This document shows, piece after piece, positions 1 to 64,000 of a DNA stretch of 64,000 bases. Both the position numbers and the translations under genes were made by a program. This DNA is from Duganella sp. CF458. Lineage in GTDB: Bacteria > Pseudomonadota > Gammaproteobacteria > Burkholderiales > Burkholderiaceae_D. Under the pieces are notes generated by a model. That model searched no databases, was not told the origin of the DNA, and saw nothing but the letters and a program-made list of their open reading frames with translations. The stretch lies in assembly GCF_900113115.1 (NCBI RefSeq), contig NZ_FOOF01000007.1:1-64000 (forward strand), written 5' to 3'. The first letter of the stretch is position 1. Each line of letters opens with the position of its first letter.

Positions 1-268
1 ATACCGAGTTAACTTGGGCGTCTGCGATATAACATCCCTTGTCATTGACTAAGGAAACCCTTCACCGGCGGGGCTTCTTTAGGATTCACTGCGTTTCCAT
101 ACAGCTTAACAAAATCGACAAAAGTCGCAGCGACCTGGCACGCATCGATTTTGACATATTTGCAACCAACTGGGGAGGGACGCTGAGGACGCAACGGCAG
201 CTTTTGGCCGATTGTGCGCGGTCACGGTTCCCCTCCTGCTTCGAGAGCGCTCGCATTGTCCAAGCCCT
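1..268. other. Left-edge gap without a convincing gene
   Basis: No reading frame here has a convincing start, composition or motif. The stretch lies downstream of the minus-strand gene at 269-613 and holds one copy of the CGGCCA-type intergenic motif at about 191-215. It is probably the tail of one cassette-like unit and the 5' flank of the next, which lies outside the window. Confidence 0.4.
191..215 (-). repeat. CGGCCA-type intergenic motif, copy 1
   Basis: The minus strand reads CGGCCAAAAGCTGCCGTT. It matches the pattern CGGCCA, a few bases, then TGC..CGTT found in the other gaps of this segment. It could be the recombination-site remnant of a cassette or a repeated hairpin. Confidence 0.4.
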
Positions 269-613
269 TCACGCGCTTGTTGACCATTGGTAGCGAATGA
301 ACTGCTCGGGACTGCAAATGACCAGGTGAATTTGGTCCCATGTCGAAAGGATATACGTAGGCCAGTCAACGTGGAGCGGGATATCAATGTGAGCGAAGCG
401 CTTGATGTACTCGCTGGCCTGACGCCTGCCGGAATAGCGGCAGAAAGGGCTCGGCTCGGACAGTGTGGAGGCAGCTTGAACGCCGATAGCGGCTTCGACA
501 AATGCGCCCACATCGGGGTGCGGAAATTTGGACCGGCGAGAGACGTCGATTTCGAGTGACTCCTCGCTTCCAGGATCCTCGAACTCAAACTGATCAATTC
601 GGATCGACAGCAT
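269..613 (-). CDS. Hypothetical protein, cassette-like small gene
   Basis: The product is 114 residues and was not recognised. It has no signal peptide or membrane segment. The composition is that of a soluble acidic-to-neutral protein with several aromatic residues in the C-terminal half (DWPTYILSTWDQIHLVI). An overlapping frame at 106-597 on the same strand has Arg/Ser-rich shadow composition, so this frame is preferred. The gene lies in a series of same-strand small genes separated by short gaps with a shared motif. No clear Shine-Dalgarno precedes the ATG. Function unknown. Confidence 0.5.
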   Translation of the reverse strand: MLSIRIDQFEFEDPGSEESLEIDVSRRSKFPHPDVGAFVEAAIGVQAASTLSEPSPFCRYSGRRQASEYIKRFAHIDIPLHVDWPTYILSTWDQIHLVICSPEQFIRYQWSTSA

Positions 614-683
614 GGCGCTTGTTGGTAAAGGGATTAACGTTTGAATTTACTGACCTTGAACAGTATTGTATACAAGGTTCAAC

Positions 684-704
684 GTCCGCATTTGGCCGTT
701 AGCA
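684..704 (-). repeat. CGGCCA-type intergenic motif, copy 2
   Basis: The minus strand reads TAACGGCCAAATGCGGACGT just after the stop of the gene at 705-989. Further along the same gap TTGAAC and GTTCAA form an inverted pair, and the gap's outer ends (TAACG and CGTTA) are complementary. This resembles the folded ends of integron attC sites but fits the consensus only loosely. Confidence 0.4.
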
Positions 705-989
705 CTACTTCCACATATAGGAAGCACCCCGAACTAAATTACTAATCGCGGCTTCACTAAGCCAAGAATACCTTGTCCTCAATGCTGCGCTTGCCAATTC
801 CGCGCCGGACTCAAAGCTCGGCTGAATCCAATGGGTAGAAGAGTTGGCCTCCTGCCAAACCTCCTCAACACGAGCGGCATTTTGTCCCGTAAGCCCTTTT
901 GCAGCTAACGTTTCACGAACATAAGTCCACGGCCTGGCCCACTCGGAGAAATTTTCAAGTGCCTCATTGACTTGCTGATTGCTGCTCAT
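705..989 (-). CDS. Hypothetical protein, cassette-like small gene
   Basis: The product is about 94 residues if translation starts at the ATG at 989 (MSSNQQVNEALENF). An upstream in-frame ATG at 1031 would put the first 14 residues inside the intergenic motif, so the internal start is preferred. The protein is soluble, has many Trp and Glu/Ala residues and no signal peptide. It ends in a helical-looking stretch (ISNLVRGASYMWK). It was not recognised. Its neighbours on both sides are equally small orphan genes in the same direction. Confidence 0.5.
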   Translation of the reverse strand: MSSNQQVNEALENFSEWARPWTYVRETLAAKGLTGQNAARVEEVWQEANSSTHWIQPSFESGAELASAALRTRYSWLSEAAISNLVRGASYMWK

Positions 990-1021
990 GTTTTCGTTCA
1001 AACGTATCACGTCCGTCGGCT

Positions 1022-1042
1022 TCGGCCGCATTCGGCCTGTTA
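1022..1042 (-). repeat. CGGCCA-type intergenic motif, copy 3
   Basis: The minus strand reads TAACAGGCCGAATGCGGCCG. It begins at the TAA stop of the gene at 1040-1381 and fills the gap to the next start. It is a variant of the motif in the neighbouring gaps. Confidence 0.35.
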
Positions 1043-1381
1043 AGGCTTTTGATCCAACGTCCTAGCAAGCAAAGTAGCAGGCCAAAGACTCATGTGCCCA
1101 CATCCGTCGAACCCAGCTTCAGGACTCAATAGGTTTCCGCGCACTGACACTCGCTTGCCATTTAGCCGGGCGCAAACCTTCGGGTCAAAGGCCAAACTGC
1201 CACTTCCAACTTCAAGCCAGATTGAAGAATCATATCCATCTGCTCGTTCAGCCACAGGAAAATGGTAAATCGCAACATCTTCGAAATCGAAGTGCAAAAT
1301 GCCTTCGATTTCCACATCGCTGTCGCGGAGTTCATCAAGCCTGCTTAGGGCTTCGTTCACTGAAAGTGGTCTTGTATTCAT
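1040..1381 (-). CDS. Hypothetical protein, possible small beta-barrel fold
   Basis: The product is about 113 residues from the ATG at 1381 (MNTRPLSVNEALSRL). The frame is open to 1456, but that extension runs through the intergenic hairpin and into the neighbouring gene, so it was not used. The pattern of alternating strands (VEIEGILHFDFEDVAIYHF, then IWLEVG, then KRVSVRGNL) and the VxGxL turns suggest an OB-like or other small beta-barrel. This is inferred from pattern only. There is no signal peptide and the family was not recognised. Confidence 0.5.
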   Translation of the reverse strand: MNTRPLSVNEALSRLDELRDSDVEIEGILHFDFEDVAIYHFPVAERADGYDSSIWLEVGSGSLAFDPKVCARLNGKRVSVRGNLLSPEAGFDGCGHMSLWPATLLARTLDQKP

Positions 1382-1398
1382 TCTTCGTATGAAAACTA

Positions 1399-1425
1399 AA
1401 CGGCAGGTTCTGGCCGTTTGCCGTT
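1399..1425 (-). repeat. CGGCCA-type intergenic hairpin, copy 4
   Basis: A perfect 7-bp inverted repeat (AACGGCA at 1399-1405, TGCCGTT at 1419-1425) encloses a 13-base loop that carries GGCCGTT. It sits between the stop of the gene at 1428 and the start at 1381. It could be a cassette recombination hairpin or a terminator without a U-run. Confidence 0.5.
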
Positions 1426-1427
1426 GT

Positions 1428-1898
1428 CTATTTGGCGTACTCTTCACACACACCATTACTAAGACCGAAGTTTAACGCAACTGCATAACTATCCTTCGAG
1501 TATCGGGTGATAAGCAGCCCCGTCGAAGTGTTATAGCTTCCGCCATTTAAGGCCCGATCTATGAAGCAAACTTCCAAATCCTCGACTCCGTCGCCATTGA
1601 CGTCTCTTCGTCCAATCACGTGCAATTCGTAGAGCCAATCCCCTTGGCTTAGGAACACCAAGGAATCATTACTAACCTTGCTCGGTTTAAGTCCGAGGCT
1701 TAGAAACGTGCGCTGCGTCGGCATACGACGTGGCCCTAATGAGCTTCGAATGGTGGCCACGTCAAATTCCTGCGCAAGGAACTGGCCCAAATCTTGGGCA
1801 GGGAAATAGCTGACCGAAGGAGCTGCCTGCGAAACGCTCATTAGCAGAAAGCCACTCAAGGCGATCAAATGGATTTGGAAGTATCTCGTCAGTCTCAT
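1428..1898 (-). CDS. Secreted or periplasmic hypothetical protein
   Basis: The product is about 156 residues from the ATG at 1898. The start is chosen because it opens directly on a signal peptide (MRLTRYF, a hydrophobic stretch with LIALSGFLLMSV, cleavage likely after SQAA). The frame continues upstream to 2030 but as Arg-rich shadow sequence. The mature part contains RRDVNGDGVEDLEVCF, a DxNxDGxxD-type calcium-loop motif as in FG-GAP/EF-hand-like repeats, then ITRYSKDSYAVALNFG. It is probably exported and may bind Ca2+. The family is unknown. Confidence 0.55.
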   Translation of the reverse strand: MRLTRYFQIHLIALSGFLLMSVSQAAPSVSYFPAQDLGQFLAQEFDVATIRSSLGPRRMPTQRTFLSLGLKPSKVSNDSLVFLSQGDWLYELHVIGRRDVNGDGVEDLEVCFIDRALNGGSYNTSTGLLITRYSKDSYAVALNFGLSNGVCEEYAK

Positions 1899-1921
1899 AG
1901 AAGTTTGCACCAGAATGCGTC

Positions 1922-1941
1922 TGCAGTTGGCCGTTACTGCA
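1922..1941 (-). repeat. CGGCCA-type intergenic hairpin, copy 5
   Basis: The stem TGCAGT/ACTGCA encloses an 8-base loop that reads AACGGCCA on the minus strand. It lies between the stop at 1954 and the start at 1898. It is the same loop word as in copy 2, here presented by a perfect 6-bp stem. Confidence 0.5.
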
Positions 1942-1953
1942 CGTCTCAAGCAT

Positions 1954-2205
1954 TTATGGTTCGATGATCTGGATCGATGCCGAATAGGTGAGAGCCTCGT
2001 CAATGAACAAGCGCAGCGCCACCGAGGCAACCTCCCGGTTCACCAGGTGATCGACAAAATAGAATCCGTCCGATTCAACCGCGTAGTTGTAAATCTCAAC
2101 CATGGCAAGGCGTTCAATTGGACTCGGCAACTTTCTGAGCAATGCTGACGGATTGAAATCCGGCGGCATTGCAAACTTAATTTTGTACTCAGTTCCCACG
2201 AACAT
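1954..2205 (-). CDS. Hypothetical protein, cassette-like small gene
   Basis: The product is 83 residues, starting MFVGTEYKIKFAMPPDF. It is soluble, has no signal peptide, and has aromatic-rich central strands (AMVEIYNYAVESDGFYFVDHLV). It looks like a compact alpha/beta protein, and an immunity-type or ligand-binding role is possible but unsupported. It belongs to the same-strand series of small genes, with the shared motif in the gap on each side. It was not recognised. Confidence 0.5.
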   Translation of the reverse strand: MFVGTEYKIKFAMPPDFNPSALLRKLPSPIERLAMVEIYNYAVESDGFYFVDHLVNREVASVALRLFIDEALTYSASIQIIEP

Positions 2206-2235
2206 TGATCCTTCTGATGCTTCAAAAACCCCCGC

Positions 2236-2260
2236 GACGACTGGTCTTGGCCGTATTGAG
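2236..2260 (-). repeat. CGGCCA-type intergenic motif, copy 6
   Basis: The minus strand reads ATACGGCCAAGACCAG just after the stop of the gene at 2263. It is the same core word at the same position relative to the upstream gene as in the other gaps. No strong stem was seen. Confidence 0.35.
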
Positions 2261-2262
2261 TC

Positions 2263-2574
2263 TCAGCCGCTTACTTCTTTTACGAGTCCGGTGCCGACAA
2301 CCCGATGCAGCTCCCGGACTTCGAAACTCACCCCCGGCTTGACGAAATCGCGCAGGTGTTCCCAGCTTACAAAGCGAATTTTCGCTTCGATAGTCTCCCC
2401 AGGGAAATGCAGAATCTCATCCTGGTATTCATGGAAACCGCTGGCAAGCCAATCAACCTCAGAAAACTTGTGATGAGGAGCGTATCCACTCCTTACCCCT
2501 TTGACTTTGGGTTCAGGCACATCATCAGAAAAGGTGATGTCAGCAACGATGTTGTGCATAGATTCCAAGTCCAT
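2263..2574 (-). CDS. Stand-alone EF-Tu domain III-like protein
   Basis: The product is 103 residues and soluble. Its layout follows the C-terminal beta-barrel (domain III) of elongation factor Tu. GVRSGYAPHHKF corresponds to the FKGYRPQFYF region, FPGETIEAKIRF to the MPGDNIKMVV region, and FEVRELHRVVGTGLVKEV to the closing FAIREGGRTVGAGVV segment. The G domain and domain II are absent. The gene sits among small same-strand orphan genes, so it is probably mobile. It may interact with EF-Ts, a kinase or a toxin that normally contacts EF-Tu domain III, but that is inference. The start at 2574 is the first ATG; M6 is an alternative. Confidence 0.65.
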   Translation of the reverse strand: MDLESMHNIVADITFSDDVPEPKVKGVRSGYAPHHKFSEVDWLASGFHEYQDEILHFPGETIEAKIRFVSWEHLRDFVKPGVSFEVRELHRVVGTGLVKEVSG

Positions 2575-2710
2575 TTATTGAGAGTCCGCTGGTGGCCGGG
2601 ACGCGACCGATGTCACATAGGGTAGCATCTTGCTTGCCTGAAAGGCTCACACTTTGTCACCCAGGACGTGGTCCCGCCCCTTTGCGGAAGTTCGCTTTAT
2701 TAGCGATGTC

Positions 2711-3178
2711 TTATGGAACCTTGAAACAAATCCAGGCGCCGTCAGCAGGACTTTCAACAGCTACCTGGAACAAGGCGTCGCTGAAGCCATTCAGATGGGC
2801 GATAGCTCCCTTTCGTAGGCGATTCCGATACAGATGCTCGTCATCGCAAATAAAGACACTGTCGCTTTGCGTCGTCTTGATCAACCACTCAAGCGCTCCA
2901 TCTTCCTTGAATACGGAGATTTCAGTAACGCACTCCCACCGAATGTCAAAAGTCACGCTTGGAGTGTAAAGTCGAAATCCACCTTGAAGCATTCTCAATT
3001 TAAGGTATGGAATAATCACGGCGCCGGCCAAGAAATATGCTGCCCCCAGAACTCCGAGCACCTTTAAGACGAAATTACCTTGGATAATTCCGCGCTCTTC
3101 ACCAATCGCAATTGCGATACCACCTACTGCGGCTAGAACTGAGACCAGCCAAAACCTTCGATTCTTTGAACGCGACAT
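2711..3178 (-). CDS. Small membrane protein of unknown function
   Basis: The product is 155 residues. Two hydrophobic helices lie at about residues 9-25 (WLVSVLAAVGGIAIAI) and 37-57 (FVLKVLGVLGAAYFLAGAVII). A cytoplasmic-looking C-terminal domain of about 95 residues follows, with strands such as GGFRLYTPSVTF and DSVFICDDEHLYRNRLRK. The arrangement resembles PH-like or YdbT-like membrane-tethered domains, but no family is assigned. The Arg/Lys-rich N-terminus suggests that end is inside. No Shine-Dalgarno was seen, as for its neighbours. Confidence 0.55.
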   Translation of the reverse strand: MSRSKNRRFWLVSVLAAVGGIAIAIGEERGIIQGNFVLKVLGVLGAAYFLAGAVIIPYLKLRMLQGGFRLYTPSVTFDIRWECVTEISVFKEDGALEWLIKTTQSDSVFICDDEHLYRNRLRKGAIAHLNGFSDALFQVAVESPADGAWICFKVP

Positions 3179-3308
3179 TCGTGTGCAATAATTTATTAAT
3201 TCTAATCAAAACACACCGTCTGGAGATGGCAGGTTACCGCCGGCCTCTCTACGGTCGAGCTGGTCCCGCCCACTGAACTGCCTTCTTTTAGCAAAGAATC
3301 CAAAGGCT

Positions 3309-3917
3309 TCAATTTCGCGATACGCAGGTTTCCTTATATAGCTTCTCGTGTCGTTCAGTAAGCTCCTTCACCCGTTCGATTGATTCTCGAACCTCCTCTG
3401 CACTTACCGATTGATGCAAAGTGCGAGGAATATGGAAGCCTTTCGATTGAACTGTGCGAACAAAAAATAGTTCGTCTGCAGAACTTGCCATCTTTGGCGA
3501 AAATTTCGGGAAGGGCGCATTTGATTGGATCAAGCGTTTAACCAATTCTGGCATATCTTCGGAGCCGCTAGAATTGGCGACATCTAATTTCGCAAGGTCC
3601 CCATTCGACGAAATCGTGACTAAAAACGTAACGAATCCAGATTGAGAGGTTGGTGACTCATCCAGCTTTGCGTTAAGACGCTTGTCGAAATTTTGTGCAT
3701 AGTCGCGGAAGATCCTGTTGCTATTGGAGCTTAGGTAATGCGTTCGAGGCATGGCCGCGAGTTGATCGCATACCTCTTTCCTTATATCTTCCAGTTCCTT
3801 TTTACGCAAGCTCAATTCTGCATTGCGGTCAGATTGCTGTTCTTGCGCCAGAACAGGGAGGCACACCAACGTGCCATATAGAAGTAAAAATACGAGAGAG
3901 ACTTTTTGCTTTTTCAT
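3309..3917 (-). CDS. Periplasmic TonB-C-like protein
   Basis: The product is 202 residues. An N-terminal signal peptide (MKKQKVSLVFLLLYGTLVCL, cut near VLAQ) is followed by a charged helical linker and a TonB C-terminal-like domain (residues ~90-150: GFVTFLVTISSNGDLAKLDV, then MPELVKRLIQSNAPFPKFSPKM). A second helix-rich tail ends in ERHEKLYKETCVSRN. It lacks the TonB N-terminal membrane anchor and Pro-rich spacer, so it is not a classical TonB. It is the first gene inside the putative island, next to the tRNA-His scar. Confidence 0.55.
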   Translation of the reverse strand: MKKQKVSLVFLLLYGTLVCLPVLAQEQQSDRNAELSLRKKELEDIRKEVCDQLAAMPRTHYLSSNSNRIFRDYAQNFDKRLNAKLDESPTSQSGFVTFLVTISSNGDLAKLDVANSSGSEDMPELVKRLIQSNAPFPKFSPKMASSADELFFVRTVQSKGFHIPRTLHQSVSAEEVRESIERVKELTERHEKLYKETCVSRN

Positions 3918-4265
3918 ACACCATCAATTTGAACATTTACCGCCCCGTTAGCGGCAGTCAGCGGCGGCTACTGGCCGCAAACGGCAGGCGTGTTTAGCAT
4001 TGTAGGATTTCCTCAGCTTGTGCGGATAACCCCTCCATTTGCTCGCCGGCCGTTGGGCTCTCGGACAAACGTTCAAGGTCAGGGCGCTACGCCACAGCAA
4101 ATTCCGGCGACTGGTCAACGTTACCGACAAGGATAGTCCAGTTGAGCTAAATTTTCCAATGAGGCACCTGTAGCCCGCATTTTTCCGTGACGAAATCCCT
4201 ATTCCGATTGGAAAGATATTTCAGTAAGCGCTTGAATTGTTTGATGGAATTCGGCGTCGAAGCTT
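3918..4265. other. Gap at the island edge, no gene seen
   Basis: The stretch contains a GC-rich, partly palindromic copy of the CGGCCA-type motif at 3949-3990, then about 270 bases without a supported gene or RNA. Short frames on either strand lack a plausible start and composition. It leads into the tRNA-His fragment. Confidence 0.4.
3949..3990 (-). repeat. CGGCCA-type GC-rich motif, last copy
   Basis: The minus strand contains TGCGGCCAGTAGCCGCCGC and CTGCCGCTAACGG, which are mutually complementary in part. It is the promoter-side flank of the gene at 3309-3917 and the last copy of the motif family before the tRNA scar. Confidence 0.4.
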
Positions 4266-4268
4266 GGC

Positions 4269-4313
4269 TTGTGATTCCTGTTGTCGTGGGTTCGAGCCCC
4301 ATCAGCCACCCCA
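4269..4313 (+). tRNA. 3' fragment of tRNA-His (integration scar)
   Basis: The sequence runs from the anticodon loop (CTTGTGATT, anticodon GTG) through the variable loop and the T arm (GTGGG-TTCGAGC-CCCAT) to the acceptor strand CAGCCAC, C and CCA. This is the 3' half of a betaproteobacterial tRNA-His. The 5' half (acceptor GTGGCTG, D arm) is missing: the upstream bases cannot pair with CAGCCAC, and the 5' anticodon strand does not match. A 3' tRNA fragment followed by a normal terminator is what an integrase leaves at the distal end of an island. The intact tRNA would lie at the other, unseen, end. Confidence 0.75.
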
Positions 4314-4327
4314 CAGAATTCATGAAG

Positions 4328-4359
4328 AAGGCCTGATAGTTCGCTATCAGGCCTTTTTT
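4328..4359 (+). terminator. Intrinsic terminator behind the tRNA-His scar
   Basis: A perfect 12-bp stem (AAGGCCTGATAG/CTATCAGGCCTT) with a TTCG tetraloop is followed by a T-run. It fits the native terminator of the tRNA-His transcript. The minus-strand HxlR gene stops inside it (4347), and the A-run on its far side lets it terminate that gene too. Confidence 0.8.
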
Positions 4360-4673
4360 GTTTGCGCGTACTTCTCGCCCCAGCGCGCGACCGGTCCCAG
4401 CGCAGCATTCAGCTCCGCGCCCAGTTCAGTCGTCGAATACTCGACACGTGGCGGCACCTCGGGGAATACTTCGCGCCGTACGATGCCATCGGCTTCCATT
4501 TCCCGCAGTTGCTGAATCAGCATCTTCTCCGTAATGTCGCCCAGCACCCGGCGCAAGCCGCCCGGTCGCACCGGCCCTGCCTGCAGTTCATACAGGATTA
4601 GCGCCTTCCATTTGCCGCCAATGACTTCGAAGGCCGGGCCGATACCGCAGTTATAAGGTTTGCTCGCAGCCAT
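4347..4673 (-). CDS. HxlR-family transcriptional regulator
   Basis: The product is 108 residues from the ATG at 4673, chosen because GTGGAG stands seven bases upstream; a frame reaching 4712 exists. The winged-helix HxlR signature is clear: an N-terminal Cys in NCGIGPAFEVIGGKWKALIL, then ITEKMLIQQLREMEADGIV (recognition helix) and RVEYSTTELG (wing). HxlR proteins are dimeric repressors or activators often sensing electrophiles or redox state through that Cys. It is divergent from the reductase gene at 4788, its likely target, with inverted GTACC half-sites between them. Confidence 0.85.
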   Translation of the reverse strand: MAASKPYNCGIGPAFEVIGGKWKALILYELQAGPVRPGGLRRVLGDITEKMLIQQLREMEADGIVRREVFPEVPPRVEYSTTELGAELNAALGPVARWGEKYAQTKKA

Positions 4674-4701
4674 TGAATCTCCACAAAACTTACCAAATGG
4701 G

Positions 4702-4728
4702 AAGTACCACACAAAAAAGTAGGTACTT
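4702..4728. promoter_or_regulatory. Candidate HxlR operator
   Basis: A perfect inverted repeat (AAGTACC at 4702-4708, GGTACTT at 4722-4728) lies between the divergent HxlR and reductase genes, with another GGTACC at 4741. GTAC-containing inverted repeats upstream of the regulated gene are usual for HxlR regulators. The repeat overlaps a possible -35 (TTGCCG at 4727) for the reductase. Confidence 0.55.
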
Positions 4729-4787
4729 GCCGAGGCTTATGGTACCCCAAGATACAGCAACTCCCACCCACATAAAGGAGTTTGAAA

Positions 4788-5660
4788 ATGAAAAGCATTG
4801 CTGTCATTGGCCTAGGCCAGATGGGCTCAACCCTCGCCCAGCTTTTGCTCGACGCTGGCTTTGAGGTGCATGTTTGGAACCGCTCTCCCGGCAAGGCCAC
4901 TGCCTTGGTCGAAGCCAGCGCGCGCCTTGCCGCGTCGCCTGCGGATGCGGCAGCCCGCGCACAATTCGTCGTGATGTGCGTGCATGATCACGCAGCGGCG
5001 ATGGAGATCCTTTCGCAGCAAGGGGTTTGGCATGCGCTTGAAGGCAAGGCGCTGCTGCAGTTCACCACCTTCAGCCCGCAGGAAGCTGCGGCGGCTTCCG
5101 AGGTGGCGCGCGCACACGGCGTGGCCTACCTTTCCGGCGCCATCCAGGTCGCACCGGAACAGATGGGCAAGCCGGATACCACCATCTTGCTGTCCGGCCC
5201 GCGCAACGCGGTCGATGGCGCCAACGCCGTGCTGGCAACCTTTGGCGGCAACGTGGCATGGCTTGGCGAAAGCGCCTCGGCCGCACCCACCATGGACCTG
5301 GCGACGCTGTCCTTCGTGTACGGCGCCACGGCCGGATTCCTGCAAGGTGCGGCACTGGCGCAGCGCGAAGGCCTGGACCTGAAGCGCTACGGCGAGATCG
5401 TGCACGCCATGTCGCCTTCCTTCGGCGAATTCCTCCAGCATGAAGCCAAGGTGATCGACAGCGGCGATTTCGCCATCTCGCAAAGCCCGCTGTCAATCTC
5501 GGTCGACGCCACGCGCCGCATTGATGGCGCAATGCGCGAGGCAGGCCTCGACGATGCACTGCCGGCTGTCATCGCGCAATTGCTGGAACGCGCCGTGGCA
5601 AAGGGCTTGGCCGGGGAAGAGCTGGCAGCACTGGTGAAGGTGATCGACGCAACATCCTGA
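4788..5660 (+). CDS. NAD(P)-dependent oxidoreductase, imine-reductase/6PGDH-like
   Basis: The product is 290 residues. The ATG at 4788 has AAAGGAG seven bases upstream; a TTG at 4782 is too close to that site. The N-terminal Rossmann domain (IAVIGLGQMGSTLAQLL, GxGxxG) and the all-helical C-terminal domain place it in the beta-hydroxyacid dehydrogenase / 6-phosphogluconate dehydrogenase superfamily. The catalytic Lys of hydroxyisobutyrate dehydrogenases (GxGxxxKxxxN) is missing. In its place is MDLATLSFVYGATAGF, as in imine-reductase-like relatives, so reduction of C=N or a small carbonyl is more likely than hydroxyacid oxidation. The divergent HxlR neighbour suggests induction by a small reactive molecule. 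Confidence 0.8.
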   Translation: MKSIAVIGLGQMGSTLAQLLLDAGFEVHVWNRSPGKATALVEASARLAASPADAAARAQFVVMCVHDHAAAMEILSQQGVWHALEGKALLQFTTFSPQEAAAASEVARAHGVAYLSGAIQVAPEQMGKPDTTILLSGPRNAVDGANAVLATFGGNVAWLGESASAAPTMDLATLSFVYGATAGFLQGAALAQREGLDLKRYGEIVHAMSPSFGEFLQHEAKVIDSGDFAISQSPLSISVDATRRIDGAMREAGLDDALPAVIAQLLERAVAKGLAGEELAALVKVIDATS

Positions 5661-5662
5661 GG

Positions 5663-5691
5663 TTGGTAATTTTGCATTCCTGAAATATAAT
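5663..5691 (+). promoter_or_regulatory. Sigma70-type promoter of the pseudokinase operon
   Basis: TTGGTA (5663-5668), a 17-base spacer and a perfect TATAAT (5686-5691) lie 28 bases before the GTG start at 5719. The -10 lies inside the perfect inverted repeat CTGAAATA/TATTTCAG (5680-5699), so a repressor bound there would block the promoter. Confidence 0.65.
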
Positions 5692-5699
5692 TATTTCAG
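5680..5699. promoter_or_regulatory. Palindromic candidate operator over the -10
   Basis: Perfect 8-bp arms (CTGAAATA, TATTTCAG) flank a TAAT centre and embed the -10 hexamer. It is too A+T-rich for a good terminator and has no following T-run, so an operator reading is preferred. The cognate regulator is unknown. Confidence 0.5.
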
Positions 5700-5718
5700 A
5701 AAACCTTCCGGGACCCGT

Positions 5719-6642
5719 GTGGACTTCCAGTCTTTGAATTGCCCGCAATGTGGCGGGGTGCTACCGCGCCAGGCGATATGGCGCACCATCGTGTGCCCGT
5801 ATTGCACCGCCACTGTCACTCGCTCCGAATCAGTCGTCGACATCGCCCGCTTCCATGAGGCACTGCAGCGTTTCCAGAACGATCCTGCCGGCCAGGATGC
5901 CCGCTGCGGCGAACGGCGCTACCGCATCATCCGCCAGTTGTACCAGGGGAGCGGCTCGCGCGTCGTACTGGCGCGGCGCTGCGGGCGACTGGGTGAGCAC
6001 GTGGTACTCAAATACGCCGACGCTGCAAAGCTGGAGCGCGAGCACGATGTCCTTCGCCAGCTTCAGGCAGCCGAGATTCCCGGCTCCGCCTATTTTTCTC
6101 AGCGCCTGCCGGAATCCATCGCACTGGGCCCGGACGGCAACGGCGGCTCAATACTCGTGCTGCGCCACCCACCGGGCTACTGGGGCAGCCTGGCCGAAGT
6201 ACACCGTCATTACGGCAGCGGGCTCGATGCGCGCCACGTGGTCTGGATGTGGCGCCGCTTGCTCGAAGTACTGGCGCATGCACACACCGTCGGCTGGATC
6301 CACGGCAGGGTAAGCCTGGAACACTTGCTGGTACACCCGAGCGACCATGGCGTCTTCCTGGTGGGCTGGTCGGGTGCAAAACGACTTGCCGACCAGTCGC
6401 TCGACCTGCTGCAATCGGCCTGGAGCATGCGCGCCCTGCTGGCTGGCCAAAGCAGCGGTGACGATGCTCCGGCAATTCCTGCATCGGTCCCTGCACCGCT
6501 GGCGGAAGTCTTGCACCGCGCCTGCTCGGATGGGCACTGGCTGCGGTCGCATTGCGCCTCGGGCCTGCACCATGCAGTCACGCGCGCGGCAGAAGCCGCA
6601 TTCGGCCCGCCACGCTTCGTTCACTTCCACCCAACACCTTAA
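5719..6642 (+). CDS. Zinc-ribbon protein-kinase-like protein, probable pseudokinase
   Basis: The product is 307 residues from a GTG start. A zinc ribbon at the N-terminus (C8, C11, C26, C29) precedes a kinase-like domain from about residue 65. The Gly-rich loop (QGSGSRVVLA), the VLK lysine and an alphaC-type Glu helix are recognisable. The catalytic loop reads IHGRVSLEHLLV where kinases have HRDLKPENILV, so the catalytic Asp, the Lys and the Mg-binding Asn are all replaced. The DFG position reads VGWSGAK. Phosphotransfer is therefore doubtful, and a nucleotide-binding scaffold is likelier. It opens an operon with a vWA protein and a PurA-like enzyme, 19 bases before the former. Confidence 0.7.
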   Translation: MDFQSLNCPQCGGVLPRQAIWRTIVCPYCTATVTRSESVVDIARFHEALQRFQNDPAGQDARCGERRYRIIRQLYQGSGSRVVLARRCGRLGEHVVLKYADAAKLEREHDVLRQLQAAEIPGSAYFSQRLPESIALGPDGNGGSILVLRHPPGYWGSLAEVHRHYGSGLDARHVVWMWRRLLEVLAHAHTVGWIHGRVSLEHLLVHPSDHGVFLVGWSGAKRLADQSLDLLQSAWSMRALLAGQSSGDDAPAIPASVPAPLAEVLHRACSDGHWLRSHCASGLHHAVTRAAEAAFGPPRFVHFHPTP

Positions 6643-6661
6643 TCGTATCCAGAGGAGCAAA

Positions 6662-7639
6662 ATGGGACACGGTAACTACTCCTTCTCAGCACACGCCGCC
6701 CTGGTCGCCGACCGGGCATCCGCGTCGCGTACCGAAGTATTCCAGCAACGTAACTGCCATCCGCTGATGAACCCAAAGGGCATCAAGATGCGCGAGTCGC
6801 GCGACAATGCAGATCACCCGAATTCGTTGGGCATCGTCTTCGCGCTCGACGTCACCGGCTCGATGGGCGATATCCCGCAGCAGCTGGCGACCAAGGAGCT
6901 GCCGACGTTCATGCGCCTGCTGATGGCATGCGGCGTCGCCGATCCGCAAATCCAGTTCATGGCGATCGGCGACGCCGTTTCGGACAACGCGCCGCTGCAG
7001 GTGGGCCAGTTCGAATCGACTGCGGAACTGATGGACCAGTGGCTCACCTGGAGCTACATCGAAGGCGGTGGCGGCGGCTCGGGCGAAGAGAGCTATGAAC
7101 TGGCCTTCTACATGGCAGCACAGCACACGGACCTCGATTGCTGGGCCAAGCGCCGCAAGAAAGGCTACCTGTTCGTGACCGGCGATGAGCTGCCCTACCC
7201 TGCGATATCACGCCACCAGATTGAAGCCCTGGTTGGCGACCGCCTGGACCAGGATTTGCCGATCGAAGAAGTGATCGCCGCCGCTTCCGAAACCTTCCAC
7301 CTGTTCTTCCTGATCCCTGACCTGCATCGCCGCCAGCGTTGCGAAGCGCGCTGGCGCGAGCTGCTGGGCGACCACGTGATCTGCATGGAAGATCCGCAAG
7401 ATGCCTGCGCCGTTGCCGCTTCCATCGTTGCGCTGACCGAAGGTGCCTTGCCGAAGCTGGATGCCTTGCCTGGCGTGCTGTCCGGCGAAGGGATCGATGG
7501 CGGCCGCGTTTCCGCCATCGTGCGCAGCCTGCGTCCGTATGCGGCCCTGCTGGATAAGGGCACGGCGCACGATATTCCGGTGTCGTCGCCAGCGGTGGCG
7601 ATCGGCGAACGTCCATGGTGGAGACGTCTGTTTGGTTGA
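6662..7639 (+). CDS. vWA-domain protein
   Basis: The product is 325 residues. The ATG at 6662 has AGAGGAG just upstream; the frame is open further upstream but overlaps the pseudokinase. A von Willebrand A domain begins with the MIDAS motif DVTGSMGD (D63) and continues with FMAIGDAVSD and the Gly-rich GGGGGSGEESYELAFYMA loop. A further strand (KGYLFVTGDELPYP) completes the metal site. The C-terminus is a helical region ending ERPWWRRLFG. There is no signal peptide, so it is cytoplasmic. Intracellular vWA proteins usually scaffold metal-dependent complexes with ATPases or kinases. Here the partners should be the adjacent pseudokinase and PurA-like protein, whose start overlaps this gene's end. 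Confidence 0.8.
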   Translation: MGHGNYSFSAHAALVADRASASRTEVFQQRNCHPLMNPKGIKMRESRDNADHPNSLGIVFALDVTGSMGDIPQQLATKELPTFMRLLMACGVADPQIQFMAIGDAVSDNAPLQVGQFESTAELMDQWLTWSYIEGGGGGSGEESYELAFYMAAQHTDLDCWAKRRKKGYLFVTGDELPYPAISRHQIEALVGDRLDQDLPIEEVIAAASETFHLFFLIPDLHRRQRCEARWRELLGDHVICMEDPQDACAVAASIVALTEGALPKLDALPGVLSGEGIDGGRVSAIVRSLRPYAALLDKGTAHDIPVSSPAVAIGERPWWRRLFG

Positions 7640-8954
7640 GGGCAGGATCGTATCGGTCATCGGGCTCGCCTTCGGTGACTGCGGCAAAGGCTTGTTCACG
7701 GACTATCTTTGCCGCGCGAAGTCGGCGCACACCGTCGTGCGCTTCAATGGCGGCGCGCAAGCGGGACACAACGTGGTCCTGCCTGACGGCCGCCATCACA
7801 CTTTCTCGCAATTCGGCGCCGGCACGTTCAATCCCGGCGTCGCGACCGTCCTGTCGGCGCCGGTGGTGGTTCACCCCACTGCCCTGTTGGTCGAGGAAGC
7901 GTACCTGCGTCGCGCAGGCGTCAGCGACGCGCTGGATCGCCTGTTCATCGATGCACGCTGCCTCGTCACCACGCCCTACCACGAAGCTGCCGGCCGCCTG
8001 CGCGAACGCGCGCGTGGCGCCGCTGCACACGGAAGCTGCGGCGTAGGTTTCGGCGAAACGGTAAGCCACGCGCTGGCCTATCCCGATCAGGCACTCCGCT
8101 ATGCCGACCTGCTGTATCCCTCGCACGTCCGCGACAAGCTGGAAACCATGCGCCATAGCCTGCGCGCTGCGCTGCCGGAAAGTGCGCTGGCGCTGAATCC
8201 GCAAGATGCAGCCATCCTGGACGATGCCGGTTTTGGCCTGCTGTGGCTCGAGCACGCGCAACGCCTCATTGCCAAAGTACCGCCCTCAACGCCCGACCAA
8301 ATCGCCGCGCAGCTGGCGCGCCCTGGCTGCATCGTGATGGAAGGCGCGCAGGGCATGCTGCTCGACGAATGGCACGGCTTTCACCCGCATACGACGTGGA
8401 GCAGCACCGGGCCCGCCGCCTCAGATGCCGCACTGGCTGGATATGGCCTGTCCGAGCGCGTGACGCATCTCGGCGCCATGCGCAGCTACCTCACGCGCCA
8501 CGGCCAAGGCCCGATGCCGACCGAAGACCAGACCCTCGATGGGTTGGGGGAACCGCATAACGCCGACAGCGGATGGCAAGGCCGCTTCCGCCGCGGCCAT
8601 CCGGACGCGGTGCTGCTGCGCTACGCATTAGCCGCCGCTGGCCGCATTGACGGCCTGCTGGTCAGTCACTTGGACGCCTTCGACAGCGGGGCCCGCCTGC
8701 GCTGGGCCCACAGCTACAAAGTTCACGGCCGCGAAGTCCGCGATCTGCCGCTAGCAGGCAGCCCGGATTTGTCGCACACGGCGGCACTGTGCGAGCTGCT
8801 CAACGCCGCAAACCCACATTACGCGGCCACAGCCATCGCCAACGCCGACGCATTCATCCACGAACTGCAAGCCATCGCAAACCTGCCAGTCATCCTCGGC
8901 TCGCGCGGCCCGACCTGGCGCGATGTTGCGTCCCCTCCTGGATATAGGGCGTGA
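7632..8954 (+). CDS. Divergent adenylosuccinate synthetase (PurA) paralogue
   Basis: The product is about 440 residues from a TTG at 7632, eight bases after GGTGGAG and overlapping the vWA stop, which implies translational coupling. The frame extends upstream without a better start. PurA features kept: GDCGKG (D16, K19) for GDEGKG, GGAQAGHN (H46) for NAGHT, EGAQGMLLDEWHG (~237), TRHGQGPMPTED (~288) and a C-terminal SRGPTWRD for STGPDR. Changed are the IMP-binding TTGRGIGP region (here SCGVGFGE) and the guanine-contact TKLD (here SHLD). The catalytic Asp/His pair is present but nucleotide recognition has drifted, so a different purine or acceptor amine is likely. It is probably not the housekeeping PurA. 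Confidence 0.75.
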   Translation: MVEGRIVSVIGLAFGDCGKGLFTDYLCRAKSAHTVVRFNGGAQAGHNVVLPDGRHHTFSQFGAGTFNPGVATVLSAPVVVHPTALLVEEAYLRRAGVSDALDRLFIDARCLVTTPYHEAAGRLRERARGAAAHGSCGVGFGETVSHALAYPDQALRYADLLYPSHVRDKLETMRHSLRAALPESALALNPQDAAILDDAGFGLLWLEHAQRLIAKVPPSTPDQIAAQLARPGCIVMEGAQGMLLDEWHGFHPHTTWSSTGPAASDAALAGYGLSERVTHLGAMRSYLTRHGQGPMPTEDQTLDGLGEPHNADSGWQGRFRRGHPDAVLLRYALAAAGRIDGLLVSHLDAFDSGARLRWAHSYKVHGREVRDLPLAGSPDLSHTAALCELLNAANPHYAATAIANADAFIHELQAIANLPVILGSRGPTWRDVASPPGYRA

Positions 8955-8984
8955 TCCGACCGCATTGCCGCCTAAGCTGGCGGC

Positions 8985-9689
8985 ATGGATACCTACCCAG
9001 TCATTGAATTCCGCCGCTACACCACTGTAGAAGGCGGGCAGGCAGCGTTCTCACGCTATTTCGAAACCCTGTTCCCGGAAGCCTTCCAGCAACTGGGCGC
9101 GCTGGCGCTGGGCCAGTTCACGGAGCGCGGCAATCCGAACAGTTTCCTCTGGATGCGCGGCTTCACCAGTTGGGAGCAGCGCGCGGTAGCCAACGCCGCC
9201 TTCTACTACGGCCCGGTATGGCGCGAGCACAAGGCCACGCTGAACGGCCTGATGACCGACAGCGACAACGTCCTCCTACTGCGCCCCTTGCGGCCCGGCA
9301 GCGGCGTGCCGGTCATGCCAGCCGTCGATCCGGTGATGGAACCGGACGGTGCGCAGGGAGAAGCCGTCGCCATCCTCTGCACCGTGAAGCCCGGACAACT
9401 GGACCGATTCGTCGAGCTGGCCGAGCCGGCCTTCGCTGCATGGAACAAAGCCGGCTGGCGCGACGCCGGCATCCTCGTCACGCTCGACATGCCGAACAAC
9501 TTCCCGCAGCTGCCGGTACGCGGCGACGGCCCGCACCTGGTCTGGCTCGGCATTGCCCCACCTGGCAGCCCGCCAGCGCCGTTGGAAGCACTCACTGACG
9601 CCGCGCGCGACCTGTTGCACGAGCCGCCCGAACGCATCCTGCTGCGCCCAACCCATCGTTCGCGACTGCGTTACAACACAAAAATATAA
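8985..9689 (+). CDS. NIPSNAP-family protein
   Basis: The product is 234 residues from the ATG at 8985. The N-terminal half (YPVIEFRRYTTVEGGQAAF, then FLWMRGFTSWEQR and FYYGPVWREHKATLNGLM) is typical of NIPSNAP dimeric alpha/beta-barrel domains. The second half (VAILCTVKPGQLDRFVELAE, LVWLGIAPPG) looks like a second, diverged copy of the fold. There is no signal peptide. NIPSNAP and related ABM folds are small dimeric enzymes or sensors, and no reaction can be assigned. It follows the PurA-like gene by 30 bases on the same strand and may be the fourth gene of that unit. The Shine-Dalgarno is weak. Confidence 0.65.
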   Translation: MDTYPVIEFRRYTTVEGGQAAFSRYFETLFPEAFQQLGALALGQFTERGNPNSFLWMRGFTSWEQRAVANAAFYYGPVWREHKATLNGLMTDSDNVLLLRPLRPGSGVPVMPAVDPVMEPDGAQGEAVAILCTVKPGQLDRFVELAEPAFAAWNKAGWRDAGILVTLDMPNNFPQLPVRGDGPHLVWLGIAPPGSPPAPLEALTDAARDLLHEPPERILLRPTHRSRLRYNTKI

Positions 9690-9756
9690 ACCACAGCCGT
9701 TGTGCTACAGCATTTGTTTTGGAGATAAAATAACCACTCAGAGAAACATTGCGCAC

Positions 9757-10209
9757 ATGAAAGAAGTCATGTCTGAGTTGAAAGATCTATCCACGTACAG
9801 CAAAGACACCCCGGTAGGCCTGCCCACGGTTGGTGGCCGCGCTGGTGTGTTCGTCCCCACCGACCTGTTCGACCTCGCGGGTTCCGAGAACATCCGCAAG
9901 GGCGCAGGCATTGTCGGCTTCGGCAACCCGGACGGTTCGCTGACGATCTACTTTGAAGCCAACCGCTTCGACGACTCCGCCCTGCACAAATGGGAGAACA
10001 AGGCGCGCAAGGCCTACGACCGCATGGTCGCCGTGGCGCCGACCGTGTCGAAAGCAAAGATGGATGCCAAGTTCCTGGAACAGGTTGGCTACATCGATGG
10101 CGCCGGCATTACGCTGAAAGAGCCGGATCGCCTGAATGACTGGCTGAACCTGTCCAACGCCCTGGATACGGCACCGGAAGCGGCGGTGGTACTTTGGGGT
10201 AAAAAATAG
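9757..10209 (+). CDS. Conserved-looking hypothetical protein
   Basis: The product is 150 residues from the ATG at 9757. An alternative ATG at 9769 has AAAGAAG upstream and cannot be excluded. It is soluble with mixed alpha/beta character: VGGRAGVFVPTDLFDLAGSENI, GAGIVGFGNPDGSLTIYFEAN, and a C-terminal helix-rich part ending AAVVLWGKK. No motif was recognised. It is the last gene before the terminator at 10231, in the same direction as the pseudokinase-vWA-PurA-NIPSNAP genes, so it may share their transcript. Confidence 0.6.
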   Translation: MKEVMSELKDLSTYSKDTPVGLPTVGGRAGVFVPTDLFDLAGSENIRKGAGIVGFGNPDGSLTIYFEANRFDDSALHKWENKARKAYDRMVAVAPTVSKAKMDAKFLEQVGYIDGAGITLKEPDRLNDWLNLSNALDTAPEAAVVLWGKK

Positions 10210-10230
10210 CGGACGAGCAATAGTCCTACA

Positions 10231-10261
10231 AAGGCATCGGCGACTCTCCGATGCCTTTTTT
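10231..10261 (+). terminator. Intrinsic terminator of the plus-strand unit
   Basis: The stem AAGGCATCGG/CCGATGCCTT is followed by a T-run, 22 bases after the stop at 10209. It closes the transcription unit that begins at the promoter near 5663. Confidence 0.8.
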
Positions 10262-10309
10262 GTTTGCTCTTGATTAAGATGAGATTACATACTTAGGCAG
10301 GAGCATTCC

Positions 10310-10423
10310 ATGTCCCACCATCCATTTGCCAGCAGCGCTGCGCTGCTCAGCCTGGTGGCCACCGCAACTTGGCTGCTGTGCTCGGCGGACGTGCTGTCGC
10401 ACATCCCCCTCTTCTTCCACTGA
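10310..10423 (+). CDS. Small hydrophobic protein (37 aa)
   Basis: The ATG at 10310 has AGGAG seven bases upstream, and the frame ends in TGA at 10423. The product has one hydrophobic segment (AALLSLVATATWLLCSADVL) after a short His-containing N-terminus (MSHHPF), consistent with a single-pass membrane peptide. The strong ribosome-binding site and clean flanks support it. It converges on the lipoprotein gene, whose stop lies at 10424. Function unknown. Confidence 0.5.
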   Translation: MSHHPFASSAALLSLVATATWLLCSADVLSHIPLFFH

Positions 10424-10771
10424 TTACCAGCGACGGCCGCCGCGGTAGCCGTGACGGTGGCGACTCGTGAACAGGAAATCGAAGCCGATTGTCACCGGCG
10501 GATACGCGTAGACCGGCGCAGGCGCATAGTAAGGCGCCGGCGCCACGTACACCGGTTGCGGTGCCGCATACACAGGCTGCTGTTCAACATACACCGGCTC
10601 GCTCGAATAGGTCACCGGCGCCCCCGAGCGCGCAGCGGTACCGCTCGGCACCGGCGTCACCGACACCGTCCGCCATTCGTATGGATTGCTGGAGGCATAG
10701 CGCACCGGCTGTTGGGTGGCGCAACCGGCCAGGCCCAGGGCCAGCACCGGCAAGATCATCAAGGTTTTCAT
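10424..10771 (-). CDS. Proline/tyrosine-rich lipoprotein
   Basis: The product is 115 residues from the ATG at 10771, chosen for AAGGAGA upstream and because it opens directly on a lipobox signal peptide (MKTLMILPVLALGLAGCA). The mature part has a tandem low-complexity stretch of PVYV/PVYA units (EPVYVEQQPVYAAPQPVYVA and on to PAPVYAYPP). It ends in a basic, Arg/Gly/His-rich tail (TSRHRHGYRGGRRW). It is likely an outer-membrane-anchored envelope protein; the role is unknown. Confidence 0.7.
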   Translation of the reverse strand: MKTLMILPVLALGLAGCATQQPVRYASSNPYEWRTVSVTPVPSGTAARSGAPVTYSSEPVYVEQQPVYAAPQPVYVAPAPYYAPAPVYAYPPVTIGFDFLFTSRHRHGYRGGRRW

Positions 10772-10852
10772 GGCATTCTCCTTCCCAGGATTCAACTATA
10801 GGGAAAAATCGGGCGCATGTCGCCGCTTTTACAAATGCTTACCGTGGGCAAC

Positions 10853-11416
10853 TCAAATATACGGAATATCGCATTTGTCGACCGGTTTGCCCGCTGCATC
10901 GACGCGCTGGGCGCATAGCTGGTACGTGATCCCATAATCCATATCGACCCGGTACACCTTGCCATATGGCAGGGAAACCGTTTCCTGCAGCACGTGCTGG
11001 TAGCTCAGGGCCGGCACGTCGGCCGGCACCGCGATGGAGGTATGGAAATTGCGCCGGCGGCTCTGCTGGCGGCGGTGGACGTCCACATTCAGCGCCAGGT
11101 CGAGCGTGACGCCGCCCGGTTCGTAGGTGTAGCGCGTGACGTTGCGCGAGGCCAGCAGCACGCCCCAGGCGCACGGCAAGGCATCCGGACATTGCTTGAG
11201 CTGGGCCAGCGGGAAGATTTCCTCGTTATTGCTTAATTCCTGGAGCTGCCAGGCGGTGCGGGTACCGTCCAGCTTGCCGCTGTTCGCGTTCGGCCATGTC
11301 ATCGAATTAACGACAACAACGTACTGCTTGTTGCGTGCCGGATCATTCGGGTTGCGCCACATGGCACAACCGGATAGCAAAATGCCGGCTAGTGGAATGA
11401 GAAACAGAACTTTCAT
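10853..11416 (-). CDS. Predicted lipoprotein of unknown function
   Basis: The product is 187 residues from the ATG at 11416 (MKVLFLIPLAGILLSGCA, a lipobox signal peptide); the frame is open to 11452. The mature protein has alternating strands and two Cys near CPDALPCAWG plus Cys near the C-terminus (YQLCAQRV, DKCDIPYI), so disulfides are likely. It resembles small beta-rich periplasmic domains but no family is assigned. The hairpin at 11451-11480 separates it from the TonB-C-like pair. Confidence 0.65.
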   Translation of the reverse strand: MKVLFLIPLAGILLSGCAMWRNPNDPARNKQYVVVVNSMTWPNANSGKLDGTRTAWQLQELSNNEEIFPLAQLKQCPDALPCAWGVLLASRNVTRYTYEPGGVTLDLALNVDVHRRQQSRRRNFHTSIAVPADVPALSYQHVLQETVSLPYGKVYRVDMDYGITYQLCAQRVDAAGKPVDKCDIPYI

Positions 11417-11450
11417 ACGGGCTACCCAGACGTGATACCCGCAGATTAAC

Positions 11451-11480
11451 AAAAAACGGCCCGCGAGGGGCCGTTTTTCT
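11451..11480. terminator. Bidirectional terminator
   Basis: An A-run, ACGGCCC, a short loop, the complementary GGGCCGT-type arm and a T-run, just downstream of the stop at 11498 on the minus strand. U-runs arise in both directions. It most likely ends the TonB-C-like gene pair. Confidence 0.7.
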
Positions 11481-11497
11481 TGTACGGGGATACCAGG

Positions 11498-11833
11498 TCA
11501 GTCCAGTTTCCAGGCGTAGTCCACCTTGGTCCAGGTCTCGGCCGGTGCGCCATCCTTGGTGCCAGGCTTGAATTTGCAAGCGCTCAGCGCCTTCAATGCA
11601 GCCTTGTCCAGGTTCTTGAAGCCGGACGACTTGTCCAGCTTGGAATCCTTGACCTCGCCGTTGGCGGCCACCAGGAAGGACATGCTCACGGTGCCCTGCT
11701 CTTCATTCATCAGGGACGCTTTAGGATACTCAGCCTTGCAATTCTTGGCATCGAACGATGCCGGTACTTCAGCCGCGAAGGCCGAGGCGCCCATTGCGAG
11801 CGCTACAGCCATAACACTCAACTTGGTCATCAT
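11498..11833 (-). CDS. Small periplasmic TonB-C-domain protein, copy A
   Basis: The product is 111 residues with a signal peptide (VMAVALAMGASAFAA). The mature ~90 residues form a single TonB C-terminal-like domain: FDAKNCKAEYPKASLMNEEQ, then VSMSFLVAANGEVKDSKL and ALSACKFKPGTKDG. Two Cys could form one disulfide. There is no TonB membrane anchor or Pro-rich linker, so direct coupling to ExbBD is unlikely. It may bind receptors or peptidoglycan-associated partners in the periplasm. It is a tandem duplicate of the next gene, about 80% identical over the mature region by my own count. Confidence 0.75.
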   Translation of the reverse strand: MMTKLSVMAVALAMGASAFAAEVPASFDAKNCKAEYPKASLMNEEQGTVSMSFLVAANGEVKDSKLDKSSGFKNLDKAALKALSACKFKPGTKDGAPAETWTKVDYAWKLD

Positions 11834-11865
11834 GATGTTCCCCTACTGAATGAGATAGAAATGAA

Positions 11866-12198
11866 TTACAGGGACCAGACGTAGTCGACCTTGGTCCAGG
11901 TCTGGGCTACCGCGCCGTCCTTGGTGCCTGGCTTGAATTTGCAGCCGGTGATGGCCTTGACGGCAGCCTTGTCCAGGTTCTTGAAGCCGCTGGATTTATC
12001 CACTTTGGAATCCATCACTTCGCCGGAAGCCGAAACCAGGAAGGACATGGTGACCTGGCCTTGCTCTTCATTCATCAGGGAAGCCTTCGGGTATTCAGCC
12101 TTGCAGTTCTTGGCATCGAATACTGCCGGGGTTTCAGCCGCGAATGCGGAGGCGGAAACGATGGATGCTGCGATAAAACCAATCAGACGCTTGTTCAT
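11866..12198 (-). CDS. Small periplasmic TonB-C-domain protein, copy B
   Basis: The product is 110 residues from the ATG at 12198 (MNKRLIGFIAASIVSASAFA signal peptide); an ATG at 12210 is also in frame. The mature domain is nearly the same as copy A (AVFDAKNCKAEYPKASL, GQVTMSFLVSASGEVMDS, GCKFKPGTKDGAVAQ), while the signal peptides differ more. The 32-base gap suggests a shared transcript. Like copy A it lacks the TonB anchor. A window this rich in TonB-dependent receptors makes a receptor-related role tempting but unproven. Confidence 0.75.
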   Translation of the reverse strand: MNKRLIGFIAASIVSASAFAAETPAVFDAKNCKAEYPKASLMNEEQGQVTMSFLVSASGEVMDSKVDKSSGFKNLDKAAVKAITGCKFKPGTKDGAVAQTWTKVDYVWSL

Positions 12199-12250
12199 TT
12201 CAAATCCCAATCAAAAAATTATGAAAAACTGCGGGTCTGTACCCGATTAA

Positions 12251-13981
12251 TTAAAACTCTTCCCACTCGTCGCTGCCGGCAGTGGCCGCGACAACTTTCC
12301 TAGGCGCTGGTGCAGCGGCCGGCTTGGCAGCGGCCGCGCGTTTTGCCGGCGCCTTCGGTACGATGGCAACAGCGGTCTGGGTGACTGCCGGCTTGGCGGC
12401 GGTCAACGCATATTCGGTTTCAGCGTCCAGCTTGAAGATCGACACCACGCGCGACAACTCGCCGGCCTGGTCTTGCAGCGACTGCGCAGCGGCGGCAGCT
12501 TCTTCAACCAGCGCAGCATTCTGCTGGGTCATGGCATCCATCTCGATGATGGACTGGTTCACCTGCTCGATGCCGGCGCTCTGTTCCTGCGAGGCGCTGG
12601 CGATTTCGCTCATGATGTCGGTCACGCGGCGGACGGAGGCCACCACTTCGTCCATGGTCACGCCAGCCTGGCCCACCAGTTTCGAGCCGCGCTCCACCTT
12701 CTCGACGGAGTCGCCGATCAGGGACTTGATCTCTTTCGCGGCGCCGGCGGAACGCTGGGCAAGGTTACGCACTTCCGATGCCACCACCGCGAAGCCGCGG
12801 CCCTGCTCACCGGCACGCGCCGCTTCAACCGCAGCGTTCAGCGCCAGGATGTTGGTCTGGAAGGCGATGCCGTCGATCACGCCGATGATGTCGACGATCT
12901 TGTTGGCGGAAGCATTGATCGAGCTCATGGTCTCGACCACTTGCGATACAACCTGGCCGCCTTTCAACGCCACGTCGGATGCCGACGCCGCCAGCTGGTT
13001 GGCTTCGCGGGCATTGTCGGCGTTCTGCTTCACGGTGGAGGTCAGTTCTTCCATCGCGGAAGCGGTTTTCTCCAAGTTCGAAGCCTGCATTTCGGTACGC
13101 GACGACAGGTCGATATTGCCGGCAGCGATTTCGCGGGATGCGGTGCCGATGGTCTCGGTGCCCTGGCGCACCTGGCCGACGATGTCCACCAGGCTGTCGC
13201 GCATTTCCTTGATTTCGACCAGCAGCGAATCCTTGTCGGTGGACGAGGTGTCGATGCTTACCGACAGGTCGCCGTTGGCGATGGCGCCAGCAATCGATGC
13301 GGTGTAGTCAGGCTCGCCGCCCAGTTGCTTCAGCAGGCCGCGGGTGATCACCCAGGCTGCGAAGATCGACACCACCACGGCGGCCAGGCCGGCCACGATC
13401 ATGAACAGGCGTGCGGAGGAGAAGCCTTCAGCGGCTTCCACTTTCATTTCTTCGTTGATCTTGTCTTCCAGCGAAGCCAGTTGGCCCAGCGCTTCGGTCC
13501 ACTTCTTCTGCGCCGGCTTGATTTCTTTCAGGTAGATCTTGGTCGCGGCCAGGGCATCGTTGGCCAGCCACAGTTCGGATGCCTTCTTCACGGCCGGCAG
13601 CACCAGGGCTTCCTGCGCCTTCACTTGCGACAGCAGTGACTTTTCTTCCGGGGTGGCATCCTTGGCGTACACGGCGCTCAGCTTGGCGTCGGCATCCTGG
13701 TAGTCCTTCAGTTCCTTGTTGATGCGCGCCAGTTCCGGCTCCATGTCGGAAGGCTCGGACATCAGGGTCAGGATCTTCAGGTCGCTGACGTTTTCAACGT
13801 TGTTGCGCATGTCGACCACCAGGCGGGTAGCGACTGCATTCACACTCACTACATGATCCAGGCGGTCCTGAATCTGAGCCATGCGCCAGATGCCGACGAT
13901 GGTGATAATGACGAGAAACGCCAGTACCAGGAAAAAACCGAGGCCGAGGCGGGCCCCTACTTTCATTTTACTCAAATTCAT
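12251..13981 (-). CDS. Methyl-accepting chemotaxis protein
   Basis: The product is 576 residues. An N-terminal membrane helix (FFLVLAFLVIITIVGI), a periplasmic four-helix-bundle sensor (~30-190) and a second helix (LFMIVAGLAAVVVSIFAAW) lead into a HAMP domain. The cytoplasmic signalling helices carry the conserved tip FAVVASEVRNLAQRSAGAAKEIK. Methylation-type helices with repeated Ala/Glu/Gln flank the tip. After an Ala/Pro-rich linker the protein ends in EWEEF, matching the xWxxF pentapeptide that tethers CheR/CheB in Tar and Tsr. The ligand is unknown. No chemotaxis operon is adjacent, so it is an orphan receptor. Confidence 0.92.
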   Translation of the reverse strand: MNLSKMKVGARLGLGFFLVLAFLVIITIVGIWRMAQIQDRLDHVVSVNAVATRLVVDMRNNVENVSDLKILTLMSEPSDMEPELARINKELKDYQDADAKLSAVYAKDATPEEKSLLSQVKAQEALVLPAVKKASELWLANDALAATKIYLKEIKPAQKKWTEALGQLASLEDKINEEMKVEAAEGFSSARLFMIVAGLAAVVVSIFAAWVITRGLLKQLGGEPDYTASIAGAIANGDLSVSIDTSSTDKDSLLVEIKEMRDSLVDIVGQVRQGTETIGTASREIAAGNIDLSSRTEMQASNLEKTASAMEELTSTVKQNADNAREANQLAASASDVALKGGQVVSQVVETMSSINASANKIVDIIGVIDGIAFQTNILALNAAVEAARAGEQGRGFAVVASEVRNLAQRSAGAAKEIKSLIGDSVEKVERGSKLVGQAGVTMDEVVASVRRVTDIMSEIASASQEQSAGIEQVNQSIIEMDAMTQQNAALVEEAAAAAQSLQDQAGELSRVVSIFKLDAETEYALTAAKPAVTQTAVAIVPKAPAKRAAAAKPAAAPAPRKVVAATAGSDEWEEF

Positions 13982-14319
13982 TTCGGCTCTTAATTATAGA
14001 AGTGTTGTTAACTGCCCAAAGGATGCCATAGTGAAACATTTACCGCATCCACTGACCCTTGCTGCTACGCAAGTAGCGACAGTAGCAAACTATGACTGCG
14101 AATGCAAAGACCGCTCTCGCCGTGGGATGAAACCTGTCGTATTTCATCCCAATAGAACCACTCGGAACCGCAAATTGCAGTGTGAATCAGGGAAATTATA
14201 GACCTGGGGTTTCCACACGGCAAGCAAATTTTGCCTAAAGTGTGGGCAATTGAACTTTCTTCGGGGAAAGAGCTCAGCAGCAGCGCGGATCGGAAGTGAA
14301 TGCGCAGGACAACTTGTGT
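13982..14319. other. Intergenic region between chemoreceptor and dusA
   Basis: No gene is supported. The part next to 13981 should hold the chemoreceptor promoter, but I could not find a convincing sigma70 or sigma28 (TAAA-N15-GCCGATAA) site. Only weak hairpins are present, one near 14254-14275 (CTTTCTTCGGGGAAAG) close to the 3' end of dusA. Confidence 0.4.
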
Positions 14320-15315
14320 TTACTTGGTTCGGCTGTAAGCCTCAAGCAAAATGCGGGGATCGCCGGCGGCCAGCTGCTTGGCATCGGACAGGGTTTGGCG
14401 GAACTGGCGAGCGCCCTTCAAGCCCTGCGCCAGGCCCAGCATATGGCGGGTGATGGTGTTGATTTTCAAGCCCTTGCCGCCGTCTTTCGCCAGCTGCTCT
14501 TCGATATAAGGCACCATGGCCTCCAGCACCTGCTCACGGCTGCGCGGCTCTGCGGTCGCGCCATAGTAGCGCTGGTCGAAGGCAGCCATCATGTAAGGGT
14601 TGTGGTAGGCCTCGCGGCCCAGCATGACGCCGTCCACGTGCTGCAGGTGGGTATCGATTTCTTCCAGGGTCTTGATGCCGCCGTTGATCAGGATCTCGAA
14701 TTCAGGAAAATCCTTTTTCAGCTGGTAGGCGTACTCGTACTTCAGCGGCGGGATTTCACGGTTCTCCTTCGGCGACAGGCCCTTCAGGATAGCGTTACGG
14801 GCATGCACCACAAAGGTCGTGCAGCCGGCTTCCGCCACGGTGCCGACGAAATCGCGTACGAAGTCGTAGCTTTCCTCATGGTCGATGCCGATACGGTGCT
14901 TGACGGTGACTTCGATAGCGACCGCATCCTTCATCGACTTGACGCAATCGCGCACCAGTTCCGGCTCGGTCATCAGGCAGGCACCGAAAGCCCCCTTCTG
15001 CACGCGCGGCGACGGACAACCGCAATTGAGGTTGATCTCATCGTAGCCCCACTTCTCGCCCAGTTTGGCGGCAATGGCAAGATCCTTCGGATCGGAGCCG
15101 CCAAGCTGCAGCGCCACCGGATGCTCCTCCTCATTGAAGCGCAGGTGGCGCTCCACATCGCCATACACCAGCGCACCGGTCGTCACCATCTCCGTGTACA
15201 GCCAGGTGTACTGCGAGATCAGGCGATGGAAATGGCGGCAATGGCGGTCGGTCCAATCCATCATCGGCGCCACGGACAGGCGGCGGGAAGGCTTGGGGGC
15301 GATCGAGGTGGTCAT
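14320..15315 (-). CDS. dusA: tRNA-dihydrouridine synthase A
   Basis: The product is 331 residues, the usual length for DusA. This FMN-dependent enzyme reduces U20/U20a in the D-loop of tRNAs. The TIM-barrel motifs are intact: APMMDWTDRHCRHFHRL at the N-terminus (FMN phosphate loop) and the catalytic Cys in NCGCPSPRVQKGAFGACLM. TVKHRIGID and the ILINGGIKT and GVMLGREAYHNP phosphate-binding strands follow. The MDWTDRH start and GCPSPRV distinguish DusA from DusB/C. It is preceded on its strand by a long palindromic element (15353-15429). Confidence 0.93.
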   Translation of the reverse strand: MTTSIAPKPSRRLSVAPMMDWTDRHCRHFHRLISQYTWLYTEMVTTGALVYGDVERHLRFNEEEHPVALQLGGSDPKDLAIAAKLGEKWGYDEINLNCGCPSPRVQKGAFGACLMTEPELVRDCVKSMKDAVAIEVTVKHRIGIDHEESYDFVRDFVGTVAEAGCTTFVVHARNAILKGLSPKENREIPPLKYEYAYQLKKDFPEFEILINGGIKTLEEIDTHLQHVDGVMLGREAYHNPYMMAAFDQRYYGATAEPRSREQVLEAMVPYIEEQLAKDGGKGLKINTITRHMLGLAQGLKGARQFRQTLSDAKQLAAGDPRILLEAYSRTK

Positions 15316-15352
15316 AATGCAAAGGTCAACAAAAAGAGCCGCATATTATATC

Positions 15353-15429
15353 GAAAGTCGGGGTCAGCTCTGGCAACCGGACATTTTGCTTCGCAAAATG
15401 TCCGGTTGCCAGAGCTGACCCCGACTTTC
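15353..15429. repeat. Long perfect palindrome, copy 1
   Basis: Two 37-base arms (15353-15389, 15393-15429) are perfectly complementary around a TTC loop. The outer part contains GTCGGGGTCAGCTCTGGCA, shared with copies at 22.7 and 33.6 kb. The inner part CCGGACATTTTGC is shared with copy 3 only. It abuts the stop codon of the DUF3141 gene, so it can also act as a transcript-end hairpin. Confidence 0.9.
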
Positions 15430-17569
15430 AAGCGAAGAGTTCTTCGACGCGGGACAGGCGGCGGGCTGCTTCGCCTGACAGGGCGCCGGAGGCGGTCATG
15501 ATTTGGCGGATACCGTCCAGCGCGCGCTTGCGGTCGACGTCGGCCAGCAGCTTTGGCAACGCCGACATGGCGCGCTCTTCATCCAGTTGCAAGATCATGT
15601 TCTGCTCCTGCACTACCTCCTTGAAGCGCGCCAGCGATATGCGTTCCTTGGCCGGCAGCAGCGCGCGCAGTTCGCGCAGGACGCCAAACGCGCGCTCGTC
15701 GGCAACGCGCACTTCCGGGCTGCGGGCGATGTACAGGATCGAGCGCACCACCGCCTCGCGCTCGCCGCCACTGGCCAGCCGCTTGGCCGCTTCCGTGCGG
15801 CGCGCTGCCACCACCGATTCGCGTGCAATGTCGCGCCCGATGCGGCGGCGGATATTGGCCGAATCGGCACGCAAGCCCACCAGCGTCTGCAGCAATGGAT
15901 GGCCATAGGCGGACAGGAAGAACTGCTCCACGGCCTGGTCGCGCATCACCTGGTATTGGTCCAGCACCGCCACGATCTGCTCGGAGGCCGCCTCCTGCAT
16001 CTTCAGAAAGATGTTATCCGTCGCCACGGGCTTGCGCTGCTCCCTCACCTGCCCGGCCAGGGCACTGATCCCGCTCAGGAAAGGATTCATGTCGGAGAAC
16101 AGCTCATAGCGCATGCGGTAGGGATGCATGCGCCGCATCCACTCTGCCGACTGCTCGTTGGTCGCGGCCTGAATCATCGGGCTGACAAACGTGCGATACA
16201 GGCCCTGGTTGATTTCGGACAGCCGCGCCACCGCGGCGAAGCGGCGCTCGTCTTCATCGTCGTTGCCGCCCAGCGCGCGCAATTCGTTCAGGTCGCGCCG
16301 TTCGAAGCGCACCACGTAGTTGCCGTCCGCCAGTTCGGGGCTGTGCACGCCCTCGCCTGTCTTATCGATGAACACCGCTTCATACAAGCCGGGCGGCAGC
16401 ACGTCGATCAAGTCCATCGAACGGGTGAATTCATCGTGTTCCTTGTTGGCGACCGATGCCGATACGAAGATCCCCAGGTGTCCGATCGACTCGTGCAGCG
16501 TGTACACCACCGTCTGGCCGCCCGCCACCAGTGCCGCATCGTCCTCATACAAATCCAGCAGCCAGCCCAGGGCCTGCTGCGGCGGCGTGATGTCGTCGCC
16601 CCAGGAGCAGAACACCACGATCGGCGAGCGGATATTGCGCAAGTCGATGCGGCGTCCGGCCGTGTCGTGGATGGTGCCGTTGCTCAGTCGATTGCCGACA
16701 AACAGGTTGTCGGTGATGAACTGGATTTCCTCCGCGTTCAGCAACACCGGGTTGCCCCACCAGCGTTCGAATTCGAGGAAGCGCTTTTCCTCGGTGTCGA
16801 CGTTGGCATATACATGGTAGCCCTTCTTCCAATAGGTATTGGCGGGATTCATGTTCTCGAAGTTGCTGACCAGGTGGGCGCCGTCGAATTTGCCGTTGCC
16901 AAGATCGCCCGCCAGCGACGTCATCCAGGTGCCGCCGGTCAGGCCGCCCAGGTAGCGCAAGGGGTTCTTGCCGCGCACGCCGGCCCAATACGACAACGGC
17001 GCGCCAGCCAGCACCAGTGGGCCGGCCAGCTCTGGATGCAGCGCCGCCGTCATCATGATCTGCCAGCCTGCCTGGCAATTGCCGATCAGGGCCGGCTTGC
17101 CTTCGGCCTGCGGGTGCAGGTAGGCTACCTGCTCGATGAACTGGGCTTCCGCATGGCAGACGTCTTCAATGGTCTGTCCCGGCACCGGCGCGGGCAGGAA
17201 GCCGATGAAGTAGCACGGATTGCCGGCCTTCAGGACCACGCCGATTTCGCTGTCTTGCTTCATGCCGCCGATCCCCGGACCATGCCCGGCACGCGGATCG
17301 ACCACGATAAAGGGCCGCTTGGTCTCGTCGATCTCCACACCTTGCGGCGGGATGATGCGCATCAGGGAATAATTTACCGGCCGCGGAAGCGTGCGGCCAT
17401 CGATAACCGTCTCGAATTCGAAATTGAGCACGTGGGGCGCGGTCTCGCGCTCGCGCGCATTGCGCTCGGTGCCGCGGCGATACAGCACGTCCATGAACAG
17501 GATCGAGCGCTGCCAGGCGTCGGTCCAATATTCCACGGCCTGGGCGGCCAGGTTGCTAGGTTCGGCCAT
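15428..17569 (-). CDS. DUF3141 protein, PHA-synthase-like alpha/beta hydrolase
   Basis: The product is 713 residues. An alpha/beta-hydrolase core occupies about residues 60-400: PFIVVDPRAGHGPGIGGMK, the nucleophile elbow GNCQAGW (~163-169), IVVFCSWGDDITPP with the acid, and LHESIGHLGIF with the His. The elbow Cys in place of Ser matches PHA-synthase-type and DUF3141 proteins. A long helical C-terminal half follows. DUF3141 proteins are often near polyhydroxyalkanoate or phosphate-acetyl genes, but their reaction is not established. There is no signal peptide. The last codon and stop overlap the palindromic element. Confidence 0.82.
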   Translation of the reverse strand: MAEPSNLAAQAVEYWTDAWQRSILFMDVLYRRGTERNARERETAPHVLNFEFETVIDGRTLPRPVNYSLMRIIPPQGVEIDETKRPFIVVDPRAGHGPGIGGMKQDSEIGVVLKAGNPCYFIGFLPAPVPGQTIEDVCHAEAQFIEQVAYLHPQAEGKPALIGNCQAGWQIMMTAALHPELAGPLVLAGAPLSYWAGVRGKNPLRYLGGLTGGTWMTSLAGDLGNGKFDGAHLVSNFENMNPANTYWKKGYHVYANVDTEEKRFLEFERWWGNPVLLNAEEIQFITDNLFVGNRLSNGTIHDTAGRRIDLRNIRSPIVVFCSWGDDITPPQQALGWLLDLYEDDAALVAGGQTVVYTLHESIGHLGIFVSASVANKEHDEFTRSMDLIDVLPPGLYEAVFIDKTGEGVHSPELADGNYVVRFERRDLNELRALGGNDDEDERRFAAVARLSEINQGLYRTFVSPMIQAATNEQSAEWMRRMHPYRMRYELFSDMNPFLSGISALAGQVREQRKPVATDNIFLKMQEAASEQIVAVLDQYQVMRDQAVEQFFLSAYGHPLLQTLVGLRADSANIRRRIGRDIARESVVAARRTEAAKRLASGGEREAVVRSILYIARSPEVRVADERAFGVLRELRALLPAKERISLARFKEVVQEQNMILQLDEERAMSALPKLLADVDRKRALDGIRQIMTASGALSGEAARRLSRVEELFA

Positions 17570-17636
17570 GCGGGTTCTCCTCGTCGATATCCTGCTTGGG
17601 ACATACAGGTTACCACGCCCATGTGGCCGGCGTGCT

Positions 17637-18254
17637 TCACTCCTGGGGCGTCAATTCCACATGGCGTAATTCGTATGGCGTGCCTTCAAGCTGGAAGCCG
17701 ATGCGCCCTTCGCGGGGCGCCGCACCGCTCACGCGATTCTGCGCCACACCGTTCATCGTGACCTCGATGACGCCATCGCGCGAGACGATATCGGCGCTAT
17801 TCCACTCGCCTGCCGGCCGCTCGGAGCTGGCGGCAACGCGCGCCCTCACCGGTGGCTTGTCGCCGGTCAGCGGCTCGGCAAACTTCGCACCTGCCATCGG
17901 CAGCAAGTCGCCCGCGTTGCCGGACTTGGTCTGCACTTGCAAGCTCACAGGCCAGACGCGGTCCATCGGTCCGTCGCTGATGTGCAGCAGCACGCCTGCA
18001 TTGCCCGCCTTCCCCGGCCAGCGCCACTCCACGTGCAGGCGGTAATTGCCATAGCTTGCCGTGGTCGCGAAATATCCCGAAGGCGCGCCGCTCACCGCGA
18101 TCACACCATCCGCACGCACGCCGATGACGCTGGCAATGCCCGCAGCAGGGTCGCTGCGCAGCTCCCAGCCGCGCAAGTCGCTGAACATGTCGCCCGCCAC
18201 TGCGCCGCCGGCCGCCGCCAACCACGCCGTGGCAAGGAGGAATCGCTTGATCAT
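17637..18254 (-). CDS. DUF1080 (3-keto-disaccharide hydrolase-like) secreted protein
   Basis: The product is 205 residues with a signal peptide (MIKRFLLATAWLAAAGGAVA). The mature jelly-roll domain has the typical DUF1080 order: WELRSDPAAGIASVI, GYFATTASYGNYRLHVEWRWP, GNAGVLLHISDG, WPVSLQVQTKSGNAGDL, EWNSADIVSRDGVIEVTMNG, and the closing GRIGFQLEGTPYELRHVEL. The family includes periplasmic 3-keto-glucoside hydrolases and carbohydrate-binding relatives. The Shine-Dalgarno GGAG is close to the ATG. The gene lies between typA and the DUF3141 gene, all on the minus strand. Confidence 0.82.
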   Translation of the reverse strand: MIKRFLLATAWLAAAGGAVAGDMFSDLRGWELRSDPAAGIASVIGVRADGVIAVSGAPSGYFATTASYGNYRLHVEWRWPGKAGNAGVLLHISDGPMDRVWPVSLQVQTKSGNAGDLLPMAGAKFAEPLTGDKPPVRARVAASSERPAGEWNSADIVSRDGVIEVTMNGVAQNRVSGAAPREGRIGFQLEGTPYELRHVELTPQE

Positions 18255-18266
18255 TTGGTCTCCGGA

Positions 18267-18293
18267 TAAAAAAAACCCGCCTCACGGCGGGTT
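18267..18293 (-). terminator. Terminator of typA
   Basis: On the minus strand AACCCGCC, a four-base loop, GGCGGGTT and an eight-base T-run stand just after the typA stop (18303). This is a strong intrinsic terminator. Confidence 0.85.
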
Positions 18294-18302
18294 CTTCATG
18301 CA

Positions 18303-20138
18303 TTACGCGTTTTCTTTGCTGGCACGCTTACGCTCGTGCTCTTTCAGGTGACGCTTGCGCAGGCGGATCGATTTCGGGGTGATTTCCACCAGTTCGTCGT
18401 CGTCGATGAATTCCACTGCGTATTCCAGCGACATCTGGATCGGCGGCACCAGGCGCACTGCTTCGTCGGTACCCGACGAACGCACGTTGGTCAGCTGCTT
18501 GCCCTTGATCGGGTTAACCACCAGGTCGTTGTCGCGCGAGTGGATACCGATGATCATGCCTTCGTACACAGGGTCGTTGTGGACCACGAACATGCGGCCG
18601 CGATCCTGCAGTTTCCAGATGGCGTAGGCCACGGCAGCACCGTCGTCCTGCGAGATCAGCACGCCGTTGCGACGGCCGCCCAGTTCACCCTTGGTGGTGT
18701 CGACTGGAGCGTACGCATCGAACACGTGCGACATCAGGCCGGTACCACGGGTCAGGGTCATGAATTCGCCCTGGAAGCCGATCAGGCCACGCGCTGGAAT
18801 GCGGTATTCCAGGCGCACGCGGCCCTTGCCGTCCGATTCCATATTCTGCAGGTCGCCGCGACGGCGGCCCAGTTCTTCCATCACGCCGCCCTGGTTGGCT
18901 TCTTCCACGTCGACGCTCAGTTGCTCGTACGGCTCATGGCGCACGCCATCAACCATCTTGAACACCACGCGTGGACGGGACACGGCCAGTTCGAAGCCTT
19001 CACGGCGCATGTTTTCGATCAGGATGGTCAGGTGCAGCTCGCCACGGCCCGATACTTCGAAGACGGTATCGTCGTCGGTCGGCGCCACGCGCAGCGCAAC
19101 GTTGGCTTTCAGTTCCTTGTCCAGGCGATCGCGCAGCTGGCGCGAGGTCACGAACTTGCCTTCGCGGCCAGCCAGCGGCGAGTTGTTGACCATGAAGTTC
19201 ATGGTCAGGGTAGGCTCGTCGACGGTCAGCATCGGCAGCGCGTCCGGGGTGTCCGGTGCGCACACGGTGGAACCGATGCCGATTTCGTCGATACCGTTGA
19301 TCAGGATAATGTCGCCGGCAACCGCTTCGTCCACCAGCACGCGCTCCAGGCCCTTGAAGTTCAGCACCTGGTTGATACGGCCCTTGATCGGGGTCGAATC
19401 AGGGCCGTTCAGGACCACCACGTCCTGGCCGGTCTTCACGCGGCCACGGGAAACGCGGCCGATACCGATCTTGCCGACGTAGGACGAGTAGTCCAGCGAG
19501 GTGATTTGCATCTGCAGCGGGCCGTCCGGGTTGTCGTCACGCACCGGCACGTATTTCAGGATGGCTTCGAACAGCGGCTTCATGTCGCCGCCGCGCACGG
19601 ATTCGTCCAGGCCGGCGTAGCCGTTCAGGCCCGAGGCGTACACGATCGGGAAGTCCAACTGTTCATCGGTCGCACCCAGCTTGTCGAACAGCTCGAAAGT
19701 CTGGTTGATCGCCCAGTCAGCGCGCGCGCCAGGACGGTCGATCTTGTTCACCACCACGATCGGCTTCAGGCCCAGGGCCAGTGCCTTACGGGTTACGAAG
19801 CGGGTCTGCGGCATCGGGCCTTCTTGCGCATCGATCAGCAGCAGCACGGAGTCGACCATCGACAGTACGCGCTCCACTTCGCCGCCGAAGTCGGCGTGGC
19901 CTGGGGTGTCGACGATGTTGATGTGGGTGCCTTCGTACTCAACGGCGCAGTTCTTCGACAGAATGGTAATGCCGCGTTCTTTCTCCAGGTCGTTGGAGTC
20001 CATGACGCGGGTATCAACCTGCTGGTTTTCGCGGAAGGTACCGGACTGCTTCAGCAGCTGGTCCACCAGGGTGGTCTTGCCATGGTCAACGTGGGCGATG
20101 ATGGCGATGTTGCGAATTGCGCGTTTAGTATTAGACAT
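18303..20138 (-). CDS. typA: Ribosome-associated GTPase TypA/BipA
   Basis: The product is 611 residues, normal for the family. TypA is a translational GTPase related to EF-G that acts on ribosome assembly and stress adaptation. The G motifs are intact: [12 protein letters not shown] (G1), ERGITI (G2 region), [11 protein letters not shown] (G3), NKIDRPGA (G4) and YASG (G5). Domain II, the EF-G-like domains III and V, and the TypA-specific C-terminal domain ([20 protein letters not shown]) follow. The Lys/Arg-rich tail is typical. It is divergent from the TPR/DUF2135 gene. Confidence 0.96.
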
Positions 20139-20305
20139 GATTTGTGTATGGACAGGAATTCTGCAAGTGCGGGAGCACTGAACCCACTAGTATAGCATGC
20201 TGCGTCGCAACCTAGAAGCTCCCCATCTTTGGTTTCCGTAAGGTATTATTAGAAAATAAGCAATCAAGCTTATTTGAGCCCTACGAACAGCCTGGAGAGC
20301 ATTAC

Positions 20306-21499
20306 ATGAAATTGCGTTTGACGAACATCGTTTTGGCGACCGCCGCCCTGTCCCTGCTGGTGGCTGGCGCCGCCGCTGCCGCGCCGGTCGGCGTGCAGAT
20401 CCTGAGCGCCACGGTCAAGGACAAGAAGATCGACGGCGCCACCGTCACGCTGCAAAAGAACGGCGAGCAATCGGTCAGCGCCAACACCGACGCCCAGGGC
20501 CAGGTCAAGCTGGCGCCAACTTTCGCCGACGACGCTTCGACGCTGATGATCGTCAAGAAGCCGGGTTACTCCAACCTGGTCGTCAAATGCCCTTGCAACG
20601 GCTCGACCTACGCCATCAGCCCGGTGATGAATAACCTGGACGGCATGCGCATCGTGCTGAACTGGGGCGCCAAACCGGCCGACCTGGATTCCCACGTTGT
20701 CTACCCTGGCAACCACGTCTACTTCATGCAGATGCGCGGCGCCGATGCCAAGCTGGATGTCGACGATACCAACGGTTTCGGCCCTGAAACCATCACCATC
20801 GACCGCAAGCACGTCGGCGAGCGTTACGTCTATGCGGTGCACGACTTCACCGACGGCTCCAACCCGAGCACCCGCAACCTGGCCAACAGCGGCGCCAAGG
20901 TCTTCGTGTACGTCGGCCAGACCCTGATCCGCACCTACTACGTGCCGACCACCGGCACCGGCAACCTGTGGACCGTATTCGCCGTGACCGAAGATGGCGA
21001 ATTCCAGGACTTCAACACCCTGAAAGGCGTGACCAGCCACGACCGCCTGCAAACCTCCGAGTTCGCCGGTGTCGGCCGTGCAGCCGACCTGCAAGCCGTG
21101 AACTACAGCGCGAGCAACCAGGACAGCGCCAAGCGCCTGAACAGCCAGGGCGAAGCGGCCTACCACGCCGGCAACCTGGACGAAGCGATCCGCCTGTACC
21201 AGGAAGCGATTGAGTTGAACGGCAACTACGGCCAGGCATACAGCAACCTGGGCCTGGCGTTCCAGAAGGCCAACCGCACCGCGGAAGCGATGTGGGCCAA
21301 CCGCAAGGCCATCGCTCTGGCCAGCGGTTCGACCGCCGCCACCGTGCGCGCCAGCTCGCACTACAACAACGGCAAGATCTACGAAGCGGCATCGCAATGG
21401 GATGACGCCCTGCGCGAATACCGCGCGGCGCAGGCCGAGAAGAGCAACCCGACCTACGACAAGGCCATCGCGCGCATGCAGCAGAACGGGGCTAAATAA
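20306..21499 (+). CDS. Secreted DUF2135/TPR protein
   Basis: The product is 397 residues, with GGAGAG before the ATG. After a signal peptide (LATAALSLLVAGAAAAA) comes a beta-rich repeat (~25-100). Then comes a YfaP-like DUF2135 domain (GMRIVLNWGAKPADLDSHVVYP, DVDDTNGFGPETITI, YVYAVHDFTDGS). Two to three TPR units occupy about 285-390 (GEAAYHAGNLDEAIRLYQEAI, NYGQAYSNLGLAFQ). DUF2135 domains are metal-binding beta-sandwiches of periplasmic proteins. Its stop overlaps the start of the deacetylase (TAATG), so the two are co-translated. This suggests a joint role in envelope polysaccharide handling. Confidence 0.78.
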   Translation: MKLRLTNIVLATAALSLLVAGAAAAAPVGVQILSATVKDKKIDGATVTLQKNGEQSVSANTDAQGQVKLAPTFADDASTLMIVKKPGYSNLVVKCPCNGSTYAISPVMNNLDGMRIVLNWGAKPADLDSHVVYPGNHVYFMQMRGADAKLDVDDTNGFGPETITIDRKHVGERYVYAVHDFTDGSNPSTRNLANSGAKVFVYVGQTLIRTYYVPTTGTGNLWTVFAVTEDGEFQDFNTLKGVTSHDRLQTSEFAGVGRAADLQAVNYSASNQDSAKRLNSQGEAAYHAGNLDEAIRLYQEAIELNGNYGQAYSNLGLAFQKANRTAEAMWANRKAIALASGSTAATVRASSHYNNGKIYEAASQWDDALREYRAAQAEKSNPTYDKAIARMQQNGAK

Positions 21500-22647
21500 T
21501 GCGCCGGCCAGCGCTGCCCCTGCTGTGCATGGCCGCCGCGCTGGCTGCGGTCGCCCTGCCCGGCTCCGCCGTTGGACCGGCGTCGGTGGCCAAGGCCGAC
21601 CGCCGCCTGTGGACGGAGACCCTGAACAGCCGCAACGGCTTCGACAAGGCCTCGCGCGCATCGATCCTGACCTATGCTTCGGCACTGCAGGAAATGCACA
21701 AGATGGCTGATGCCGACATGATGGCGGCGTTCAAGATCAAGAGCCTGAACCGCGCCTCGGTCGACAAGTGGCTGAAGTCGGAAATGGCGCTGTCGCTGGT
21801 GAACTACCAGCGCGCGGCGCGCGACTGCGCCGGCGGTGACTGGACTTGCGTGGCGCCGGCCGACAGTGTCGACGCCCTGCTGCGCCAGGCCGATAGCTGG
21901 CAGAAGTCGGTACCGGCCGGCCAGCAAGCCTGGCACGCCAACCTGTCCGCCTTCACCCGCGCCTACCTCGCCGAGCAGTTGCGCTTGGCCGCGCTGTTCC
22001 CCAGGATCAGCAGCGAGATTGATCGCTTCGGCCCGCACGAATGGAATGGCGACACGCTGGAAGACCGCCAATTCCTGCTGACCTTTGACGACGGCCCGTC
22101 GCCTGGTGCGAACACCGACGATACCTTGGCCATGCTGGCAAACACCAAGAAGACCGGTGTGTTCTTCGTGCTGGGCGAAAACTTGCAGAACCGCGTCAAC
22201 AAGGCCGGTGCTGCTAAGGTGGCTGCTTCGTACAAGAACCAGTGCATGGCTTCGCACGGCTGGCAGCACCAATCGCACGCCAAGTGGGAGCAATGGCAGG
22301 ATTCGATCACCCGCACCCACGGGTTGTTGAATGCGACCTTCGCCAAAGGCGAGGTGCTGCCCTACTTCCGCCCGCCATACGGCCAGCGGCCCGCGGACAG
22401 CGCAGCGTTCTTCCAGCAGCAAGGCCTGCAGGTCGCGCTGTGGAACCTGGATTCGCAAGACTGGAGCAGCCAGGTCAGCGCCGACGACGTCAGCAACCGC
22501 ATGATCGCGCTGATGCTGATCAAGCGGCACGGCGTGCTGCTGTTCCACGATGTGCACAGCAAAGCCAAGTCCGCCCTCCCCGTCATCTTCAGCGAGCTGG
22601 GCAACGCGGTAAGCTGGCGCGACTGCCAACAACCGCTCGCAAAATAA
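21499..22647 (+). CDS. Secreted polysaccharide deacetylase (NodB homology)
   Basis: The product is 382 residues with a signal peptide (LLCMAAALAAVALPGSA). A helical N-terminal domain (~30-185) precedes a NodB deacetylase domain. The metal and catalytic motifs are LTFDDGPSPGA (motif 1), SHGWQHQSH (His pair, motif 2), YFRPPYGQR (motif 3), LWNLDSQDW (motif 4) and LLFHDVH (motif 5). It removes acetyl groups from an N-acetylated or O-acetylated glycan in the periplasm; the substrate is unknown. It is translationally coupled to the upstream DUF2135/TPR gene. The stop codon abuts palindrome copy 2, which separates it from convergent truB. Confidence 0.88.
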   Translation: MRRPALPLLCMAAALAAVALPGSAVGPASVAKADRRLWTETLNSRNGFDKASRASILTYASALQEMHKMADADMMAAFKIKSLNRASVDKWLKSEMALSLVNYQRAARDCAGGDWTCVAPADSVDALLRQADSWQKSVPAGQQAWHANLSAFTRAYLAEQLRLAALFPRISSEIDRFGPHEWNGDTLEDRQFLLTFDDGPSPGANTDDTLAMLANTKKTGVFFVLGENLQNRVNKAGAAKVAASYKNQCMASHGWQHQSHAKWEQWQDSITRTHGLLNATFAKGEVLPYFRPPYGQRPADSAAFFQQQGLQVALWNLDSQDWSSQVSADDVSNRMIALMLIKRHGVLLFHDVHSKAKSALPVIFSELGNAVSWRDCQQPLAK

Positions 22648-22731
22648 AAGTCGGGGTCAGCTCTGGCAATCCGCCATTAAGCGCACATGCGTGCGCTTAA
22701 TGGCGGATTGCCAGAGCTGACCCCGACTTTT
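22646..22731. repeat. Long perfect palindrome, copy 2
   Basis: Arms of 41 bases (22646-22686, 22691-22731) are perfectly complementary around ATGC. The outer GTCGGGGTCAGCTCTGGCA is shared with the other two copies. The inner arm TCCGCCATTAAGCGCAC is different. It exactly fills the gap between two convergent genes and overlaps both stop codons, with T-runs suitable for bidirectional termination. Confidence 0.9.
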
Positions 22732-23657
22732 TAAGCGGTAGCGACTAGGCGCTCGGGGGCGAGGATGGCGTATTCGCCGAAGATGCCGGTGCCGAGCAGG
22801 CGACCGTCCTCAGCGTAGATGCGCACGCGGCCTTCGTATGGCGTCGGGACCGCGATGCTTGGCTCTTTGCCGAGCGGCAGGCGCTGGCCGTGCAGGAAGC
22901 GTTTTGCCAGCTCGGCGTTCAGCGTGATGCGCGGGAAGGACGACAATAGCGCGTCCACTGGCGCCAGCAGCTCGCGGGGAGCGGCGTGGACAGCGAGATC
23001 TTCCAGCGTGATCATCTTGTCGGTGGTCAGGGCGCCAACTTGCGTGCGGCGCAGGGCGTTCAGGTGCGCGCCGCAGCCCAAAGCCGCGCCGATGTCTTCG
23101 CCCAGCACGCGGATGTAGGTGCCTTTGCTGCAGGTGACTTCGATCTTCAGGAACGGCGCTTCCCACGCAACGAGTTCCAGCTTGTGGATCACCACGTCGC
23201 GCGCTTCGCGCTCCAGCGTGATGCCTTCGCGGGCGTACTCGTAAAGCGGCTTGCCGTCGCGCTTCAGCGCCGAGTACATCGGCGGCACCTGCTTGATCGG
23301 GCCGCGGAAGCGGGCCATCGCGGCTTCGATCTCGGCTTGCTTGCAGCTGACGTCGCGCGTTTCCAACACCTGGCCTTCGGTGTCGCCAGTGTCGGTGCGC
23401 ACGCCCAGGTGCACGGTGGCCAGGTAGGTCTTGTCGGCTTCCAGCAGGTCTTGCGAGAACTTGGTCGCTTCGCCGAAGCACAGCGGCAGCAGGCCGGTCG
23501 CAAACGGATCGAGCGTGCCGGTGTGGCCGGCTTTTTTCGCGTTCATGAAGCGCTTGGCCTTGATCAGGGCATCGTTGCTGGACAGGCCTACCGGCTTATC
23601 GAGCAGCAGCACGCCGTCCACGGCATCGCGCACGCGCTTTACACGTGCTTCAGTCAT
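22731..23657 (-). CDS. truB: tRNA pseudouridine(55) synthase TruB
   Basis: The product is 308 residues. TruB converts U55 of the T loop to pseudouridine. The motifs are [17 protein letters not shown] at the N-terminus, [18 protein letters not shown] with the catalytic Asp, [17 protein letters not shown], and the C-terminal PUA-like domain ([20 protein letters not shown], then [12 protein letters not shown]). The start overlaps the rbfA stop by four bases (ATGA), so rbfA and truB are translationally coupled. That is the usual order after infB. Confidence 0.95.
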
Positions 23658-24055
23658 TCTTCTTCGTTGTTCTCGTCGAAATCGGCGGCGCGGGTGGCGT
23701 TGGCCTTGTCGATCAGGGCGGACATGGCCATGCCGCGCGAGGCGGACATGTCGTGCAGGAAGTGCAGCTGCGGCAGCGTGTGGATGTGCAGGCGCTTGCC
23801 CAGCTGGTTGCGCAGGTAGCCGGCGGCGGCGGCCAGGCCGGCCAGGGTGTTCTTGATCGACTCCGGGTCGTCTTTCAGGGTGGTGAAGAACACTTTCGCG
23901 TGCGCGTAGTCCGGGGTCAGCTGCACTTCGGACAGCGTGATCATGCCGACGCGCGGGTCCTTCACTTCGAAGGCGATCAGCTCGGACAGGTCTTTCTGGA
24001 TTTGATCCGCCACGCGCAGGCCGCGCTGGGGGATCGATTTGCTGTGTTTAGCCAT
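23654..24055 (-). CDS. rbfA: Ribosome-binding factor A
   Basis: The product is 133 residues from the ATG at 24055 ([19 protein letters not shown]). The frame extends to 24142, but those codons are the 5' untranslated hairpin region. RbfA matures the 5' end of 16S rRNA and is cold-inducible in E. coli. The type-II KH-like fold is recognisable: [32 protein letters not shown] with the helix-kink-helix region, then [19 protein letters not shown]. Its AGGA ribosome-binding site lies in the 3' arm of a 9-bp hairpin (24066-24091). Confidence 0.93.
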
Positions 24056-24065
24056 GATATTAAAT

Positions 24066-24091
24066 TTCCTGCGGTGCCAGCCCCGCAGGAA
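24066..24091 (-). promoter_or_regulatory. Hairpin sequestering the rbfA ribosome-binding site
   Basis: On the minus strand TTCCTGCGG pairs with CCGCAGGAA across an eight-base loop. The AGGA in the second arm is the only good Shine-Dalgarno, 11 bases before the ATG at 24055. Translation of rbfA may therefore depend on melting or cold-dependent refolding. Confidence 0.5.
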
Positions 24092-24140
24092 GCGGAGACC
24101 GGGCGCCGGCACGCTCCGCCTGCCGGCTTTTAATAATAAC

Positions 24141-24188
24141 AAAGGCGGGTGCCCTGCCCCGCTCTCGCGAGGCGGGAAGCACCCGCCG
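24141..24188 (-). terminator. Terminator-like hairpin between infB and rbfA
   Basis: The outer arms GGCGGGTGC/GCACCCGCC enclose a second C/G-rich stem, followed on the minus strand by CCTTTGTTATTATT. It stands 21 bases after the infB stop. It may be a partial terminator or processing signal that lowers rbfA-truB expression relative to infB. Confidence 0.55.
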
Positions 24189-24208
24189 TGTATCGCGCCG
24201 TCCTGTTG

Positions 24209-27097
24209 TTACAGGGTACGGGCGATCTCCTGCACTTCGAACACTTCGAGCACGTCGCCTACGACGATGTCGTTGTAGCCCTTCAGGTTCAGACCGCATT
24301 CCAGGCCGGCGCGAACTTCCTTCGCATCGTCCTTGAAGCGCTTGAGCGAGTCGATCTCGCCGGTCCACACCACGATGTTGTTGCGCAGCAGGCGTACCGA
24401 AGACGAGCGCTTGACCACGCCATCGGTAACCAGGCAGCCCGCGATCGCGCCGACCTTGGAGACCAGGATGACCTGGCGAATCTCGACCTGGCCGGTGACG
24501 TGCTCGCGCTTCTCCGGTGCCAGCATGCCCGACAGTGCCGCTTTGACCTCTTCGATCGCATCGTAAATGATGTTGTAGTAGCGGATGTCGACGCCGTTGG
24601 TTTCGGCCAGCTTGCGCGCCTGTGCGTCGGCACGGGCGTTGAAGCCGATGATGACTGCCTTGGAAGCGGTCGCCAGGTTGACGTCCGATTCCGTGATGCC
24701 GCCCACCGCTGCGTGCACGATCTGCACCCGCACTTCGGAGGTCGACAGCTTCTGCAGCGAGCCAACCAGCGCTTCCTGCGAACCTTGCACGTCGGTCTTG
24801 ACGATCAGCGGCAGGTTCTTCACTTCGCCTTCGGCCATCTGGTCGAACATGTTTTCCAGCTTGGCCGCTTGCTGCTTGGCCAGCTTCACGTCGCGGAACT
24901 TACCTTGGCGGAACAGGCCGATCTCACGGGCTTTACGCTCGTCAGCCATGACCATTGCCTCTTCACCGGCGGCCGGCACTTCGGTCAGGCCCTGGATCTC
25001 CACCGGGATCGAAGGACCTGCTTCAGCGATCGACTTGCCGTTCTCGTCCAGCATCGCACGGACGCGGCCGAAGGACGAACCCGCCAGCACCACGTCGCCG
25101 CGGCGCAGGGTACCCGATTGCACCAGGATGGTGGCCACAGGACCACGGCCCTTGTCCAGGCGGGCTTCCACCACCAGGCCGCGCGCAGGCGCTTCGACCG
25201 GGGCTTTCAGTTCCAGCACTTCGGCTTGCAGCAGCACTTGCTCCAGCAGGTCGTCGATGCCCTGGCCGGTTTTCGCGGAGACCGGTACGAATGGCGAATC
25301 GCCACCATATTCTTCCGGCACCACTTGCTCGGCCACCAGTTCCTGGGTCACGCGGTCGACGTTGCCACCCGGTTTGTCGATCTTGTTGATCGCGACAACC
25401 AGCGGCACGCCCGCCGCCTTGGCGTGGGCGATTGCTTCCTTGGTCTGCGGCATCACGCCGTCGTCGGCTGCCACCACCAGGATGACGATGTCGGTTGCTT
25501 TCGCACCGCGGGCACGCATTGCCGTAAAGGCTTCGTGGCCCGGGGTATCCAGGAAGGTGATGATGCCGCGCGGGGTTTCCACGTGGTAGGCACCAATGTG
25601 CTGGGTAATGCCGCCTGCTTCGCCCGACGCGACCTTGGCGCGGCGGATGTAGTCCAGCAGGGAGGTCTTACCGTGGTCGACGTGGCCCATCACGGTCACC
25701 ACAGGTGCACGCGGGGTTGCTTCGTACTCGGCGTGTTCGCCCTGGTCGGCCAGCAGCGCTTCCGGATCGTCGACAGCGGCAGCGAAGGCTTTGTGGCCCA
25801 TCTCTTCCACCACGATCATCGCGGTTTCCTGGTCCAGCACCTGGTTGATGGTGCACATCTGGCCCAGCTTCATCAGCTGCTTGATCACCTCGGATGCCTT
25901 GACTGCCATCTTGTGCGCCAGTTCGGCCACGGTGATGGTTTCCGGCACGTGCACTTCATGCACGATCGCTTCGGTCGGTTGCTGGAAGTTGGTTTCACGG
26001 TCGTCATGGTGGCCACCGCGGCGACCACCCTTGCCGCCCGCACGCCAGCCGTCACGGCCGCCTGCACCGCCACCGGTGTTGCCACCGCGGCCTTTGCCGG
26101 CACCGCCGCCCGGGGCGCCACGGCGCTTTTCATCCTGCCAGGTCGAAGCCACATTGGCCGACTTGATGGATTTCTTGTCGCCGGGTTTCTTGTCGTCCTT
26201 CTTCTCGCCGCCTGGAGCAGCTGCGGTCGTCGCAGGCTTCTTGTCGGCTGGCTTGTGCAGGGTGCCTTCGGCAACTTTCGGCTTGGCGGCGGCGGCTGGA
26301 GCCGGCTCGGGAGCCTTCATCACGCGACGCGGCTGGCTCATCATCAACTTGATCTGGGCCACTTCGTCTGCAACAGCTTTACGGGCACGTTCGGTCGCTT
26401 CGGCGCGCTCGGCGGCTTCCTTGGCGGCGACTTCGTGCTTGCGCTTGGACTCTTCGGCATCAGCCAGGCGCTTCTTCTCTTCTTCTTCGGCGGCGGCTTT
26501 CTGCGCCACGCCGGCTGCAGCGGCGGCGGCAGCCTTCTCGGCGGCGGCCTTGTCGGCGGCAGCTTTCTTGGCTTGGTCTTCCGCTACGCGCTTGGCTTCC
26601 TCTTCGGCGGCTTTGGCTTGCGCAGCCTTTTCCTCGTCGAGCTTGGCCAAGCGTTCCTGCTTTTCTTTCAGCTCCGCTTCCTGGCGAGCGATCAGCTCGG
26701 CCTGGCGGCGTGCTTCTTCTTCACGGCGCGCCTGTTCGGCGGCGTCGATCACCGGTGCGGCCGGCTTGGCGGTCGCGGTGGTGGTCAGGTCGTCGCGCTG
26801 CACGAAGGTGCGCTTCTTGCGCACTTCGACCTGGATGGTGCGGGCCTTGCCGGAGGCGTCGGCCTGCTTGATCTCCGTGGTCTCTTTACGAGTCAGGGTG
26901 ATCTTTTTCTTTTCGCCCGGCTCTGCCCCTGCGCCGTGGGTACGGCGCAGGTGTTCCAGCAGCTTGTCCTTATCATCTTTTGACAATGGATCTGACGCCG
27001 AACTCTTCTCGACGCCAGCAGAACGCAGCTGCGACAGCAGCAAATCTGCAGGCATCTTCAGTTCGGTGGCAAATTGGGCTACGTTGTTACTCGCCAT
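24209..27097 (-). CDS. infB: Translation initiation factor IF-2
   Basis: The product is 962 residues. IF-2 is the GTPase that places fMet-tRNA on the 30S subunit and promotes subunit joining. The N-terminal IF2 domain ([19 protein letters not shown]) is followed by a long charged Ala/Glu/Lys-rich helical linker (~100-260) and a Gly/Arg-rich stretch. The G domain starts near residue 470 ([12 protein letters not shown]), with [25 protein letters not shown] and VSAKTG. Domains II, III and C2 ([20 protein letters not shown]) complete it. It lies in the rimP-nusA-infB operon, 51 bases after nusA. Confidence 0.97.
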
Positions 27098-27148
27098 TCA
27101 GTCCTCTTTTCTATGTGTCTCGATGATAATTAAAGCTGTTTCCACTAC

Positions 27149-29199
<2,051 letters not shown>

Positions 29200-29232
29200 A
29201 GAAAATCTCCAGATACTTAAAACGGTTCAACC

Positions 29233-29256
29233 AAAAAAAAATGGGCAACTGCCCAT
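29233..29256 (-). terminator. Terminator-like hairpin in the rimP leader
   Basis: On the minus strand ATGGGC, a four-base loop and GCCCAT run into nine T residues, 34 bases before the rimP start and downstream of the likely promoter. The stem is short (6 bp). It can act as an attenuator of the nusA operon or as a late terminator for rluB. Confidence 0.6.
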
Positions 29257-29327
29257 CTTTCGTTACTGCAGCCAGATGAAAGCACTCTCAGCAAAAATAT
29301 CTGCGAAGAACTTTAACTAGGCTGCTC

Positions 29328-29356
29328 ATTATAGCGCGATATTGATATCGCCGCAA
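29328..29356 (-). promoter_or_regulatory. Likely promoter of rimP-nusA-infB
   Basis: The minus strand has TTGCGG (29351-29356), a 17-base spacer and a perfect TATAAT (29328-29333). It lies about 130 bases upstream of the rimP start, leaving room for the hairpin leader. Confidence 0.6.
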
Positions 29357-29488
29357 TGCCGCATACCACATCGGGAGCGGGTGTAACAATAGCAAGGTGC
29401 TTAAAATCCAACACCCAAACCAGCACCGATACGCGGCACCCGCAGGCCAGTGCCTGACCCTGCGGGTCAGGCCACCGGTTTACCGGTT

Positions 29489-31516
29489 TCAGCCCTTGCG
29501 GCGGCGCGGCATGCCATGATCGGACGCCCCGCCGCGCGGCTGATGGCCGCCGCGGCGCTGCTGCCCCTGGCCGTGACCATGGCCTTGGCCGGCAAAACCA
29601 AAAGTAGTCATCAGCGGATCGGGCTGGCGTGGGCCACCCTTGCCCTGGCCCTGACCCTGGCCTTTACCCTGGCCAGCGCCTTTACCCTTGCCCTTGGCGC
29701 CGGCACCACCGCCGGCACCACCGGCACCACGGCCGTAGCCGCCCGGCTGCTGGTCGCCAAAGCCGGAACCGCCATGGCGCGGGGCGCCAAAGAAGCCGCC
29801 CTGGCCCTGGCCACGGCCGCCGCGCGGCGCCTGCGGGAATGGATCGGCATTCTTATTGCTCACATCCATGCGGTTGCCGTTCGGCTCACGATCACGCTCG
29901 CGCTTGCCTTGTCCCTGGCCGCCCTGCGGCTTGGCACCTTCGCCGGCGCCGGCGCCGGCTTCTTTCTTGAAGCCCACCGCCGACAGCAGGTCGCGCACGG
30001 TGTTTTCTTCCATCTCTTCCCAGCGGCCGCGCTTCAGGTTGCTCGGCAGGGTCAGCGCGCCGTAACGGGTGCGGATCAGGCGCGACACGGTCAGGCCGAT
30101 GGCCTCGAACATCCGGCGCACCTCGCGGTTGCGGCCCTCGCCGATCACCACGCGGTACCACTTGTTGACGCCTTCGCCGCCGCCGTCGGCGATCTTGGTG
30201 AACTGCGCCATGCCGTCTTCCAGCTCAACGCCGGCCAGCAGCTTTTGGCGCATGCCCTCTTCCAGTTCGCCCAGGGTACGCACGGCGTATTCGCGGTCGA
30301 TGTTGTAGCGCGGGTGCATCAGCCGGTTGGCCAGGTCACCGGAGGTGGTAAACAGCAGCAGGCCCTCGGTATTGAAGTCGAGGCGGCCGACGGCCAGCCA
30401 TTTGCCGGTTTTCATGGTCGGCAGGCGGTCGAATACCGATGGACGGCCATCCGGATCGTCGTGCGACACGATTTCGCCGGCCGGCTTGTGGTACACCAGC
30501 ACACGCGGCGGCTTTTTGGAAACCTTGCGCTGCACCAGCTTGCCGTTGATGCGCACCGCATCGGTCGGCAGGATGCGCTGGCCGATGTGGGCCGGCTCGC
30601 CATTCACCGACACGCGACCGGCGATGATCAATTCTTCCATGTCGCGGCGCGAGCCCATGCCCGCCTCCGCCAGCACCTTGTGCAGCTTCGGCGCATCGTC
30701 TTCCGCCGTCAGGTCGCGGCGCGCCTTGACCGGCTTGCCGGAACCGCCTTCGTCGCGGTCGAACGCGTCCGAGGTGACGAAGGAGAACACCGCATCGGCT
30801 TCGGACGATTTGTCCTTGGCCTTCATCTTGTTGCCAAAAGCGCCGTGCACGCGCGGCTTCTGGCCCTGTCCACCCTGGGCCTTGCCCTGGCCCGCCTCAC
30901 CGGCTGGCGCGCCCTGGCCTTCGCCATGCGCCGGCTTGCCATGCTTACCCTTTTTGCCTTTGTGCTTGGCATGCTTGTCGTGGCGCTTTTCAGCCGGGAC
31001 CGCAGCCGGCCATGGACTGCCGCCTTCCGCGCCCTCGGCGCCTGCGGGCGCTGCCGCCGCTGGCTCACCAACCGATTCGGTTGCGACGGCGGCGGCCACC
31101 GCAGCCTTTTCAGCCTGGCGCTGCGCGCGCTGTTCACGCATCTGGCGCGGGCCGCGCGGCGCACGGCCGCGATCCCTGCCCTCACCCTCAGCGTCCGGCA
31201 CGGCGTCCGCCGACGCGGAGGCGGCCGGTGCCGGAGCCGCTGCCACGGCCGGCGCAGCTTCCGCCGCCACAACCTTCTTGGCGCGCGGCTTCTTCACCGG
31301 CGCCGCCTCGGCGCTGAGCGCTGGCAGCTCGCCGGCTGCGGCTTCGGCTACGACAGCAGCTTTGCTACGACGCTTCGGCTTTGGCGTTTCGCCGGCCGCC
31401 AGGGCGGCTGCGTTATCGGCCTCCATCTGCGCCTTGGTGCGGCGTTTTGGCTTGGCGGGTGCGGTGTCGGCGGCTGCCGGGGTACCAGTCTCTGGGGTGT
31501 TATCAGGCTTGTTCAT
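29489..31516 (-). CDS. rluB: 23S rRNA pseudouridine synthase RluB with long disordered extensions
   Basis: The product is 675 residues, more than twice E. coli RluB. The core (~245-500) has an S4 domain ([28 protein letters not shown]) and the RsuA/RluB catalytic motif [18 protein letters not shown] with the catalytic Asp. [20 protein letters not shown] and [12 protein letters not shown] follow. It modifies U2605 of 23S rRNA in E. coli. The N-terminal ~240 residues are Ala/Lys/Pro-rich and basic ([10 protein letters not shown] repeats). The C-terminal ~170 residues are Gly/Gln-rich with short GQGQGK-type repeats. These tails look disordered and RNA-binding. The start overlaps the scpB stop by 14 bases. 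Confidence 0.92.
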
Positions 31517-32237
31517 TATTCGTTTCTGCTAAGGGCTCGACGTTATCGGGCGCCGGGTCGTCTATTACCGACGGCGCCTCGTCCGGCGTCGCCTCTTTCT
31601 CTTCTGCTGCTGCTTGTGCTTCCTGCGCCGCTTTCTCGAAGTTCTCCGTGAGGCGAGCCTCCAGCACTTCCAGCGGATTTTCATTCTGCGTATCGCTGAT
31701 CTGCTGCAACGGCGGCAGTTGCGACAGCGATTCCAGCCCCAGGTCGTCCAGGAACTGCTTGGTGGTGCCCAGCAAGGCCGGACGGCCCAATACATCGCGA
31801 TAGCCGACAGTGTCGACCCAGCCGCGGTCTTCCAGCATCTTGATCGTCTGCGAGTTCACCGCGACGCCGCGGATTTCCTCGATATCGCCGCGGGTGACCG
31901 GTTGGCGGTAAGCGATGATGGCCAGCGTTTCCAGGGTGGCGCGCGAATACTTCTGCGGTTTTTCCGGATTCAGGCGCTCCAGGTACATCTTCATTTCCGG
32001 CCGGCTCTGGAAGCGCCAGCCGCTCGACAGGCTGACCACCTCAATGCCGCGCCCTTGCCATTCCTGGCGCAATTCTTCCAACAACTCCTTGATCGTATCA
32101 GCGCCAACGCCGACACCGAGCGGGTTGCCCTGGTCGTCGGTTTCGACGTACAGCTTTTTCAGGCTGTGGATCGATAAGGGATCACGGGCGCATAGCAGCG
32201 CAGCTTCGAGGACTTTCTTAGCCTCTGCATTATCCAT
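31503..32237 (-). CDS. scpB: Segregation and condensation protein B
   Basis: The product is 244 residues. ScpB dimerises and, with ScpA, forms the kleisin complex of SMC condensin. Two winged-helix domains are recognisable: [25 protein letters not shown] with [26 protein letters not shown], then [43 protein letters not shown] longer acidic Ala/Glu-rich tail (from ~residue 195) follows. It is translationally linked to rluB, a common pairing in betaproteobacteria. Confidence 0.93.
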
Positions 32238-32417
32238 ACACTACAAGTTGGTTGTGTAACTTAGTAAGAAGGCGCCGGACCGCTACGCGCCGGGGCGAGA
32301 GTCTCAGGTGGAGAGCGTTTTCAGGGCGAAAACAAGGCGGGCGACGGGCGCCGCTTCATCCAACTTGGGCAATTGTACCTGATAAAACCGGAGAGAAGTG
32401 TAAAAGCCTGATTTCGC

Positions 32418-33428
32418 CTAGCCGGCGAGACGCTCGGCCAGAATTGCAGAAACACCAACAAAGGCCGGGTACTCGGCGGTAATCACATAGGTAGGGATGG
32501 CGGCCAGGTATTGCTTGAAGCGGCCTTTTGCCTCAAAACGGGCGCGGAAGCCGGAACGATCGAAGCGCGGGCCCAGGCGCGGCACGATGCCGCCGCCAAT
32601 ATAAATACCACCGGTCGCGCCCAGGGTGACGCCGAGATTGCCGGCAATGGTGCCCAGCATGGTGCAGAAGTACTCGATCGCATCGTCGCACAGCGGGCAT
32701 TCACCGGCCAGCGCGCGGCGCGCAATCTCCGGCGCCGACAGCACCGGCTCTTCATGGCCGCGCTGCGCCACCAGCGCGCGGTAAATCAGTTCAATGCCGA
32801 CGCCGGACAGCAAGCGCTCCGCCGACACATGCGGGAATTCGGTCCAGGCATACTGCAGGATCGCCACCTCTTCCGGATTCATGGGCGGGAAGCTGACGTG
32901 CCCGCCTTCACTCAGCAGCGCAGTCCAGCCAGAAGCCGAAGGGATCAGGCCCGACACGCCCAGCCCGGTGCCGGCGCCGATCAAGCCCAGCGGCGCACCG
33001 GCTTGCGGCGTGCCGCCACCGACCTGGCGCTTCTGGTCGTCCGCCAGCAGCGGCAGCGAACGCGCCAACGCGGTGAAATCATTGGCCACCACCAGCACCT
33101 CGAAGCCGACTTCCAGGCGCAGCGCCTCGATCGAAAACTCCCAATGGTGGTTGGTCATCTTGACGAAATCGCCATTGACCGGATTGGCGATCGCAATCGC
33201 ACCATGGCGCACGCCCAGGCCGGCGGCCGCCACCACGTCGGGTAAGGCCAGGTAAGCCTTCAGTGCATCGCCCAGCGTGGCATACGCAGCGCCGGACAGC
33301 ACATGGATATTCTCGATCCTGCCGGGCGCCAGTTCCAGCGCAAACCGGGCATTGGTACCGCCGACATCAGCCAGCAGGCGCGGGCTTGGAAAGATGGCAG
33401 GCGTTGCGGAGTTGGTCTGAACAGTCAT
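32418..33428 (-). CDS. glk: Glucokinase
   Basis: The product is 336 residues. It phosphorylates glucose with ATP, feeding glycolysis. The fold is the ROK-less bacterial Glk type: [16 protein letters not shown] (phosphate 1), [14 protein letters not shown] with the catalytic Asp region, [14 protein letters not shown] (phosphate 2), [14 protein letters not shown], and [18 protein letters not shown] (adenosine). The C-terminus is complete. It is flanked by non-coding DNA on both sides and is probably monocistronic. Palindrome copy 3 lies upstream of its start. Confidence 0.94.
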
Positions 33429-33587
33429 GGGCGCAAGCAGTTAAGTTGAGCCTTAATGCTAAGGGATATGTTAGCCAGGACGCAAGGGTTTCTTTGTAGT
33501 TTGAGTACAAGAACCGTGAGTATTAGGTCAGCATGCTACATCGCGGGATTTTTTGACGGTAGTATAACTACTCAACCTTGCGTAAAA

Positions 33588-33662
33588 AAAGTCGGGGTCA
33601 GCTCTGGCAACCGGACATTTTGCATAGCAAAATGTCCGGTTGCCAGAGCTGACCCCGACTTT
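33588..33662. repeat. Long perfect palindrome, copy 3
   Basis: Arms of 36 bases (33588-33623, 33627-33662) are perfectly complementary around ATA. It has the same outer GTCGGGGTCAGCTCTGGCA and the same inner CCGGACATTTTGC as copy 1; only the loop differs (ATA versus TTC). It ends two bases before the stop codon of the DedA-rhodanese gene. Confidence 0.9.
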
Positions 33663-33664
33663 AA

Positions 33665-34654
33665 TCAATGACGGGAGTCGGCGGGGGTGAGGCTGTCGGG
33701 GGTCTGCTCGGCGATGACGGCGGATTCGCTCTCGCTGCGGAAAGCGGTATTCCAGGCGTCCAGCCCGCCATGCAAGGGCTTGGCGCGCTTGTAGCCATGC
33801 GAATGGAGTTGTTTGGCCACCTTGGCGGCGGTCACATCGTTCGGGCAGCTGCAGTAGACGATGATGTGGCGATCCTTCGGCAAGGCCTTGATCACGGCCA
33901 ACGGATCGCTGGCGCCCACCAGCAGTGCCCCCGGCACTGGCGGGTCCAGCAATTGCGCGGTGGCGCTGCGGGCGTCGACCATCACCGGGTCGTGGCCGGA
34001 ATCGAGCAACTCCTTCAATTCGTCGATGCTGATGCGCTCGGTCTGCATCGCTTTCTGGAAGCGCCGGCGTTCGATGAACTTGGCCAGCACAAACAGGCCG
34101 AGCAGGATGGCCAGCACGCTCAGTGCGGTCGAGCCCATGGTCGACAGCACATCCAGTACTTTATCGACATCGGCATGGAAATAGGCGCCGATCAGCAAGC
34201 CGGTGGCGCTCCACAGCAAGCCGCCCAGCAAGCTGAACCCGAGGAACGTCGGCACGCCCGTCCCGAGCGCACCGGCCATCGGCGGCGCAATGGTATTGAA
34301 ACCCGGGATGAATTTGGCCACCACCATCGACTTCGGGCCCCATTTGCGGAAATTGTCTTCGGTCTGGCTGACGCAGTAATCGGGCGACAGCGAGATCTTG
34401 CACAGCAGCTTGAGGATGCGCTTGCCGAAACGGCGGCCGGCCCGGAACCAGAAGAAGTCGCTGAGCAGGCAAGCCAGCATGGCCACGCCCAGCACCACCG
34501 GGAACGACGCGCTATTGCTGTTATCGATGGCCAGCGCGCCGGCCACGATCAGCACTGGATAGGCAGGAATTGGCAACCCCATCTGTTCGACCAGCACCAC
34601 GGCAAAGACGATCAGGACACCATACTGCTGCAACAAGGTAATTAGGTTAGCCAT
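33665..34654 (-). CDS. DedA-family membrane protein fused to a rhodanese domain
   Basis: The product is 329 residues from the ATG at 34654; the frame continues upstream into the kinase gene. The N-terminal ~215 residues are a DedA/SNARE-associated (VTT) domain with several membrane helices. They carry the family's Phe-Arg-x-G and GxxxPxxR-like segments (FFWFRAGRRFGKRIL, VAKFIPGFNTIAPPMAGAL). DedA proteins act in membrane lipid (undecaprenyl- or glycerophospholipid) translocation. The cytoplasmic tail (~230-325) is a rhodanese domain with HIIVYCSCPNDVTAAKVA, whose CSCP loop supplies the active-site Cys. It follows the hybrid kinase gene by 29 bases. Confidence 0.88.
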   Translation of the reverse strand: MANLITLLQQYGVLIVFAVVLVEQMGLPIPAYPVLIVAGALAIDNSNSASFPVVLGVAMLACLLSDFFWFRAGRRFGKRILKLLCKISLSPDYCVSQTEDNFRKWGPKSMVVAKFIPGFNTIAPPMAGALGTGVPTFLGFSLLGGLLWSATGLLIGAYFHADVDKVLDVLSTMGSTALSVLAILLGLFVLAKFIERRRFQKAMQTERISIDELKELLDSGHDPVMVDARSATAQLLDPPVPGALLVGASDPLAVIKALPKDRHIIVYCSCPNDVTAAKVAKQLHSHGYKRAKPLHGGLDAWNTAFRSESESAVIAEQTPDSLTPADSRH

Positions 34655-34683
34655 AGTTCGTCTATGGTAGCGCAAAACCAGGG

Positions 34684-36906
34684 CTAAGGCAGGGCTCCTT
34701 CCACATACTGCACCGAGAGCTGCTGCTGCAGCATCCGGAACAGCTTGTCCTGTTCTACCGGCTTGTGCAGGAAATCGTCGGCCCCCGCCGCCTGGGCCCG
34801 CTGCCGCTCGCCACCGAAGGCCGATGCCGTCAGCAGCACCACGCGCGGCTGCGGCAGGCTGTGGTCGGCGCGCAGGCGGCGCGTCGCCTCCAGGCCGTCC
34901 AGCAGCGGCATGCGCCAATCCATCAAGACCAGCTCCGGCTGCGACTTGGCGATGGCGTCCAGCGCCTCGACGCCGTCCGCCGCCTCCTGCACGTCGAAGC
35001 CGGCCGGCACCAGCATGCTGCGCAACAGGTGGCGGCCTTCGACGCCGTCATCCACCACCAGGATGCGCCGGCCCTGGTGTATCGGCGCCAACTGCGGCAG
35101 GCGCGCCAGGGCTTGGTGCGCATCGGCTTCTGCCGCCTCGATGGTGAAGCGAAATACCGTCCCTTGCGCCGGCTGCGGCTCGGGCTCGACCTCCAGTTCG
35201 CCGCCCATGATGCGCACATACTGGCGCGAAATCGCCAAGCCCAGGCCAGGTTCCTCGGGCACGCCGCCCCGTCCCGCCCGCACGGCAAATGCCAGTCCAT
35301 GCCGGCCGCCCGGCAGGGCCGTGGGACAAAGGGACAGCGTCACCGTGCCTTCGCCCGCGAACTTAAGCGCATTGGCCACCAGGTTCAGCAGCACGTGGCG
35401 CACCTTGGCGCCATCCATCATCAAGGCGCGCGGCAAGGCCCCGCATTCGAGCTTCAGCGCGACCCCGGCCTGGGCGGCACGCTCGGCCACCATATCGCAT
35501 ACATCGCGCAGCAACTGCGCTACGTCGACCGCTTCACGGTGCAAGCTGACGCCGCCGGCTTCGATACGGGACAGTTCGAGGATATCGTTGATCAACGCCA
35601 GCAGATGCTGGCCGGAGCGATGGATGATCGCCGTATTGCGTTTTTCTTCGGCCGACATGGTGCTCGAATGCGCCATCAGGCGCGAAAAACCGATCACGGA
35701 GTTCAGCGGCGTGCGCAGTTCATGGCTCATGGTGGACAGGAACACGCTCTTGGCACGGCTGGCCGCCTGCGCTTCCGTCACCGCGTCCGACAGGGCTGCC
35801 GTGCGCTCGCTCACCAGCTCCTCCAGGTGGCTGCGGTGGCGCCGCAATTCCTGCTCGCTTTCGGTGGCCTCGGTCACGTCGATGCTGACGCCAACCATGC
35901 GCACCACCTTGCCTTGCCCGTCGCGGAACGAGCGCGCCATGGAACGCAGGTGGCGTAGCGTGCCGTCAGGACGGCGGATGCGGAACACCAGGGAAAAATC
36001 GCGCTCTCCGTTCAAGGCGGCCGCTACTTCGGCCCGTGCGCGCTCGCGGTCTTCCGGTATCACGCGCTCCAGCCATGCCTTGTAATTGCCGCCGCCCAGC
36101 CGTGTGCCCAGGCCATACTGGCGCATGATCTCGTCATCCTGCATCAATTCGTCGTAGATCACGTCCCAGTCCCAGATGCCGATGCAGGCAGCGCGGGTGG
36201 CGATGCTCAGGCGCTCTTCGCTTTCGCGCATGGAGCGGTAACGGCTGTCGAGCAGGGCCCACATCTTGTGAATGGACTCTTTCAGGGTGCGCAACTCGCC
36301 GTAGAACCAGGCATGTTGCGGCGTATCGCCCATGACGTACTGGCCGACCGCCTTCAACGGCCGCAGGATCATGAACCAGAGCAGGCCATACAGGCTGGTG
36401 ACCAATACCGCCGCCAGCACCAGGATCGCCACCAGGTTGGAGCGCCGCTGGTCCTGCAAGGCCTGGCGCATATAGGCAGTCGTTGCGAAGACCTTGATGG
36501 TGCCGATGGTGGCGCCATCGACAATGACCGGGCGCTGCGCCACCAGCATGTCCGGCGTGGTCGCCAACGGCAGGCTGGTTTCCAGTTTGTCGCCGGCGCC
36601 GCGCTGCACCACCTGTTCGCGCTTGCTGCCCGTGCCGTACAACACAATGGCATGCAGGTCGCGCTGGTTCATGCTGGCGCGCATGATGGATAAGACCTGC
36701 TTGTCGTCGAAGTTCCAGGCCGGCAGGGCCACGCCCAGCGCAAGCTGGTCGGCACTGATATTCAGGACGCGCTGCAGCTCCTGCCAGCGCTTGCTGCTCT
36801 CGGTGGTGTAGGAATAGGCGGCGAATACCAGCAGCACGGCGCTGACGATGGTGGTCAACGACACGCTTACCAGTAATGCGATGGAGGCAACTTTGTTCGA
36901 ACGCAA
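34684..36906 (-). CDS. Hybrid histidine kinase with degenerate ATP-binding domain
   Basis: The product is about 740 residues from a TTG at 36906, seven bases after GGAGCAGG. An ATG at 37047 would overlap the ABC gene and add a non-native-looking leader. Two membrane helices (SIALLVSVSLTTIVSAVLLVF; ILVLAAVLVTSLYGLLWFMIL) flank a periplasmic sensor of ~130 residues. A PAS/PAC domain (DWDVIYDEL to VRMVGVSIDVTE), HisKA (STMSHELRTPLNSVIGFSRL, His ~393), an ATPase-like domain and a receiver (LVLMDWRMPLLDG, Asp ~662) follow. The N box (NLVANALKF) is kept. The G1 Asp is lost (VRAGRGGVPEE) and the ATP lid is deleted, so autophosphorylation is doubtful. Confidence 0.85.
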   Translation of the reverse strand: MRSNKVASIALLVSVSLTTIVSAVLLVFAAYSYTTESSKRWQELQRVLNISADQLALGVALPAWNFDDKQVLSIMRASMNQRDLHAIVLYGTGSKREQVVQRGAGDKLETSLPLATTPDMLVAQRPVIVDGATIGTIKVFATTAYMRQALQDQRRSNLVAILVLAAVLVTSLYGLLWFMILRPLKAVGQYVMGDTPQHAWFYGELRTLKESIHKMWALLDSRYRSMRESEERLSIATRAACIGIWDWDVIYDELMQDDEIMRQYGLGTRLGGGNYKAWLERVIPEDRERARAEVAAALNGERDFSLVFRIRRPDGTLRHLRSMARSFRDGQGKVVRMVGVSIDVTEATESEQELRRHRSHLEELVSERTAALSDAVTEAQAASRAKSVFLSTMSHELRTPLNSVIGFSRLMAHSSTMSAEEKRNTAIIHRSGQHLLALINDILELSRIEAGGVSLHREAVDVAQLLRDVCDMVAERAAQAGVALKLECGALPRALMMDGAKVRHVLLNLVANALKFAGEGTVTLSLCPTALPGGRHGLAFAVRAGRGGVPEEPGLGLAISRQYVRIMGGELEVEPEPQPAQGTVFRFTIEAAEADAHQALARLPQLAPIHQGRRILVVDDGVEGRHLLRSMLVPAGFDVQEAADGVEALDAIAKSQPELVLMDWRMPLLDGLEATRRLRADHSLPQPRVVLLTASAFGGERQRAQAAGADDFLHKPVEQDKLFRMLQQQLSVQYVEGALP

Positions 36907-36976
36907 AGACCTGCTCCGGTCGGGGCGCCACGGTTTGCAGCACGGATGTCCAGTGTGCCAGCTTTGCAGGGGGCGA

Positions 36977-38650
36977 TCAAGCCGCCCCGGGGATGGCCGC
37001 CAGCAGCGAACGCGTATAAGGATGCCGGGGGTTGCGATACAGTTCATCGGAATCGGCCATTTCCACCACTTCCCCCTGATGCATCACCATCACCTGGTCC
37101 GAGATGTACTTCACCACCGACAGGTCGTGCGAGATGAAGATATAGGACAGGCCGAACTCGTCCTGCAGGTCCTGCAGCAGGTTCAGCACCTGCGCCTGCA
37201 CCGACACGTCCAGCGCCGACACCGATTCGTCGCACACCAGGATTTCCGGCCTCATGGTCAGGCAGCGCGCGATCGCGATGCGCTGCCGCTGGCCGCCGGA
37301 GAATTCGTGCGGATAGCGGTGGTAGGCCTGCTGCGGCAGTCCGACCCGCTCCAGCAGCGCCAGCGCCAGTTGCGTGCGCTCGGCGTCGCTGGCGCCGATG
37401 GCATGCAGCCGCATCGGCTCCAGCAGGATCTGGCCCACCGTGAAGCGCGGGTTCAGCGAGGCATACGGATTCTGGAAAATGATCTGGATGCGCCGCTTGA
37501 ACGGCTGGAATTCCTTCGCGCTCAGGGCCAGCAGGTCGCGCCCTTGGTACAGGGCGCTGCCGCCGCTGGCCTGGTGCAGGCGCAGCAAGGTCAGGCCGAC
37601 GGTGGACTTGCCGCTACCCGATTCGCCCACCACGCCCAGCGTCTTGCCGCGCGCCAGCTTGAACGACACGCCTTTGACAGCCTGGAATTCGCGCTTGCCG
37701 AACAGGCCTTCGCGCAGCCAGAAGCTCTTTTTCAAGCCCTGCACGTCGAGCACGATGTCGTCATCGGGCGCGCTGCCCCGCGCGCGCTGCGGCTGCTGCC
37801 CGGCGGCGCCCAAGCGCCCTTCCATGTAGTCGTCGATGACCGGCAGCCGGGCCGGGCGCGCATCGAGCGATGGCCGGCAATGCAGCAATGCGCTGGTGTA
37901 CAGGTCTTGCGGTTGCGCGAACACCGTGCGCGCGTCGCCCGTTTCACGCACTTCGCCATGGCGCATCACGATGACTTCATCGGCGATCTCCGCCACCAGG
38001 CCCAGGTCGTGGGTGATGAACAGCACCGACATCCTGTGCTTCTTCTGCAGGCCGGCGATCAGCTCCATGATCTGCTTCTGGATCGTCACATCCAGCGCGG
38101 TGGTCGGTTCGTCGGCGATCAGCAGCTTGGGCTTGCAGGCAATGGCCATGGCAATCATCACACGCTGTTGCTGCCCGCCCGACATCTGGCTCGGGTAGGC
38201 ATCGATCCTGGATGCCGGGTCGGGGATGCCGACCTCCTCCAGCAATTCCAAGGTGCGGGTACGGGCGCTGCGCTGGTCCATGCCCATGTGCAGCCGCAGC
38301 ACCTCGCTGATCTGGGCGCCGACGGTGAACACGGGGTTCAGCGAGGACATCGGCTCCTGGAAGATCATCGCGATCTCCCTGCCGCACATGGCCCGCCGTT
38401 CGGCGGCCGACTGGCGCAACACTTCGCGGCCTTCGAACAGCACGCTGCTCTGTCCGTCGATCAAGGTCGTCTGCGGCGGCAGCAAGCCCATGACGGCCAG
38501 TGAACTGACCGACTTGCCGCTGCCCGATTCCCCCACCAGGGCCACCGTGCGGTTGTGCGGGACGTCGAAGGAAATGCCTTTCACCGCTTCGACGCTATTC
38601 TTCTTGTCGATGCGGAAGCGGATGCGCAAGTTACGGACTTGTAGCAGCAT
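36977..38650 (-). CDS. Oligopeptide-type ABC transporter, double ATPase subunit
   Basis: The product is 557 residues with two complete nucleotide-binding domains. NBD1 has Walker A GESGSGKS (~38), Q-loop [12 protein letters not shown], signature MSGGQQQR and Walker [16 protein letters not shown]2 has GESGSGKST (~317), [20 protein letters not shown] and [12 protein letters not shown]. Each is followed by the oligopeptide-type C-terminal tail ([16 protein letters not shown]). This is the DppD-DppF (YejF/GsiA-like) fusion. It powers import through the two permeases encoded upstream; its ATG lies one base after the permease stop (TGACATG). Confidence 0.93.
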
Positions 38651-38651
38651 G

Positions 38652-39671
38652 TCACTTCACCTTCGGGTCGAGCGCGTCGCGCAATGCGTCGGCAAACAGC
38701 GAGAAGGCCGTCACCAGCAAGGCCATGGCGCTGGCGGCCGCGGCGAGCTGCCACCATTTGCCCAGGATCAGCTCATTCTGCGCCTCGTTCAGCATCGAAC
38801 CCCAGCTCACCACGCCGACCGGCACGCCGAAGCCGAGGAAGGACAGGATCACTTCGGCCTTGATGAAGCCAACCACCAGGATCGACAGCTGCACCAGCGC
38901 CACGTGACTGACGTTCGGGAAAATGTGACTGAACATCTTGCGCCAGGCCGAGGCGCCAATGGCGTCGGCCGCCATCACGTATTCACGCGCCTTGTGCTTG
39001 ATGTACTCGGCCCGGATCAGGCGGTAAGGTCCGGTCCAACCGGTCAGGCCCAGGATCATGACGATCGTCAGCACGCCCTTCTGCTGCAATACCGCCGCCA
39101 CGGTCAGGATCATCAGGATCGACGGAATCGCGGTGAACACGTTGTAGAACCAGTTGAAGAAGTCATCCACCATGCCGCCGTAAAAGCCGGAGAACGCACC
39201 GAACAGCGTGCCGAGGCCGACCGCCAGCGTAGCCGCCGCCAGCCCGACCACGATGGAGGTCTCGCCGCCCTTGATGGTCTTACGGACGATGTCGTGGCCC
39301 CATTTGTCGGCGCCGAACAGCAGGCTTGGCGCCCGCCCGGCTGCCGGTTCGGCAACGGCCTTGCCCAAGCTGGCGCGCAGCTCGCGCAAGTCTTCGGCCA
39401 ATGGATCGAATTCGTTGGCGGGAGGCACAGCGTTGGCGACACCTGGCGCGGCTGGCGTCGCCAGCGTGGCGTGCGGCGCGACAAACGCCGGCGGCGCGTA
39501 GTTCACTGCGACCTCTTCTTCCCAGTCAGCGGCGACCAGACCGGTAGCGGAAGCCGCGAGCAAGAACAGGAAGACAGCCACCACGGCCAGCGCCGTCATG
39601 GCCACACGGTCCGCTCGCAAGCGGCGCCAAGCCAAGGTCCACAAGCCGGCGGAATCATGAAATGCGTGCAT
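38652..39671 (-). CDS. Oligopeptide-type ABC transporter permease (DppC/YejE-like)
   Basis: The product is 339 residues. After one N-terminal membrane helix (ALAVVAVFLFLLAASATGL) there is a periplasmic insert (~45-125) rich in Ala/Pro. The DppC-type transmembrane domain with SIVVGLAAATLAVGLGTLFG and the EAA loop (YVMAADAIGASAWRKMFSHIFPNV) follows. YejE-type permeases have such a periplasmic insert. It contacts the ATPase through the EAA loop. It lies nine bases after the other permease gene and one base before the ATPase gene. Confidence 0.9.
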   Translation of the reverse strand: MHAFHDSAGLWTLAWRRLRADRVAMTALAVVAVFLFLLAASATGLVAADWEEEVAVNYAPPAFVAPHATLATPAAPGVANAVPPANEFDPLAEDLRELRASLGKAVAEPAAGRAPSLLFGADKWGHDIVRKTIKGGETSIVVGLAAATLAVGLGTLFGAFSGFYGGMVDDFFNWFYNVFTAIPSILMILTVAAVLQQKGVLTIVMILGLTGWTGPYRLIRAEYIKHKAREYVMAADAIGASAWRKMFSHIFPNVSHVALVQLSILVVGFIKAEVILSFLGFGVPVGVVSWGSMLNEAQNELILGKWWQLAAAASAMALLVTAFSLFADALRDALDPKVK

Positions 39672-39680
39672 GTGCGGTCC

Positions 39681-40616
39681 TTACTTGAGCTGTACACGCG
39701 GATCGACAGCCTGGTACAGCAAATCGGTCAGCAAGTTGAACACCATGGTGGCCACCGCAACGTAGACGGTAATCGCCTTGATGACCGGGAAATCGGATCG
39801 CTCCACCGCCAGGATCACCTCGCGCCCGATGCCGGGGATGCCGAAGAAGCGCTCCAGCAGGAAGGCGCCGATCAGCATCGCCGGCAGGCTCGCCATCACA
39901 TGGGTAATGATCGGGATCGCCGCATTGCGCAACACGTGCACCCACATCACGCGCCGCTCGGGCAGGCCCTTGGCGCGCGCCGTGCGCACATAGTCCTGCC
40001 CCACCTCGTCCAGCACGAAGCTGCGGTACAGGCGCAAGGTCGGCGCCAGCGAAACGGCCAGGCCAATCAGGATAGGCAGCGCCGCAAAGCGCAGGTTCTC
40101 CAGCAAGCCGGCCCCCCAACCCTGCACCGGGAACAGGCCGGCCCGGTATGCCAGCCAATACTGGAACACGATGATGTAGACCAGGATGGAAATCGACATG
40201 CCTATCGTGCAAGCCACCATCACCGCACGGTCGGTCAGCGTGCCGCGCACAAAAGCCACCGCCAACGCCAGCGCTATGCCAAGCACGGTCTCGAGCAAGG
40301 TCAGCGGCACCAGCACGGTCAGCGAGGGCCCCAGGCGGGACGTGATGATGTCCGCTACCGGCTCCCCCGTGGCCCAGCTCTGGCCAAAGTCGAAAGTCGC
40401 AACCTGCTTCAGGAAAATGCCTAACTGGACATACCAAGGCTGGTCCACGCCGAGCTGGCGGCGAATATTGTCAATGCTGGCAGCATCGGACATTTTGCCT
40501 GCCAGGATGAACGCGGGGTCGCCGCCGACCCAGTTAAACAGCAGGAATACCAGTAACACCACACCCAGCAAAGTCGGCGCCATCTGCCCGGTGCGGCGTA
40601 TGAAATATGAAATCAT
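39681..40616 (-). CDS. Oligopeptide-type ABC transporter permease (DppB/YejB-like)
   Basis: The product is about 311 residues if translation starts at the ATG at 40616 (MISYFIRRTGQMAPTLLG), which fits DppB N-termini. An ATG at 40736 is open but adds 40 non-homologous-looking residues. Neither has a well-spaced ribosome-binding site. The features are FLLFNWVGGDPAFILAG, LGVDQPWYVQLGIFL, FGQSWATGEPV and the EAA loop VRTARAKGLPERRVMWVHVLRNA. It has six membrane helices. It is first in the ABC operon and diverges from the first TonB receptor gene. No substrate-binding protein gene is present nearby. Confidence 0.88.
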   Translation of the reverse strand: MISYFIRRTGQMAPTLLGVVLLVFLLFNWVGGDPAFILAGKMSDAASIDNIRRQLGVDQPWYVQLGIFLKQVATFDFGQSWATGEPVADIITSRLGPSLTVLVPLTLLETVLGIALALAVAFVRGTLTDRAVMVACTIGMSISILVYIIVFQYWLAYRAGLFPVQGWGAGLLENLRFAALPILIGLAVSLAPTLRLYRSFVLDEVGQDYVRTARAKGLPERRVMWVHVLRNAAIPIITHVMASLPAMLIGAFLLERFFGIPGIGREVILAVERSDFPVIKAITVYVAVATMVFNLLTDLLYQAVDPRVQLK

Positions 40617-40842
40617 TCCTGGCAAGAAACTTTTAAGTGATTCACGTAGCAACGTTTCATAAATGAGACGGATCTTCGGAAAAGTGTATCGTCCGCCAAT
40701 TTCTAATTGACGCAATGTTAGCCGAACTGCTCTCATCTTTCCCGAAAGGAATCATCGGGATGGTTCCTTCCAATGGGAGCGCGAAAGCAGTAGTCAATAG
40801 CTGTAGCTCGTCTTTTTATGCCAAATTATTGGAGATAGCAAC

Positions 40843-43623
40843 ATGATGGAAAAAATTATGGCCCGTTCCGTACGGCTGGTGTGCGCCGGCGGCATGCTCG
40901 CCACCATGGCCGCACCGGCCTTTGCCCAGGAAGCCCCGGCGCCGATGCAGCGTGTGGAAGTGACCGGTTCGAGCATCAAGCGGGCGTCCCAGGAAACGGC
41001 GTCGCCCATCCAGGTCATCAGCAAGGAAGACCTGATGAAGTCCGGCAAATCCACCGTGGCCGAATACCTGCAGACCCTGACCGTTGACGGCGCAGGCTCG
41101 CTGCCGACCGGCTTCGGCAACGGCTTCGCCGCTGGCTCCACTGCCATTTCCCTGCGCGGCCTGGGTGCGACGTCGACCCTGGTATTGCTGAACGGGCGCC
41201 GCATGGCACCGTTTGCGCGTGCCGACGATGGCCAGAAGAGCTTCACCGACCTGTCCACGGTACCGATGCAGATCGTCGAACGCATTGAAATCCTGAAAGA
41301 CGGCGCTTCCTCCACCTATGGCGCAGACGCGATCGCCGGCGTGGTCAACATCATCCTGCGCAAAGACTTCGAGGGCCTGCAGCTCAAAGGCGATACCGGC
41401 TGGTCACGCTACCAGGACGGCAAGCAGAACAAGGCTTCCATCACCTACGGCCTGGGCAACCTGGACGACAACAAGTTCAACTGGGTCGTCAATGCCGAGT
41501 TCTTCGATTCCGACCGCCTCAAGAACAGCGACCGCAAGGAGCGCGCCCACATCGGCAAGGGCGATCTGCGCCCGTACGGCTTCCCGGTCGGTACCCAGTT
41601 CGCAGGCGGCTATATCGCCGGCAACAACAACGCTTCGGCAGGCCCTGCCGGCGCGATTCGCAACCCGGCCACCCTGGATTACGTCGGCCTGCCTGGCTGC
41701 TCCACGCTGAGCGCGACCCAGGACCAGACCGGTGCCAACGGCGGCTGCCTGTGGCACCAGGATCAGTTCCGCGACATGCAGCCGGAGATCGAATCGGTCA
41801 ACCTGTACACCCGCGGCACCTGGCAAGTGAACGACAACACCCAGGTGTATGCCGAAGTCGGCTACTCGAAGCGCGATACCGCCTTCACCCTGACCCCGCC
41901 ATCGATCACCCCGACCGTGGCTTTCCCGCCGAACGCCGCCAACCCGCTGGGCTTTGTCAACTACGGTGCGCTGGCACTGATGGGCGCCAACCACCCGCAA
42001 AATCCATATGGCGTCGCAACCCGCGTGCGCTACACCGCATTCGACATCGGCCCAAGCACCCGCTCGGCCAACAACGAATTCAACCGCTTCGTGTTGGGCG
42101 TCAAGGGTTCGTTCGCAGGCTGGGATTACGACGCTGGCCTGACGCACTCCAAGTCCAAGCTGCACCTGGACTACAGCAATATGTTGAACCTGAACGTGCT
42201 GCGTACGGCGATGAGCGACCCGACCAAGTACGGCTGGTATTACATTGGCACCGAGGCCAGCAAGAACTCGGCGGCCCTGTACTCTGCCCTGGTCACCAGC
42301 GCCACCTCGGATTCGACCACCAAGCTGGACGTGGTCGACTTCCACGCGTCGCGTGAACTGTTCGCCCTGCCAGGCGGCAACCTGGGCCTGGCAGTCGGCG
42401 CCGAACACCGCCGCGAAAAGCTGGAGAATCCATCGCTGACCGGCTCCATCGACGGCTCGATCAATTCTTCCTACGTGGCAGCCTTTGGCGACAACAAGGT
42501 ATCGGCAGTCTTCGCCGAACTGGCCGCACCGGTACTGAAAGGCCTGGAATTGAGCGCGGCCGTACGTTATGACAAGTACGACAGCTTCAACTCCACCACG
42601 CCTAAAGCCGGCTTCAAGTGGACCCCGGTCAAGTCCTTCGCCCTGCGCGGTACGTACACCGAAGGCTTCCGCGCTCCCGGCCCAGCGGAAGGTTCGCCAC
42701 TGTCGCAATCGACTGGCACCTCGACTGTGCGCGACCCGATCCGTTGCCCGGGCGGCACCCCGGCAGCCGGCGGCGCTACCGCCACCGATTGCGCGATCCC
42801 CGTTGCAGCCGTCAAAGTAGGCAGCGCCGCCCTGAAGCCTGAGACCTCCAAAGGTTCCACCCTGGGTATCGTGTGGGATCCGTTCGACGGCACCAGCCTG
42901 GCGTTGGATGCGTGGAAGATCAAGCGTTCCGACGAGATCAACCCGCTGCCATACAACGAAGCCGCTGCCCTGCCGACCGCCATCCGTAACGACAACAACC
43001 TGGTCGTCAACGGCGTAGCAATCCCTGGCACCGGCACCCTGGTACTGACCCAGGCGCCATACCGCAACTCCAGCTTCACCGAAGTGAGCGGCATTGACCT
43101 GGACATCAAGCAGCGCATCCGCCTGGGCGAGTACGGCCGCGCAACCGTGGGCTTCGTCTGGACCCACACCGCATCCTGGAAGCGTCACGAGTCCGCCACC
43201 ACCGTCTACCAGTTCAACGGTACCCACGGCAACTGCGATACCTCGAATTGCGCCGGTACGCCTAAGAACAAGATGAACCTGAATGCATCGTGGGACTATC
43301 GCGACTTGAACGTTGCCGGTATCGTCAATTACCGCGACAGCATGGACAATGTCCTGTTCGCTGGCGACCTGTGCGCCTCCAAGCTGGCCAACGGCCAGCC
43401 AGGCACCAACGGTTGCAAGATCGCATCGTTCACCACGCTGGACCTGTCGGCGCGCTACAACGTGAACAAGCAGTTCACGGTGTTCGCTTCGATCAACAAC
43501 GTGACCGACAAGATCGCTCCGCTGGACCCGCTGACCTACGGTGGCATGAGCTATAACCCGATGGACGCTTCCGGCGCGATTGGCCGTTACTTCAAGCTGG
43601 GCGCCCAGTACAAGTTCTTCTAA
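40843..43623 (+). CDS. TonB-dependent receptor 1
   Basis: The product is 926 residues, with GGAG eight bases before the ATG. The signal peptide ends AAPAFAQ. The TonB-box/plug entry RVEVTGSSIKR is followed by the plug domain (ISLRGLGATSTLVLLNGRRM, RIEILKDGASSTYGADAIAGVVNIIL) and a beta-barrel with KAGFKWTPVKSFALRGTYTEGFRAP. The last strand is GRYFKLGAQYKFF. Surface loops contain several Cys pairs (GCSTL/GGCLW, RCPGG/TDCAIP, NCDTSNC), likely loop disulfides. It imports a large or scarce ligand through the outer membrane using TonB energy; the ligand is unknown. It diverges from the peptide-type ABC importer, suggesting a joint path. Confidence 0.92.
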   Translation: MMEKIMARSVRLVCAGGMLATMAAPAFAQEAPAPMQRVEVTGSSIKRASQETASPIQVISKEDLMKSGKSTVAEYLQTLTVDGAGSLPTGFGNGFAAGSTAISLRGLGATSTLVLLNGRRMAPFARADDGQKSFTDLSTVPMQIVERIEILKDGASSTYGADAIAGVVNIILRKDFEGLQLKGDTGWSRYQDGKQNKASITYGLGNLDDNKFNWVVNAEFFDSDRLKNSDRKERAHIGKGDLRPYGFPVGTQFAGGYIAGNNNASAGPAGAIRNPATLDYVGLPGCSTLSATQDQTGANGGCLWHQDQFRDMQPEIESVNLYTRGTWQVNDNTQVYAEVGYSKRDTAFTLTPPSITPTVAFPPNAANPLGFVNYGALALMGANHPQNPYGVATRVRYTAFDIGPSTRSANNEFNRFVLGVKGSFAGWDYDAGLTHSKSKLHLDYSNMLNLNVLRTAMSDPTKYGWYYIGTEASKNSAALYSALVTSATSDSTTKLDVVDFHASRELFALPGGNLGLAVGAEHRREKLENPSLTGSIDGSINSSYVAAFGDNKVSAVFAELAAPVLKGLELSAAVRYDKYDSFNSTTPKAGFKWTPVKSFALRGTYTEGFRAPGPAEGSPLSQSTGTSTVRDPIRCPGGTPAAGGATATDCAIPVAAVKVGSAALKPETSKGSTLGIVWDPFDGTSLALDAWKIKRSDEINPLPYNEAAALPTAIRNDNNLVVNGVAIPGTGTLVLTQAPYRNSSFTEVSGIDLDIKQRIRLGEYGRATVGFVWTHTASWKRHESATTVYQFNGTHGNCDTSNCAGTPKNKMNLNASWDYRDLNVAGIVNYRDSMDNVLFAGDLCASKLANGQPGTNGCKIASFTTLDLSARYNVNKQFTVFASINNVTDKIAPLDPLTYGGMSYNPMDASGAIGRYFKLGAQYKFF

Positions 43624-43646
43624 GCCGCCTGGCTGGGAGCACTCCA

Positions 43647-43673
43647 AAACGGCACTTCGGTGCCGTTTTTTTT
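43647..43673 (+). terminator. Terminator of receptor 1
   Basis: ACGGCAC, a TTCG loop, GTGCCGT and a T-run of eight follow the stop at 43623 by about 25 bases. Confidence 0.88.
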
Positions 43674-43740
43674 CGCCCTAGCGGGTTTTTTCTCCAGTTG
43701 TGTACACAAGTCGATTGTTTCCAAACAGTTACAAAGCGAA

Positions 43741-43760
43741 CCATACACTTCCAAACGACC
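43741..43760 (+). promoter_or_regulatory. Shared receptor-upstream motif, forward copy
   Basis: CCATACACTTCCAAACGACC lies 237 bases before the receptor 2 start. A near-identical sequence in opposite orientation stands before receptor 4 (50068-50089). It is a candidate binding site for a common regulator. Confidence 0.45.
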
Positions 43761-43996
43761 TTCATTTCACCCCACATAATTCCTTCAAAATTCAGCAACT
43801 TCCATCATCGCGACTTCTTCTTCCCTTTGCATCAAGAATTATCCGCCAACCATGTTGTTGTGCTTTCGTAACATCTTGTGACGATTTGTTTCAAAAAGAT
43901 TGCAAGCTTAGAACACTTGCAAGAAAGTACGAACAGCCTATCGCTAGGTTTGCGCAAGTGCAAAGAACCGTCCAACTTCGGGGAGAACCAAGAATT

Positions 43997-46837
43997 ATGA
44001 TGAAAGAGAACAGCCTGTCATATGCAATTCGCCTGGCTTGCGCCGGCGGCTTGCTGGCAGCCGGCGCCTGCGCCCCGGCCTTCGCCCAGCAAAATGAAGC
44101 TGCCATGCAGCGCGTCGAAATCACCGGCTCGTCGCTGCGCCGCACAGCCAACGAAACTGCGCTGCCGGTCACCGTGCTGAGCCGGGCCGACATCGACAAG
44201 AGCGGGGTCCAGACCACGGAAGAACTGCTGGGCCAGATCAATTCGGTCTCCTCGGCCGGCGGCCAGGTCAACGGCGGCCAATCCGGGCTGACCACCTACG
44301 GCAAGTCCGCCGTTTCACTGCGCGGGCTGGGTTCCGACAAAACCCTGGTCCTGGTCAACGGCCGCCGCCTGGCCAACTTCGCCGGCGGCGCATCGTCCGG
44401 CGCCGACGTCAACGTCAATGCCATTCCGCTGTCGGCCATTGAACGCGTGGAAGTGCTGCAGGACGGCGCTTCCGGCGTGTACGGTTCCGACGCCATTGCC
44501 GGTGTCGTCAACTTCATCTTGCGCAAGGAATTCAAGGGCATCGAGATCAGCGGCCTGCACGGCCGTCCCACCCGCAGCGGCGGCGGCGCGCGCCAGAATA
44601 AACTGGGCCTGGTGGCCGGCTTCGGCGACTATGAGGCCGACCGCTTCTCGGTAGTGGTGTCGGGTGCCATCGAGCGCGAGGGCAACCTGCTCGGCGCACA
44701 ACGCGACTTCGCCAATTCCGATACCCACCTGCCCTACTTCGAGGGCGGCGCGACCGAAACCGGCCGCATCGAAGGCACCTGGGATTTCCCTGGCGGCGCC
44801 ACCGAATTCGATGCCGGCACCAACGCCCGTTCCGCCACCAATCCTTACGGCGTTTCGGGCACCGGCTACGGCAACCCCATGGCGGCCCAGGGCAAATGCG
44901 GCGACATCGGCATGATCGCGCGCAGCGGCAAAGGCTTCAGCGCCGGCGCCCCGGACGACACCCAGACCACGCCCAACTGCACCTTCGACACCGGTCCTTT
45001 CGTGTCGCTGGTACCTAATCGCAAATTCAAAGGCGGCACCACGCTGCTGCGCTTCAAGCTCAATGACCAGAACGAGATGTACGCCTCGGGCCTGTACTCG
45101 AAGAACGAGTTCGTCAACCCGATCCAGCCGGCGCCTTTGCGCCAGGCGTTTTATGCCGGCAATACCCTGTTCACCGGCAGCGGCGTCGACCCGGTCCTGC
45201 TGATCTATCCGTCCAATCCGAACTACCAGATCGCCGCCAACTACCTGAATTCGGTCGGCCTGGGCGCCATGGTCGGCCATCCGCTGGCGGTCTCGCAGCG
45301 TACTTTCCTGCTGGGCCAACGCACCACCCGCGATATCGCCAAGCAGCAGCAGATCATCCTGGGCGGCAAGGGCACCGTCGGCAACTTGAACTATGACGTA
45401 GCCTACATCCACAACATCTCCAAGACCGAAGGCAATGTGATCGATGGTTTTGCCTCGATCTTCGGCTTGTCCAAGGTCTTGAACGACCCGGCCGTGCACT
45501 GGAATCCATGGGCGCCGCTCGGCCAGCAGTCGCCCGAAGTGGCCAAGCTGATCGCCGGCACCAAGTACGCCGGCCCGACCATCGCCGCCAAGTCGCGCAA
45601 TGAAGGCATCGACGCCAAAGTGGACGGCACCGTAATGACCTTGCCGGCTGGCGACGTCGCCCTGGCGGTCGGCCTGCAGGCGCGCGACGAATCGTTCGAC
45701 CTGCTTCCGGCACCGGCCACCCTGACCGGCGACGTGATCGGCCTGGGCGGCGCCATCACCGAAGTGCACGCCAAGCGTTCGGTGTGGGCCCTGTTCGCGG
45801 AAACCGAAGTGCCGCTGGCCAAGGGCCTGAGCGGCAACCTGGCCGTGCGCCGCGACAGCTACAGCGACTTCGGCAAGACCACCAATTACAAGGCCAGCAT
45901 GCGCTACCAGCCGATGGAAAGCGTGCTGGCCCGTGCCTCGGTCGGCACCGGTTTCCGCGCGCCTTCGCTGACGGCCCTGTATGCGCCGCAGCAGGTGAAT
46001 ACTTCGGAACAGTTCACCGATCCGAAATTCCCCAACAACGGCCAGATCCAGGTCACCTCGATCAGCGGCGGCAATCCAGAGTTGAAGCCGGAAGAGTCCG
46101 ACCAGTACAGCATCGGCATCGTACTGGCGCCGACCAAATCGTTCACCGCCTCGTTCGACTTCTATAGCATCAAGGTCGACGGCCTGATCGCCGCCCCATC
46201 GGCACAGCAGATCGTCTCCGGCTACCGCCGCGGCGCCGCCGGTTTCGAGCAGCTGGTGGAAGTGCTGCCCGGCGGCGAGATCTCCAAGGTCTACCAGTTC
46301 AACGCCAACGTGAACTCGGTCAAGACCCAGGGCGTCGACATCGACCTGCGCTACAAGGAAAACCTGTTGGGCGGCAAATTCATGGCCAACCTGAACGGGA
46401 CCTGGGTCAGGAAGTACGACCTGGTCAATACCGACGGCGAGATCGAAGATAGCGTCGGCACCATCGTGCGCCCCGACGGTTCCCCGCTGGTGGCATCGCC
46501 GACCGGTGTGATCCTGAAATGGAAGCACAACTTGTCGGTCGGCTACCAGAGCGGCCCATGGACCGCCACCCTGACCCAGCGCTATTACAAGGGTTATCGC
46601 GACGCCAACGACCTGGACGGCAACGCCCACCACGTCAAGGGCCAGGCGCTGTACGACCTGGTCGGCTCCTGGGCCGGCTGGCGCAGCATCAAGCTGTCGC
46701 TGGGCGTGCGCAACCTGTTCGACAAAAATCCTCCGCTGTTCATCCACAACGGTTCGCAGTTCCAGTCGGGCTACGACGTCTACCAATACGACCCGCGCGG
46801 CCGCTTCGTCTACGTCAACGCCAGCTACAAGTTCTGA
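43997..46837 (+). CDS. TonB-dependent receptor 2
   Basis: The product is 946 residues from the ATG at 43997 (or 44000). The frame is open from 43700, but the upstream part reads as non-coding and the signal peptide begins here (AIRLACAGGLLAAGACAPAFAQ). The plug entry is RVEITGSSLRR. The plug continues VSLRGLGSDKTLVLVNGRRL, RVEVLQDGASGVYGSDAIAGVVNFIL. The barrel ends DPRGRFVYVNASYKF. It resembles receptor 4 over its whole length, including GTGYGNPMAAQGKCGDI and LKPEESDQYSIGIVLAPT segments, so the two are a paralogous pair. Ligand unknown. A weak GGGGAG lies 12 bases upstream. Confidence 0.9.
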   Translation: MMKENSLSYAIRLACAGGLLAAGACAPAFAQQNEAAMQRVEITGSSLRRTANETALPVTVLSRADIDKSGVQTTEELLGQINSVSSAGGQVNGGQSGLTTYGKSAVSLRGLGSDKTLVLVNGRRLANFAGGASSGADVNVNAIPLSAIERVEVLQDGASGVYGSDAIAGVVNFILRKEFKGIEISGLHGRPTRSGGGARQNKLGLVAGFGDYEADRFSVVVSGAIEREGNLLGAQRDFANSDTHLPYFEGGATETGRIEGTWDFPGGATEFDAGTNARSATNPYGVSGTGYGNPMAAQGKCGDIGMIARSGKGFSAGAPDDTQTTPNCTFDTGPFVSLVPNRKFKGGTTLLRFKLNDQNEMYASGLYSKNEFVNPIQPAPLRQAFYAGNTLFTGSGVDPVLLIYPSNPNYQIAANYLNSVGLGAMVGHPLAVSQRTFLLGQRTTRDIAKQQQIILGGKGTVGNLNYDVAYIHNISKTEGNVIDGFASIFGLSKVLNDPAVHWNPWAPLGQQSPEVAKLIAGTKYAGPTIAAKSRNEGIDAKVDGTVMTLPAGDVALAVGLQARDESFDLLPAPATLTGDVIGLGGAITEVHAKRSVWALFAETEVPLAKGLSGNLAVRRDSYSDFGKTTNYKASMRYQPMESVLARASVGTGFRAPSLTALYAPQQVNTSEQFTDPKFPNNGQIQVTSISGGNPELKPEESDQYSIGIVLAPTKSFTASFDFYSIKVDGLIAAPSAQQIVSGYRRGAAGFEQLVEVLPGGEISKVYQFNANVNSVKTQGVDIDLRYKENLLGGKFMANLNGTWVRKYDLVNTDGEIEDSVGTIVRPDGSPLVASPTGVILKWKHNLSVGYQSGPWTATLTQRYYKGYRDANDLDGNAHHVKGQALYDLVGSWAGWRSIKLSLGVRNLFDKNPPLFIHNGSQFQSGYDVYQYDPRGRFVYVNASYKF

Positions 46838-46863
46838 TCGTTTCGTTTCTGCACTACTCCCGC

Positions 46864-46894
46864 CCCCGCCCAGCGCAAGCTGGCGGGGTTTTTT
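46864..46894 (+). terminator. Terminator of receptor 2
   Basis: A CCCCGCC-CAGC stem with a GCAA loop, GCTG-GCGGGG (one bulged C) and a T-run, about 27 bases after the stop. Confidence 0.82.
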
Positions 46895-46923
46895 GATTGT
46901 GGCTTAATGTTTCGTTTGTTTCA

Positions 46924-46935
46924 CTTATCAAATAT
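46924..46935 (+). promoter_or_regulatory. CTTATCAAATAT element before receptor 3
   Basis: The 12-mer CTTATCAAATAT, 69 bases before the receptor 3 start, recurs exactly before receptor 5 (55413-55424). It may be a promoter or operator element of this receptor group. Confidence 0.35.
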
Positions 46936-47003
46936 ACATTGCTAAAGCTGTTCACCGGTGGTTTGATGACGCTCCCATTATTTCATTACTGAGACGTTTA
47001 TCA

Positions 47004-49820
47004 ATGATCATCGAGAAAGCCCTGTCGCGCACCCTGCGCGTGATGTTCGCCGGTAGCCTGGCCATCGGCAGCGCCGCCGCCTTTGCCCAGGAAGCAGCCC
47101 CGGAAGCGCCGATGCAGCGCGTCGAAATTACCGGTTCCAGCATCAAGCGCATTGCTGCCGAATCGTCGCTGCCGGTGCAGTCGTTCAGCCAGAAAGACAT
47201 CAAGAAGTCCGGCGTCTCCACCGTGACCGACTTCATCCAGCAATTGCCTGCCATGCAGGGCTTCTCCGTCGCAGCGGACTCCGTCGGTGGTGGCGGCGGC
47301 GGCGTGACCACCGCCTCCATCCACGACATCGGTGCTGCCTACACCCTGGTGCTGCTGAACGGCCGCCGCGTCGCTCCGGCCAACTCCGGCACCACCATCG
47401 ACCTGAACTCGATCCCGCTGTCGGCCATCGAGCGCGTTGAAGTGTTGACCGACGGCGCCTCCGCGCTGTACGGCGCCGACGCCATTGCCGGCGTGGTCAA
47501 TTTCATCCTGAAAAAAGGCGCCACCGACTGGGAAATCAATGCCAAGTACTCGCGTCCCGAGCAAAGCGGCGGCGCCAGCAACGCCATCTCCCTGAGCAAG
47601 GGCTTCGGCGACATCGATGAAGACGGCTACAGCGTGTTCTTCTCGGTCAGCCACGATGAGCAAAAACAGCTCAAGGCGTCCCAGCGCAGCTTCGCCCGCA
47701 CCGGTATCATCAACTTCACCGACCCGGCCAACGGCAAGCAACTGCAGTTCATCAACGGTTCCTCGCGTTCACTGCCGGCCAATGCGGGCGTGACGTATGA
47801 CTCCAACGAGATCGACCCGAGCACCGGCCGGCCGGTGGAAAAGACCGTCAACCTGAACCCGTACGCCCTGGCCCACGGCGGCAAGTGCGCCGCGGTCAAC
47901 GCCGACTTCTACGGCGACGGCAACTGCTACTTCGACAGCGCATCGACCATCGAGATCAACCCGGAATCGCAACGCGACGCCCTGTTCTCGTCCGGTAGCG
48001 TGAAGCTGGGCAACACCGGCTTCAGGGGCTTCTATGACCTGGCCTACACCGAAGCGAAGATCGTTGCCTCGATCGCGCCCTACCCGGCCGACTTCTCGAT
48101 CGCCAAAGGCTCGGCCCTGTACAACAAGTACATCCAGCCTCACCTGACCGCCGAACAGGATGCCGGCGCCACCTCCGTGGTGGCCAAGTACCGCCTGTAC
48201 GAAATGGGCAACCGCAGCTATGACTACGGTACCAAGGCCACCCACCTGGTGGCGGGCGTGGACGGCGCGATCGCCGGCTGGGACGTCAATTCGGCCCTGA
48301 CCTATTCGAAGAACAAGCAGACCCAGAAATACGTGGGCGGCTTCCCGCTGGCCGACAAGTTCCAGGCCGCGATCGATGCCGGCAGCATCGATCCATTCGC
48401 CTACGGCCTGGGCGAAATGCCGCCAGCCATGCGCGACACCCTGCTGGGCACCGGCTTCACCGGCACTTACAACACCCAGACCGTGGAAATGAAGGGCTGG
48501 GATGCCCGCGCCTCGCGTGAAGCGTTCACGCTGCCGGGTGGCGCGGCCCAGGTCGGCGTTGGCGTCGACTACCGCAACACCTCGTTCAAGGTCAACCAGG
48601 CTGACGTGGCGAAGAATGCCCGGATCCTGTTCGACAACCCACAGGTGGACAGCGCCTACGAGCGCGACAACTTCGGCGCCTACAGCGAGTTGGTCATGCC
48701 GGTCAGCAAGGCGCTGGAATTGACCGGCTCCGCCCGTTACGACCAGATCGGCGCGATCGACAACAACCTGACCGGCCAGAAGGTCGGCAGCAAGGAAAAT
48801 GCCGCCACCTGGAAACTGAGCGCCAAGTACACCGCCGCCAAGAACCTGCTGTTCCGTGCCGCGGCCGGCAGCGGCTTCCGCGCTGCCTCGATGCAGGAAA
48901 TCGCCGGCCCGCTGGAGGACTGGGGCGTCACCGGCGGCAACTACCAGTGCCCGCTGACCGGCACCAGCCACCCGCTGGCCTCCTATTGCAACGGCGTGGT
49001 GCGCCAGCAGTTCGAAGCTTTCCAGGGCGGCAACCCGGAACTGAAGCCTGAGAAGTCCAAGCAGTGGAGCATCGGCACCGTGTTCGAGCCGACCAATGCG
49101 CTGTCGATGTCGTTCGACCTGTGGAACGTGGAAATCCGCGACCAGGTCACTTCCGTCTCCGAAGGCCTGATCTTCAATGACCCGGCCAAGTATGCCAAGC
49201 TGTTCACCACCAAGCACATCGGCTCGACCGGCAAGGACGTGCTGGCAATCAAGCTGCTGCCGATCAATATCGGCAAGGTTGAGAACCGCGGCGTCGACTA
49301 TGACTTCACCCACAAAACCAAGCTGTTCAACGGCAAGCTGACCAGCCGCCTGGCCGGCACCTGGCTGCTGCGCTCGCGCTACACCACGCCGGGCACCGAC
49401 GACCAGTGGGAGTCGAGCCTGAACCGCTACGGGTCGAACGACAAAGTCAGCTTCCGCCACGTGGTGCGCGCTTCGACCAGCTTCGAGCAAGCGCAATGGA
49501 CCCATTCCCTGAGCGCCAGCTACCGCAACGGCTATACCGACAAGGCACAGACCGCGGATGACTGTGCCGTGATCGTGGCGGGCCAGCCGGGAGAATGCTA
49601 TGGCATCACCCTGCAAGTGCCGAGCTATACCACCTTCGACTTCCAGACCGCTTACCGCCCGGTCAAGAACCTGGAAATCACCGGTGGCGTCATCAACCTG
49701 TTCGACCGCGAACCACCATTTACCCTGCGTAATACCGGTTCACACCAGGTCGGTTACAACCCCTCCTACTCTTCGGCACTCGGCCGCCAATTTTATGTGA
49801 GCGCTTCTTACAAGTTCTAA
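47004..49820 (+). CDS. TonB-dependent receptor 3
   Basis: The product is 938 residues. The signal peptide (RVMFAGSLAIGSAAAFAQ) precedes the plug entry RVEITGSSIKR, then ISQ-type plug strands, LNGRRVAPANSGTTID, RVEVLTDGASALYGADAIAGVVNFIL. The plug carries an unusual GGGGGGVTTASIHDIG segment in place of the usual SLRGLG. The barrel runs to GRQFYVSASYKF. There are Cys pairs in loops (GKCAAVN/GNCYFD; YQCPLTG/SYCNG; DDCAV/GECYG). It is distinct from receptors 2 and 4 in its loops, so probably takes a different ligand. Confidence 0.9.
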   Translation: MIIEKALSRTLRVMFAGSLAIGSAAAFAQEAAPEAPMQRVEITGSSIKRIAAESSLPVQSFSQKDIKKSGVSTVTDFIQQLPAMQGFSVAADSVGGGGGGVTTASIHDIGAAYTLVLLNGRRVAPANSGTTIDLNSIPLSAIERVEVLTDGASALYGADAIAGVVNFILKKGATDWEINAKYSRPEQSGGASNAISLSKGFGDIDEDGYSVFFSVSHDEQKQLKASQRSFARTGIINFTDPANGKQLQFINGSSRSLPANAGVTYDSNEIDPSTGRPVEKTVNLNPYALAHGGKCAAVNADFYGDGNCYFDSASTIEINPESQRDALFSSGSVKLGNTGFRGFYDLAYTEAKIVASIAPYPADFSIAKGSALYNKYIQPHLTAEQDAGATSVVAKYRLYEMGNRSYDYGTKATHLVAGVDGAIAGWDVNSALTYSKNKQTQKYVGGFPLADKFQAAIDAGSIDPFAYGLGEMPPAMRDTLLGTGFTGTYNTQTVEMKGWDARASREAFTLPGGAAQVGVGVDYRNTSFKVNQADVAKNARILFDNPQVDSAYERDNFGAYSELVMPVSKALELTGSARYDQIGAIDNNLTGQKVGSKENAATWKLSAKYTAAKNLLFRAAAGSGFRAASMQEIAGPLEDWGVTGGNYQCPLTGTSHPLASYCNGVVRQQFEAFQGGNPELKPEKSKQWSIGTVFEPTNALSMSFDLWNVEIRDQVTSVSEGLIFNDPAKYAKLFTTKHIGSTGKDVLAIKLLPINIGKVENRGVDYDFTHKTKLFNGKLTSRLAGTWLLRSRYTTPGTDDQWESSLNRYGSNDKVSFRHVVRASTSFEQAQWTHSLSASYRNGYTDKAQTADDCAVIVAGQPGECYGITLQVPSYTTFDFQTAYRPVKNLEITGGVINLFDREPPFTLRNTGSHQVGYNPSYSSALGRQFYVSASYKF

Positions 49821-49844
49821 GTAAGTTCAGTTCACCACTCCCAG

Positions 49845-49876
49845 CCCCGCCCGCGCAAGCCGGCGGGGATTTTCTT
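49845..49876 (+). terminator. Terminator of receptor 3
   Basis: A CCCCGCC..GGCGGGG stem with GCAA-type loop and a short T-rich tail (ATTTTCTTC), about 25 bases after the stop. It is weaker than the other receptor terminators. Confidence 0.7.
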
Positions 49877-50067
49877 CATTTCTTTCCAGAAGGTATTAAA
49901 TTAACTTTTTTAAAATTTTTGTAGCAAAATCGGCACACTTCACATCTGACTAAAAAACTGCAACGAGGCAAGTTTCCATGGCTAATCTTTTGACGAAAAA
50001 TCGGGCTTTTCCTCGCTAAATCGCTAAAGTTCACGCATTTTGTCAACTTCCAAATACGAACAAACGC

Positions 50068-50089
50068 GGTCGTTTGGAAAGTTGTATGG
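50068..50089 (-). promoter_or_regulatory. Shared receptor-upstream motif, reverse copy
   Basis: The minus strand carries CAACTTTCCAAACGACC preceded by CCATA. It matches the site before receptor 2 with two extra bases. CACTTTCAAACGACTT follows directly in forward orientation, so the two half-sites face each other. Confidence 0.45.
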
Positions 50090-50248
50090 ACCACTTTCAA
50101 ACGACTTTCGATTGACATCCTTTCCCAATGAATGATTTGATAAGCGCGGACGAAAAGCAGTCACAAAGTTGCACTGCTTCCCGTCAAACAAAAATTAAGG
50201 GTCGGCGACGACCTTAAACGGTTTGTAATTCTTGGGAGTAACAAAGAT

Positions 50249-53038
<2,790 letters not shown>

Positions 53039-53056
53039 TCCCTCGGAGCTTGAAAT

Positions 53057-53086
53057 AAAAAACCCGCCGAAAGGCGGGTTTTTTTA
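53057..53086. terminator. Bidirectional terminator between receptor 4 and aroG
   Basis: AAACCCGCC, a GAAA loop and GGCGGGTTT with T-runs in both directions, between the convergent stops at 53038 and 53103. Confidence 0.9.
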
Positions 53087-53102
53087 TGGGCGGCAAGCTC
53101 GC

Positions 53103-54161
53103 TTAGTCGCCCTTCAGGCGGCGCTGGCGCACGGCCGCAGCCAGGTTCTCCAGCACCTGCACGCTGGTATCCCAATCGATACAGCCGTCGGTGATCGACT
53201 GGCCATACGTCAGCTCCTTGCCCGGCACCAGGTCCTGGCGGCCGGCCACCAGGTGCGATTCCACCATCACGCCAACGATGCGGGTATCGCCGCCGGCCAC
53301 CTGCTGCGCGATATCGGCGCACACCGGCACCTGGTTCTCAGGCTTCTTCGACGAATTGGCGTGCGAAGCGTCGATCATCAGGCGCGCCGCCAGCCCATGG
53401 CCGGAGATCGCCTTGCAGGCTTCTTCCACACTGGCCGCGTCGTAGTTCGGGGTCTTGCCGCCGCGCAGGATGATGTGGCAATCCTCGTTGCCGTTGGTCG
53501 ATACGATGGCCGAGTGGCCGCCCTTGGTGACCGACAGGAAGTGGTGCGGCTGCGAAGCGGCCTTGATCGCTTCCACCGCGATCTTGGTATTGCCGTCGGT
53601 GCCGTTCTTGAAGCCCACCGGGCAGGACAGGCCGGACGCCAGTTCGCGGTGCACCTGCGATTCGGTGGTGCGGGCACCGATGGCACCCCAGGAAATGAGG
53701 TCGGCAATATACTGCGGGCTGATCACGTCCAGGAACTCGGTGCCGGCAGGCAGGCCCATCTCATTGATCGCGCGCAGCAGGTCGCGCGCCATGCGCAGGC
53801 CGTCGTTGATGCGGAAGCTGTTGTCCATGTACGGATCGTTGATCATGCCCTTCCAGCCCACGGTGGTGCGCGGCTTTTCGAAGTACACGCGCATGACGAT
53901 TTCCAGGTCACCCTGCAGGCGCTCGCGCAGCGGCGCCAGGCGCTGCGCATATTCCAGGGCCGCCTTGGGATCGTGGATCGAGCACGGGCCAACCACTACC
54001 ATCAAGCGGTCATCCTGGCCGTGCAGGATGCGGTGCAGCGCGACGCGCGCTTCGGAAGCTGTGTTGGATGCCGCTTCCGTGCAGGGAAATTCGCGGATCA
54101 GGTGCGACGGTGGCGTCAGCTCCTTCATTTCACGAATGCGCAGGTCGTCGGTACGTTGCAT
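53103..54161 (-). CDS. aroG: 3-deoxy-7-phosphoheptulonate synthase (DAHP synthase), AroG type
   Basis: The product is 352 residues, the normal length for type I-alpha DAHP synthases. It condenses phosphoenolpyruvate and erythrose-4-phosphate, the first step of the shikimate pathway. The motifs are VVVGPCSIHDPKAALEYA (metal Cys), RVYFEKPRTTVGWKG, SWGAIGARTTESQVHRELASG, GFKNGTDGN, LMIDASHANSSKK (metal His) and GVMVESHL. AGGAG lies seven bases before the ATG. A Phe-rich leader peptide and terminator upstream argue for attenuation by phenylalanine supply. The gene is inserted, in reverse, into the receptor array. Confidence 0.95.
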   Translation of the reverse strand: MQRTDDLRIREMKELTPPSHLIREFPCTEAASNTASEARVALHRILHGQDDRLMVVVGPCSIHDPKAALEYAQRLAPLRERLQGDLEIVMRVYFEKPRTTVGWKGMINDPYMDNSFRINDGLRMARDLLRAINEMGLPAGTEFLDVISPQYIADLISWGAIGARTTESQVHRELASGLSCPVGFKNGTDGNTKIAVEAIKAASQPHHFLSVTKGGHSAIVSTNGNEDCHIILRGGKTPNYDAASVEEACKAISGHGLAARLMIDASHANSSKKPENQVPVCADIAQQVAGGDTRIVGVMVESHLVAGRQDLVPGKELTYGQSITDGCIDWDTSVQVLENLAAAVRQRRLKGD

Positions 54162-54181
54162 ATGGTTTCTCCTGGATCTAA

Positions 54182-54211
54182 ATAAAAAAAAACCGCCATG
54201 GCTGGCGGTTT
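54182..54211 (-). terminator. Attenuator terminator upstream of aroG
   Basis: On the minus strand AAACCGCC, a six-base loop, GGCGGTTT and a run of T residues end about 20 bases before the aroG start. The first arm (ACCGCC) can instead pair with GGCGGT in the end of the leader peptide coding sequence (54268-54273), giving an antiterminator. Confidence 0.75.
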
Positions 54212-54260
54212 GTCTTGGTATCTGCTGGGATCTCGTTTTTGCTGCTACGTGAACCGGCCG

Positions 54261-54326
54261 CTACTCCACCGCCTTTGGGTTGGAATTGCTAAAGTAAAAA
54301 AAGCCGATAAAGAAGTGCAGTTGCAT
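54261..54326 (-). CDS. Phe-rich leader peptide of aroG (21 aa)
   Basis: ATG at 54326, stop TAG at 54261. The 21-residue peptide has FFIGFFYF at residues 5-12, five Phe and one Tyr codon in eight. This is the hallmark of amino-acid-controlled ribosome attenuation, as in PheL of E. coli. Its last sense codons (AAG GCG GTG) overlap the antiterminator segment. A ribosome finishing the peptide would mask it and favour the terminator, whereas one stalled at Phe codons would leave it free. A promoter lies 27 bases upstream. The ribosome-binding site is weak (CGGAA). Confidence 0.75.
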   Translation of the reverse strand: MQLHFFIGFFYFSNSNPKAVE

Positions 54327-54352
54327 GGATCGAGTTCCGTGGATTTCGATTC

Positions 54353-54381
54353 ACTATAACAACAGTTAGCGGCTATTGCAA
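54353..54381 (-). promoter_or_regulatory. Likely aroG promoter
   Basis: The minus strand has TTGCAA (54376-54381), 17 bases and TATAGT (54353-54358). The -35 overlaps the last two codons of the PEP-CTERM gene. The transcript would include the leader peptide and attenuator before aroG. Confidence 0.6.
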
Positions 54382-55221
54382 GCGAGGCTTGCGGGTCTTG
54401 CGGCGCCATCGCGCGGCCAGCAAACCCAGCACGCCGATGCCCAGCAGTCCCGCGCTACCGGGCTCAGGCAAGTCGACCGGTCGGGTGCCGCCCAGGGCGC
54501 TGATGTAGACCGTCGTATCCAGCCGGTCGTCGCCCCGGTCGCCGATGATGAAGCTCAGGGTATGACTGCGGTCGGTGCTCAGGCCGCTCAAGGAAAAAGT
54601 CTGGGCTGGCGTGCAGCGGTCTGCTGTGCCCGGGCACAGGATGCCATTGAGTTCGGTCCCGCCAACCGGCTGCACCGTGGGATGGTCGATGTTGAGGGGC
54701 AAACCGCCAACAAAGGCAATGTTGACGCCATCGATCAACAAGCCAAAGCCGTCCACGAACTTGCCGACGAAGTCCGGATATTCTTCGGAGCCGAACACGG
54801 CCTGGAAGAACACGCTACCCGTGCTGGTCGTGAACTGGATATCGAGTTGGGTGACATCGAAATAATTGTCGTTGCCGCCGATCCGGGACAGGATGGCGTG
54901 CTGGGCTGGCGTGCCCAGGATCCCGTACTGGGTGGTCTTCCCCTCGCTGTTGTCGGGGCCATCGCCATAATCGCGCACATCGCCGGTCGACAGCATGATG
55001 CCGCTGCCGATTCCGTAGGTGCCGCTGGCGTTGGAAAAGGTGCCGCTGGACGTCGCGTGCCCGCTCAACGTCGCGCCGTTCACCGTGATGCCGGACGCAC
55101 CGGCCGCGGCTGCACCGGCGAGGCCCATGGCGGCGGTCGTGACGCTGGCCACGATAGCGTGCGCGGCATTGGTGAAGAGCAAGCAGCTTGCCGACAAAGC
55201 CAGTCCAGCCAAATACTTCAT
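54373..55221 (-). CDS. PEP-CTERM protein with choice-of-anchor L-type domain
   Basis: The product is 282 residues from the ATG at 55221 (AAGGAG six bases upstream; an ATG two codons earlier overlaps that site). The signal peptide is LAGLALSASCLLFTNAAHA. The domain has GTYGIGSGIMLSTGDV, GNDNYFDVTQLDIQFT and VFFQAVFGSEEYPDFVGKF, typical of choice-of-anchor L domains (FGSEEY motif). The C-terminus is a PEP-CTERM sorting signal: LPEPGS, a hydrophobic helix (AGLLGIGVLGLLAA) and basic RWRRKTRK. Exosortase/XrtA would cleave it. It is likely an exopolysaccharide-associated surface protein. Confidence 0.88.
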   Translation of the reverse strand: MKYLAGLALSASCLLFTNAAHAIVASVTTAAMGLAGAAAAGASGITVNGATLSGHATSSGTFSNASGTYGIGSGIMLSTGDVRDYGDGPDNSEGKTTQYGILGTPAQHAILSRIGGNDNYFDVTQLDIQFTTSTGSVFFQAVFGSEEYPDFVGKFVDGFGLLIDGVNIAFVGGLPLNIDHPTVQPVGGTELNGILCPGTADRCTPAQTFSLSGLSTDRSHTLSFIIGDRGDDRLDTTVYISALGGTRPVDLPEPGSAGLLGIGVLGLLAARWRRKTRKPRLQ

Positions 55222-55510
55222 GAACATCTCCTTCTGTGTATCAACTCAGCGGCTATAGCAATACTCATGCCAATTTAATAACATATTGTTTTTATTAAAG
55301 TTATCAAATCGAGCTAACAGCCTTTGTATGAATTTCCGACAGAAACTTGCATAAATGAAGTAGATGCGCAGGCGCAACAGTGAACGTTTCGTCATGGTAG
55401 TTTTTGACGTTGCTTATCAAATATCAAATAGAATTTACTCAACCTTTGCAAGTGCCTAACATCCGCACTTCCATCGGCCCTGGCATACCATCTATTTGAG
55501 GAGAAGCACG
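55222..55510. other. Divergent promoter region of PEP-CTERM gene and receptor 5
   Basis: This 289-base A+T-rich gap has no gene. CTTATCAAATAT occurs at 55413-55424 just after a TTGACG (55404-55409), which could be a -35 for receptor 5. A related GTTATCAAATCG lies nearer the PEP-CTERM gene. Confidence 0.45.
55413..55424 (+). promoter_or_regulatory. CTTATCAAATAT element before receptor 5
   Basis: An exact 12-base match to the element upstream of receptor 3. It lies 87 bases before the chosen start and just after TTGACG. Confidence 0.35.
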
Positions 55511-58174
55511 TTGGCTACAATCAAGGCTAAAGCGATGATCTATTCCCTGTTGTCGGCATTCGGCGCGTTGGCGGTTTTGCCCGCCATGGCGCAGCAACAG
55601 GCTCCCGAAGAAAAAATGATCCGGGTCGAAGTGACCGGCTCTTCCATCAAACGGCTGGTATCGGAAACGTCGCAGCCGCTCTCCGTTTTCAAGGCCGAGG
55701 AATTTACCAAGCAAGGCCTGACCACCGCCCAGGAAGTGCTGGACCGCATCCCGTCCAACCAGACCAGCATGGGCGCCGGCAACGTGGTGGGCGGTAACGC
55801 CAGCGGCCTGCCCACCGGCGGCCAGGCGGTGGCCGACCTGCGCGGTCTGGGCGGCGACAAGACCCTGGTGCTGCTGAATGGCCGCCGCATCGCCAACCAT
55901 CCGTACGACGGTGCCAGTGTCGACTTGAACGTGATCCCGGTCGCGGCCCTGGAGCGGGTCGAAGTGCTACGCGACGGTGCTTCCGCCATTTACGGTACCG
56001 ATGCCATCGGCGGGGTGATCAACTTCATTACCAAGCGTTCCGTCAGCGGCACCACCGTCACGGCGGAAACCATGCTGCCGCGCGAGTCGGGCGGCAAGGA
56101 GCGCCGCGCCAATATCGTCAGCGGCATCGGCAACCTCGACAACGATGGCTGGAACCTGATGGGCGTGCTGGACTGGCAGAAGCAGGAAGTGCTGACGTCC
56201 CAGCAGCGCGACTTTTCCAAGACGGCCGTGATCCCCGAGCGCGGCATGACAGTGTCGGACGGCACCTCCGGCACCACCTTCCCCGGCAACTACTTCGACC
56301 CGGTCACCGAAGCGACCGGCAACCCCGGCTTCGCCAGCGGCTGCCTGCCCCCACTCTCGATCCCGCGCCCGTCGAACGGCACCTGCCGCCAGGACTACAC
56401 GCGCCAGATCGACGACCTGCCGCAACAGGACCGCCTGGTGTTCTTCGGCAAGGCCGCCTTCAAGCTGAACCCGGATACCACGGCCAGCCTGGAATACCTG
56501 CACTCGCGCAACAAGGTCGTGTCGCGCACCGCACCGCCGCCGCAAATCAACCTGTCCCTGCCCAACACCAGCCCCTACTATCCCGGCAATGCGGGCGGCG
56601 TGCCGGCCCAGCCTAACTTGTCGGGCCAGCCGCTGTCGGTCAACTGGCGTCCGGTCGAAGCGGGCCAGCGCCGCATCAATTCCAAGGGCGAAGGCGACCG
56701 CCTGGTCGCGGCACTGGAAGGCATCGCGGCAGGCTGGGACTACAAGGCCGGCCTGAACCATTCGGTCAGCAAGTCCGAAGAAGTGTTCACCGGCGGCTAT
56801 GTGCAGGATGCGGGCTTCGCTGCCGGCGTGCGCGACGGCATCCTGAATCCCTTCGGCCTGCAGAATGAAGCGGGCCGCGCCTACCTGGCCGGCGTCGCGC
56901 TGCGCGGCAAGGTGCAGGATGCCAAGAACAAGGCCACCACTTTCGACATCAAGGGTTCGCGCGACGTGATGCAGCTGGCCGGCGGCGCCATGGCCGTGGC
57001 GCTGGGCGCCGAATACCGCAAGGAAGATGCCGACTTCAATGTGAACCGCGATATCGCCAGCCAGGCCACCAGTTCCGGCCTGTCCGGTTCGCAATCGAAG
57101 ACCGGCTCACGCAATGTGAAGGCGGTGTTCGGCGAATTGAGCGTGCCGCTGATCAAGGACCTCGACATCCAGGCCGCCGTGCGCTACGACCATTACAGCG
57201 ATGCGGGCAGCACCACCAACCCGAAACTGGGCCTGCGCTACCAGCCAACCCAGCAGCTGGTGCTGCGCGGTTCGGCCAGCACCGGCTTCCGCGCCCCGAC
57301 CCTGTTCGAGAAAAACGCGCCGCGCTCGCGCAACGACACCAGCAACACCTACGACGATCCGATCCTGTGCCCGGGCGGCGTGCCGCAGCCGGGCGCCAAC
57401 CCGCTGCGCGATTGCGACCTGCAGCAATTCAAGCTGCAAGGCGGCAATCCGGCGCTGACGCCGGAAAAATCGAAGACTTTCTCCTTCGGCGCGGTGTTCG
57501 AGCCGGTGCGCAATACCACCATCGCACTGGACTACTGGAACATCCGCCTGAAGGACAAGATCGGCGCACTGCCTGAACAAGCGATCTACGGCAACTACGA
57601 GAAATACAAGGACCGCTTCCTGCGCAACCCGGACGGTTCGCCGAACGCCGTCCTGGACCTGAACGAGAACCTGGGTCGCGTGAAGACCGACGGTATCGAC
57701 CTGAGCGCAACGGTCGGCTCGGGCCGCACCGAGTACGGCAGCTTCACCTTCACCCTGGACGGCACCTGGGTCCACAGCTACAAGTACCAGAACGAGCGTG
57801 ACGGTGCCTTCCTGCAGAACGTCGGCACCTACGGCGACAGCGGCCCGATCATGCGCTGGCGCCACAACGCCTCGCTGACCTGGCGCAACGGCGACTGGAG
57901 CGCGACGCTGTCGCAAAACTTCAAGTCCGGCTACGTCGACCAGAACTTCGTGGAGCCAGAGTTCTTCAACAAGGTGGATGCCTACCAGTTGTGGAACCTG
58001 TCGGCCACCTACACCGGCTGGAAGGGCGTGACGCTGACAGGCGGGGTGAAGAACCTGCTGGACAAGGACCCGCCGTTCACCAACCAGGGGACCGTGTTCC
58101 AGAAAGGGTATGACCCGCGCTATTCGGACCCGATCGGCCGCGCAGTCTACCTGCGTGCCAGCTACTCCTTCTAA
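55511..58174 (+). CDS. TonB-dependent receptor 5
   Basis: The product is 887 residues from a TTG at 55511, chosen because AGGAG stands eight bases upstream; a TTG at 55496 would precede that site. The signal peptide (SLLSAFGALAVLPAMAQ) leads to RVEVTGSSIKR, a plug with ADLRGLGGDKTLVLLNGRRI and RVEVLRDGASAIYGTDAIGGVINFIT, and a barrel ending DPIGRAVYLRASYSF. The loop CPGGVPQPGANPLRDCD resembles the matching Cys loop in receptor 1. It is in the same family as receptors 1-4 but separated from them by aroG and the PEP-CTERM gene. Ligand unknown. Confidence 0.9.
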   Translation: MATIKAKAMIYSLLSAFGALAVLPAMAQQQAPEEKMIRVEVTGSSIKRLVSETSQPLSVFKAEEFTKQGLTTAQEVLDRIPSNQTSMGAGNVVGGNASGLPTGGQAVADLRGLGGDKTLVLLNGRRIANHPYDGASVDLNVIPVAALERVEVLRDGASAIYGTDAIGGVINFITKRSVSGTTVTAETMLPRESGGKERRANIVSGIGNLDNDGWNLMGVLDWQKQEVLTSQQRDFSKTAVIPERGMTVSDGTSGTTFPGNYFDPVTEATGNPGFASGCLPPLSIPRPSNGTCRQDYTRQIDDLPQQDRLVFFGKAAFKLNPDTTASLEYLHSRNKVVSRTAPPPQINLSLPNTSPYYPGNAGGVPAQPNLSGQPLSVNWRPVEAGQRRINSKGEGDRLVAALEGIAAGWDYKAGLNHSVSKSEEVFTGGYVQDAGFAAGVRDGILNPFGLQNEAGRAYLAGVALRGKVQDAKNKATTFDIKGSRDVMQLAGGAMAVALGAEYRKEDADFNVNRDIASQATSSGLSGSQSKTGSRNVKAVFGELSVPLIKDLDIQAAVRYDHYSDAGSTTNPKLGLRYQPTQQLVLRGSASTGFRAPTLFEKNAPRSRNDTSNTYDDPILCPGGVPQPGANPLRDCDLQQFKLQGGNPALTPEKSKTFSFGAVFEPVRNTTIALDYWNIRLKDKIGALPEQAIYGNYEKYKDRFLRNPDGSPNAVLDLNENLGRVKTDGIDLSATVGSGRTEYGSFTFTLDGTWVHSYKYQNERDGAFLQNVGTYGDSGPIMRWRHNASLTWRNGDWSATLSQNFKSGYVDQNFVEPEFFNKVDAYQLWNLSATYTGWKGVTLTGGVKNLLDKDPPFTNQGTVFQKGYDPRYSDPIGRAVYLRASYSF

Positions 58175-58187
58175 GCGCGCAGGCCAA

Positions 58188-58218
58188 AAGAAAACCGGGC
58201 CCAGGCCCGGTTTTTTTC
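58188..58218. terminator. Bidirectional terminator between receptor 5 and udk
   Basis: AACCGGGC, a CCAG loop and GCCCGGTT, with A- and T-runs on either side, lies between convergent stops at 58174 and 58217. Confidence 0.88.
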
Positions 58219-58849
58219 ATTCGCCCTTGATCAGGCTCGCCACTTTGGTGGTGATGATATCCACCGCCGGCCCGTTGGCGCCATGCGGCAGGATCACGTG
58301 CGCGTGGCGCTTGGTCGGTTCGATGAACTGCTTGTACATCGGCCGCACGGTTTCCATATACTGGTTGATCACGCTTTCCGTACTGCGCCCGCGCTCCGCG
58401 ATATCGCGCTGCAGGCGGCGGATGAAGCGCACGTCGGCCGCGGTGTCGACGAAGATCTTCAGCGACATCTGCTTGCGCAGGTCGGCGTCATACAGCGCGA
58501 ACAGGCCTTCGATCACGATCACGGGCGCCGGCTTGACGGTGATGGTCTGGGTGGTGCGGTTATCGATGGAAAAATCGTATACCGGCATCTCGATCGCCTC
58601 GCCTTCGCGCAGCCGGCGCACATGCTCCACCATCAGCGGCCAGTCGAAGGCTTCCGGATGGTCGTAATTGACCTTGCGCCGGTCTTCCGGCGACATATGG
58701 GTCTGGTCCAGGTAGTAGTCGTCCTGCAGGACAACGGACACCACCTCGGCGCCGAATGACTTCAGTACTTCGCGCGTGACCGTCGATTTGCCGCTGCCGC
58801 TGCCGCCTGCGACGCCAATCACGAAGGGTTTATTGTTCGAATTGTTCAT
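58217..58849 (-). CDS. udk: Uridine kinase
   Basis: The product is 210 residues. It phosphorylates uridine and cytidine with ATP or GTP in pyrimidine salvage. Walker A is [13 protein letters not shown] at the N-terminus. The nucleoside-binding DDYYLDQTHM and NYDHPEAFDW motifs, VIVIEGLFALYD, and the lid RRLQRDIAERGRS follow. The family's length and motif order are conserved. It stands alone between terminators, convergent with receptor 5. Confidence 0.95.
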   Translation of the reverse strand: MNNSNNKPFVIGVAGGSGSGKSTVTREVLKSFGAEVVSVVLQDDYYLDQTHMSPEDRRKVNYDHPEAFDWPLMVEHVRRLREGEAIEMPVYDFSIDNRTTQTITVKPAPVIVIEGLFALYDADLRKQMSLKIFVDTAADVRFIRRLQRDIAERGRSTESVINQYMETVRPMYKQFIEPTKRHAHVILPHGANGPAVDIITTKVASLIKGE

Positions 58850-58867
58850 GTGATTTCCGTCCCAGGC

Positions 58868-58893
58868 AAAAAAAACCGGGTATTTTACCCGGT
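58868..58893 (-). terminator. Terminator of tldD
   Basis: On the minus strand ACCGGGTA, a three-base loop, TACCCGGT and eight T residues follow the tldD stop (58913) by about 20 bases. Confidence 0.88.
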
Positions 58894-58912
58894 CTTGGTA
58901 CTGCAGCAGCGT

Positions 58913-60373
58913 TTAGGCGGTACCGCCGACTGTCACGCCATCCAGGCGCAGCGTCGGTTGGCCGACGCCGACCGGCACGCTCTGCCCTTCCTTGCCGCAT
59001 ACCCCGACGCCCGGGTCCAGCTTCATGTCGTTGCCGATCATGGTGATGCGGTTCATCACGTCAGGGCCGTTGCCGATCAGGGTAGCGCCCTTGACCGGGT
59101 AGCTCACCTTGCCGTTCTCGATCATGTACGCCTCGGAAGCCGAGAACACGAACTTGCCGTTGGTGATGTCGACCTGGCCGCCGCCGAAGTTGACCGCGTA
59201 GATGCCGTTCTTCACCGACGCCAGGATCTCCTCCGGATCCTTGTCGCCGCCCAGCATATAGGTGTTGGTCATGCGCGGCATCGGCAGGTGGGCGAACGAT
59301 TCGCGGCGCGCGTTGCCGGTGACGTTCATCTTCATCAGGCGCGCGTTCATGGTGTCCTGGATATAGCCTTTCAGCACGCCGTCTTCGATCAGGGTGGTGC
59401 ACTGGGTCGGGTTGCCCTCGTCGTCGATGTTCAGCGAGCCGCGGCGGTTGGCCAGCGTGCCGTCGTCGACCACGGTGACGCCCTTGGCCGCCACGCGTTC
59501 GCCGATGCGGCCGGAGAAAGTCGACGAGCCCTTGCGGTTGAAGTCGCCTTCCAGGCCATGGCCGATCGCTTCGTGCAGCAGGATGCCCGGCCAGCCGGGG
59601 CCCAGCACCACGGTCATCGGACCGGCCGGCGCCGGGCGCGCATCCAGGTTCACCAGGGCCGATTTGACGGCGTCGGTGGCGTACTGGTCCAGCAGCGCAT
59701 CGGAGAAATAACCGTAGTCGTAACGGCCGCCACCGCCGGACGAGCCGACCTCGCGGCGGCCATCCTGTTCCACGATCACGGTCACCGACACGCGCACCAG
59801 CGGACGGATGTCGGCGGCCAGCACGCCATCGCTGCGCACCACCAGCACCACGTCGTATTCGCCGGCCAGGCCGGCCATCACCTGCACCACGCGCGGGTCC
59901 TTGGCGCGCGCCATCTTCTCAACGCGCTCCAGCAGCTTGACCTTGGACGCCGCGTCAAGCGACACCAGCGGGTCGTGCGGCATGTACAGCGAACGGCCGC
60001 CGACCGGCGTCATCTTGCCGGCCACCTTGATCTTGCCGGCGCCCGCGCGCGCGATGGTGCGCGTGGCAGCGGCAGCGTCCAGCAACGCCGCTTCGGAAAT
60101 CTCGTCGGAGTAGGAGAAGGCGGTCTTGTCGCCCGACACGGCGCGCACGCCGACGCCCTGGTCGATCGAGAACGAACCGGTCTTGACGATGCCCTCTTCC
60201 AGGCTCCAGCCCTCGTTCTTGGTGAACTGGAAGTACAGGTCGGCGTAGTCGACCTTATGGGTGAACATGCTGCCCAGTGCTTTCAGCAGCTTGCCTTCGT
60301 CCAGGCCGAATGGGGTCAGCAGGATATCTTTCGCTGCGGCCATGGCGGACAGGTTGGGGTCGAATGGTTTCAT
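58913..60373 (-). CDS. tldD: Metalloprotease TldD
   Basis: The product is 486 residues. TldD pairs with TldE/PmbA in a zinc protease that clears unfolded peptides and matures peptide antibiotics such as microcin B17. The zinc motif HEAIGH (HExxxH) lies near residues 266-271 in [19 protein letters not shown]. The family signatures [20 protein letters not shown] and [19 protein letters not shown] are present. tldE was not found in the window. The gene lies downstream of the nitrilase-family gene and yhdP on the same strand, an order common in betaproteobacteria. Confidence 0.95.
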
Positions 60374-60411
60374 ATTAGAAAAATTCTTTTAAATGGGCTC
60401 TGAGCCGGATT

Positions 60412-61209
60412 TTAGAGGATTCGGTGCTTCAGCGCTGGCAAGCTTTCGCGCACGCCGTGCACGAAGGCCGGGTCCAGTTCGCCGGTAACGACGCCCTCGC
60501 CTTCCGCCAGCACCGCCTTGACCTCGCCCCACGGGTCGATCAGCATCGAATGGCCCCAGGTGCGGCGGCCGTTGAGGTGGCTGCCGCCCTGCGCCGCGGC
60601 CAGCACATAGCACTGGTTTTCGATGGCGCGCGCGCGCAACAGGATTTCCCAGTGCGCCTTGCCGGTGGTGTAGGTGAAGGCGGCCGGCACCACGATCAGG
60701 TCGAGCGGGCCCATGGCACGGTACAGCTCGGGGAAGCGCAGGTCGTAGCAGACCGACATGCCGACCTTGCCCACCGCGGTCTCGACCGTACCGACCGTCT
60801 TGCCCGGCACGATGGTGCGCGCCTCGTCGTAGGATTCGCTGCCCTTGGTGAAGCCGAACAGGTGGATCTTGTCGTAACGGCCAACATGCTTGCCCTGCGG
60901 ATCATAGACCAGCGTGGTATTGATGACACGCTGAGGGTCGTCGGATGCCAGCGGCAGCGTGCCGCCCAGCAGCCAGATGCCGTGTTCGCGCGCCATCGCC
61001 GCCATGAAGTCCTGGATCGGGCCCTGGCCCAGCGCTTCCGCCTTCGACACCTTGTCGCTATCGCTCATGCCCATGATGGCCCAGTATTCGGGCAGCAGCA
61101 CCAGCTTGGCGCCCTGCGCGGCAGCTTCCCCGATCAGGCGGCTGGCGCTGGCGATATTCTGTTCCACGACGGGGGTGGACACCATCTGGATCGCTGAGAC
61201 TTTGGTCAT
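60412..61209 (-). CDS. Carbon-nitrogen hydrolase (Nit1/Nit2-like amidase)
   Basis: The product is 265 residues from the ATG at 61209 ([15 protein letters not shown]), which overlaps the yhdP stop by four bases; the frame continues upstream inside yhdP. The Glu-Lys-Cys triad is intact: E41 in LLPEYW, K114 in [12 protein letters not shown]154 in [14 protein letters not shown]. The loop [16 protein letters not shown] and the yhdP/tldD neighbourhood fit bacterial Nit1/Nit2-type amidases. These repair deaminated glutathione or hydrolyse omega-amides of 2-oxoacids. The exact substrate is not resolved by sequence. Confidence 0.9.
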
Positions 61210-64000
61210 GGCGCTGGCTCCTTTGGGTTCTCGATCTTGGTAATGACGGGGGCCTTCCACGGCCCGGTCACCTGCATCTGGTAGGTCAGCGCCTTCATCA
61301 CCGGCGCGCTGAGGAATAACTGCGCCAGGTAGCTGCCGAGGCCAATCACCGGGTTGACGGCCAGCGCATACACCAGCGGCGCCGTGCCCAGGTTGACCTG
61401 CGGGATCACCACCACGCGCAGGTTGGTCGATTCGTTGGCAATGTCGGCGGTGCCGTCCATCAGCACCGTGGCCTGCACGCCGTGCATCTTCAGGTTGTCG
61501 GTCTTTACGATGCCCTGGTTGATGGTGGCGTTGGCGGTGATGCCGTCAAACTGCAAGCCTTCCGAGAACACGTCGGTAAATTCCAGCTTGAGCAGGCGCG
61601 GCAAGGCTTGCAGGCTCAGCACGCCGAGCAGCTTGGCGGCGCCCGGGTCCTGCTTCAGGAACTGGCCCTTTTCCACGTTCAGCGCCAGCGTGCCGGACAT
61701 GCTCGGCAAGTCCATATGGTAGGGCAAACCCTTCCAGGCGATATCGCCGCTCAGCTTGCCCTTGCCGCTACGCAGCGTGTCCTTGAAACCGAAACGCTCC
61801 AGCAGCTTGCCGGCGTCATGGATATCCATATTGAAGTTGAGCGCGGTGTTGTGCTGGCCATCCTTGGTTTGCCAGCGGCCGGTACCGTTCAGCTCGCCGT
61901 CGGCATTGCTCAGCGACAGCTTGCTGATGCGCCATTCGCGCGCCGAAGTGATCAGCGCATTATAGGCATGCAGCTCCAGTTGACCCAGCGGGCGGTTGAA
62001 CCATTCAAAGCGCTGCACTTCAATATCCAGGGCCGGAATGGTGGGTGCGTTGGTCGAGCTTTCCAGCAAGTCCTTGACCGCCGCGGCCTGCGATTCGGGG
62101 ATGATCAGCGACGACAGCCGCGCCGTCACCTTGCCCACGCCTTTGCCGGTGGCCGATTCGTTCCAGGTGATATAGCCGACCGCCTGCTGCGAATCGATGC
62201 TGGCCTGCCACACGCCCTTGCTATGGGTGACGCCAGCCACCACGTTATCGAGCTTGCGTTCGCCTACGATCAGTTCAGCGGCGCGCGCGGCCATGGTTTC
62301 CGGCACCACGTACTGCGCAATATCGGCGCCTTCGCCTGCGCCTTGCGCGGCCGCCTTGCCGGACGCGTCATGCTCGTCCTTGCCGGCGATCTCGCTCGCC
62401 AGGTCGATCCAGTCGTCGACGTTGAGCGACTTTAGGCTGGCCTGGATCATCATCCCGCTGTCCGGCTCCGGCGCCGGCACATTGACGCCGATGCCGCCGT
62501 TGACCAGCTTCCACGGGCCTTTGTTGACGCGCTGGCGATGGTAGCGCGCGGCATACGCGCTGCCCAAGGCGACGCGGATCTCGTCGCGCGCCACGCCCTG
62601 CTCATTGGCGCTGCCGCCATTCAGCTGGAAGTGCAGCAGCATGCTGTCGGCAGCAGCCTTCTTCAGCGGCGCCGGGAAGTCGAAGCTGGCGCCCTGCAGG
62701 CTCGAATCGATCGCCACTTCGTACTTATGATCCTTGGCGGTGATCAGGCCGGTGAACTTGCTGCCGCCACCGAGATGGTTGGCCAGGCGCTGCACCGCCG
62801 CTGTCGGGTATTGCTTGCGCAGGCCATCGACCGTCGCCACGCCGGCCAGGCGCACCTGGATGCCGCCGTCCTTCTGGCTGCCGCCGGTGACCGACAGCGG
62901 GCCGCCCAGCAGAGTACCGGCCAGGTTGTTCAGGTTGACGCCTTTTTCATTGAATTCGATCTTGCCGGTGGCGCCGGCGACGGTCGGCATGTCGTGCCAC
63001 AGCGTCACGTCGTTGCCTTGCAATTGCAGGCTGCCCTGGACCTTGGCATCGATGATGTGCGACAGCGGCAGGTGCAGGCTGAGCGCCAGCCTGGCGTTGC
63101 CGCTCGCCGTGGTGTCGTCGGTGAAGTGGCCGATCCACTCCGGCACCGGGCTGGCGCTCACGTACTTGAGGAACTCCTGCATGGCGCCGGCGGCAGTGCC
63201 GTCGATGTCGAGCATGCTGTCGTGGCTGCCCAGGTCGGCAATCACCGCCTTCACATTGCTCAGCGCAACGCCCAGGGTGCGCGCGGTATCCGCCTTGATT
63301 TCCATGCGCGCGCGATCGAACACGATGCTGCCGCGGATCTTTTCCGCCAACGGCCACACCGGCGTCTTGCCATCCTTGGCGAAATAACCGGGTTCGTAAT
63401 TCAGGCGTCCGTCCACGATGCGGCCGGCCACGCGGAATTCACCCTTGGCCTTGTCCGGCGCGCCCTCCCTGAACGGGAAATGCGACAGGTCGCCGCGCAA
63501 GCGCAGCGAAGTCTCGCGCAGCATGCCGTCTTCCAGCGCGCCCACCAGCCAGCGGCGGGTGTGTTCCGGCGTCTGCTTCGGCAGGTAGCGGCCGATGCGG
63601 TTGATGGTGAAATCGTCGATGCTGCCGCTGAAGTCGGCCACGCCCGGGCCCTTGGCGCCGGGACCGCGCGGCAGCGTGTGGCTGCCGGCCAGCTTGAACT
63701 TCATGCCATCCTGCACCAGGTCCAGTTGCTCCAGCTTGACCGCCACCTGCCTGGCATCGGCCAGCGACCAGCTGCCATTCAGCTTGAACTGCTCGAATGC
63801 CATCGGTTCGTCGTCGAACCAGGCCGGCATCGCCAGCGTGAGGCCGGGCGCGTCGAGCGCCACGCTGCCGCCCTGCTCACCGGCCTCCACATGGCCGCTC
63901 AAATTGTCGAAGCCGGGGATGTTCGGCAGCGCCGGCATCGGCAAGGCCTTGGCCGAACGCGGCACGGCCGGGCGTGCCGCCAGCGGCTCCATCCCCAGCG
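61206..64000 (-). CDS. yhdP: YhdP-type AsmA-like protein, C-terminal part
   Basis: At least 930 residues are visible and the reading frame continues past the right window edge, so the N-terminus is missing. YhdP (TIGR02099/DUF3971) is a long AsmA-like beta-groove protein bridging inner and outer membranes for phospholipid transport. The visible part has the repeated beta-strand pattern typical of the family (VKLEQLDLVQDGMKFKLAG; LNNLAGTLLGGPLSVTGGSQ; LSLSNADGELNGTGRWQT). The C-terminal region has KTDNLKMHGVQATVLMDGTAD and VVVIPQVNLGTAPLVYALAVNPVIGLGSYLAQLF. It is followed by the amidase and tldD genes. yhdP next to tldD is also the E. coli order. Confidence 0.9.
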   Translation of the reverse strand, partial: LGMEPLAARPAVPRSAKALPMPALPNIPGFDNLSGHVEAGEQGGSVALDAPGLTLAMPAWFDDEPMAFEQFKLNGSWSLADARQVAVKLEQLDLVQDGMKFKLAGSHTLPRGPGAKGPGVADFSGSIDDFTINRIGRYLPKQTPEHTRRWLVGALEDGMLRETSLRLRGDLSHFPFREGAPDKAKGEFRVAGRIVDGRLNYEPGYFAKDGKTPVWPLAEKIRGSIVFDRARMEIKADTARTLGVALSNVKAVIADLGSHDSMLDIDGTAAGAMQEFLKYVSASPVPEWIGHFTDDTTASGNARLALSLHLPLSHIIDAKVQGSLQLQGNDVTLWHDMPTVAGATGKIEFNEKGVNLNNLAGTLLGGPLSVTGGSQKDGGIQVRLAGVATVDGLRKQYPTAAVQRLANHLGGGSKFTGLITAKDHKYEVAIDSSLQGASFDFPAPLKKAAADSMLLHFQLNGGSANEQGVARDEIRVALGSAYAARYHRQRVNKGPWKLVNGGIGVNVPAPEPDSGMMIQASLKSLNVDDWIDLASEIAGKDEHDASGKAAAQGAGEGADIAQYVVPETMAARAAELIVGERKLDNVVAGVTHSKGVWQASIDSQQAVGYITWNESATGKGVGKVTARLSSLIIPESQAAAVKDLLESSTNAPTIPALDIEVQRFEWFNRPLGQLELHAYNALITSAREWRISKLSLSNADGELNGTGRWQTKDGQHNTALNFNMDIHDAGKLLERFGFKDTLRSGKGKLSGDIAWKGLPYHMDLPSMSGTLALNVEKGQFLKQDPGAAKLLGVLSLQALPRLLKLEFTDVFSEGLQFDGITANATINQGIVKTDNLKMHGVQATVLMDGTADIANESTNLRVVVIPQVNLGTAPLVYALAVNPVIGLGSYLAQLFLSAPVMKALTYQMQVTGPWKAPVITKIENPKEPAP

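Follow-up and report, generated by a model that had tools for sequence, protein, structure and literature searches.

It is near certain that three adjacent genes, here called K, V and P, form a genuine module that extends well beyond close relatives, in bacteria and in phages. The genes were found in the window, the 64,000-nucleotide stretch of Duganella sp. CF458 DNA that was analysed, and encode a kinase-like, a vWA-like and a PurA-like protein, respectively. They are arranged head to tail, with the start of P overlapping the stop of V by 8 bp, and the arrangement and coordinates given in the original prediction were confirmed (Table 1). The module is spread over many phyla of bacteria and also occurs in large phages, and no description of the K-V-P trio was found in the open PubMed Central literature. 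To our knowledge, the adenylosuccinate-synthetase fold is known for two reactions, those of PurA and PurZ, both of which use aspartate. Judged by its residues, P appears to represent a third large clade of this fold, in which the residues for activation are intact, the acceptor site has been rebuilt and two partner proteins stand alongside. The best reading, for which the chances seem about even, is that P is a GTP-dependent ligase that would act together with V and K and attach a nucleotide to some amine but not to free aspartate.

Table 1. Features of the K-V-P locus and its surroundings, in positions of the window.
Feature	Position	Strand	Basis or remark
Sigma-70-like promoter candidate, TTGGTA-17-TATAAT, 27 bp before K	5663..5691	+	Weak
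K, zinc ribbon and degenerate protein-kinase-like domain, 307 aa	5719..6642	+	Start GTG
K zinc ribbon, C8-x2-C11 ... C26-x2-C29	5740..5805	+	CxxC-CxxC motif
K kinase-like region, residues 65-227, without the HRD and DFG residues	5911..6399	+	Profile, alignment
V, divergent vWA-like protein, 325 aa	6662..7639	+	Motif, profile-profile comparison
V N-terminus MGHGNYS, Met-Gly near-invariant across the family	6662..6682	+	Alignment
V MIDAS-type motif DVTGSM, residues 63-68	6848..6865	+	Motif
V G174-D175-E176, near the vWA TDG strand, in a low-confidence part of the alignment	7181..7189	+	Loosened profile alignment
P, PurA-like putative ligase in a clade of its own, 440 aa	7632..8954	+	Start TTG
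P GDCGKG, residues 15-20, retaining catalytic Asp16 and Lys19	7674..7691	+	Alignment
P GGAQAGH, residues 40-46, PurA Asn38 to Gln43, catalytic His46 kept	7749..7769	+	Alignment
P HGSCG, residues 133-137, family-specific His133, Cys136 replacing IMP-contacting Thr129	8028..8042	+	Alignment
P TRHGQGP, residues 288-294, PurA Val273 to His290	8493..8513	+	Alignment
P WQGRFR, residues 315-320, rebuilt aspartate loop, one residue shorter	8574..8591	+	Alignment
P SHLD, residues 345-348, guanine motif TKLD without its Lys, Asp kept	8664..8675	+	Alignment
N, NIPSNAP-like gene outside the conserved module	8985..9689	+	Profile score
U, gene without assigned family outside the conserved module	9757..10209	+	ORF
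Intrinsic-terminator-like hairpin	10230..10258	+	Not above chance in the region

Co-occurrence of the three genes was counted by profile searches in two sets of loci, the bacterial set being reached through V (the best 80 of at least 561 relatives) and the viral set through P (the best 80 of 350). P is present in 73 of the best 80 bacterial loci, never more than 300 bp away (73/73), and K in 70, while in the best 80 viral loci V accompanies P in 76 and K in 64, with all three genes together in 63. The expectation that the trio would recur across genomes was borne out by these counts. P was not found in the remaining 7 of the 80 bacterial loci, of which only one (L074) ends at a contig edge just past V. 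K is absent from 10 of the bacterial and 16 of the viral loci (best 80 in each set) and is therefore not always needed. P-type proteins are encoded by 4 of 399 Burkholderiales genomes, the source genome included, and V adjoins P in all four; against the P profile these four reach 389-560 bits, and the next protein in the 399 genomes, taken as a canonical PurA, reaches 248. V itself was found in 3 of 150 Burkholderiales genomes, again including the source genome. This pairing with V, seen in the bacterial and viral sets (73/80 and 76/80, best 80 each) as well as in the four Burkholderiales tests (4/4), sets P apart from PurA.

By sequence P is of the same fold family as PurA, passing the cut-off of PF00709 with 215 bits and keeping the equivalents of the catalytic and guanine-contacting Asp residues. 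It nevertheless misses the equivalog cut-offs, falling below that of each of the five NCBIfam adenylosuccinate-synthase models that it matched (152 bits against 395.6 for TIGR00184 and 180 against 402 for NF002223), and forms its own clade apart from PurA (support 100/99), a group of 42 rows in which bacteria and phages are intermixed. Residue conservation was counted in an alignment of 166 relatives. The equivalents of the catalytic Asp13, Lys16, His41 and Gln224 of PurA are kept in 164-165 of these, with Asp in 164 (2 gaps) and His in 165 (1 gap), and the guanine-contacting D333 is kept in 163. P differs from PurA at the aspartate loop and at Val273, Asn38, Thr129, Arg143 and Lys331. The substitutions are near-invariant across the family for N38 to Q (163/166) and T129 to C (159/166) and, at the aspartate site, for V273 to H (165/166) and T301 to Q (157/166), Thr301 lying in the aspartate-binding loop of PurA. 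R143 and R303 are not conserved, although both columns border indels and could therefore be misaligned, and the Thr301 column likewise adjoins an indel; a role for R303 in the aspartate-binding loop is given in passages of PMC8342488. Arg320 of P, kept in 162 of the 166 relatives, may still serve to bind the carboxylate of aspartate. This pattern bears out the original prediction of a PurA homologue with its catalytic Asp and His retained and altered recognition loops.

P might instead be a regulated spare adenylosuccinate synthetase that boosts the supply of AMP, for example during phage infection, as its PF00709 score and its catalytic Asp and His would allow. This is very improbable, given that the source genome already encodes a normal PurA (598 bits), that all five matched NCBIfam cut-offs are missed and that residues of the aspartate loop and the IMP site are replaced across the family. 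The separate clade, the altered substrate-site residues and the normal PurA in the same genome support the view that P is not an ordinary PurA, and an ordinary PurA paralogue was rejected on cut-offs, residues and clade.

PurZ, the 2-aminoadenylosuccinate synthetase of Z-genome phages, resembles P in being a phage-borne PurA paralogue. According to passages of PMC12884076, however, Ser replaces the catalytic Asp in all 147 phage PurZ sequences, and passages of PMC8342488 describe the tip of the aspartate-contacting loop as strictly conserved between two PurZ proteins, at the place where the loop of P has been rebuilt. P has Asp16 where PurZ has Ser (or Gly), with Asp in 164 of 166 relatives and gaps in the rest; at this deciding position P therefore does not resemble PurZ. 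The score with the PurZ model NF038379 is 45 bits against a cut-off of 300. A PurZ identity for P was rejected on the retained catalytic Asp. Of 48 neighbour families, the 25 listed include none of DatZ or MazG type.

The best match of P is PHROG 1211 (263 bits), a phage family annotated as 'PurA-like / 2-aminooxy adenylosuccinate synthetase', and a mycobacteriophage gene with that annotation stands in the order K-V-x-P in phage Pleione. The PHROG 1211 annotation covers neither the bacterial members nor the conserved partners, and the annotated function, 2-aminooxy adenylosuccinate synthetase, is not supported by the residues of P. A NAR 2026 survey counted 481 phage homologues of PurA. One of its sections names a group of PurZ and another of bacterial type and leaves the others undiscussed; part of these others probably corresponds to the P clade.

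The K protein of the window keeps the Lys of VAIK and the Glu of the C-helix, but has HGR...H for HRD...N and GWS for DFG, which places R, H and G at the HRD Asp, the catalytic-loop Asn and the DFG Asp. Among 95 relatives the three residues are present in 12, 9 and 49 proteins, respectively, and in an overlapping earlier set of 80 in 24, 5 and 14, with all three together in no protein of either set. The assignment of K as a putative pseudokinase holds: some relatives retain individual catalytic residues, but none retains the full set. Pkinase is matched by 48 of the 95 relatives, though not by the K of the window itself, and chains of PknA and CK2 are matched by the profile of the family. The zinc ribbon is swapped for a J-domain (HPD) in many relatives.

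V carries the full motif DVTGSMG, and D63-x-T65-x-S67 together with D175 match the MIDAS pattern, D63 and D175 being invariant in 108 relatives. An intact MIDAS had been predicted within a vWA protein; the motif is there, but no Pfam or PDB vWA sequence profile matches any of the 108 relatives. Comparison with 22 vWA domains in hhalign at default settings gave a probability of 77.7% over only 18 columns round the motif, against 0.1-0.4% for four control pairings, and the alignment extends to residues 55-252 only when the settings are loosened, and then with low confidence. The description of the protein as vWA-like is based on the motif and a single profile-profile comparison. Among proteins with a Met near the projected start, chosen without any start pattern containing Gly, the second residue is Gly in 75 of 76 from bacteria and in all 74 from viruses. 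The second residues of K and P are scattered, unlike those of V.

A vWA protein next to a kinase also occurs in the Ter/TerY modules, where a TerY-type vWA protein and a kinase are found with a PP2C phosphatase or Ter genes nearby. K and V share with these modules the pairing of a vWA-like with a kinase-like protein within one operon. K-V-P differs in that K is a pseudokinase, that the module has a PurA-like enzyme instead, and that no TerD, TerC, TelA or PP2C family recurs among the neighbour families listed (including 25 of 48 and 25 of 123); in the literature passages P has no place in Ter modules. That the module belongs to the Ter/TerY stress modules is extremely improbable, and a Ter module was rejected on the lack of recurrent Ter genes among the listed neighbour families. 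The TerY link in the original prediction comes down to an analogy.

For P as a ligase with a changed acceptor, the following mechanism can be proposed. Like PurA, P would use GTP to phosphorylate a purine-like nucleotide at its oxo group; the substrate is probably not plain IMP, and the activated nucleotide would be handed to an amine other than free aspartate. We infer that GTP is used, that the acceptor is changed and that the three proteins form a complex, giving a mobile module centred on P as a putative third kind of ligase with this fold. V, the near-constant partner of P, would be a metal-binding, vWA-like peptide binder whose N-terminal glycine, free after removal of Met, may lie at or near the P reaction. 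K would bind ATP or a protein, and may recruit clients, or the module itself, through its zinc ribbon or through the J-domain (Hsp70). A narrower version, in which P is a protein-nucleotide ligase that joins a GTP-activated purine C6 oxo to the amine of the N-terminal glycine of V, or to an amine of a client that V and K present, is quite unlikely; the nucleotide would then perhaps be related to NAD or ADP-ribose and the product would be a purinylated protein. If true, it would mean a post-translational modification derived from adenylosuccinate-synthetase chemistry and common to bacteria and large phages. The question of what P joins, and to what, has become testable.

In many hosts NAD/ADP-ribose stress may be linked to the product or the trigger of the module, and we infer this functional link from neighbouring genes; these genes were predicted by simply taking the longest ORF, and some of them are spurious. 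Near bacterial modules, NrtR-like NUDIX proteins occur in 25 of 93 loci and 9 of 21 V groups; by BLAST at more than 60 bits they occur in 24 loci, in 18 of which they lie no more than 400 bp from the module. NAMPT is present in only 12 of 45 phage contigs (11 above cut-off), and in 8 of these 12 its distance from the module is no more than 4 kb, where 0.75 would be expected, although the eight cases are not independent because five of them share one V-P-K arrangement. Neighbouring genes in the window, read by eye, include no NrtR or NAMPT beside the module. Passages of PMC9503650 place NrtR-like regulators in a family that senses ADP-ribose, and describe NrtR-regulated NAD/ADP-ribose conflict operons. 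Those operons share with the present loci a type of neighbourhood, with a NUDIX-HTH regulator and a vWA protein, but are centred on an ADP-ribosylglycohydrolase, and neither PurA nor adenylosuccinate is named in the main text of that paper.

These neighbours would suit a nucleotide signal. P could make a free small molecule, a modified nucleotide or alarm signal formed by joining a nucleotide with a different amino acid or amine, with V and K only as scaffold or sensor, a view that comes near the original prediction. The retained PurA chemistry and the changed acceptor loop agree with this, as do the NrtR-like regulators and the NUDIX or NAMPT neighbours; the near-invariant Met-Gly of V and the alternation of J-domain and zinc ribbon in K are left unexplained, and no receptor or effector family recurs among the neighbour families listed (including 25 of 48 and 25 of 123). 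Such a product is possible but doubtful.

A bacterial anti-phage defence, with the phage copies as counter-measures or as stolen weapons used between phages, is less probable still and on the whole unlikely. It would suit the sporadic spread in Burkholderiales (V in 3/150 and P in 4/399 genomes), the mixing of bacterial and phage copies in the P tree, the weak PADLOC kinase matches of K and the scattered matches of neighbours to defence models (among others HmaA with two proteins and BrxHI, DpdF and PsyrT with one each). On the other hand, the full K-V-P set is found in 63 of the best 80 viral loci, and three proteins at most were matched by any one PADLOC family among the 113 neighbours surveyed at 39 bacterial loci, the first listed row of the top one (PDC-S07, three proteins) matching the NUDIX regulator. 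A defence island was rejected, as no defence family recurs among these 113 bacterial neighbours. The phage conflict proposed earlier is plausible because phages carry K-V-P, but draws no defence family in more than 3 of the 113 bacterial neighbours.

Conservation extends to K-V-P alone, N and U being lineage-specific. Of the five-gene unit first proposed, K-V-P is conserved but N and U lie near the module in just 1 of 93 loci (L017; BLAST of fetched flanks), in which V is 93% identical to that of the window, and a five-gene operon was rejected. The promoter hexamers and the terminator hairpin of the original prediction are present but neither is commoner than in shuffled sequence: the region holds two promoter-like sites where 1.6 are expected, which makes the promoter evidence weak, and five terminator-like sites where 6.7 are expected. 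N scores just above the NIPSNAP cut-off, at 24.1 against 22.3 bits.

The genes K (zinc ribbon and pseudokinase), V (vWA-like) and P (PurA-like ligase) constitute a real module, and it is this trio, K-V-P, that is the unit needing explanation. Within the window K and V are spaced by 19 bp and V and P overlap by 8 bp, with the NIPSNAP-like gene N and a further gene, U, lying downstream. The original prediction had placed all five in a single operon with its own promoter and terminator. All five are kept in the closest relative, Pseudoduganella violaceinigra (L017), whose V is 93% identical, but a BLAST comparison of the flanks that were fetched finds N and U in none of the other 92 of the 93 bacterial, plasmid and phage loci, so that only the K-V-P part of the proposed unit recurs. 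A promoter-like site and a hairpin do flank the five genes, but neither kind exceeds shuffled expectation.

Genes of the K-V-P region in the window
Gene	Position	Strand	Remark
HxlR-like regulator	4347-4712	-	by eye
Reductive-aminase-like oxidoreductase	4782-5660	+	PF03446, PF21761; divergent from HxlR-like gene; directly 5' of K
K	5719-6642	+	read in window
V	6662-7639	+	read in window
P	7632-8954	+	read in window
N	8985-9689	+	same direction as K-V-P, 3' of P
U	9757-10209	+	same direction as K-V-P, 3' of N
Short protein	11498-11833	-	secreted, TonB C-terminal-like by eye
Short protein	11866-12210	-	adjacent and very similar to preceding; a tandem duplication

The proposed co-occurrence of the three families is borne out both from V in bacteria and from P in viruses. 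A V-first scan of genomes from 84,980 species gave at least 561 relatives, and among the best 80 of these, which are top-scoring and skewed to close relatives, profiles detect P in 73, K in 70 and the whole trio in 66. In all 73 loci that have P it is no more than 300 bp from V, the order is K-V-P in 64, and one of the seven P-less loci (L074) ends just after V. A by-eye count gives 31 titles of this best 80 to Betaproteobacteria, including 18 Variovorax, and the titles also name Acidobacteria, Verrucomicrobia, Fibrobacteria, Myxococcota, Chloroflexi, Eremiobacterota, Actinobacteria, Bacteroidota and Desulfobacterota. A P-first scan of IMG/VR gave 350 relatives, and among the best 80, mostly contigs above 100 kb, V is found in 76, always upstream of P (76/76), at a distance of at most 300 bp in 52 and at most 1,500 bp in 65. 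K occurs in 64 of these viral loci, before V in 54 and after P (V-P-K) in nine, and all three genes are present in 63; in three of the four V-less loci (L139, L164, L167) P is near the locus end.

Named-phage records match P, V and K in 225, 207 and 190 cases, dominated by Mycobacterium phages (189, 188 and 189, by first word of name), and ordinary PurA is the likely identity of some V-less P matches (Listeria, Salmonella, Staphylococcus and similar). In phage Pleione the order is K, V, a small gene, then P, and the V-P pair is found in Vibrio phage Va1 and Rhizobium phage Y65. Across 399 Burkholderiales genomes, the P profile finds four proteins at 389–560 bits, each adjoined by V (4/4), and next, among the matches listed (ranked by score, with the best E-value of each genome given), proteins at 248 bits or less that are taken for canonical PurA; V searched alone is found in three of 150 genomes. 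The module is rare and patchy within one order, yet very broad overall. The minimal unit may be V-P, since no K is detectable in the fetched flanks of V and P in phages L007, L015, L153 and L174. V flanks P on both sides in loci L062, L064 and L065 and stands in tandem in L061, L066 and L073; the presence of at least two V paralogues in myxobacterial and related loci suggests that V may form a heterodimer there. The V of a Rhodovulum plasmid (L011:7001-8029) is annotated as a ‘TonB-dependent receptor’, its C-terminus looking, by eye, as if fused to an unrelated tail, and this module may be decaying because no P is found near its V.

Within the PurA fold P forms a distinct ligase clade. At 215 bits it is accepted by PF00709, and it falls below the cut-offs of TIGR00184 (152 vs 396 bits), NF002223 (180 vs 402) and the PurZ model NF038379 (45 vs 300); its best-scoring family is PHROG 1211 (263 bits), and a normal PurA is also encoded in the same genome (598 bits). 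One branch (support 100/99) separates 42 P rows from 30 PurA rows and one PurZ row, in a tree whose PurA rows come from one phylum, whose single PurZ sequence sits on a very long branch and whose bootstrap is not fully settled; plasmid, chromosomal and phage members are intermixed among the 42. A NAR 2026 survey (PMC12884076) placed 481 phage PurA homologues in a tree of 767 sequences, and the part of that survey considered here discusses PurZ (151) and E. coli PurA (251) and not the remainder.

The active site was compared across 166 P sequences, 86 bacterial, plasmid or named-phage (including that of the window) and 80 from IMG/VR, with PurA residues in E. coli numbering mapped via the PurA of the Duganella genome; apart from R303, the residue roles and numbers are those of the PurA literature. 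The nucleotide-activating residues Asp13 (164/166), Lys16 (164/166), His41 (165/166) and Gln224 (165/166) are kept, as is the guanine-contacting Asp333 (163/166), and on these residues P is read as retaining activation of a nucleotide oxo group, with GTP probably the phosphate donor. Elsewhere Asn38 becomes Gln (163/166), Thr129 Cys (159/166), Val273 His (165/166) and Thr301 Gln (157/166), His133 (158/166) and Asn310 (163/166) are specific to the family, and the aspartate loop is shorter by one residue. No conserved Arg is found in the 166 sequences at the Arg143 or Arg303 columns, which border indels; R303 is reported to touch the O2' of IMP and aspartate (PMC8342488). Two sites read as new, the amine acceptor site and, within the nucleotide site, its phosphate side. 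Against this reading, Arg320 (162/166) could take the place of R305, and the Arg143 and Arg303 columns adjoin indels. RefSeq names the P genes of mycobacteriophage C1 genomes (for example L006:6001-7329) ‘2-aminooxy adenylosuccinate synthetase’, a name unsupported by the residues because these phage proteins retain the Asp missing from PurZ enzymes.

Neither Pfam nor the PDB sequences yield a vWA match for V. Its residues D63-x-T-x-S67 and D175 (within GDE) are vWA-like. Its profile matches one built from 22 vWA domains at 77.7% (E 1.9e-5) over just 18 columns round the motif with default settings, against 0.1–0.4% for control pairings (K and P with vWA, V with P and K); loosened settings give a low-confidence alignment of residues 55–252. 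M1, G2, D63, Q113, E118, E143 and D175 are invariant in 108 V rows, the viral starts having been picked by a pattern that contains Gly, and the start test was therefore repeated without it. When the Met closest to the projected start is taken, the second residue is Gly in 75/76 bacterial and 74/74 viral proteins. Met-Gly begins 149 of 156 V, the other seven comprising two truncated, four with a non-Met residue then Gly at the projected start, and one (L061) whose nearest Met is 13 residues off; in L131 an Ile, an unusual start residue, precedes a conserved Gly-Gly at the projected start. At position 2 the same procedure gives mainly Leu and Thr for K (25/106 each) and mainly Lys for P (23/99, with Gly in 6/99). 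V carries both a MIDAS motif and a near-invariant Met-Gly start. A Gly in second place normally leads to Met removal and a free N-terminal glycine; this N-terminus may also simply play a structural part.

K is a pseudokinase family, as originally predicted. None of 95 relatives, nor of an earlier overlapping set of 80, keeps all three catalytic residues: the HRD Asp is present in 12/95 (24/80 earlier), the catalytic Asn in 9/95 (5/80), with His there in 85/95, and the DFG Asp in 49/95, 10 bacterial and 39 viral (14/80). Pkinase matches 48/95 and DnaJ 29/95, several zinc-ribbon models match up to eight members each, and the K of the window has no Pfam hit at E 0.01. The front end of K comes in two interchangeable forms, one of them a J-domain of the kind that recruits Hsp70: by pattern, a CxxC-CxxC ribbon occurs in 36/46 bacterial and 0/49 viral proteins and HPD in 10/46 and 37/49, none of the 95 having both.

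P would activate a nucleotide with GTP and couple it to some amine that is not free aspartate; V would be its near-constant partner and K a presumed recruiter. The boldest form, in which P would ligate the nucleotide to V's N-terminal glycine or to an amine on a client protein, fits a lost aspartate site, an N-terminal Gly and chaperone-like partners, three facts with no other connection; that P yields a free nucleotide product is a serious rival. Within the open PubMed Central literature, no description of the trio was recognised.

A coarse PADLOC test of 113 bacterial neighbour proteins from 39 loci does not point to a standard defence island, no family (25 of 73 listed) exceeding three proteins, with scattered single matches to defence models. 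NAD-linked neighbours occur in other module loci and not in the window. NUDIX is the sole neighbour family in at least three V groups (25/93 loci, 9/21 groups); BLAST above 60 bits finds it in 24 loci, of which 18 have it at most 400 bp from the module and one has it 4 kb away. The NrtR winged helix is present in five of six tested, and every one of the six matches the NCBI ADP-ribose-responsive repressor model below its cut-off. In phage loci NAMPT is the sole family in at least four P groups (7/80 loci, 5/66 groups), and Pfam confirms it in four of 114 unbiased neighbours, plus one from L116 added by hand. Single cases of NAD synthase, NADAR and Tad3 (a Thoeris inhibitor) and two of NUDIX are also found. 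Of 45 hand-picked, mostly longer contigs among the 80, 12 carry NAMPT, 11 over cut-off, and by hand-worked distances it lies within 1.2 kb of the module in six (0.45 expected, p ~2e-6) and within 4 kb in eight (0.75 expected, p ~6e-8). Five of these eight share the V-P-K order and may be one event, which counted once leaves 4/8. Since the published NadV rate is 22% for medium-sized and 33% for jumbo phages (PMC9503650), NAMPT here is closer to the module but no commoner than usual. In phage contigs L154, L155 and L138 the NAMPT gene lies between V and P.
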